Virus record (IMG/VR): IMGVR_UViG_3300044638_001566
Location: 1-27,256 of that record
Reading direction: 5' to 3' (one strand)
DNA length: 27,256 nt
Source: a virus
Positions 1-27,256 of the stretch are shown one piece after another. Both the position numbers and the translations under genes were made by a program. Every line of letters starts with the position of its first letter. Position 1 is the stretch's first letter. Below the pieces are notes generated by a model. It saw only the letters and a program-made list of their open reading frames with translations. It did not search any database and was not told where the DNA came from.

Positions 1-2
1 GA

Positions 3-1031
3 GTATGGTGTGCTGACTTCGCTGCTGATAAGCATACAGTGTATTGGTCAGACCTACTCAACGGAAGTATCTGGACAGGTGGTAGCTCAGGTAATATTGA
101 CATCTCTGAAGTATGGCCTGATGGTTATGATGAGATTGTCACTATGACAGCTCACAATGGCTTTCTAATCATCTTTGGGAAGAAGTCTATTCTGGTCTAT
201 GCTGGTGCTGAAGACCCATCGACAATGGCAATAGCAGACGTTATAAACGGCATAGGCTGCGTTGCTAGAGACAGTGTACAACACACTGGTGCTGACATCT
301 TATTCTTAGACGCTACAGGTGTAAGAAGCCTTGGTAGAACTATTCAAGAGAAGTCTGTACCTATTGGTGATATTAGTAAGAATGTTAGAGATGAGATTAA
401 AGATTTAATAGCAGCAACTACACAGTCTGTTAAATGTCATTATAGCCCTGAGAATGCTTTCTACTTAGTTACCTTTAGAGACTTTGCAATAACGTATTGT
501 TTTGATACACGCAGGCCGTTAGAGGATGGCAGCTACAGAGCCACAACATGGACAGGTTTAGTGCCTTTGTGTTATGAAAGAACACTAGGTGGTATAATGT
601 ACATAGGTACTTCTAGCGGTATAGGTAAGTATCAAGGGTATAGAGATAACACAACTCCGTACTTGATGAGCTACTTTAGTCACCCGTTAACCTTTGATAA
701 TCCTTCTAACTTAAAGTTCTTGAAGAAGGTGTCATTGATTACCATTGGCGGTACTAGCAATAACGGCATCCTAAACTGGGCTTATGATTACTCACTAGCA
801 TACAGTAAGCAAGCGTTTTCATTTGTGTCAAGCCTTAATCCCGCTAACTATAACATCTCTGAGTTTAATACAAATGCTGAATATACATTCCCTACAACTA
901 TTAATAAACCATCCATTAATACATCAGGTAGTGGTGTTGCTGTGTCAATAGGTGTAGAGGCTACGATAAATAATTCAGCATTCTCCATACAAGAAATGAA
1001 CATTTATGCACTACTAGGAAGGATTATATAA
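3..1031 (+). CDS. Phage stabilisation/tail protein, P22 gp10-like (5' partial)
   Basis: The frame is open from the left edge, so the gene begins outside the window; 342 codons are visible and the first in-window candidate start (GTG at 39) is only an internal codon. The visible part reads as a beta-rich protein with repeated aromatic-glycine turns (WCADF, VYWSDL, WTGG) and a segment around WPDGYDEIVTM followed by FGKKSILVYAG. That pattern resembles packaged-DNA stabilisation proteins of the P22 gp10 type, which close the portal channel and join it to the tail in podoviruses. It ends in IYALLGRII*, and the stop shares one base with the next ATG (TAATG), so the two are translationally coupled. 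The position just before fibre-like and internal virion genes fits a head-tail or tail role. The family assignment is from recalled resemblance, not a search. Confidence 0.6.
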   Translation, partial: VWCADFAADKHTVYWSDLLNGSIWTGGSSGNIDISEVWPDGYDEIVTMTAHNGFLIIFGKKSILVYAGAEDPSTMAIADVINGIGCVARDSVQHTGADILFLDATGVRSLGRTIQEKSVPIGDISKNVRDEIKDLIAATTQSVKCHYSPENAFYLVTFRDFAITYCFDTRRPLEDGSYRATTWTGLVPLCYERTLGGIMYIGTSSGIGKYQGYRDNTTPYLMSYFSHPLTFDNPSNLKFLKKVSLITIGGTSNNGILNWAYDYSLAYSKQAFSFVSSLNPANYNISEFNTNAEYTFPTTINKPSINTSGSGVAVSIGVEATINNSAFSIQEMNIYALLGRII

Positions 1032-1264
1032 TGGCTGATTACACTAAGGCTACGAACTTCGCAGCTAAGGATGCTTTGGTAACAGGCAATCCTTTGAAGG
1101 TTGTTGTAGGTACTGACATTGACACAGAGTTTAATGCTTTGCAGAGTGCTGTTAACAGTAAGGCAGATAAGGCATCACCTACCTTCACAGGGACAGTGGT
1201 AATACCAACACTAACTGTTAGCGGTACAGCCACCATAGGCACTATCACTGGTGGAACTTATTAA
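1031..1264 (+). CDS. Small tail-fibre-like protein
   Basis: A 77-residue protein whose ATG overlaps the stop of the preceding gene by one base. The middle holds FNALQSAVNSKADKASPTFTG (residues about 34-54), a pattern common in tail fibre and baseplate proteins, where ADxxSPTFTG units form beta-helix-like repeats. The C-terminus is a short Thr/Gly/Ile-rich beta stretch (TVSGTATIGTITGGTY). It is too short to be a complete receptor-binding fibre, so it may be a fibre connector, a small tail accessory protein or a remnant fibre. The neighbours support a tail role: a head-tail or stabilisation gene upstream and putative internal virion proteins downstream. An antisense ORF at 1039-1248 is a shadow. 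Confidence 0.6.
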   Translation: MADYTKATNFAAKDALVTGNPLKVVVGTDIDTEFNALQSAVNSKADKASPTFTGTVVIPTLTVSGTATIGTITGGTY

Positions 1265-1274
1265 GGAGTAGTGT

Positions 1275-2162
1275 ATGAGTTTTTGGCAAGCTTTAAAAGA
1301 AGAAGCTGATAAGGGCGGTTTTGGTAATCTTGTGGCAGGCGGTGGTGGTTTAGCACTAGCAGAGAACTACGCGAGAGAAATAGAAAAAGCTGGTCTAGAT
1401 GCTTCTACGGCAGCTAACACGCTAGGAACTACATTAGCTAATGAAGCAAAGTTTAAACCTTTTACTGTTACTACAGGGCTTTCAAAAGTTATTACAGATG
1501 ATAAAGGTGGCTATACTGTTGAACTTACCCCTGAGCAAAAGTTTTATCAAGATGAGTTGTTTAGAACATCTGCTGGTTTGTTGCAGAGTGCTACACAAGA
1601 TAATACAACGCGAGAACAGCAGATATTTAACCGTCTTCAAGCTATGGTATCTCCAGGACAAGAGAGAGAAGCATTAGCTCTGGAGAATAGGCTGTACAAT
1701 CAAGGTAGAGGTGGTGTTAGTACAGCAATGTATGGCGGTACACCAGAGCAGCTTGCAAGGGCTAAAGCTATTGAAGAGCAACGTAGCACTGACATTTTTG
1801 GTGCTATGAATCAATCACTAGTTGAACAAGCTCAGAATGCTGATATTGGTAGTAGTTTATTCAAGCTCGGTTACATGCCGCAGCAACAAGCAATAGATTC
1901 TCTAGCACCTGCTATTAACATGGCTGACATAGCCGGTGCAGGTCAGAGAGCTGGTATACAAGCACAAGGTTTGTTAGGTCAGACAGGTATTGAAGCAAGG
2001 TTTGGAGGAGCTAACACAGCAGCAGGAGTACGTAGCAACGCATTAATAACTTTGATAAATAGCTTATCATCTCCTAAAACCGATGCGGCAGGCAATACAA
2101 CACAGCAAAGTGCTATTGATAGAGCCTTAGGTGGTTTGTTCGGTAAATTTATTAAGCCGTAG
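1275..2162 (+). CDS. Putative internal virion/structural protein (295 aa)
   Basis: The ATG is preceded by a good ribosome binding site (AAGGAGTAGTGT) 10 nt after the previous stop. The protein is Ala/Gly/Gln-rich with a short glycine-rich hydrophobic stretch near residues 16-28 (GFGNLVAGGGGLALA), then mostly predicted helix with many Gln, Asn and Ala. No catalytic motif is visible. In short-tailed phages, two to four large Ala/Gln-rich proteins encoded after the tail tube genes are usually ejected with the DNA (T7 gp14, gp15 and gp16 are the model). This gene is in the place and size range of a gp14-like component. The structural role is inferred from position and composition only. Confidence 0.55.
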   Translation: MSFWQALKEEADKGGFGNLVAGGGGLALAENYAREIEKAGLDASTAANTLGTTLANEAKFKPFTVTTGLSKVITDDKGGYTVELTPEQKFYQDELFRTSAGLLQSATQDNTTREQQIFNRLQAMVSPGQEREALALENRLYNQGRGGVSTAMYGGTPEQLARAKAIEEQRSTDIFGAMNQSLVEQAQNADIGSSLFKLGYMPQQQAIDSLAPAINMADIAGAGQRAGIQAQGLLGQTGIEARFGGANTAAGVRSNALITLINSLSSPKTDAAGNTTQQSAIDRALGGLFGKFIKP

Positions 2163-2175
2163 TTAAGAGGTAAAT

Positions 2176-3981
2176 ATGTTAACAAATATACAGAGTTTAT
2201 TTGCAGATATTCTACAGACACCTGAACAACGTGCTATGCAGCTTAGGAATGAAGGGTTAACCAGAGCTGAGTTAGCTACAAGAGGCTTGTCAGGCGGTGG
2301 TCAGTTGTTAGCTCCTTTGATATCTGCACAAGCACAAAGTGCGCCTATGATTGAAGATATGATTAGGAGGGGCTTTGGAGGCTTGTTCGGTCAAGACATT
2401 CGTACAGAGTCTGAAAGAATACAAGGGATGCTGTCAGAGGCTGATACAGCTACACCAGAAGGTCAACAGGCGCTGATAACAGCACTGCGTAATCAAGGCT
2501 ATGGCGCTCAAGCTGCACAACTTCAACAGCAAATGATGGCAGAACAGCAGCAACAACAAGCAGCCGCTGCTCAGGCTCAACAACAAGAGTTTGAGAATAC
2601 ACTTCAGTCTATGAATTATCAACTGGATGTTGCACAGTTTGGCGAAACACAGGCAACTAATCTGCAAGCCCGTAGATTAGCAGAAGCACAGGAAGCACGT
2701 GCAGCAGGTACTTATGAATCTGAGATACAAAAACAGCAAAGAGAGCAAAGAGAATCAGAGGCTTTGAGAGCATCTAATGTTGCTATCATTAATAGCAGTC
2801 CTACTATACCTGCACAAATGAAAGCAAATTTAAGCAGAGCAGCTTTATCAGGTTTGTTTGATCAAAACCCTGAAGAAATCTACAAGATAGCTTATGGTAA
2901 TGATGAAATTGTTACTTTTGGAGGCGTAGCATACAACGCATCAGCAGCTCGGCGTGGTGAAAGTGATACCTGGCTGACAGTACCAAAAGCACCTACAAAC
3001 CTTGCTGAGACAATTCTATCCGACTTAGACCCTGCTAAGTTTACACCAGAAAGCATAGCGCAGGCTCTGACGCTATTTAATCAAGCAACAACACCTGTTG
3101 ATCAAAACACAGCCCTTAGTGTCTTGCAACTACAGTCATCATCAGACCCTAGTAATTCTGTTAAGATACTAAGTTCTGATCTGGCAATGGACGTTACAGC
3201 CTACAACAGTTGGGTTAGAGGAGGTAAGCAAGGAGAACCAGACTTCTGGATTAAAGCACCTACAGCGGCTGAAACAGGTACTGACGCTTTTTCAGCAATT
3301 ATTGAAGACCTGCCGTGGGGTAATTACACTCCTGAGTCTATTTCTACATGGTTAGCTGCTCAGGATACTGCTGTAACTTCTTTAGAGAAGGCAGATACTA
3401 TTAGGCTATTACAGCCTGCAAGATCAGGAACTTCTACTGCTGCACTGACACCAGCAATCCTACAAGCTGAAGAAGCAGCTACAACTTCAAGCTCACAAGC
3501 CGGTAGAATGTTGAGTCTTTCTACACAGTTTGATACAGCAATGGGTTCAGGCTCGTCTGCGCGTATGGGTGCTTTGTGGAGAACTTTCACAGGAAACAGC
3601 AGTGATGCTGACGCTATGCGTCTAGAGCTTCGTGCAATTCAAAACACATTTGTTTTAGCGAATCTTCCATCAGGCTCTTCCAGTGACGCAGACGTAGCAT
3701 TGGCAAGAAGCACAACACCTGATGAGTTTAATGATCCTGAATTAATAAATAGTTGGCTCAGAGGTCAGGCTAAGATGGCTGCAATGGCTGCTGAGTATAA
3801 TCTATTTAAAGCAGACTATTTGAACAAAAACCAAAACCCAGCAGGGCTGTCAAGGGCGTGGGAAGAACAAAGAAACGCTCCAGGATACCGAGAGAATATT
3901 GAAAGCAAATATGGCTTTAAATTCAACCCAGATGCTGATAGAGAAGCTACACGTGCAGCAGCTACACAGGGGCGTAATTAA
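2176..3981 (+). CDS. Putative internal virion protein, Gln-rich coiled coil (601 aa)
   Basis: It starts 13 nt after the previous gene with a GAGGTAAAT ribosome binding site. Residues about 100-190 are extraordinarily rich in Gln, Ala and Glu and should form a long helix or coiled coil. The remainder is helical with repeated segments of the type DLDPAKFTPESIAQAL and DLPWGNYTPESISTWL (near residues 283 and 375), suggesting an internal repeat of roughly 90 residues. No enzyme motif is seen. It sits between a 295-aa and a 673-aa protein of similar style, so the three are probably the ejection (internal core) proteins of a podovirus. This is inference; no homologue was checked. Confidence 0.55.
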   Translation: MLTNIQSLFADILQTPEQRAMQLRNEGLTRAELATRGLSGGGQLLAPLISAQAQSAPMIEDMIRRGFGGLFGQDIRTESERIQGMLSEADTATPEGQQALITALRNQGYGAQAAQLQQQMMAEQQQQQAAAAQAQQQEFENTLQSMNYQLDVAQFGETQATNLQARRLAEAQEARAAGTYESEIQKQQREQRESEALRASNVAIINSSPTIPAQMKANLSRAALSGLFDQNPEEIYKIAYGNDEIVTFGGVAYNASAARRGESDTWLTVPKAPTNLAETILSDLDPAKFTPESIAQALTLFNQATTPVDQNTALSVLQLQSSSDPSNSVKILSSDLAMDVTAYNSWVRGGKQGEPDFWIKAPTAAETGTDAFSAIIEDLPWGNYTPESISTWLAAQDTAVTSLEKADTIRLLQPARSGTSTAALTPAILQAEEAATTSSSQAGRMLSLSTQFDTAMGSGSSARMGALWRTFTGNSSDADAMRLELRAIQNTFVLANLPSGSSSDADVALARSTTPDEFNDPELINSWLRGQAKMAAMAAEYNLFKADYLNKNQNPAGLSRAWEEQRNAPGYRENIESKYGFKFNPDADREATRAAATQGRN

Positions 3982-3983
3982 CA

Positions 3984-6005
3984 ATGGCTGAAAATACTCA
4001 TATTTTAACTGGTGTGCCTGATTCGTTTATCGACAGGTTATCAACTGCTGATTTGTCAGCAATAGCGAATAACACCTACGAGAGCATATCTCCACAGGGT
4101 ATGGCTATTATTAATGATGGCAAAACAAACCTCGGCGCAGGTGAAATGCTGGACACTGGCACAGGCATTACAGGCGCTGTTGTAGGCACAGCTTTAGGCA
4201 GTGCTTTTGGGCCTCCAGGCATGATGGTAGGAGGAACTGTAGGAGGTGCGGTTGGAACATATGCTGGTGAAGTTATAGAAGATGTTGTAGCTGGTAGAGG
4301 TTTAAACTTAGGCTTTGGAAGAGGAGGAGCAGCAAGAGAGGCTTCTATCTCAGGAGCTATTGATCTAGGCACTGCTGGTGTGTTTAAGGGTTTTAAACTG
4401 CTTAAAGATGCTTTTCATATGGACTCTTCGTCTTTATTAAACATCTTTAGAAACACAGCGCCTACACCTCCGACAATGAATCAGGTGCAGATGAGTGACT
4501 TACCCGCAAGGAGTCCTCAGTCTCTCTTACAGACTCAAGATTTCTTGATGGAAAGAGGAGGTACTTTGTTTCCTTCTCAGACAGGTATGCAAGGACGCTT
4601 AGGCGCTATTGGTGAATCCTTAGCTAACGTAGGCTCCTTTTCCAGTAATCAAATGCAAGGGGTTATAGAGAACAACGCAAGAATTATCTCTGATTCTTTT
4701 AATCAAATGATAAGAGGCGTAGACCCTGCTCTTGCACGTTCACAAGAAGGTGTAGGTGCTGCAATATCACAGATAGTGGGTTCAGCTGAAACAGACTTAA
4801 AAGCATATTTTAGAACTTCTTTAGACGCTATAAAAAGAGAAGCAGGCAATAACCTAGTTCCTGTTGACGGTATATCTAAAACTATTGACAACATTTTTAC
4901 AGACAGCACTAACAGACTTATTGTTAATCTTTCTGACAATACTAAAAACATGCTCAAGAAAGCTCAAAAGGATTTGGGCTATGAAAGCGTTCTTATAAAC
5001 CCTGCTACAAATAACCCGTTCAGGGGAAGTAAAAATGCAGGCATGTCTGACTTGATAGAATATCAACAAAGACTAACTCTAGAGATTAGTAATTTAAGAC
5101 CTAGTATTAACAATCCTATGGGCGACGCTACAGCCTATAGAGAGTTGTCAATGATTGAAAACCAAATAAAAGCCTCTATTGCAGACACAATGGAAAAGAT
5201 AAATCCAGCTGCTGCCGCTGCTTATAGAGCTTTAAATAAGCAATATGGAGAAACATTAAATAACCTGTATCCTCCTCTTGTGGAATCCAACTTAGTTAGG
5301 GCCGGTGAAATAGGTGCTTACTCCCAGCTCGGTAGAATGATGACCACATCAAGTGACGCATCAAAGTTAAATGCTGTAATGAATAGCATTGATACTGCGT
5401 TTGCACAGGTCAAACGCTCAGGTGGTCAAATACTAGGAGACATTACAACTCCTGAAAGAGCTAGAGCATTAATATCACAGTCTTACTTAGCTAATACATT
5501 TGCTGCTAATGCTAATGGAACTCTAGACATCTACAAAATAAGAGGAATTATTGATGAACTAAATGAGCCTAGTACGGCCATGTTGTATAGAACAGTACTT
5601 GGTGGCAACTACAACAACTTTAAAGGTTTGGTCAGTGCGTTAGAAAACTCCTCTAAAAATGTTTCCCAAGACTTCCTTAGTTTAAGTGTACGTGGTAGAG
5701 AGATTTCAACTGCACTCGGTAGTGCTTCTGTTCTCGGGGGCTTGGCAGGTACTGCTGGCTACGCCGCTATGGGGCCAGAAGGGGCTATGCTGGGCGCTGT
5801 AGGTATCTTTGGTATTCCTTATGTTCTGGCTAAGGTGGCTACAAACCCTGAAGCAACCAGGAGATTAATCCTGTTAGCATCTGGTGTTAATAGAGGAGCT
5901 GTTACAAGTCCTTCATTCATAGCAGCACAAGCTGTTAAAGTGTTAGAGGCTTTGCCAGAAGCAGATAGAAATGACATACGGGACATGGGCTACACAGGCT
6001 ATTAA
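3984..6005 (+). CDS. Putative DNA-ejection/internal virion protein with glycine-zipper segments (673 aa)
   Basis: It begins 2 nt after the preceding stop. Two glycine/alanine-rich hydrophobic segments stand out: residues 61-95 (GITGAVVGTALGS... through VGGAVGTYAG), a clear glycine-zipper pattern, and residues 578-616 (LGSASVLGGLAGTAGYAAMG... to IPYVLA). Segments of this type insert into membranes, which fits a protein ejected from the capsid to build a channel across the cell envelope, as T7 gp16 and gp15 do. The middle is predicted helical. No lytic transglycosylase motif (SLT glutamate context) could be recognised, unlike T7 gp16. It is the last large gene of this structural arm and is followed by two small genes and the terminator. 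Role inferred from position and hydrophobicity. Confidence 0.55.
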   Translation: MAENTHILTGVPDSFIDRLSTADLSAIANNTYESISPQGMAIINDGKTNLGAGEMLDTGTGITGAVVGTALGSAFGPPGMMVGGTVGGAVGTYAGEVIEDVVAGRGLNLGFGRGGAAREASISGAIDLGTAGVFKGFKLLKDAFHMDSSSLLNIFRNTAPTPPTMNQVQMSDLPARSPQSLLQTQDFLMERGGTLFPSQTGMQGRLGAIGESLANVGSFSSNQMQGVIENNARIISDSFNQMIRGVDPALARSQEGVGAAISQIVGSAETDLKAYFRTSLDAIKREAGNNLVPVDGISKTIDNIFTDSTNRLIVNLSDNTKNMLKKAQKDLGYESVLINPATNNPFRGSKNAGMSDLIEYQQRLTLEISNLRPSINNPMGDATAYRELSMIENQIKASIADTMEKINPAAAAAYRALNKQYGETLNNLYPPLVESNLVRAGEIGAYSQLGRMMTTSSDASKLNAVMNSIDTAFAQVKRSGGQILGDITTPERARALISQSYLANTFAANANGTLDIYKIRGIIDELNEPSTAMLYRTVLGGNYNNFKGLVSALENSSKNVSQDFLSLSVRGREISTALGSASVLGGLAGTAGYAAMGPEGAMLGAVGIFGIPYVLAKVATNPEATRRLILLASGVNRGAVTSPSFIAAQAVKVLEALPEADRNDIRDMGYTGY

Positions 6006-6014
6006 GGAGCAGCA

Positions 6015-6176
6015 ATGACAGACAACATAGTCGCCATAGAATCTAAAGAAGATAAGCAGATTAGAGAGACAGCGGCCTACTTAGCCAAGCTACACAGAGC
6101 TATGTATGACGCTCACATCAAAGCAGGGTTTGAGCATGAAGAAGCTATGTACCTGTGTTGCTCTGGAGATGCCTAA
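6015..6176 (+). CDS. Small acidic/helical protein (53 aa)
   Basis: A strong ribosome binding site (AAGGAG) precedes this ATG by five bases, and the TAA stop overlaps the next ATG (TAATG). The product, beginning MTDNIVAIESKEDKQIRETA and ending LCCSGDA, is one predicted amphipathic helix with a Cys-Cys pair near the end. Function unknown. Tight packing on both sides and the good ribosome binding site argue that it is a real gene, although it is short. Confidence 0.6.
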   Translation: MTDNIVAIESKEDKQIRETAAYLAKLHRAMYDAHIKAGFEHEEAMYLCCSGDA

Positions 6177-6463
6177 TGACTAAGAAGAAGGATAGCAAGC
6201 TGGAGAACGCGGGAGTTAGCGGCTATAACAAACCCAAGAGAACTCCCAATCACCCTACAAAGTCTCATGTAGTAGTGGCTAAAGAGGGTGACGAGACCCG
6301 AACGATCAGATTTGGGCAGCAAAACGTCAGTGGCTCTCCTAAGCGTGAAGGTGAGTCAAAGGCCGATAAAGCTAGGAGAGAGTCGTTTAAGGCAAGACAC
6401 GCTGCTAACATCGCTAAAGGTAAGATGTCGGCAGCCTGGTGGAGTTCCGTCACAAAATGGTAG
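6176..6463 (+). CDS. Small basic conserved phage protein (95 aa)
   Basis: The likely start is the ATG at 6176, coupled to the previous stop (TAATG), rather than an upstream in-frame start at 6155. The N-terminal half is Lys/Asn/Pro-rich and probably disordered; the C-terminal half carries FGQQNVSGSPKREGESKADK followed by FKARHAANIAKGKMSAAWWS and VTKW. This C-terminal block (FxARHxxNIAKGKxSAAxW...KW) is one I recall from many phage proteins of unknown function encoded near structural genes. The strongly basic character suggests nucleic-acid binding, but nothing proves it. It is the last confident plus-strand gene before the convergent terminator. Confidence 0.65.
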   Translation: MTKKKDSKLENAGVSGYNKPKRTPNHPTKSHVVVAKEGDETRTIRFGQQNVSGSPKREGESKADKARRESFKARHAANIAKGKMSAAWWSSVTKW

Positions 6464-6489
6464 TAGTATCAAAGGCTTAGGAGATAACT

Positions 6490-6534
6490 ATGAAAGGTCT
6501 TTATAGGATAAGCGATAATGGCAGCGGGAGTTAA
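6490..6534 (+). CDS. Possible 14-codon micro-ORF
   Basis: The ATG has a good ribosome binding site (AGGAGATAACT) and reads MKGLYRISDNGSGS, then stop. It lies in the short tail between the last structural gene and the terminator. A second micro-ORF starts at 6518 (ATGGCAGCGGGAGTTAAGCAC, stop), also with AGGA upstream. There is no protein-level evidence for either; the ribosome binding sites are the only support. Confidence 0.2.
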   Translation: MKGLYRISDNGSGS

Positions 6535-6601
6535 GCACTAAAGCTAAGAAGGCTAAGTAGTTGTTGCGAATTATGCAACATCCTAATGCGTAATAAACAG
6601 G

Positions 6602-6640
6602 AGAGGCGGCGTAGACTCAACAGACCTACACCGCCTCTTT
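6602..6640. terminator. Convergent intrinsic terminator
   Basis: Arms 6602-6614 (AGAGGCGGCGTAG) and 6626-6638 (CTACACCGCCTCT) pair over 13 positions with one mismatch (6610/6630) around an 11-nt loop. On the plus strand the hairpin runs into TTTCATTT. It lies exactly between the end of the plus-strand structural arm and the end of the minus-strand arm (gene stop at 6644), as expected for a shared terminator. The minus-strand side has only a short T run (CTGTTTATTACG), so termination is probably stronger for plus-strand transcription. Confidence 0.75.
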
Positions 6641-6643
6641 CAT

Positions 6644-6913
6644 TTAAACTACTTCCCTCAAATCAAGCTGCAAACGATAGTGGAAGTCCTCTTCATTATC
6701 GTCACAAGAGACTAACCAGTCCACCCTGTGTGCATACACCTCAGCAATGCGTAGAGCTTTAACAGCCTCTACGAACGTATCTAGTGTCTTTTCAGAGTAG
6801 TTCCTACAGTAACCGTATTCATCTTTATGTAGGTTGTCCTCAATCAGCAGCTCTATAGCGTCAGCAATCTCTCCAATATGATAATGCTTGTAATCGAAAT
6901 GTCCTCCACTCAT
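6644..6913 (-). CDS. Conserved phage protein of the MSGGHFDY type (89 aa)
   Basis: An in-frame start lies further upstream, but the ATG at 6913 has a ribosome binding site (GAGGGTATAAAT) and gives the N-terminus MSGGHFDYKHYHIGEIADAI. I recognise that as the beginning of a widespread family of small phage and prophage proteins of unknown function. The rest is acidic, with a Trp-Leu pair (DWLVSCDDNEEDFHYRL) near the C-terminus typical of the family. It is the last gene of the minus-strand arm, 13 nt after the ribonucleotide reductase, and its stop abuts the terminator. Function unknown. Confidence 0.75.
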   Translation of the reverse strand: MSGGHFDYKHYHIGEIADAIELLIEDNLHKDEYGYCRNYSEKTLDTFVEAVKALRIAEVYAHRVDWLVSCDDNEEDFHYRLQLDLREVV

Positions 6914-6926
6914 ATTTATACCCTCG

Positions 6927-8819
6927 TTAGATTTCACAAGCTCCTGCAACACACGCCAGCGTCTGCACACCCTCAGTGTTGTCTCGCTGCTCTTTCAAGT
7001 CCCAGTTAAACTGCGTAGGGAAGTTCTTAGCAGTTGCTTCATACTCTTCCTTCGTTATAGGCTCATACGGTGCTTGCTTGTATACGTGATCGCTATACGG
7101 TAGAAAGCTGATACCGCTGATCTTATCAAACTTGTTATACACCCACTGCCCAATCTCTAGAAACTCTGTATCCCTGTAGTAGCATGTCATTGAGGGCTTA
7201 TGCTCACACCAATGATCCTGGTAAATCTCCCACAACTCTAGCTGCTCTTTAGCAGACATCTCAGAAGCCACTACAGCGTCCTCTGGAGCCTTCTTAGGGA
7301 AGGAGAATACCAGAGCATTCTTAGACATCACATCAGCCTCCCACGGCACTCCAGCGTCCTTCAGGATGTCACACAGAGGGTCTGTAGAGTCTGCTCGTAC
7401 CCTGCGTATGTAATAGCTGCTGTATCGTGGGTGGATGCCGCTGGCGCTGTCAACCAACTGGCTGACTGTACCGGACGGTTTGATGCAAGTGATTGCTGTA
7501 GATTGATTGATACCAAGCATCTCAGCATATTCCTTGTTAACCTCTACAGAGCAGAGCTTCATACGCTCAAGCAAACTCTTTAAGTCTTCTTTGTTACCTC
7601 TACCACTGAGCAGGACGTTATCCATAATACCCGTCAGAGATACACCCAGCAATCGTTCCTCTTCAGTGTTCTTACGCCAGATGCTACGCACATAACGGAA
7701 GTTGGTTAACGTAGCCTGTAACGTACCTAAGATTGTTGCAATGCGTACCTTCCGCATCAAAGACTCTGGGGTGTCATCAGGACGTACCACAACCTCTGAC
7801 AGGTTACACAGCTGTGCAGGACGCAAGATAATCTCAGAGCAAGGGTTCGTACCAAACTCTTTAGTAGCGTCTCTACGTCCATTCTTAGCAGCCTGCTTCT
7901 GACTAGCCACTCGCGAGAACAGACCACGCTCTCCAGCCTTAGACTTGTACATCTCCTGCCACTCGTTTAAGAAGGCTTCAAAGTCTGGCTTCTCTGTGTA
8001 GCTTGCGCTGTTGTTTGATAACGCTCTGTGCGGTGCAGTCATCCACCACTCACCCTGCTTACAACGCCTGATACGATCATCAGAGAGGTTAGACAGGCTA
8101 ATCAATGCTGACCTACGTACACCGCCTACAACAACGATGTCAGCAATCTTGCAGCAGATGTCGTGACACTCTAGTGAATTGAGCCTACGTCCCTTCGCTC
8201 CTCTGAATACTTCAACGCAGAAGCGGAAAAGGTCTTCAAGAGGTGCTGGGCCAGAAGCTCTACCTCCGAAAGTCTTAAGGGGTGCTCCTGATGGTCGTAT
8301 TGCTGACAAGTCCCATTTTGGTACTTTACCTGCATAGAGCAACGATATAAGTTCTCTGAACGATGAGGCCCATCCAACTTTGCTATCTGCAACCCCAATG
8401 ACAGTATCTGTAGCATGGAACTCCTCCGACACCTCTGGTAAATGTGCTATGTATTGTCTCTCTACAGAGAAGCCTACACCTGTACCACACATGAGAATAT
8501 ACATCATCTCATCGAATGCTCTAGGGTGATCTACAGCAAGGTAGCTACAGTTAAAGCCTGCAATGTTATCCTTCTCAAGAGCTTTACCAGCCGTCATAAG
8601 CGCTCTCATAGAAGGCATTACTTCTAAGTTGAGGATAGCTTGACGACACTCCTCAAAGACTTCACCAGGTATCTGTGGAGCTTTGCTACCAAAGAAGCTG
8701 ATGTATCTATCTACTGTCTCTTCCCAAGTCTCTCTACGCTCAAGCTCTGGTATGTAACGAGCATATCGACTGCGGTGTATATACGTTGAATAACTGTCCA
8801 TCATTGTTACTTCCCTCAT
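6927..8819 (-). CDS. nrdJ: Class II (adenosylcobalamin-dependent) ribonucleoside-triphosphate reductase
   Basis: Converts ribonucleoside triphosphates to deoxyribonucleotides for phage DNA synthesis, using a cobalamin-generated thiyl radical. In the 630-residue reading, Cys91 (FNCSYL) and Cys338 (AQLCNL) match the redox pair, NPCSEI (325-330) carries the radical Cys327 with Asn325 and Glu329, and the C-terminus ACVAGACEI supplies the shuttle pair Cys623/Cys628. The spacings (11 between 327 and 338, 5 between 623 and 628) are those of the monomeric Lactobacillus leichmannii enzyme (408/419 and 731/736). CIKPSGTVSQ (445-454) and CGTGVGF (111-117) are further family signatures. The ATG at 8819 forms an ATGA overlap with the upstream gene's stop, but GAGGGAAG lies just inside it, ahead of Met6/Met7, so translation may start at 8804 or 8801. 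Activity depends on host or environmental B12. Confidence 0.95.
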   Translation of the reverse strand: MREVTMMDSYSTYIHRSRYARYIPELERRETWEETVDRYISFFGSKAPQIPGEVFEECRQAILNLEVMPSMRALMTAGKALEKDNIAGFNCSYLAVDHPRAFDEMMYILMCGTGVGFSVERQYIAHLPEVSEEFHATDTVIGVADSKVGWASSFRELISLLYAGKVPKWDLSAIRPSGAPLKTFGGRASGPAPLEDLFRFCVEVFRGAKGRRLNSLECHDICCKIADIVVVGGVRRSALISLSNLSDDRIRRCKQGEWWMTAPHRALSNNSASYTEKPDFEAFLNEWQEMYKSKAGERGLFSRVASQKQAAKNGRRDATKEFGTNPCSEIILRPAQLCNLSEVVVRPDDTPESLMRKVRIATILGTLQATLTNFRYVRSIWRKNTEEERLLGVSLTGIMDNVLLSGRGNKEDLKSLLERMKLCSVEVNKEYAEMLGINQSTAITCIKPSGTVSQLVDSASGIHPRYSSYYIRRVRADSTDPLCDILKDAGVPWEADVMSKNALVFSFPKKAPEDAVVASEMSAKEQLELWEIYQDHWCEHKPSMTCYYRDTEFLEIGQWVYNKFDKISGISFLPYSDHVYKQAPYEPITKEEYEATAKNFPTQFNWDLKEQRDNTEGVQTLACVAGACEI

Positions 8820-8968
8820 CGCGCAGCTGCTGCAATCATACTGTGTTTAACTATCTCTAACAAAGCGATGGCTCCCATCATGTTATCAAGCTGTTCCAAG
8901 TTCCCTACTTTTTCTTGTAAGAGGTCTACAATAGCGTCACTTGCTTCAATCATTTTATCTGGGTTCAT
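8816..8968 (-). CDS. Small hypothetical protein (50 aa)
   Basis: Reads MNPDKMIEASDAIVDLLQEK, continuing through LEQLDNMMGAIALLEIV to AAAAR. It overlaps both neighbours by 4-nt ATGA junctions: its ATG overlaps the stop of the DUF3310 gene, and its stop overlaps the first ATG of the reductase gene. The composition is that of one or two amphipathic helices. Function unknown; it may serve mainly to couple translation across the two genes. Confidence 0.65.
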   Translation of the reverse strand: MNPDKMIEASDAIVDLLQEKVGNLEQLDNMMGAIALLEIVKHSMIAAAAR

Positions 8969-9384
8969 TGTTCTGTTTCCTCTATCAATCTGTTTAGATA
9001 CCAGCGAGCTTTGTTGAGGTCTTCAGTCTTGTTAGACTTGAGGTTGCAGCGCCAGAGATACTTCAGCACGTTACCTCTCAGAAAACCTTCAAACTCCTCT
9101 TGCGTTGTTGCTGCTTGGATTGCGTCAATACATTCTATCTCACCGGCTACGTAGTGACTGGGTCGCTCTACTGGGTCGGTGTACTCTGACTGAACCTTTG
9201 CCATTACTGCCAGCTCCCAAGTGTCACAATCTTCTTCGTATATTATGTTTCGTCCTGTTACCGCCATCACCCAATACATCTTCGTCAGTGCGTCATACTC
9301 TATCACTTCAAACAAACAGCCGATGTAATCTTTATACCATAGTTGACTATCTTTGCAGGATTTAATCAATACTGAATCTCGCAC
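8965..9384 (-). CDS. DUF3310-containing protein (139 aa)
   Basis: The start is decided by the ribosome binding site: GAGGAGGT lies 5-6 nt before a GTG at 9384, giving MRDSVLIKSCKDSQLWYKDY. A TTG further upstream (9399) would put the ribosome binding site inside the gene. The C-terminal half is a DUF3310 domain: PSHYVAGEIECIDAIQAATT, then FEGFLRGNVLKYLWRC and EDLNKARWYLNRLIEE. This domain is common in phages, and its biochemical role is not established. The N-terminal 60 residues look like a small beta-rich (SH3-like) module fused to it. It sits between two small genes in the nucleotide-metabolism cluster. Confidence 0.85.
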   Translation of the reverse strand: MRDSVLIKSCKDSQLWYKDYIGCLFEVIEYDALTKMYWVMAVTGRNIIYEEDCDTWELAVMAKVQSEYTDPVERPSHYVAGEIECIDAIQAATTQEEFEGFLRGNVLKYLWRCNLKSNKTEDLNKARWYLNRLIEETEQ

Positions 9385-9385
9385 A

Positions 9386-9547
9386 TCACACCTCCTCAAG
9401 CTCGTCAGTTAAATAGTCTAACCTCATCTCTATCCTGTCTTCAAACTTGTCTACAATGTCTTCGCTGCTTATCTCTAGCACCTCCATCAATGTAATCTCA
9501 TCCAGGAGGCGTAGCTTGTGCTTTATATCATTGAACGTCAGTGACAT
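9386..9547 (-). CDS. Small acidic conserved protein (53 aa)
   Basis: Reads MSLTFNDIKHKLRLLDEITL, then MEVLEISSEDIVDKFEDRIE and a short acidic tail ending ELEEV. It starts inside the last 20 nt of the phosphoesterase gene, and its stop lies one base before the GTG of the DUF3310 gene. The LLDEITLMEVLEISSEDIVDxFEDxIE pattern is one I recall from short hypothetical proteins of marine podoviruses and cyanophages. Predicted all-helical; function unknown. Confidence 0.7.
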   Translation of the reverse strand: MSLTFNDIKHKLRLLDEITLMEVLEISSEDIVDKFEDRIEMRLDYLTDELEEV

Positions 9548-10313
9548 TTAAGTCTCCGTACTTTCTTCTTAGGAAGTTTATCGACACAGGCAACTCGTCA
9601 AAACTACCATCACTGACCTCATTCAGCATCCACACACCAGCCCATGAGCCGTTAGTCTGTGGAGTTAAATAGTCTTCATCATGTTCATAGAATATCCCTG
9701 CAAACATTGTTGTGACTCTAACACCGTCACCGCGTCTACCGTAAGCAATGTCTCTATCCTGTACATGACCTTGTACACACGACATCATCTTCTTAGTCAT
9801 CAACAGCTTTGCGTTACCAACTGGTCTACCCATGACACCGCTGGTGAAGTAGTGGCAGTAGGCTATACCGTCTATAACGATTGGCTGTAGGAATGGTATT
9901 ACTTCAAAGTCATAGTCTTCTAGGCAGAAGTCATCAAAGCTAATCAATCCCTCCAGCTTTGCATCTGACTCTATTGCCCTCTCTATCCTCTGCTCATGAT
10001 TACCTAATGTAAACACCAACCGAGGTCTCCAGAGCTTCTGCTTGTTATTTCTTAACCTGTTGATCTCACCGTTAACATACTCCATGAATATATCCATAGC
10101 GTGATTGCCTATGTCAATGTCATGCACATATCGTCTACCTTCAAAGCTCTTCTTACCTACATCGTAGCTGGACAGTGAAGGCATGTCCCAGTGATCGCCA
10201 ATGAAGATGATGACATCAGGCTTCTTCTCTACAGCGTACTTACCTAGCCAGTGGAACCTGCGTAAGTCTTGTCCTGGCTTCACCTGCGTGTCTGGCACTA
10301 CTAAGTGTTTCAT
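9528..10313 (-). CDS. Calcineurin-like metallophosphoesterase
   Basis: A 261-residue single-domain phosphoesterase. The dimetal site is visible as D8-T-Q10, GDHWD (39-43, Asp40 and Asp43), GNHEQR (104-109, Asn105-His106-Glu107), His154 (YCHYF) and QGHVQD (His183). The canonical first motif is DxH; here the His is replaced by Gln, so one metal ligand is altered, which is seen in some family members and may change metal preference. Phage members are usually annotated as DNA-repair exonucleases (SbcD/Mre11-like) or phosphatases; the substrate cannot be told from sequence. The ATG overlaps the previous stop (TAATG) with a GGAGG ribosome binding site. Confidence 0.85.
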   Translation of the reverse strand: MKHLVVPDTQVKPGQDLRRFHWLGKYAVEKKPDVIIFIGDHWDMPSLSSYDVGKKSFEGRRYVHDIDIGNHAMDIFMEYVNGEINRLRNNKQKLWRPRLVFTLGNHEQRIERAIESDAKLEGLISFDDFCLEDYDFEVIPFLQPIVIDGIAYCHYFTSGVMGRPVGNAKLLMTKKMMSCVQGHVQDRDIAYGRRGDGVRVTTMFAGIFYEHDEDYLTPQTNGSWAGVWMLNEVSDGSFDELPVSINFLRRKYGDLNVTDVQ

Positions 10314-10561
10314 TAAAAACCTCCAGTGTTCACAGGCAAATACAACCTGTCTTTGTGTTTAATGTTCTCAAGTATCTCAATCTCTCGAGCGTGTGTCTTG
10401 CAATAAGCACCGTCAGGGCCATTACCGTTCTTACCTCTGCACTGCACAACATCCTGAACCATCTTTGTTGCATGACAGCAGCGAGTGTAGTCAGCCTTCT
10501 TACCTTTAAGGCCACCACGATCTATACCGTAGTGTTCCCTGTAGTGATCCTTTAGTGGCAC
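10313..10561 (-). CDS. Small Cys/His-rich hypothetical protein (82 aa)
   Basis: Begins MPLKDHYREHYGIDRGGLKG and contains CCHAT (about residues 28-32), VVQCRG and AYCKTHARE, a set of Cys and His residues that could bind zinc. The protein is basic in its first half. It overlaps the upstream gene by 10 nt and the downstream phosphoesterase by one base (TAATG). I do not recognise a named domain. A shorter ORF in another frame (10330-10518) and a plus-strand ORF (10355-10555) over the same bases are shadows. Confidence 0.65.
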   Translation of the reverse strand: MPLKDHYREHYGIDRGGLKGKKADYTRCCHATKMVQDVVQCRGKNGNGPDGAYCKTHAREIEILENIKHKDRLYLPVNTGGF

Positions 10562-10752
10562 GTTGTAGCCTCTTGTGAGTCAGTAGGTACTTTCAAACTC
10601 CAGCACTCAGGCTTAGACGCAAACACTGACACAGGTAGTCCAAACTCTTTAGCCTTCAGATTCACTTCATGCGTTAGAGGTCGATGACACATGTGAGCAC
10701 TCTTGCAATCCTTCCAGAAGGGACAGAACGTCATATCTCTGTAGCTGATCAT
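10552..10752 (-). CDS. Small Cys-rich hypothetical protein (66 aa)
   Basis: Begins MISYRDMTFCPFWKDCKSAH and has Cys at residues 10, 16, 22 and 50 (TFCPFWKDC, HMCHRPLT, KPECWSL). The CPFWxDC...CHRxLT...KPECF/W pattern is familiar from small phage proteins of unknown function and would suit a zinc knuckle. It is joined to the MazG-like gene by an ATGA overlap and overlaps the next gene by 10 nt. The start could instead be Met7 (MTFCPF). Confidence 0.65.
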   Translation of the reverse strand: MISYRDMTFCPFWKDCKSAHMCHRPLTHEVNLKAKEFGLPVSVFASKPECWSLKVPTDSQEATTCH

Positions 10753-11057
10753 AGTCTTTCTTCCTTAATGAACACACCTTCAGCGTTTAAGTAACCCTTC
10801 CTATCTTTGATGTCGTTGTAAGCGTGTTTCAAGCAAGTATCTAGAGAGGTTCCAGACATAATAGCTATGTTGTTCAGTACTACCAGGCAATCACCTATGT
10901 CATCTGTGACATCATTACCCTTAGCTACGTTGTCTGCCAGCTCACCTATCTCACTCACTAGCTTCAGAGTCTGTGTCGTTACTTTACCGTTCTCTAGGAT
11001 ACCGCGCTGTCTACTCCACGCTGTAACCAACTCTACATAAAACTCTAGCTTACTCAT
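10749..11057 (-). CDS. mazG: MazG-like nucleotide pyrophosphohydrolase
   Basis: A 102-residue protein starting at the ATG at 11057, preceded by GGAGAAACAACA; a longer in-frame extension to 11120 has no comparable signal. It carries the MazG helical metal-binding pattern: EIGELADNVAK (about residues 36-46) and DDIGDCLVVLNNIA (about 52-65), followed by LDTCLKHAYNDIKDRKGYL. Family members hydrolyse (d)NTPs to monophosphates and pyrophosphate. In phages they are thought to adjust host nucleotide or ppGpp pools, though the substrate varies. Its neighbours in the nucleotide and replication cluster fit that role. Confidence 0.88.
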   Translation of the reverse strand: MSKLEFYVELVTAWSRQRGILENGKVTTQTLKLVSEIGELADNVAKGNDVTDDIGDCLVVLNNIAIMSGTSLDTCLKHAYNDIKDRKGYLNAEGVFIKEERL

Positions 11058-11086
11058 TGTTGTTTCTCCACGTACTGATTGAATAA

Positions 11087-11161
11087 AAAGACCTACAGCA
11101 AAAGACTTTAGACCGCGCAACCCCTGCGAATAGTTAAGTTAAGTTAATTAGCTGCTGTAGG
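11087..11161 (-). terminator. Long-loop hairpin with T-run between HNH and mazG genes
   Basis: Read on the minus strand, CCTACAGCA (11161-11153) pairs perfectly with TGCTGTAGG (11100-11092), and the second arm is followed by TCTTTTTATT. The loop is long (52 nt) and contains a smaller CGCA/TGCG stem. The first arm is part of the HNH gene's last codons. It has the layout of an intrinsic terminator but an unusually large loop, so it is only a candidate, perhaps giving partial termination. Confidence 0.35.
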
Positions 11162-11524
11162 TTTCCTCTGTTTACGCTCGCTAGCTGTCTTAGTCTTGTG
11201 ACAATCTTTACACAACACTTGTAAGCCGTCTGCTTCACAGAAGAGATTCTGAACAAAAGCAGGGAGGTCTTTGTAGTCCTTCAGAGTCCCTGCCGGTTTA
11301 ATGTGATCCACTTGAACTTCATTACCTCTGTAGTATTTGTCGCACTCTGCACAGAGGTATTCGTATCTATGTCTATGTCCTTCTACAGTCTTCTCTGCTG
11401 CCTTCTTAGCTGCAAACTTCACTGGATATCTGTTGAACGCTGAACGCAGTGCAGAGCGTATGAATTGGAAGTAGCGTGATTTAGTCCACTTATCACCAGC
11501 GTGTGTCTTCTCAGCCCTCATCAT
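11144..11524 (-). CDS. HNH endonuclease
   Basis: About 126 residues from the tandem ATGATG at 11524/11521; an upstream in-frame extension to 11602 lies inside the exonuclease gene and is unlikely. The nuclease core is LCAEC (first CxxC), VQVDHIKPAG (catalytic His of the betabetaalpha-metal fold) and LCKDCHKTKTASE (second CxxC plus His and Lys). That is a zinc-stabilised HNH domain. The N-terminus (KWTKSRYFQFIRSALRSAF) is basic and helical and probably binds DNA. In T7-like phages an endonuclease near the exonuclease and SSB genes helps degrade host DNA or resolve branches. A free-standing homing endonuclease is the alternative. Confidence 0.85.
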   Translation of the reverse strand: MMRAEKTHAGDKWTKSRYFQFIRSALRSAFNRYPVKFAAKKAAEKTVEGHRHRYEYLCAECDKYYRGNEVQVDHIKPAGTLKDYKDLPAFVQNLFCEADGLQVLCKDCHKTKTASERKQRKPTAAN

Positions 11525-12200
11525 CGTTACTCTTATAGCGTTTAAAGTTAGGAGCCTCCCACATCTGACCTTCGTAACGCTGTAGCCACAAGAGCTGTCC
11601 ATTCTCTAGCACTCTCTCAGCGCCTAAGACCTCGACACAAGCGTTGTACATCTCCACTTCTGTCTTACCCTCTAGCAGCTTCCTAGCCTTTACTGGCCCT
11701 ATACCCATTGCACCGATGATGTTGTCTACTCTGTCTCCTACAAGTATTTGCATATAGAAGTTTAGCAGACCTTCTTCTTCATTGATTGTGTAGTGGATAT
11801 GTTTAACAAAGTTGTAGTGCTTACCAGGTACTTGGTCAAAGTCTTTGTCGATACTCACTATAACGCTCTGTGGCAGCGTTGTAGCCATTGTAGCGATCAA
11901 GTCATCTGCCTCTATACCCTCAGTCTCTATCGCTTGCCAGTAGCTCTTGAGCCTATCTCTAATGGCTTGGTAATGCACAGGCTTCTCAGCCTTCCTGTTG
12001 CCCTTGTAAGGAGCTGTCACTGCAATCTCTTTGCGGTAGTTGCCTCTACCCGAGATGATTACCATGTAGTCGGTATCGTCAAAGCGTAGCAAGATATCTG
12101 CAATGCTTTTATCCAGTGTCATCAGGCATATTTCTTCAGGCTCTGCGTTGCATGAGAAGCCAACTCTGTAGCAGAAGATGTCTCCATCAATTAGTAACAT
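11511..12200 (-). CDS. 5'-3' exonuclease (FEN/T5 exonuclease family)
   Basis: A 229-residue flap-endonuclease-type enzyme that removes RNA primers and degrades DNA from 5' ends. The metal-binding acidic residues are LIDGD (Asp5, Asp7), EGIEADD (Glu97, Asp99, Asp100), SIDKDFD (Asp118, Asp120, Asp122) and VGDRVDN (Asp156, Asp159). YKGNR (65-69) is the conserved Tyr-Lys arch-base motif, and IGAMGIGPVKARKLLEG (162-178) is the helix-hairpin-helix. This is the compact one-domain form, like T7 gp6 or T5 D15, without a polymerase. AGGAGTTAAC precedes the ATG. Its end overlaps the HNH gene start by 14 nt. Confidence 0.93.
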   Translation of the reverse strand: MLLIDGDIFCYRVGFSCNAEPEEICLMTLDKSIADILLRFDDTDYMVIISGRGNYRKEIAVTAPYKGNRKAEKPVHYQAIRDRLKSYWQAIETEGIEADDLIATMATTLPQSVIVSIDKDFDQVPGKHYNFVKHIHYTINEEEGLLNFYMQILVGDRVDNIIGAMGIGPVKARKLLEGKTEVEMYNACVEVLGAERVLENGQLLWLQRYEGQMWEAPNFKRYKSNDDEG

Positions 12201-12215
12201 GTTAACTCCTGCTGA

Positions 12216-12247
12216 GACAACAGCGCACTTCCGTGTGCTATGCTGTC
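12216..12247. other. Hairpin upstream of the exonuclease gene
   Basis: AGCGCAC (12222-12228) and GTGTGCT (12233-12239) pair with one G-T wobble around the tetraloop TTCC, and the outer bases GACA/TGTC (12216-12219/12244-12247) can extend it. It lies in the short gap between the 50-aa gene and the exonuclease gene. There is no T-run after it on either strand, so an RNA processing or stability element is more likely than a terminator. Confidence 0.35.
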
Positions 12248-12266
12248 CCAGACTCGTTAGCTGTTG

Positions 12267-12419
12267 TTAGCTGTTAAGCTTTTCTACAGCTTCGTTGAGG
12301 GCGTCTTCGATTGCTACTAAGTCTGTGTAGCAAGCAAGACCACGTTGGTACATCTCTTGAGCGTGTCTGAGCTGCTCTTGCAACTCGCTAACTTCCTCGT
12401 AACGCTCCTGAGTTGTCAT
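12267..12419 (-). CDS. Small coiled-coil hypothetical protein (50 aa)
   Basis: The start at 12419 (MTTQERYEEVSELQEQLRHA) follows one base after the stop of the SSB gene; the longer in-frame version to 12473 would lie within SSB and is unlikely. The sequence is a heptad-like helix rich in Glu, Gln and Leu, ending VEKLNS. It resembles the small helical proteins encoded next to SSB in several T7-like genomes, but no function is known. Confidence 0.6.
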   Translation of the reverse strand: MTTQERYEEVSELQEQLRHAQEMYQRGLACYTDLVAIEDALNEAVEKLNS

Positions 12420-12420
12420 G

Positions 12421-12837
12421 CTACACAGCCTCTGCCATGTCGTAGTTACCGCCACCACCATTGTCTTTCTCAAAGACTACCAAGTCTGTCACAACCATCT
12501 TAGCGAGGTTGGCGCTCCTGCCTTTCTTGCCCATTGGTGAAGTCCAGTCGTAGTAGCCAATGACAGCCTTGAGCTTGCTGCCGTTACCCACTGCTTCGTG
12601 AATCTCGTCACCGTCAGTGTCGTAAGCGCGGATGGGTGAGTTAGACTTTGTAGTGATGTACTTACCACGATCATCACCTTTGTCGTTCACTTTAATACCC
12701 ATACTTTGCAGAAGCTCCACAGCTTGGGGAGACAACTGACCTAAGTCTACCTGGTACTTGCCAGATAGTTTGTTTGCATCCTTCAGACATGCCCAGAATG
12801 CTGTTGCTTTGATTGCTACGGGTTTTACATCAGACAT
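12421..12837 (-). CDS. Single-stranded DNA-binding protein, T7 gp2.5-like
   Basis: A 138-residue OB-fold-type protein. The opening PVAIKATAFWACLKDANKLS, then GKYQVDLGQLSPQAVELLQ, KGDDRGKYITTKSNSPIRAY and VGNGSKLKAVIGYYDW form the pattern of T7 gp2.5-type SSBs as I recall it from marine podoviruses. The C-terminus (KDNGGGGNYDMAEAV) is Gly-rich with few acidic residues, so the strongly acidic tail used by T7 gp2.5 to contact polymerase and primase is weak here. It would coat ssDNA at the fork. AAGGAGATATACG precedes the ATG, and the gene follows a 116-nt gap with a candidate promoter, which suits high expression. Confidence 0.85.
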   Translation of the reverse strand: MSDVKPVAIKATAFWACLKDANKLSGKYQVDLGQLSPQAVELLQSMGIKVNDKGDDRGKYITTKSNSPIRAYDTDGDEIHEAVGNGSKLKAVIGYYDWTSPMGKKGRSANLAKMVVTDLVVFEKDNGGGGNYDMAEAV

Positions 12838-12924
12838 CGTATATCTCCTTACCTTACTGTTTATGAAAATTGTCTATCAATTTGACTGCGGTTAATTTGT
12901 CAAGCAATTCATTGCTGCCTATGT

Positions 12925-12952
12925 AGTATGACATAGACTTTATAGCTGTCAA
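12925..12952 (-). promoter_or_regulatory. Candidate sigma70-like promoter for the SSB transcript
   Basis: On the minus strand TTGACA (12952-12947) is followed after 16 nt by CATACT (12930-12925), with ACATAGGCAGCA running on from the -10. The gap between the methyltransferase stop and the SSB start is 116 nt, unusually long for this packed arm. A second TTGACA lies at 12903-12898 but has no good -10. The segment around the -10 is shared with the site at 21204-21218. Confidence 0.5.
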
Positions 12953-12953
12953 G

Positions 12954-13829
12954 CTATTTATTTAATATATTGAATGCTGTTGCTGCCACAACTGGAACCT
13001 GTCCATTCCCAATGGCTTTAAGTCTGTCCACCCTAGCGGCCACCCCATTAGCCACTCTACCCACGTTGGGTTCAATGTCCCAGCCGCCCACTCTGCCTTT
13101 GTTGTTCCTCGTATCCGTGGGTCGTTGCCTAGCATCTTCTGCATCTTGCCGTTTGGAGTCCCTGCTGCATCTTCGTTCGCTGACGGTGTTAACCAGTTTT
13201 CCATATTGCTCACCTGATCTCTCAAGTTCGCTGGCTTGCTCCTGCCAGGTCTTGTCACTGTCGCCTCCCTGTGCAAAGCCTCTGCTGACTTTGGCGGTAG
13301 TTTGTCCATAGTCGTTGGTGTTGCCCACAAGCCAGAACCTGTCGCGTTTATGGGGCGCTCCGCAGTCTGCCGCTGATACAATACACCACTGACAGTCATA
13401 CCCCAACGCGGTAAGGTCACTGATGACCAATGCAGCTCCTCGTTTAATAAGGAGTGGACTGTTCTCCACGTAGACAAGTCTAGGTCGTACTTCACCGACA
13501 ATTCTTGCCATGTGTTTCCACATACTTGATTTCTCTCCGTCAATTCCTGCGCCTCGTCCTGCGCTGGATATGTCTTGGCAAGGAAATCCTCCCGATACCA
13601 CATCAACAAGTCCTCGCCACGGTCTGCCGTCAAAGGTTTGAACATCATCCCAAATCGGGAAAGGCGGGAGAATTTTGTCATTTTGTCTTGCGGCAAGTAC
13701 ACAAGCTGGGTAGGGTTCCCACTCAACGGCGCAGATTGTTTTCCATCCAAGTAGGTGTCCTCCGAGTATTCCTCCACCGGCTCCTGCGAACAACGCCATT
13801 TCTCGTAAAGTGCTTCGCTGATTATCCAT
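12954..13829 (-). CDS. C5-cytosine DNA methyltransferase (Dcm-like)
   Basis: Transfers a methyl group from S-adenosylmethionine to cytosine C5, probably to protect phage DNA from restriction. Motif I is ALFAGAGGGILGG, motif IV GGFPCQDIS holds the catalytic Cys, motif VI is VENSP, motif VIII is CGAPHKRDRFWLVG, and GNGQVPVVAATAFNIL is motif X. The start chosen (ATG 13829) follows AGGAG by 10 nt and lies 14 nt after the polymerase stop. A TTG at 13862 inside the polymerase gene would lengthen it, and ATG 13799 (MALFAGAGG) would shorten it. The region between motifs VIII and X is short and polar (about 80 residues), so the target-recognition part is small or atypical. A second coding frame lies inside this gene (see next entry). 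Recognition sequence unknown. Confidence 0.93.
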   Translation of the reverse strand: MDNQRSTLREMALFAGAGGGILGGHLLGWKTICAVEWEPYPACVLAARQNDKILPPFPIWDDVQTFDGRPWRGLVDVVSGGFPCQDISSAGRGAGIDGEKSSMWKHMARIVGEVRPRLVYVENSPLLIKRGAALVISDLTALGYDCQWCIVSAADCGAPHKRDRFWLVGNTNDYGQTTAKVSRGFAQGGDSDKTWQEQASELERSGEQYGKLVNTVSERRCSRDSKRQDAEDARQRPTDTRNNKGRVGGWDIEPNVGRVANGVAARVDRLKAIGNGQVPVVAATAFNILNK

Positions 13830-13837
13830 CCCATCAT
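12962..13837 (-). CDS. Nested 291-codon ORF inside the methyltransferase gene (+1 frame, same strand)
   Basis: The frame begins at ATGATG (13837/13834), 6 nt after the polymerase stop and 5 nt after AGGAG from the second ATG, and runs without a stop to 12962, wholly within the methyltransferase gene. The translation is not random-looking: EDFLAKTYPAQDEAQELTE (84-101) lies over Dcm motif IV, SGLWATPTTMDKLPPKS (168-184) over motif VIII, and NPTWVEWLMGWPLGWTDL (256-273) over the segment before motif X, followed by DRFQLWQQQH. I recall proteins with the same FLAKT...LWPTPT...WLMGWPxGWTDL order as hypothetical or 'DNA methylase' entries in phages and proteobacteria. It may be a true overprinted partner of the methyltransferase, or an ORF kept open and apparently conserved only because the Dcm frame is. 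Not verified. Confidence 0.5.
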   Translation of the reverse strand: MMGWIISEALYEKWRCSQEPVEEYSEDTYLDGKQSAPLSGNPTQLVYLPQDKMTKFSRLSRFGMMFKPLTADRGEDLLMWYREDFLAKTYPAQDEAQELTERNQVCGNTWQELSVKYDLDLSTWRTVHSLLNEELHWSSVTLPRWGMTVSGVLYQRQTAERPINATGSGLWATPTTMDKLPPKSAEALHREATVTRPGRSKPANLRDQVSNMENWLTPSANEDAAGTPNGKMQKMLGNDPRIRGTTKAEWAAGTLNPTWVEWLMGWPLGWTDLKPLGMDRFQLWQQQHSIY

Positions 13838-13843
13838 TACTCC

Positions 13844-15493
13844 TCAATGCGTCTCCGCCCAATTGTTACCTACTTTAAACTCTCCAGTCAGGGGGCATTT
13901 CATAGCAAAGAACTCCCCCGCCTCCTTAATCGACTGCACACCCAGCCTGCCTACAGTGTCAGCAAACCACTCATCCACTTCAATCTGCCATTCATCATGC
14001 ACGTTGGCTACAAACTGTGCAGGTATGTTGTACGCCTTCAACTTCTGATCCAGCAGCACTAGCGCCTGCTTCATCACAATAGCGCCAGCACCTTGCAATA
14101 ATGTATTCAGAGCACTATGAGTGCTTCTTACACGTAGCTTGCGCCCATCTAGACCTGTCAGTACACCTTTGGCGCTGTCTTTCTCTACAGCCTCTCTGAG
14201 GCGCTTTAGAGCAGGTGTATTGCGTAGAAACTTATCAATCAACTGCTGTCCCTCTCTAGCACCACCACCGACAATGCTGCCGATCTTTGGAGAGCCTGCA
14301 CCGTACAAGAATGCGTAGATGAATGTCTTAGCCTGACTTCTTTCTGTCAGCCCTGCTGCCTTCTGATTAGCTGTGTGTATGTCGCCACTGATAACTTCAT
14401 TGGTGTAGTTGTCATCACCCATGTAGTGTGCAAGCATCCGTAGCTCAAGACCACTAGCGTCTATACCTACCAACTTCTTACCTTCATCAACTATCCATAA
14501 GGCTCTGCACTCTGTACCGTACAGCGCACCTACTGAGGGTATCTGTGCCATGTTGGGTGTACTATGTGTCATCCTACCCGTGACAGCACCGTTACTAATC
14601 ACTCTGCCATGCACTCTGCCAGTGTCTCTTACGGCTTTGAGCCAGCTATCAATCTGTGTTGTCCTCTTCTGCAACATCAAATACTCTTGAATCAACTTAG
14701 CCTCTGGTATGTCGATACCGTCCAGCACTGTCTCATCAACGATGTCGTTACCTTTCTCAGTCTGCTTATCAAACTTAGCTCCGAGTGCTATCAGTCTCTG
14801 TGCTATCTGCTGACGGCTACCAGGATTAAACACTGTCACCTTATCCTTCAGAGTCTTTCCAGTCTTCTCACTCACTCGCTGCTCTACAATCGGTGGAAAC
14901 ACTGCTTGCAACTGCTTCTCTATACCAATCATCTTAGAGCAGAGTTGAGCATACAATGCATTTGCATTACCTACATCCAGCTTAAACCCTGTGCGTTCCT
15001 GCTGCGTTGTGATCTTAGCTACAGCGTGTTCGAGTTCTCTGCAATTGCCGCTAAAGCCTTCTTTATTCATGTTAACGACAAGCCAATGGAACACCATCGT
15101 TGTCAGCTCGACATCACGCTGGCAATACTCCAGCATCTGGGGCGTCAGCCCCCCGTCAAAGTCTGTGAAGTCACCTTTAGCAAACCCAAACTGAGCACCC
15201 CATGAGGCCAACGAGTGTCCACCGTCTCTGCTAGGATTGTATAGCCTAGATAACAACAGCGTATCAATGTACTCTTTAGTAGACAGATCGACACCCCATA
15301 CCTTGCGCAGCACTGGAGCGTCAAAGCCTATGATGTTGTGTCCAGCTACAGAGTCATAGCTCTCCAACAGTTTCCTTAATGGAGACGGTTCAGTGAACGT
15401 AGACAGTTCTTTAGTGTCAACGTCCTGGGCTACGCAGCACCATATTGTATCGTGCGTCAAATTCGTCTCTATATCTATCATCAGCGTTTTCAT
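13844..15493 (-). CDS. Family A DNA polymerase, T7-like, with 3'-5' exonuclease
   Basis: The replicative polymerase, 549 residues, shorter than T7 gp5 (704). The proofreading domain has Exo I MIDIETN (Asp7, Glu9), Exo II GHNIIGFDAP (Asn53, Asp58) and Exo III YCQRD (Tyr123, Asp127). The polymerase domain has TGRMTHSTPNMAQIP (305-319), motif A DASGLELR (345-352; Asp345, Glu350, Arg352), motif B RSQAKTFIYAFLYG (385-398; Arg385, Lys389, Tyr393) and motif C VHDEW (His499, Asp500, Glu501). Tyr393 is at the position of E. coli Pol I Phe762 and T7 Tyr526. The start MKTLMIDIET is firmly set by Exo I, although the preceding gene then overlaps by 77 nt. Whether it uses thioredoxin as T7 does is unclear. 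Confidence 0.96.
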   Translation of the reverse strand: MKTLMIDIETNLTHDTIWCCVAQDVDTKELSTFTEPSPLRKLLESYDSVAGHNIIGFDAPVLRKVWGVDLSTKEYIDTLLLSRLYNPSRDGGHSLASWGAQFGFAKGDFTDFDGGLTPQMLEYCQRDVELTTMVFHWLVVNMNKEGFSGNCRELEHAVAKITTQQERTGFKLDVGNANALYAQLCSKMIGIEKQLQAVFPPIVEQRVSEKTGKTLKDKVTVFNPGSRQQIAQRLIALGAKFDKQTEKGNDIVDETVLDGIDIPEAKLIQEYLMLQKRTTQIDSWLKAVRDTGRVHGRVISNGAVTGRMTHSTPNMAQIPSVGALYGTECRALWIVDEGKKLVGIDASGLELRMLAHYMGDDNYTNEVISGDIHTANQKAAGLTERSQAKTFIYAFLYGAGSPKIGSIVGGGAREGQQLIDKFLRNTPALKRLREAVEKDSAKGVLTGLDGRKLRVRSTHSALNTLLQGAGAIVMKQALVLLDQKLKAYNIPAQFVANVHDEWQIEVDEWFADTVGRLGVQSIKEAGEFFAMKCPLTGEFKVGNNWAETH

Positions 15494-15620
15494 ATTCTAT
15501 CAACTCCAAGTATGTCAGCAGTGCATTCTCGTACTTTGCAGACCTCCAGCTGGGCGCTGAATTACGTGCTTCAATCTTTCCCGACTCTACACCAATTAAA
15601 TAATCCTTCAGCTTTGCCAT
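15417..15620 (-). CDS. Small basic protein overlapping the polymerase start (67 aa)
   Basis: The start at 15620 has AGGAGG 7 nt upstream and gives MAKLKDYLIGVESGKIEARN. The TGATG junction couples it to the preceding zinc-finger gene. Its last 77 nt overlap the start of the DNA polymerase in another frame, encoding ADDRYRDEFDARYNMVLRSP. Both starts are well supported, so the overlap looks genuine. No domain recognised; charged and probably helical. Confidence 0.7.
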   Translation of the reverse strand: MAKLKDYLIGVESGKIEARNSAPSWRSAKYENALLTYLELIEYENADDRYRDEFDARYNMVLRSPGR

Positions 15621-15802
15621 CACGTTTCCTCCTGACATTGTACGTCATCAATAAGCCACTTTAGGTCTCTTCTAGCATCAATCTCAATCTCTGATACGTA
15701 ACTACCACAACTAACACACAGGTCTAAAAACACACCCGTACTGCGATACTTGCGGGTTGTTTCGTAATCACTCAACAGATTGTTGCAGCTAATACACCTC
15801 AT
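15620..15802 (-). CDS. Small zinc-ribbon protein (60 aa)
   Basis: Two CxxC pairs, CISC (residues 3-6) and CVSC (29-32), flank a DYETTRKYRSTG segment, forming a treble-clef or zinc-ribbon of the type found in many small phage proteins (MRCxxCNxxLxDYExTRK...LCxxCG). Such proteins are often guessed to be regulators or nucleic-acid binders; the actual role is unknown. It follows a 20-codon micro-gene by one base and overlaps the next gene by one base (TGATG). Confidence 0.75.
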   Translation of the reverse strand: MRCISCNNLLSDYETTRKYRSTGVFLDLCVSCGSYVSEIEIDARRDLKWLIDDVQCQEET

Positions 15803-15803
15803 A

Positions 15804-15866
15804 CTATTCTTCCTTGTCTATCATAAGCCACACCAGTGTTATCACCATCAGCACAATTAAGATCAT
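15804..15866 (-). CDS. Predicted single-span membrane micropeptide (20 aa)
   Basis: Reads MILIVLMVITLVWLMIDKEE, essentially one transmembrane helix with a charged C-terminus. The ATG overlaps the preceding stop (ATGA) and the TAG lies one base before the next gene's ATG, so it fills the gap exactly. Such tiny hydrophobic ORFs can be chance, but the tiling, coupling and composition together make a real gene plausible. Confidence 0.5.
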   Translation of the reverse strand: MILIVLMVITLVWLMIDKEE

Positions 15867-16069
15867 GCAGCACCGTCATCGTCATCAATCACTGTACCGG
15901 ACAGAAAGGATGCTTTTAACATAGCGTCCTTTAGATCACGGCAAAGACCTGTGTACATCTCTTGCCCTGTACCTGGGTCTGTGTATCGCACACGATGTTG
16001 GTACTGCTGCTTGCGTTGGGTCTTTACCAGTGACGCGTAACGATCATACTGCTTAGTGTTAGTAGTCAT
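15863..16069 (-). CDS. Hypothetical protein (68 aa)
   Basis: Begins MTTNTKQYDRYASLVKTQRK and is basic in the first half (QYQHRVRYTDPGTGQEM) and acidic at the end (VIDDDDGAA). It starts 11 nt inside the preceding gene and ends in an ATGA overlap with the membrane micropeptide. I do not recognise the family. The acidic tail is reminiscent of phage replication accessory proteins, but this is weak. Confidence 0.65.
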   Translation of the reverse strand: MTTNTKQYDRYASLVKTQRKQQYQHRVRYTDPGTGQEMYTGLCRDLKDAMLKASFLSGTVIDDDDGAA

Positions 16070-16322
16070 TATATCGTCTCTCCTCTTCAGATTTAGTCCA
16101 TGTCGCGTGAGCTTCAGCGTCTGCTTGAGCTAAATATACATCCTGCTCTGATAGTGTCAGAGGCCATAGCTCTGGCGGTACTACAATCTCGTACAGATCA
16201 CCATCATCGTAGTTGAATGCTATACCTTGCACGACTATCTCACCGTGATAGCGGTGCTCATGGTCTTCGTCATCATCTGGCAGCATGTTGTCGTACTTTT
16301 CCTGCGCTTGTTTTAAACTCAT
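16059..16322 (-). CDS. Acidic conserved phage protein (87 aa)
   Basis: AGGAG immediately after the primase stop is followed by ATGATG (16325/16322); the second ATG has the better spacing and gives MSLKQAQEKYDNMLPDDDED. This opening (QAQxxYDNMLPDDDD) is one I recall from many short phage proteins annotated as hypothetical. The rest is acidic (EIVVPPELWPLTLSEQDVYL). It directly follows the primase-helicase gene. Function unknown. Confidence 0.7.
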   Translation of the reverse strand: MSLKQAQEKYDNMLPDDDEDHEHRYHGEIVVQGIAFNYDDGDLYEIVVPPELWPLTLSEQDVYLAQADAEAHATWTKSEEERRYNDY

Positions 16323-16332
16323 CATAATCTCC

Positions 16333-17946
16333 TCATTCATGAATTTCGTTCATTCGTCCAGTAACATTGTTATAAAACAACGTACTACACAGACCTGTCT
16401 CACCACTAAATCTATTCTTAAGCACTCGCACCTTAGTTTTGTTCCTATCTGTAGCATCCTCAGCTTGCCCGTTCCTTTCTAGCCCTAACACGATGTCAGA
16501 GAGCTGGGCTATGCTGGCACTGCCGCGCAACTGACTCAGGCTAGTGTTGCTGCCCTCCTCATGCCCCTTCCCCTCTGGTCTACGTAGATGAGACACAACA
16601 AACAGTGCAATCTTTGTTTCCTGGACTAACATCCTGAGCTTTGTCATTATCTCATCTATCGCCTTACGTTCGTCTCCAGCGGCCTGTGCGCTGACCACTA
16701 TCGACACATGATCTAGCATAATATACTTGCAATCAAGGGCTTTAGCCATGTATCGCACACGACTTACAACATTGTCAATATCTGTTGAGCCAAAATGATC
16801 AAACATAAAAACCCTGCCAGTGCCTACAGTTGCATCAAAAGCCTGCTTACGCTCCGTCTCTGTGCTGACTGTCGTTGGTAGGTGCAGAGTCTTGTCCACT
16901 GCTAACGACATCAGCGACAACGCAGTCTTTCGCGTAGACTCTTCCAAAAACAACAAGCCAACGTTGCACTCAGTATGCTTCAGGACAAAGTAAACTATCT
17001 CCCTGACGAACTGACTCTTACCTAGTCCACTGCCTGCTGTAATCGTCACCATCTCAGCCATTCTAATCCCGTACGTCATCACGTTAACACCTGGCCACGG
17101 GTACATGACATCAGCATCCTCCATAGGCAAGTTAACCTCATCCCATAACGTCTCCGCATTGATGATACCATCTGGAATGTATTGCTCTGCCGCCCACCAG
17201 ACTTGATTGAATACATCCGGCTTACCCGCTTGCAGGTAGTCGCTCGGGTCTTTGTAGCCTTGCAGGTGCTTCACCACTTTAGACTTGCCACCGAACAACT
17301 GTGCCACCTGAGACGCTGCTTTAGTACCTGGCTCGTCACTGTCAAAACAGATCACTACAGTGTCAAAGCTATCAATCCACTCATAAGCAGCTTTACAGTC
17401 CTTCAGAGCACCGCCAGCACCGTTGCGTACACTGACACACGGGTATTTACTCCCCTGCATCTGATACGCGCTCATGGCGTCAAATTCACCTTCTGTGATT
17501 GTCAGATAGCGGCCACCGCTTGGGAATAGCTGCTGACCATATAAGCCACCTTCTGCCCAACTACCCGCCGTTGTAAACTTCTTATCCGGTAGCCTGATTT
17601 TAGCTGCAACGGGATTGTGTTGATCTGATGGCGCGTAGTAACCATACACCACTCGATCACCGTCAACGATACAACTGTACCGCTCACACGTTGCCGTCGT
17701 TAAACCCCTCTGTGGGATCGCCTGCGCCTTTCTAGTCTGAAGCAGTGCCTTCGTATGGTCAAAGTCAGTAAATCGCTCAGAGAGCCTCACAGGCGTGTCT
17801 GGCGACACTTGGCGTGTATACTCTACGCCATCCGGCTTGAAATACTTGTCGCATACGAAACAATATGAGGAGCCATCCTCGTTTAACGATCTCCCATCAC
17901 TGCTCCCGCACTCCTTGCACTCTATATGCGTCTCAATAAATGGCAT
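16333..17946 (-). CDS. Primase-helicase, T7 gp4-like
   Basis: A 537-residue bifunctional replication protein that makes primers and unwinds DNA ahead of the polymerase. The N-terminal zinc ribbon is CKEC (10-13) and CFVC (29-32). The TOPRIM primase has TEGEFDAM (151-158, Glu152) and CFDSDEPG (200-207, Asp202, Asp204). The RecA-type hexameric helicase has Walker A ITAGSGLGKSQ (302-312), Walker B YIMLDHVS (408-415) and LKNRFSGETG (509-518), whose Arg512 is the probable arginine finger. The C-terminus (NNVTGRMNEIHE) is short and not strongly acidic, unlike the T7 tail that docks on polymerase. The ATG overlaps the previous stop (TAATG) and has GGGAG upstream. A 61-codon ORF at 17502-17687 is a shadow. 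Confidence 0.96.
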   Translation of the reverse strand: MPFIETHIECKECGSSDGRSLNEDGSSYCFVCDKYFKPDGVEYTRQVSPDTPVRLSERFTDFDHTKALLQTRKAQAIPQRGLTTATCERYSCIVDGDRVVYGYYAPSDQHNPVAAKIRLPDKKFTTAGSWAEGGLYGQQLFPSGGRYLTITEGEFDAMSAYQMQGSKYPCVSVRNGAGGALKDCKAAYEWIDSFDTVVICFDSDEPGTKAASQVAQLFGGKSKVVKHLQGYKDPSDYLQAGKPDVFNQVWWAAEQYIPDGIINAETLWDEVNLPMEDADVMYPWPGVNVMTYGIRMAEMVTITAGSGLGKSQFVREIVYFVLKHTECNVGLLFLEESTRKTALSLMSLAVDKTLHLPTTVSTETERKQAFDATVGTGRVFMFDHFGSTDIDNVVSRVRYMAKALDCKYIMLDHVSIVVSAQAAGDERKAIDEIMTKLRMLVQETKIALFVVSHLRRPEGKGHEEGSNTSLSQLRGSASIAQLSDIVLGLERNGQAEDATDRNKTKVRVLKNRFSGETGLCSTLFYNNVTGRMNEIHE

Positions 17947-18143
17947 TATCTACGCTCCCATTGAATAGTCACATGACAAAATGGCAACATAAGACAGTAA
18001 CCCGTGGTCATAGTTGATTCAACATCCTCTGCACCGTCACCATACACATCAAAAAACACCGATTCCTGGCTGCAAAGGTACACACCAAAACCATTCTTAA
18101 GTCCCGCCATAATACAAAAACGTCCTAAGTAACATATAAACAC
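17946..18143 (-). CDS. Hypothetical protein with GTG start (65 aa)
   Basis: The GTG at 18143 is preceded by AAGGAG with a 6-nt spacer, which decides the start over the ATG at 18110. The sequence begins MFICYLGRFCIMAGLKNGFG and is aromatic and Cys-rich with an acidic middle (VYGDGAEDVESTM), ending TIQWERR. It is the first gene after a 256-nt leader and is translationally coupled to the primase-helicase, so it heads the replication transcript. No domain recognised. Confidence 0.6.
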   Translation of the reverse strand: MFICYLGRFCIMAGLKNGFGVYLCSQESVFFDVYGDGAEDVESTMTTGYCLMLPFCHVTIQWERR

Positions 18144-18399
18144 AATAAACTCCTTGACAGCTTTTTAGCGTGTCATTAAACTGCACTCTATAGAGACGAT
18201 GTATCGTTAAAGCGTTAACAATAAACAAAGGTTATTATTGATGTTTGCTTTAACGTCTCTTTAGTCTCTTCCAACTCTTTAGTCTCTAACGTGCAACAAA
18301 GTGTAAAACAATCAATAAACTATGTGCTGAAAAGTGTAAGCATTGACAGCGCATTCAGCACGTAATCATCTCTATGTCGCCTATATAGTCTCTATAAAA
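18144..18399 (-). promoter_or_regulatory. Non-coding leader of the replication operon
   Basis: No gene fits in these 256 nt. It holds the 17-mer CTATGTCGCCTATATAG (18372-18388), nearly identical to one at 21377-21393. It also holds a 12-bp direct repeat, TCTTTAGTCTCT, at 18258-18269 and 18276-18287 (read as AGAGACTAAAGA on the minus strand); a related AGAGACTA lies beside the 17-mer. No minus-strand -35/-10 pair of good quality could be placed. Two TTGACA sequences (18154 and 18343) lie on the plus strand with poor -10 partners. Confidence 0.45.
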
Positions 18400-18564
18400 T
18401 CACTCTTCCGGTAAGATTTCGTATACCAATTCATAATGATAACCACACGCCAGCAAGAAACAGCGTATAGCCTCCGCTGCTTCATAGATTGTTGCTCCGT
18501 CTTGGAGCGTCACCATTACTGATTCTATCGGGTAATTTTCACAACGTCTGCTAAGTGTAATCAT
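18400..18564 (-). CDS. Small hypothetical protein (54 aa)
   Basis: Reads MITLSRRCENYPIESVMVTL, continues through DGATIYEAAEAIRCFLLACG, and ends YEILPEE. The ATG overlaps the stop of the upstream gene (ATGA). The IYEAAEAIRCFLLACGYHYE pattern suggests a small alpha/beta protein. It is the last gene of the accessory run, before the leader of the replication operon. Function unknown. Confidence 0.65.
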   Translation of the reverse strand: MITLSRRCENYPIESVMVTLQDGATIYEAAEAIRCFLLACGYHYELVYEILPEE

Positions 18565-18752
18565 GATTTTACTCCATAGATTGTCTTTATAGTTGAGTAG
18601 GTTTCAGAGTCTACAATTCCCCTGATGAATTCACCTGGTTTAACCGTATACAATGCATCTAGAAAATCCTCGTTGCCTAGTACGTCATATGCATCCTCAA
18701 ACTGCTCGCATACAGTGACCCCGTTGATTGTGTCTGCTATAAGATATCTCAT
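18561..18752 (-). CDS. Hypothetical protein (63 aa)
   Basis: Begins MRYLIADTINGVTVCEQFED and ends TIKTIYGVKS. Mixed alpha/beta, acidic, no recognised motif. Joined by ATGA overlaps to the membrane protein before it and the 54-aa gene after it. Confidence 0.65.
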   Translation of the reverse strand: MRYLIADTINGVTVCEQFEDAYDVLGNEDFLDALYTVKPGEFIRGIVDSETYSTIKTIYGVKS

Positions 18753-18937
18753 TTCATTTCATCCTCATTGATTATTGATATTGCGTCATCGTATATAACA
18801 TAGGCAAAAACTGCCATCAACCCAACTAGAAACCATCCTATGGGATTCCCCTCTAGTCCGGCATCAATTGCACGTGCGAACACGAACACTGCTAGACAGG
18901 AAACCATTAGCATTAATGCATAGTATATCGTTTTCAT
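18749..18937 (-). CDS. Small membrane protein with two predicted spans (62 aa)
   Basis: The ATG at 18937 (ATGA overlap with the previous stop; GGAG nine bases upstream) is preferred to a TTG at 18952. Two hydrophobic stretches, residues about 4-21 (IYYALMLMVSCLAVFVFA) and about 32-48 (IGWFLVGLMAVFAYVIY), flank a short polar turn, with an acidic tail (SIINEDEMK). The topology would place both ends on the same side. It could be a holin-like or exclusion-type protein, but it sits among accessory genes away from the endolysin, so no function is claimed. Confidence 0.65.
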   Translation of the reverse strand: MKTIYYALMLMVSCLAVFVFARAIDAGLEGNPIGWFLVGLMAVFAYVIYDDAISIINEDEMK

Positions 18938-19203
18938 GCGTATGTTCTCCAAAGGTATTTTGTTAAAGTAGGGATATCATCATCAGGTACTAAAGCGCAA
19001 GAGTATATAGAATAATGAAACTCACCGCCTAGATCGTATACACCGCGCTCTGTCCATTCCAGATCGTCTTCGTCACTGTGACACTCTCCAATCAGTGCAG
19101 CGCGTTTAGCCTCCTCCTCACTTTCGGCGGTGACTAGGGATATTGTGTCCTTGGCGTACTCTCCCGATAGTATCTCAATAACTATATAATAAGTATTCAT
19201 CAT
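18934..19203 (-). CDS. Acidic hypothetical protein (89 aa)
   Basis: The start at 19203 is set by GGAGGGTAGA and by the ATGA overlap with the preceding stop; a TTG at 19215 extends it in frame without need. It begins MMNTYYIVIEILSGEYAKDT and contains SLVTAESEEEAKRAALIGEC, a pattern like the small ferredoxin-fold 'YIVxxxxxGEYxxD...AESEEEAKxxA' proteins common in phages. Strongly acidic overall. Function unknown. Confidence 0.65.
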   Translation of the reverse strand: MMNTYYIVIEILSGEYAKDTISLVTAESEEEAKRAALIGECHSDEDDLEWTERGVYDLGGEFHYSIYSCALVPDDDIPTLTKYLWRTYA

Positions 19204-19382
19204 TCTACCCTCCAAAATTCCAATGTTGGCCTGTTGTATCTGCTAAATATAATCATATCACTTTTCCTTGTACGCTTGGCAAGCCGTGCACGTAGCAACC
19301 GTGCCTCTGCTTTGTCAGGACAGAGCATTGTTACTTTGCCAAGTTTTACTGTCAATTGTTTATAAACGTCATCTATATTCAT
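19200..19382 (-). CDS. Small basic hypothetical protein (60 aa)
   Basis: Begins MNIDDVYKQLTVKLGKVTML and has a basic middle (ARLLRARLAKRTRKSD), ending FWRVE. The charge suggests nucleic-acid contact, with no family recognised. ATGA overlaps on both sides. Confidence 0.6.
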   Translation of the reverse strand: MNIDDVYKQLTVKLGKVTMLCPDKAEARLLRARLAKRTRKSDMIIFSRYNRPTLEFWRVE

Positions 19383-19672
19383 AATTCAAGCTCACACATT
19401 ACAACTGACAACAATAAATCTGCCTTTGTAGCTATCGGCATTTCCTCCGCTATGCTTCTTTCATCACTATAAATACCATTCCTATCATTAGCGGATAGGA
19501 TAGTTATTAAGTTATCTCTGCTCAATGATGACGCCTTGATTAAATTTGTACATTTATCCACATACTCTGTGGATGTCATAGAGTATGCATTAGCCCATTC
19601 GTGTGCTTCTTTGCAATCGTCACTCTCAAGAATGCTTTTATTCTGGTCATAAAACGCTGTCGCTTTTAACAT
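19379..19672 (-). CDS. Hypothetical protein (97 aa)
   Basis: Preceded by AAGGATAAAATC. It begins MLKATAFYDQNKSILESDDC and is predicted helical with an acidic bias; EAHEWANAYSMTSTEYVDKC and ADLLLSVVMCELEL are its most distinctive parts. No recognised domain. Joined to the next gene by an ATGA overlap. Confidence 0.6.
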   Translation of the reverse strand: MLKATAFYDQNKSILESDDCKEAHEWANAYSMTSTEYVDKCTNLIKASSLSRDNLITILSANDRNGIYSDERSIAEEMPIATKADLLLSVVMCELEL

Positions 19673-19776
19673 GATTTTATCCTTGTGCCATTGCTAGAAT
19701 GGCAAGTATTGATATTGAAAAAGCTATAATACCGCACAATATGCAAGCGATAACCTCTTTTAATAGAGTATTTCAT
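19666..19776 (-). CDS. Doubtful 36-codon ORF after the DUF7227-like gene
   Basis: The ATG at 19776 overlaps the upstream stop (ATGA) as elsewhere in this run, and the frame reads MKYSIKRGYRLHIVRYYSFF to a stop at 19666. The same bases in the frame of the upstream gene, after its TGA, encode a hydrophobic segment (ILCGIIAFSISILAILAMAQ) ending at 19677. Either, or neither, may be translated. Confidence 0.25.
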   Translation of the reverse strand: MKYSIKRGYRLHIVRYYSFFNINTCHSSNGTRIKSC

Positions 19777-20462
19777 GCTGCAGATCTCGCAATTATTAAT
19801 GATTCGTTTACCATCCGTTTTTTGCTCCCATGCGCCGGAAACGCAACAATAGAACCCCTTTTTGATACTTGGCATAGCTTACAAGTCGCGCATGTTACTT
19901 CGTCGCGATACGTGGCGGGACACGTAATAACTTTATGCCCCTTGTAATAAGTCGTTTCCGTTGGGTAATCAATTGGGACAATGGCAACGACTGGCAAACC
20001 GTGTCGCGCCAGATCTGCAGCATGATCAAGGTTATTGCCTGATAGATTGATGGTAAAACCGTTTTCCGTGGCATGCCTGATTGCGTCGATATTGTGAGCG
20101 GTATCGGGGTAATGCGTATAGGTGAAACCTTTCTTCCCCTTGTTCGCATCGACTAGTTGAGCGAGTTTATCCGCGTCGATTGTGTCCGTGTCAATTGGTG
20201 GCAAGTCGCCAGCGACATTATGTCGCCACAATTGTCCGTTTTTTATTGTGCGGATATCTTCGCAAAATGCTTCCCATTCCTTGCCAAGTTTTCCGCTATC
20301 GACTTTGTTCCACGTCATTGACGTAAAATAGTCTTCCGCATAACATCCCGCTTTTTTGAGCGGGCATGCATCCGGACACGTGAAACGAGCGGAATACGTG
20401 CAAGGAATAGCACCAATTTTCCGATTTGATGAAATAGCGATAAAATGAGCGAGTATTGTCAT
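19773..20462 (-). CDS. Cysteine-rich DUF7227-like protein (229 aa)
   Basis: Two Cys clusters frame the protein: TCPDACPLKKAGCYAE (Cys29, Cys33, Cys40) near the N-terminus and CPATYRDEVTCATCKLC (Cys181, 191, 194, 197) near the C-terminus. Between them are GQLWRHNVAGDLP (76-88), KGFTYTHYPD (111-120) and GFTINLSGNNLDHAADLA (135-152). I recall this combination as a family in phages and plasmids catalogued as DUF7227; the cysteines could hold zinc or an iron-sulfur cluster. Arginine is coded by CGN codons here, whereas many phage genes in the window use AGA/AGG freely, suggesting recent acquisition. It is joined to the 143-aa gene by ATGA. Function unknown. Confidence 0.75.
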   Translation of the reverse strand: MTILAHFIAISSNRKIGAIPCTYSARFTCPDACPLKKAGCYAEDYFTSMTWNKVDSGKLGKEWEAFCEDIRTIKNGQLWRHNVAGDLPPIDTDTIDADKLAQLVDANKGKKGFTYTHYPDTAHNIDAIRHATENGFTINLSGNNLDHAADLARHGLPVVAIVPIDYPTETTYYKGHKVITCPATYRDEVTCATCKLCQVSKRGSIVAFPAHGSKKRMVNESLIIARSAA

Positions 20463-20890
20463 AATGCACGCTCACACAGATTCATCATAGTGACTGGCAT
20501 TCTGTACGACACGCCAGATTGCATACATGTTACTTGCCAGCCCGTGCGACCTTGGTTGTAATCAAGTCGATATTGCGACTTGCCAAGCTTCACCAATTCA
20601 CCAACTACGCGAGCGGGCTTGTTGGTATATCTTTCAAAGGAATAATGCGGATATTTTCGAATCTGTGAATATCCGCGACAATTGTTGTTTTTTGTTGTGA
20701 ATTGCTCACCGCATTCGTTTTTTGCGTTTAACCACGTCGAATAATCACAATCTTCTTCAAGATATGCATTTTCACCGTATTGATATGAATAGGTACTAAT
20801 TTTGTCCGCTATACCCAAGCGAATTAATTCGCTCATGCTAACCTTGACCCAACCGTGTCCCGCATCCGAAAAAATAGTGTAAGTTTTCAT
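20459..20890 (-). CDS. Conserved mobile-element protein (143 aa)
   Basis: Begins MKTYTIFSDAGHGWVKVSMS, followed by ELIRLGIADKISTYSYQYGE and AYLEEDCDYSTWLNA. This N-terminal half (SDxGHGWxxVxxxELxxLGIAxxISxYSYQxGxxxYLEEDxD) is a pattern I recall from many phage and plasmid proteins of unknown function. The C-terminal half (KPARVVGELVKLGKSQYRLD...GWQVTCM) looks like a separate small beta domain. It shares the atypical base composition of the DUF7227-like gene and is ATGA-coupled to it; the two may have arrived together. Confidence 0.7.
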   Translation of the reverse strand: MKTYTIFSDAGHGWVKVSMSELIRLGIADKISTYSYQYGENAYLEEDCDYSTWLNAKNECGEQFTTKNNNCRGYSQIRKYPHYSFERYTNKPARVVGELVKLGKSQYRLDYNQGRTGWQVTCMQSGVSYRMPVTMMNLCERAL

Positions 20891-20892
20891 AA

Positions 20893-21174
20893 TTAAAAAG
20901 CCCCTACAATGAAACGTGAACCATCAACCGGAATGACAATAGTTTCGTGCTCAATGTCTTCCATCGTTTGATATGCATTACCGTATTGCTCTTGAAACTC
21001 TGCCAACGATTCAAACTCAACGAAGTCGCAACATAGTCCTATGACATCTAACTCTGTATCAGATTCATCAAGATACTCAAACAAGGCGCATAAGGCCTCG
21101 TAAGTGAATTGGTCGCCTCTGTCTTTATTGTGAAAAGCGTTTATAAAGTTATGCTTTGTTACTTGTATATACAT
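20893..21174 (-). CDS. DUF7222-like small protein (93 aa)
   Basis: The start at 21174 follows GAGGATATAAAC; an upstream ATG at 21234 has no such signal. It begins MYIQVTKHNFINAFHNKDRG, then DQFTYEALCALFEYLDESD and LDVIGLCCDFVEFESLAEF. The VTKxxFxxAFxxxxRxDQFxYxALxxLFxYLxE...LDVIxxCCDFxEY pattern matches a phage family I recall as DUF7222. It is the first gene of the minus-strand arm, next to the control region, as expected for an early gene. Function unknown. Confidence 0.7.
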   Translation of the reverse strand: MYIQVTKHNFINAFHNKDRGDQFTYEALCALFEYLDESDTELDVIGLCCDFVEFESLAEFQEQYGNAYQTMEDIEHETIVIPVDGSRFIVGAF

Positions 21175-21203
21175 GTTTATATCCTCTGTTTGTGGCCGCT
21201 TTG

Positions 21204-21218
21204 TGCTGCCTATGTAGT
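21204..21218 (-). promoter_or_regulatory. 15-bp element shared with the SSB promoter region
   Basis: TGCTGCCTATGTAGT here is identical to 12913-12927 upstream of SSB. On the minus strand it reads ACTACATAGGCAGCA and is preceded by TTATA, giving TATAAC as a possible -10. No TTGACA-like -35 is at the right distance. It lies just upstream of the first minus-strand gene. Confidence 0.45.
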
Positions 21219-21328
21219 TATAATGCTCTTTCATAATTATATAGTCACGTTGAATAAATCTATTGATATTCCGTGATTGATAGAGTTTACCTATTGAATG
21301 CCAGCGCCTATATAGAGAGTGTATTGGC

Positions 21329-21383
21329 GGGACTATGTAGGGACTATGTAGGGACTATGTCGGGACTATGTCGGGACTATGTC
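21329..21383 (+). repeat. Five tandem 11-bp iterons
   Basis: GGGACTATGTA occurs twice and GGGACTATGTC three times, head to tail without spacers (21329, 21340, 21351, 21362, 21373). The 11-bp period matches one helical turn, so a bound protein would sit on one face of the DNA. The core CTATGTAG is the reverse complement of the CTACATAG in the 21204 and 12913 sites. Likely an initiator or regulator binding array. Confidence 0.85.
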
Positions 21384-21396
21384 ACCTATATAGGTG
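21383..21396. promoter_or_regulatory. Perfect 14-bp palindrome
   Basis: CACCTATATAGGTG is a perfect inverted repeat directly abutting the last iteron. With the preceding bases it forms the 17-mer CTATGTCACCTATATAG (21377-21393), which differs by one base from 18372-18388. A dimeric DNA-binding protein is the natural reader of such a site. Confidence 0.7.
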
Positions 21397-21422
21397 CTGC
21401 ATCAACTCCCTCATCTACACAA

Positions 21423-21477
21423 TGACAACATGCTGTCATCTATATCAGTCTGCATCATTGACAACATGCTGTCATCT
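21423..21477. repeat. Two copies of an operator-like inverted repeat
   Basis: TGACAACATGCTGTCATCT occurs at 21423-21441 and 21459-21477, 36 bp apart. Each contains ATGACAxCATGxTGTCAT-type dyad symmetry (the second copy begins TTGACA). Paired dyads of this length resemble operators for a dimeric repressor or activator. Confidence 0.7.
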
Positions 21478-21518
21478 GTAGAGACGGCATAGTCTAATGC
21501 TATGCTATAACATATCCA

Positions 21519-21534
21519 GGGGCGGGGGAGGGGG
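21519..21534 (+). other. G-tract
   Basis: GGGG-C-GGGGG-A-GGGGG stands out in an otherwise AT-leaning region. Only three G runs are present, so a classic three-tier quadruplex cannot form from this strand alone; a two-tier or intermolecular form could. It may mark an origin, a packaging site or a pause site. Confidence 0.6.
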
Positions 21535-21671
21535 CTGCTGCGCTGACGATGATGTGGTAGCTACCTAGACACAAAATAAGGCTAAATAGGATTAATTAGG
21601 ACGAGGTAGAAGCTACAACGCTGGCATAGCCTACACCATCTAAGTAATTAATAATAAAGGGAATAACGGCG

Positions 21672-21707
21672 GCGGTCTGCGGAGTCTCTTTACTGTAGCA
21701 GACCCGC
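21672..21707 (+). other. Hairpin upstream of the late promoter
   Basis: GCGGTCTGC (21672-21680) pairs with GCAGACCCGC (21698-21707) with one bulged C and a 17-nt loop. No T-run follows. It lies between the repeats and the promoter at 21787. Confidence 0.5.
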
Positions 21708-21786
21708 TAGAAAGGGTTAGACTGAGGAGAGACGGAATACGTGCTGATTGCTATACAGCCTATATAAAATAAATATGAATTAGGTA

Positions 21787-21815
21787 TTGACTTTCTCTTT
21801 AAAATATGCTACCCT
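21787..21815 (+). promoter_or_regulatory. Extended -10 sigma70-like promoter P1 for the packaging genes
   Basis: TTGACT (21787-21792), a 17-nt spacer and TACCCT (21810-21815), with TGC just before the -10 (extended -10). The block TATGCTACCCTC matches TATGCTACACTC at the promoter at 26551 in sequence and spacing. It faces the terminase, lysis and portal genes, with about 300 nt of leader before the first ATG. Confidence 0.75.
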
Positions 21816-21850
21816 CAACACCTCTATACAGGTAAGCGAGAAAGGAAAAC

Positions 21851-21931
21851 GTAGTCAGGCGTTAAAGAGCTTAAGCCCCTCTACAGACTAAGCAGCACTA
21901 AGCCGCTCTTAGTCGTTAACGTCCTGATTAC
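21851..21931 (+). ncRNA. Predicted three-way-junction RNA in the late leader
   Basis: The closing stem pairs 21851-21865 (GTAGTCAGGCGTTAA) with 21916-21931 (TTAACGTCCTGATTAC): 15 pairs with one G-U and one bulge. Inside are a small hairpin (AGAG 21866-21869 with CTCT 21879-21882) and a hairpin with the perfect arms GACTAAG (21886-21892) and CTTAGTC (21908-21914). The arms nest with almost no unpaired bases between them. The stem was found by eye; no family is recognised. Confidence 0.5.
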
Positions 21932-21948
21932 TCTTCTAACTTTAACAA

Positions 21949-22009
21949 CTCTTTAAAGCTCTAAAAAGTAATAATAAATAATACTTATTGTTACCTCTTT
22001 AAAGCTCTA
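21949..22009 (+). other. Hairpin flanked by a 15-bp direct repeat in the late leader
   Basis: CTCTTTAAAGCTCTA occurs at 21949-21963 and 21995-22009. Between the copies, GTAATAATAA (21968-21977) pairs with TTATTGTTAC (21985-21994) with one G-U around a 7-nt loop. The second copy runs into the palindrome CTCTATAGAG. The unit is a repeat-hairpin-repeat RNA structure. Confidence 0.55.
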
Positions 22010-22015
22010 TAGAGA

Positions 22016-22085
22016 CTAGCTAACGAAGTAGCTAGCTCAACGGTAAAGGCTAGCTCGCTACTTAGGCTAGCTAGATAGACTACAG
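22016..22085 (+). other. CTAG-rich stem-loop cluster before the small terminase gene
   Basis: CTAGCTA (22016-22022) pairs perfectly with TAGCTAG (22029-22035) around ACGAAG. Competing arms AGTAGC/GCTACT and repeated GGCTAGC units follow. Several CTAG tetranucleotides, usually scarce in bacterial and phage DNA, fall within 60 nt. Alternative pairings could switch. Confidence 0.5.
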
Positions 22086-22112
22086 AGTCTCTATACTCAA
22101 AAGGCAATAGCT

Positions 22113-22508
22113 ATGTCTTCAACTGATGTTAATAACGATAGTGTTGTTAAAAAGATAGGTAGACCAACTAAGAAGGCGTTAGCAGCCGCTAAGAATAAAG
22201 GTAAAGTTGGTAGACCCGCTGGCGATGCAGCCATCATGAATGAGATGAAAGCAAGGCTGATAGCATCTCCAAAGTCTAAGAAGGTGTTAGATTCAATACT
22301 AAATGCTGCTTTAGATGATGAACATAAAGGGCAGCAAGCAGCTTGGAAACTCTTAATAGATAGAATGCTTCCAATAAGTATGTTTGAAAAAGGTGGTGGT
22401 AGCAGTCGTCCTAGCGTTAACATTACAATCAGTGGTGTAGGCACAACAGACATCAGCACAAATAACACAATAGAAGCTGAGTACGAGAGTGTAGATGATG
22501 AACAGTAA
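22113..22508 (+). CDS. Putative terminase small subunit / DNA-binding protein (131 aa)
   Basis: The basic N-terminus has two AT-hook-like GRP motifs (KKIGRPTKK near residue 14 and KVGRPAGD near 31), then a helical region, MNEMKARLIASPKSKKVLDS, and LDDEHKGQQAAWKLLIDRML. The C-terminus is acidic (IEAEYESVDDEQ). It is the first gene of the plus-strand packaging arm, upstream of endolysin and TerL, the usual place for a small terminase that recognises the packaging site. The AT-hook and helical content fit DNA recognition. The ribosome binding site is weak (AAAGGC). Identity rests on position and composition; a virion DNA-binding protein is the alternative. Confidence 0.55.
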   Translation: MSSTDVNNDSVVKKIGRPTKKALAAAKNKGKVGRPAGDAAIMNEMKARLIASPKSKKVLDSILNAALDDEHKGQQAAWKLLIDRMLPISMFEKGGGSSRPSVNITISGVGTTDISTNNTIEAEYESVDDEQ

Positions 22509-22845
22509 GCATTTTAAGAAAGAAGAGTTTACGTGCAAGCACAGTAATGACAACTTCATTAATGAAAAGTTTGTTAGTAGACTAGATGCTCTGAGGGATG
22601 CTTGCGGGTTTCCGTTAGTTATTGTCAGTGGTTATCGCTCTGCTAAACATCCGATAGAAGTAGCTAAAAAGACTCCAGGTACACATACCAGAGGTATTGC
22701 TGCTGACATCAGAGTTAGGAATGGTAGTGAGCGTATGAAGTTAGTCAGTGAAGCTACGAGGTTAGGCTTTACTGGTATTGGTGTAGCTAAGAGCTTTGTA
22801 CATGTTGACATCCGTGATGACACTCCTGTTATGTGGTTATACTAA
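22495..22845 (+). CDS. Endolysin: peptidase M15-family peptidoglycan hydrolase
   Basis: A 116-residue zinc peptidase of the M15 (D,D-carboxypeptidase / L-Ala-D-Glu peptidase) type that cuts peptide stems of peptidoglycan at lysis. Motifs: VSGYRSAKHP (about 44-53), GTHTRGIAADI (about 62-72, first zinc ligands His and Asp) and FVHVDIRDD (about 101-109, final His). The N-terminal HFKKEEFTCKHS is the typical opening of the phage Peptidase_M15_3 group. No signal peptide is seen, so export would need a holin not identified here. The ATGATG start (22495/22498) overlaps the small terminase gene by about 14 nt. Confidence 0.9.
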   Translation: MMNSKHFKKEEFTCKHSNDNFINEKFVSRLDALRDACGFPLVIVSGYRSAKHPIEVAKKTPGTHTRGIAADIRVRNGSERMKLVSEATRLGFTGIGVAKSFVHVDIRDDTPVMWLY

Positions 22846-23201
22846 TGAATACACAAGTTACTAAATACTCTGTTGGTAAGAACCTCACAGCTAACGTAGC
22901 TAACACGTTGTTCACTGTACCTACGGGATACAGAGCTATTGTAACACTGTTGTTTATAGCTAACGCTGGAGGCAGCACAGAAGGTGTTGAAGCATCGTGG
23001 GTTAACGGAACAACAATAACATTCCAAGGTAATAAGTCTGTAAGTGCTGGTGAAGCTCTAGAGTTTGGTGGTGATGGTAAGTGGATGGCTATGCGAGAAG
23101 GTGACAGTATTGTTGTTACTCCAGACGCTGGTAGTACATTTACAGCAATCGTTAGCTTTGAGCTAGAACGACACAACCCAGCTGCTGTGAGCTTTACCTA
23201 A
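22845..23201 (+). CDS. Beta-rich conserved protein, possibly virion-associated (118 aa)
   Basis: Starts at the TAATG overlap with the endolysin stop (MNTQVTKYSVGKNLTANVAN) and ends in a TAATG overlap with TerL. Alternating hydrophobic strands (TLFTVPTGYRAIVTLLFIAN, SIVVTPDAGSTFTAIVSFEL) and few charges suggest a compact beta sandwich like head-decoration or tail proteins. Position between endolysin and TerL is unusual for a head protein. Function unknown. Confidence 0.65.
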   Translation: MNTQVTKYSVGKNLTANVANTLFTVPTGYRAIVTLLFIANAGGSTEGVEASWVNGTTITFQGNKSVSAGEALEFGGDGKWMAMREGDSIVVTPDAGSTFTAIVSFELERHNPAAVSFT

Positions 23202-24451
23202 TGGATTTAAAGATATCACTGCTTCCCTGGCAACAGGAAGTGTGGAATGATCCAGCACGATTTAAAGTTGTTGCTGCTGGTCGCCGTACTGGCAAGTCTA
23301 TGCTGGCTGCTTGGTTGTTGATTGTTAACGCCTTACAAGCTGACAAAGGTCATGTATTCTACGTAGCCCCTACACAAGGACAAGCTAGAGATATTATGTG
23401 GAATACACTGCTGGAGTTAGGTGCTCCGGTGATTGTTGGTAGTCATGTTAACAACCTACAGATTAAGTTGATTAACGGAGCCACCATCAGCTTAAAAGGT
23501 GGCGACAGGCCAGAGACAATGCGTGGTGTGTCGTTAAAGTTCTTGGTGCTAGACGAATACGCAGACATCAAACCAGAAGTGTGGGATATGATCTTAAGAC
23601 CTGCGCTGGCTGACCAGAAGGGTCATGCGTTGTTTATCGGTACACCAATGGGTAGGAATCACTTCTACGACTTGTACAACTACGCACAATTATCTGATGA
23701 TACTTCCTACAAAGCATGGCACTTTACAAGCTATAACAACCCTATGATAGACCCTACGGAGATTGACAGCGCCAAGAAATCAATGTCTTCTTACGCCTTC
23801 CGTACAGAGTTTATGGCTTCTTTCGAGGCTAGAGGCTCTGAGATGTTTAAAGAAGATTGGGTTAAGTTTGATGAAGAAGAACCTAACGGTGACTACTTTG
23901 TTGCTATTGACTTAGCAGGCTTTGAAGAAATAAACAAAGTTAAATCTAAGAACAAGAGACTAGATCAGACAGCTATTTCTGTTGTTAAGATAACTGAAGA
24001 AGGTCAATGGTGGGTTAAGGATATTGTCTATGGACGCTGGGAACTGAATGAGACAGCTAACAAGATATTTCAAATCATCAGAGATTATCAGCCAGTAGCT
24101 GTTGGTATTGAAAGAGGCATAGCTAGAAACGCTGTAATGTCTCCGTTAACTGATTTAATGAAAAGACATAACACATTCTTTCGTGTGGATGAACTAACAC
24201 ACGGTAACAAGAAGAAGACTGACAGGGTTATGTGGGCTTTGCAGGGTAGATTTGAAAACGGTGTTGTTAAACTTAACAAGGGAGATTGGAATGCAGAGTT
24301 CATGGATCAGCTTTTCCAGTTTCCAGACCCGTTAACGCATGATGACTTGATAGATTCTTTAGCTTACATAGATCAGCTACACAAAGTAACTTACGCATAC
24401 GACTCAGAATACGATGATTATAAGGTTTACGACACAGTAGCTGGCTACTAA
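23201..24451 (+). CDS. terL: Terminase large subunit
   Basis: The packaging motor and headful/end-cutting nuclease, 416 residues. The ATPase has Walker A AAGRRTGKSM (25-34), Walker B FLVLDEYAD (114-122; Asp118, Glu119) and the coupling motif FIGTPMG (145-151). The RNase H-like nuclease has VAIDLAG (234-240, Asp237), VGIERG (301-306, Glu304) and THDDLIDSLAYI (379-390, Asp381/Asp382). The length is short for the family but both domains are complete. Coupled to the previous gene (TAATG); the portal follows after 10 nt. Confidence 0.95.
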   Translation: MDLKISLLPWQQEVWNDPARFKVVAAGRRTGKSMLAAWLLIVNALQADKGHVFYVAPTQGQARDIMWNTLLELGAPVIVGSHVNNLQIKLINGATISLKGGDRPETMRGVSLKFLVLDEYADIKPEVWDMILRPALADQKGHALFIGTPMGRNHFYDLYNYAQLSDDTSYKAWHFTSYNNPMIDPTEIDSAKKSMSSYAFRTEFMASFEARGSEMFKEDWVKFDEEEPNGDYFVAIDLAGFEEINKVKSKNKRLDQTAISVVKITEEGQWWVKDIVYGRWELNETANKIFQIIRDYQPVAVGIERGIARNAVMSPLTDLMKRHNTFFRVDELTHGNKKKTDRVMWALQGRFENGVVKLNKGDWNAEFMDQLFQFPDPLTHDDLIDSLAYIDQLHKVTYAYDSEYDDYKVYDTVAGY

Positions 24452-24461
24452 GAGGATTAAT

Positions 24462-26384
24462 ATGGAAGATAACACAGATTTTATCACAGAATCCCTAGAA
24501 TCTTGGGTAATGGCTAAGGCAGAACAGTGGCGTGACCACTATGAAAACAATTATGAGAAGACTCATGATGAATATTACCGCCTCTGGCGTGGTATCTACG
24601 CTGCTGAAGACAAGACTAGGCAGTCTGAGCGTAGTCGTATTATCTCCCCTGCCCTTCAGCAAGCTGTTGAAAGCTCTGTAGCAGAGATTGAAGAGGCTAC
24701 TTTTGGTCGTGGTAAGCTCTTTGACATCACAGATGACCTTGCTGACCAAGAGACACCAGACGTAGCCTTCTTACGTGAAAAACTACATGAAGACTTTGCT
24801 AAAACTAAGGTTAGGAAGGCTGTTGCTGAGTGTCTTATTAACTCTGCTGTCTATGGTACAGGTATTGGTGAGATTGTACTCGAAGAAATCAAAGAGATGG
24901 CTCCAGCTACGCAGCCTATCATGGATGGAGCATTACAAGCTGTAGGTGTTAACATCACTGAGCGTACAATAGTACGTCTTATACCCATCCTACCGCAGAA
25001 CTTCTTGATTGACCCTGTAGCTACAAGCATTGAAGAAGCTATTGGTGTGTGTATTGATCGTTATGTACCATCACACACGGTAGAGATTGAACAAGAGAAG
25101 GGTGTTTACAAGAAAGTATCATTAAACACCAGCGAATATGACATTGATCTTGACGCAGACCATGAATTGGTAGATCAACCAGAAGATAAAGTAAGGTTGA
25201 CTAAGTACTTTGGTTTAGTTCCTCGACATCTGTTGATTAACGCAGATAAAGAAGAAGATGAAGACATTGTAACTCTCACTGATGAAGCTAAGGATGATGA
25301 GAGCTACTACATCGAAGCTATTGTTATCATAGCTAACGGTGGTGTGCTGCTTAAAGCTGAAGAAAACCCCTACATGATGCAAGATCGTCCTGTCATTGCA
25401 TTCCCGTGGGATGTTGTTCCTGGACGCTTCTGGGGTAGAGGTGTTTGTGAGAAAGGTTACAACAGCCAGAAGGCACTTGACGCAGAGCTGAGAGCACGTA
25501 TTGATGCACTGGCACTCACAGTACACCCTATGATGGGAATGGACGCTACGAGGATGCCAAGGGGCTTTAAACCAGAGATAAGCCCAGGTAAGATTATCCT
25601 CACCAATGGCCGTCCTGATGAAATCTTCTATCCCTTTAACTTTGGTCAAGTAAGTCAGATTACCTTTGCTCAGGCAGAGGCTCTACAACGCATGGTACAG
25701 ACCGCTACAGGCGCTATAGACTCAGCAGGTATCGCAGGTAGTATTAACGGAGAAGCTACAGCAGCAGGCATCTCAATGAGTTTGGGAGCCTTGATTAAGC
25801 GTCAGAAGCGCACGTTGATTAACTTCCAAGAGAGTTTCTTAATACCTTTCATTACTAAAGCTGCTCACCGTTACATGCAGTTTGATCCTGAGCATTACCC
25901 TGTTAAAGACTATAAGTTTAATGTTGTTAGCTCTCTCGGTATTATTGCTAGAGAGTATGAAGTATCTCAGCTTATCCAACTGCTACAAACTATGTCTCAA
26001 GAGTCTCCGCTGTACAGTACATTGATACAGTCTGTGGTGGAGAACATGAACCTTTCTAATCGAGAGGAGATGGTAGCATTGATTCAACAGTCAGGGCAGA
26101 AATCGCCAGAGCAGCAGCAGGCTGAACAGCAAGCAGCACAAGAAGCTCAGGCATTGCAGAAGGCTCTACAAGAAGCTCAGATTAACGTCTTGAATGGACA
26201 AGCTGAAGAGTTTACTGCAAGGGCTAAGAAGTATGATGCTGAAACAAAAGCAGTACCCGTTAAGCTTGAGACAGAACAAATCAAGACTATCGGTGAGTTA
26301 GACTCAGATGATGAACGTAACTTTAAACAGCGTGTAGAGATTGCACGTTTAGCTATAGCCGAGAAAGGCAAAGGGAGACGATGA
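24462..26384 (+). CDS. Portal (head-tail connector) protein
   Basis: A 640-residue protein that forms the dodecameric ring at the packaging vertex. AGAGGATTAAT precedes the ATG. The N-terminus (WVMAKAEQWRDHYENNYEKT) and RIISPALQQAVESSVAEIEE, then LRARIDALALTVHPMMGMDA and AQAEALQRMVQTATGAIDSA, match portal proteins of marine podoviruses as I recall them. Residues about 545-600 are a Gln/Ala/Glu-rich coiled coil (EQQQAEQQAAQEAQALQKAL), a common C-terminal barrel feature. Position directly after TerL is decisive. The stop overlaps the next gene's ATG (ATGATG). Confidence 0.9.
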   Translation: MEDNTDFITESLESWVMAKAEQWRDHYENNYEKTHDEYYRLWRGIYAAEDKTRQSERSRIISPALQQAVESSVAEIEEATFGRGKLFDITDDLADQETPDVAFLREKLHEDFAKTKVRKAVAECLINSAVYGTGIGEIVLEEIKEMAPATQPIMDGALQAVGVNITERTIVRLIPILPQNFLIDPVATSIEEAIGVCIDRYVPSHTVEIEQEKGVYKKVSLNTSEYDIDLDADHELVDQPEDKVRLTKYFGLVPRHLLINADKEEDEDIVTLTDEAKDDESYYIEAIVIIANGGVLLKAEENPYMMQDRPVIAFPWDVVPGRFWGRGVCEKGYNSQKALDAELRARIDALALTVHPMMGMDATRMPRGFKPEISPGKIILTNGRPDEIFYPFNFGQVSQITFAQAEALQRMVQTATGAIDSAGIAGSINGEATAAGISMSLGALIKRQKRTLINFQESFLIPFITKAAHRYMQFDPEHYPVKDYKFNVVSSLGIIAREYEVSQLIQLLQTMSQESPLYSTLIQSVVENMNLSNREEMVALIQQSGQKSPEQQQAEQQAAQEAQALQKALQEAQINVLNGQAEEFTARAKKYDAETKAVPVKLETEQIKTIGELDSDDERNFKQRVEIARLAIAEKGKGRR

Positions 26385-26554
26385 TGTTTGTGAGTAAAGC
26401 TGATTTAACTAAGATGGCTGTAGAGACTAACACAGGCTTTGCAGCGGTCTATCAAGAACTGCGAGAGATTAGGGAAGAGCTTAAGGCTGTAAAGGAACTT
26501 GCTAATAAGAAAGGCGGTAACACATTAAAGAAAGAAGGTCAAGAAAAAGATTGA
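26384..26554 (+). CDS. Small coiled-coil protein after the portal gene (56 aa)
   Basis: Starts at the second ATG of ATGATG (GGGAG upstream) and reads MFVSKADLTKMAVETNTGFA, then VYQELREIREELKAVKELAN and a basic tail. One coiled-coil helix is predicted. Its TGA stop lies inside the -35 box of the next promoter (TTGACA). Function unknown. Confidence 0.65.
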   Translation: MFVSKADLTKMAVETNTGFAAVYQELREIREELKAVKELANKKGGNTLKKEGQEKD

Positions 26555-26579
26555 CAAAAACACAAAAGTATGCTACACT
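26551..26579 (+). promoter_or_regulatory. Extended -10 sigma70-like promoter P2 for the head genes
   Basis: TTGACA (26551-26556), a 17-nt spacer and TACACT (26574-26579) with TGC before the -10. TATGCTACACTC corresponds to TATGCTACCCTC in P1 with identical spacing. It drives the unit that begins with the 12-codon gene and should continue into scaffold and capsid genes beyond the window. Confidence 0.8.
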
Positions 26580-26607
26580 CGGTTAAACTTTAAAAGGAGA
26601 AACAATT

Positions 26608-26646
26608 ATGATGTATGGCAAAGGCAAGAAGAAAAAGAACAAGTAA
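26608..26646 (+). CDS. Basic 12-codon micro-gene
   Basis: AAAAGGAGAAACAATT, the best ribosome binding site in the area, precedes an ATG giving MMYGKGKKKKNK and a TAA. It is the first frame after promoter P2. Tiny Lys/Gly peptides of this type (MxxYGKxKKKK) are familiar between the portal and scaffold genes of other phages. Either a real basic peptide or a translated leader. Confidence 0.5.
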   Translation: MMYGKGKKKKNK

Positions 26647-26664
26647 CTAACAGAGGTAATGCAG

Positions 26665-26913
26665 ATGACTGATAATGACCTGGAACAGTTCTACGGTGAT
26701 ATCAAAGAGATGTGTAATACCGCAGGCTACAAAGCCTTTTGTGCAGAGTTAGAAACACAAGTAAACAACATAAACTCTGTAGAGTACACTAAGAATGCTG
26801 ATGACTTGAACTTTCGTAAAGGTCAGTTAAACATTATTCGTACATTCTTAAACCTAGAAATGAGTATTGAAGCTGCTTCAGAGCAGTTGTTTGTCGGAGA
26901 CACCAATGCGTAG
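26665..26913 (+). CDS. Conserved phage protein (82 aa)
   Basis: The ATG at 26665, with GAGGTAATGCAG upstream, is preferred to one at 26659. The sequence begins MTDNDLEQFYGDIKEMCNTA and continues GYKAFCAELETQVNNINSVE and DDLNFRKGQLNIIRTFLNLE. This LxQFYxDxxEMxNTxGYKAF...NSVExxxxxxDLxFRKGQLxII pattern is one I recall from many podovirus genomes just upstream of scaffold and capsid. Helical; function unknown. It overlaps the next gene by 8 nt. Confidence 0.7.
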   Translation: MTDNDLEQFYGDIKEMCNTAGYKAFCAELETQVNNINSVEYTKNADDLNFRKGQLNIIRTFLNLEMSIEAASEQLFVGDTNA

Positions 26914-27136
26914 AATCTTCGACTTTCAATGTTCTGCTAATCATATCTTTGAAGCCTTTGTAGATTCAGAGTGCCGAGAGATGGATTGTAGAGTTTGTAA
27001 TGAAGCCGCTGTAAGAATAATCTCACCTGTTCGGAATATGCTTGACCCCATCTCTGGTAGTTTCCCAGGGGCTACAATGAAATGGGCTAGAGACCGAGAA
27101 AGGAAGATTAGTAAAGAACGCAGAAGCGCCGAATAA
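26906..27136 (+). CDS. FmdB-like zinc-ribbon protein (76 aa)
   Basis: Begins MRRIFDFQCSANHIFEAFVD. Cys9 and His13 with Cys28 and Cys31 (DCRVCNEAAVRIIS) make an FmdB-type putative regulatory zinc ribbon. The second half, MLDPISGSFPGATMKWARDR, is a motif shared by phage versions of this family (LDPxSGxFPGATMKW). The first ATG with this motif intact is at 26906; a longer frame from 26867 overlaps the preceding gene. Small zinc-ribbon proteins of this type are often encoded in the head module. Whether they bind DNA or a head protein is unknown. Confidence 0.75.
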   Translation: MRRIFDFQCSANHIFEAFVDSECREMDCRVCNEAAVRIISPVRNMLDPISGSFPGATMKWARDRERKISKERRSAE

Positions 27137-27183
27137 GCACAACTTCTGTATATCTCCACAATGTAAAAGCACGGAGTTTAGTA

Positions 27184-27256
27184 ATGGCAGCATTTTTGCT
27201 TGATGAAGAAGAGCGTTTAGAAGGCAACGTAGACCAAGCCCCAGAGCAAGAAGTAC
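27184..27256 (+). CDS. Start of the next head gene, possibly scaffold (3' partial)
   Basis: GGAG precedes the ATG by 7 nt. The 24 visible codons read MAAFLLDEEERLEGNVDQAP then EQEV, acidic and low in complexity. Phage scaffolding proteins commonly start this way and lie between the portal and capsid genes. Too little is visible to be sure. Confidence 0.5.
   Translation, partial: MAAFLLDEEERLEGNVDQAPEQEV

Follow-up and report, generated by a model that had tools for sequence, protein, structure and literature searches.

C5 cytosine methyltransferases made of two polypeptides are the closest described systems to the locus analyzed here. In one of them, M.EcoHK31I, the β chain is reportedly encoded inside the α gene in another reading frame, with both chains needed. 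The genes of a second, M.AquI, are not known to be nested in one another. M.EcoHK31I recognizes YGGCCR (Lee, Kam and Shaw 1995, cited in PMC3404938) and M.AquI CYCGRG, and the two divide the conserved methyltransferase motifs differently: M.EcoHK31I is described with motifs I–VIII and X in its large subunit and motif IX in its small subunit, its predicted recognition domain being placed in the large subunit and not in β, and M.AquI with motifs I–VIII in α and motifs IX–X in β (PMC3404938).

The window, the whole stretch of DNA analyzed here, is a 27,256-base virus record (IMGVR_UViG_3300044638_001566). On its minus strand, directly after a family A DNA polymerase gene that ends at 13844, lie two frames offset by +1, an outer frame of 302 codons counted from TTG and an inner frame of 291 codons, which confirms an earlier reading made from the sequence alone, that two same-strand frames stay open together here for about 290 codons. 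The positions of the frames, of their motifs and of the start region are collected in the table below; from its placement, the GAGGAG may be one ribosome-site-like element serving the position before both the outer and the inner start. We propose that the two frames are, very probably, the α and β chains of one two-chain C5 methyltransferase in the fashion of M.EcoHK31I, a known precedent that the sequence-only reading had not foreseen. Both frames are conserved, β is selected as a protein, and motif IX is absent from α and present in β. Elsewhere in the window, an HNH endonuclease frame (11144–11602, minus strand) overlaps the 5′-3′ exonuclease gene (11511–12200) by ~90 bases. A ribonucleotide reductase gene (6927–8819, minus strand) shows weak matches to the B12-dependent (class II) type, and the phage that carries it encodes, besides the family A polymerase, a DnaB-like helicase-primase and an SU10/P22-like portal.

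Table. Features of the overlapping methyltransferase locus, in positions of the window
Feature	Position	Strand	Assignment or remark	Basis
Outer frame	12954..13862	-	α, C5 cytosine methyltransferase catalytic subunit: large domain and motif X	PF00145, phrog_363, AlphaFold, Foldseek
Outer motif I, FAGAGGG	13770..13790	-		alignment A4
Outer motif IV, GGFPCQ	13575..13592	-	with catalytic Cys	alignment A4, invariant P76 C77
Outer motif VI, ENSP	13455..13466	-		alignment A4, invariant E115 N116
Outer motif VIII, GAPHKRDRFWLV	13326..13361	-		alignment A4
Outer VIII-to-X stretch	13083..13322	-	neutral, predicted disordered	dN/dS 1.02 [0.96–1.08]; pLDDT ~40–50
Outer motif X, RVDRLKAIGNGQVPVVAATAFNILNK	12957..13034	-		alignment A4; terminal helix pLDDT >90
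Inner frame, +1 of outer	12962..13837	-	β, proposed recognition/motif IX subunit, 291 aa from ATG	open frame, phrog_1008, purifying selection
Inner "TN" segment, SWRTVHSLL..PRWGMTVSG..GSGLWATPT	13313..13519	-	overprints motifs VI–VIII	profile search
Inner variable region	13082..13312	-	proposed target-recognition part	indel-rich among homologues; inner dN/dS 0.53
Inner motif IX, GTLNPTWVEWLMGWPLGWT	13025..13081	-		hhalign
Likely outer start ATG	13827..13829	-	starts few bases apart, likewise in homologues	sequence
Inner ATGs, two candidates	13835–13837 and 13832–13834	-		sequence
GAGGAG, Shine-Dalgarno-like	13840..13845	-	single site ahead of both starts; overlaps DNA polymerase stop codon	sequence

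The inner protein, searched against IMG/VR, had its 80 best loci at 40–60% identity; with the window and three phage records added, these form a set of 84 loci. In this set, composed like our other locus collections of best-scoring matches and not of a random sample, the +1 frame contains no stop in 23,638 overlapping codons (84/84 loci open), while the control frames contain 1,405 stops (+2) and 369–798 stops (antisense). Synonymous shuffling of the outer frame of the window left the inner frame open in 0 of 500 trials, with 9.2 stops expected; over the 84 loci, the mean chance of an open inner frame was 0.4%, and 5.4 stops were expected per locus where none was seen. Loci gathered with the outer protein alone, a collection not selected for the inner frame, have an inner gene without internal stop in 76 of 77 cases, a count that reflects our own reading of the listed stop positions, with those upstream of the inner start or at the inner terminus set aside. 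The sole locus of the 77 with a stop inside the inner frame is L144, at ~3443.

The association also holds in cellular genomes. The inner profile overlaps the outer one in 80 of 80 loci from bacterial and archaeal species genomes, and in Pseudomonadota the inner protein occurs in 24 of 398 species genomes, always over a catalytic frame. Stand-alone inner homologues, to which the sequence-only reading had looked as a check, did not emerge: among the 80 genome loci and the matches from the 398 Pseudomonadota genomes, every one examined overlaps a catalytic frame. Of four distant plasmid methyltransferases chosen as negative controls, three (L307–L309) carry a +1 partner, and L306, a long single-chain Dcm with a classical motif IX in frame, is alone in having none and is the one clear negative control. 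Several bacterial-genome copies have outer stops together with an open inner frame. In L197 (1426–2215) and L217 (4954–5920) a single in-frame outer stop lies just past motif VIII, reflecting either decay or a functional truncation of α, and in L202, L205, L218 and L170 single stops lie within the outer catalytic part, probably owing to decaying prophages or sequencing errors.

An open inner frame might nonetheless be a by-product, open and conserved merely because the overlying methyltransferase is. When outer codons were redrawn so as to preserve the outer protein, 180 inner stops were expected over 87 independent pairs, and 0 were seen. Inner identity over motifs I–VIII, at 0.695, lies barely above the 0.667 obtained under the same outer-preserving null, a result that fits a by-product. 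Selection on the two frames does not. We estimated dN/dS with our own simplified OLGenie-like count of substitutions by their effect in both frames, bootstrapped over 83 pairs. By this count, whose absolute ratios are rough because positions at which a change is silent in both frames are close to saturation, motifs I–VIII are strongly constrained in the outer frame (0.16–0.22) and moderately constrained in the inner frame (0.62–0.68 as NN/NS, or 0.29–0.40 by a second ratio); in the stretch that separates VIII from X, the outer frame evolves neutrally (1.02 [0.96–1.08]) and the inner frame under constraint (0.53 [0.46–0.60]); over motif X both frames are near 0.32. Purifying selection on the inner frame is therefore seen in every region. 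The inner start codon is, moreover, fixed at a synonymous outer site. In a conserved outer Asn-Glu-Leu, Asn is encoded by AAT in 155 of 156 loci, as against 45% AAT gene-wide, this codon being needed because it creates the inner start ATG; Glu is encoded by GAG in 149 of 156 loci (38% gene-wide), and the codon preceding the Asn varies (ATG, GTG, TTG, TTA, CTT). We thus reject the by-product, which had been the main alternative of the sequence-only reading and to which we give almost no credence, since the inner frame is constrained where the outer evolves neutrally. Collectively, the open frames, the purifying selection, the fixed start and the co-occurrence in genome loci support the overprinted gene, kept across phages, that the same reading had suggested.

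The outer protein matches PF00145 in Pfam (E 9e-31) and phrog_363 in PHROGs (E 6e-65), and it shows the motif order of C5 cytosine methyltransferases: I, IV (PCQ), VI (EN), VIII and X. Residues P76 C77, E115 N116, R155 and G267 N268 are invariant in 113 aligned sequences. In the AlphaFold model, the core (residues 1–170) has pLDDT mostly >90, ~90 residues fall to pLDDT 40–50 where a recognition domain is expected, and motif X forms a confident last helix. Foldseek matches the model to the large domain of M.HhaI (E 8e-14, ~172 columns), with the match confined to residues 13–186 of α; by AlphaFold and by Foldseek comparison with M.HhaI, the outer chain is missing the small domain that would hold a recognition region and motif IX. 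The outer frame alone does not qualify as a single-chain C5 methyltransferase, the M.HhaI match being partial and the linker disordered and neutral. The impression gained from the sequence that the outer frame is weakest exactly where the inner one is conserved was therefore correct, and the neutral ratio and low pLDDT of that stretch now quantify it.

The inner protein has no match in Pfam or NCBIfam and matches phrog_1008 in PHROGs (E 1e-19). The inner motifs that the sequence-only reading had singled out are present and conserved in homologue alignments, and matches to a profile of the TN segment reach E 2e-22 in distant loci. The inner LNPxWVEWLMGWPxGWT aligns with the in-frame motif IX of actinophage methyltransferases (hhalign, 92.5% probability, E 5e-7), enzymes that have motifs IX and X in one frame. 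The region ahead of the inner motif IX varies in length and sequence between homologues and, to judge from these features, appears to resemble the target-recognition regions of methyltransferases. Modeled alone, β reaches a pLDDT of 59 and a pTM of 0.36, and no structural match to the model was found; thus, the small-domain fold of β stays a proposal. A PDB sequence search with the inner profile gave no matches, nor did direct profile comparison of the inner with the outer protein. In L229, where the catalytic part can be joined to the inner frame, the joined reading barely raised Pfam, NCBIfam or PDB scores, indicating that sequence profiles do not recognize the recognition region.

With no recognizable fold or Pfam family of its own, β might be a real overprinted protein of unrelated role, such as a separately acting anti-restriction factor or a regulator, with nothing but its DNA in common with α. 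However, β carries the motif IX that α is missing and is never found apart from a catalytic frame, and we regard an unrelated role as improbable. The sequence-only reading had offered two partner roles for the inner protein: that of a specificity partner is favored because motif IX and the variable stretch leading to it from VIII both lie in the inner frame, while that of a separate anti-restriction factor found no support.

Separate profiles for the catalytic core, the TN segment, motif IX and motif X show how these parts are distributed between the frames of relatives. Wherever the TN segment was found together with a catalytic frame, it occupies the +1 frame. Three arrangements are seen for motifs IX and X: IX in the inner frame with X in the outer, as in the window and most relatives; both inner, as in L229 (a Spirochaetia MAG), L238 (Paraburkholderia) and the near-identical L268–L273; and both outer, as in Gordonia phage CheeseTouch (L252) and most of its relatives, the actinophages L257–L267 among them. 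Past motif VIII, the outer frame of L229 and L238 is full of stops, as would be expected if only the inner frame matters there. PHROG profiles agree, in that the IX–X end of the inner protein of L229 matches phrog_363, the Dcm family (E 0.0018). Such frame exchanges are the pattern expected if two frames build one enzyme, and they stand against both the by-product and the protein of unrelated role.

Along the DNA, the segments with a function follow the order outer-inner-outer (outer-inner in L229 and L238), so the same enzyme could conceivably be a single polypeptide and not two subunits. Programmed frameshifting would then switch translation to the inner frame once motif VIII is passed and return it to the outer frame ahead of motif X. 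This would require two opposite shifts, though, and the product would be missing the constrained segment of β over motifs I–VIII; β also has its own conserved start. We consider frameshifting very unlikely. Four further loci depart from the three arrangements or from their spacing. In L212 (4885–5984) the catalytic and inner frames exchange at ~5200–5311, as though a single-base frameshift crossed both genes. In L323 (1359–2109) the frames of motifs IX and X are not those expected from the position of the inner segment, and a decayed copy or a fourth arrangement is possible. In the actinophage-type relatives L285 and L290, ~500 bases separate the catalytic part from the TN segment; an insertion comparable to the published ShiLan element (PMC11855218) may account for them.

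The two-chain reading, to which we return here, draws on the open +1 frames, the selection on the inner frame, its fixed start, the motif IX in β and the frame swaps, and is supported by the similar division of motifs in the published two-chain enzymes M.EcoHK31I and M.AquI (PMC3404938). The outer frame would yield α, an S-adenosylmethionine-binding catalytic large domain (motifs I–VIII) joined by an unfolded linker to the motif X helix. The inner frame would yield β by separate initiation at its own ATG near the outer start, and β would supply the variable target-recognition region and motif IX, that is, the small domain missing from α. Together, α and β would assemble into a sequence-specific enzyme that methylates phage cytosines and probably guards the phage DNA against host restriction. 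No partner restriction enzyme was recognized for the window methyltransferase. Counted against this reading are the modest inner constraint over motifs I–VIII, the poor fold of β when modeled alone and the published placement of the M.EcoHK31I recognition domain in the large subunit.

The arrangement reaches well beyond the window. It is present in phages of Salmonella, Acinetobacter, Pseudomonas, Vibrio, Klebsiella, Stenotrophomonas and Microcystis, in Paenibacillus and Lacticaseibacillus phages, in the coliphages K1H and N15, and on plasmids of Leptospira, Bacteroides, a cyanobacterium and the archaeon Methanomethylovorans. On balance, and with some reserve, we favor the view that these loci form a large and ancient class of C5 methyltransferases in which the recognition half is permanently overprinted on its own catalytic half and never a separate gene, found in phages, prophages and plasmids across several bacterial phyla and as far as an archaeal plasmid, with motifs IX and X moved between frames by lineage. 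If so, few long same-strand gene overlaps in prokaryotes may be as widespread. A good many of the phage "Dcm" genes now listed as single orphan methyltransferases may be half an enzyme, in which case assays of α by itself would fail or mislead, and the search for specificity would be aimed at the wrong protein. The pair also offers a natural system for the study of overlapping genes, with one segment under inner-only constraint, one mainly under outer constraint, and lineages in which motifs change frame; and the many examples make the mechanism of a rarely discussed biochemical precedent testable.

Some GenBank records already annotate both frames, so the overlap has been noticed case by case. 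This is so in Paenibacillus larvae phages (e.g., Bloom, BLOOM_56/57) and in Escherichia phage K1H, where the frames are named "putative C-specific methylase" and "putative Mte8-like protein." No joint mechanism proposed for the GenBank-annotated pairs was found, nor, within the open-licence literature, a paper describing the overlap in phages or as a class. The PHROG families of both frames (363, outer; 1008, inner) are named "DNA methyltransferase," names that are silent on overlap or subunit role, although that of phrog_1008 already points to a methyltransferase for the inner frame. The window locus is a further example of a known, barely described kind that is far more widespread than we found described.

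Compared with M.EcoHK31I, the window locus has the same division of motifs, its large chain holding I–VIII and X and its small chain IX, and the same layout as is reported for the precedent, with the small chain encoded inside the large-chain gene in another frame; the likeness is one of motif division and gene layout. The M.EcoHK31I β is reportedly shorter than the 291-aa β of the window, which is nearly coextensive with α. In addition, the variable constrained region of the window lies in β, in contrast to the published recognition domain in α. The M.AquI-like split, with IX and X both in the small chain, is not that of the window, where motif X is in the outer frame and the two frames are nearly coextensive, but it is found in the relatives L229, L238 and L268–L273.
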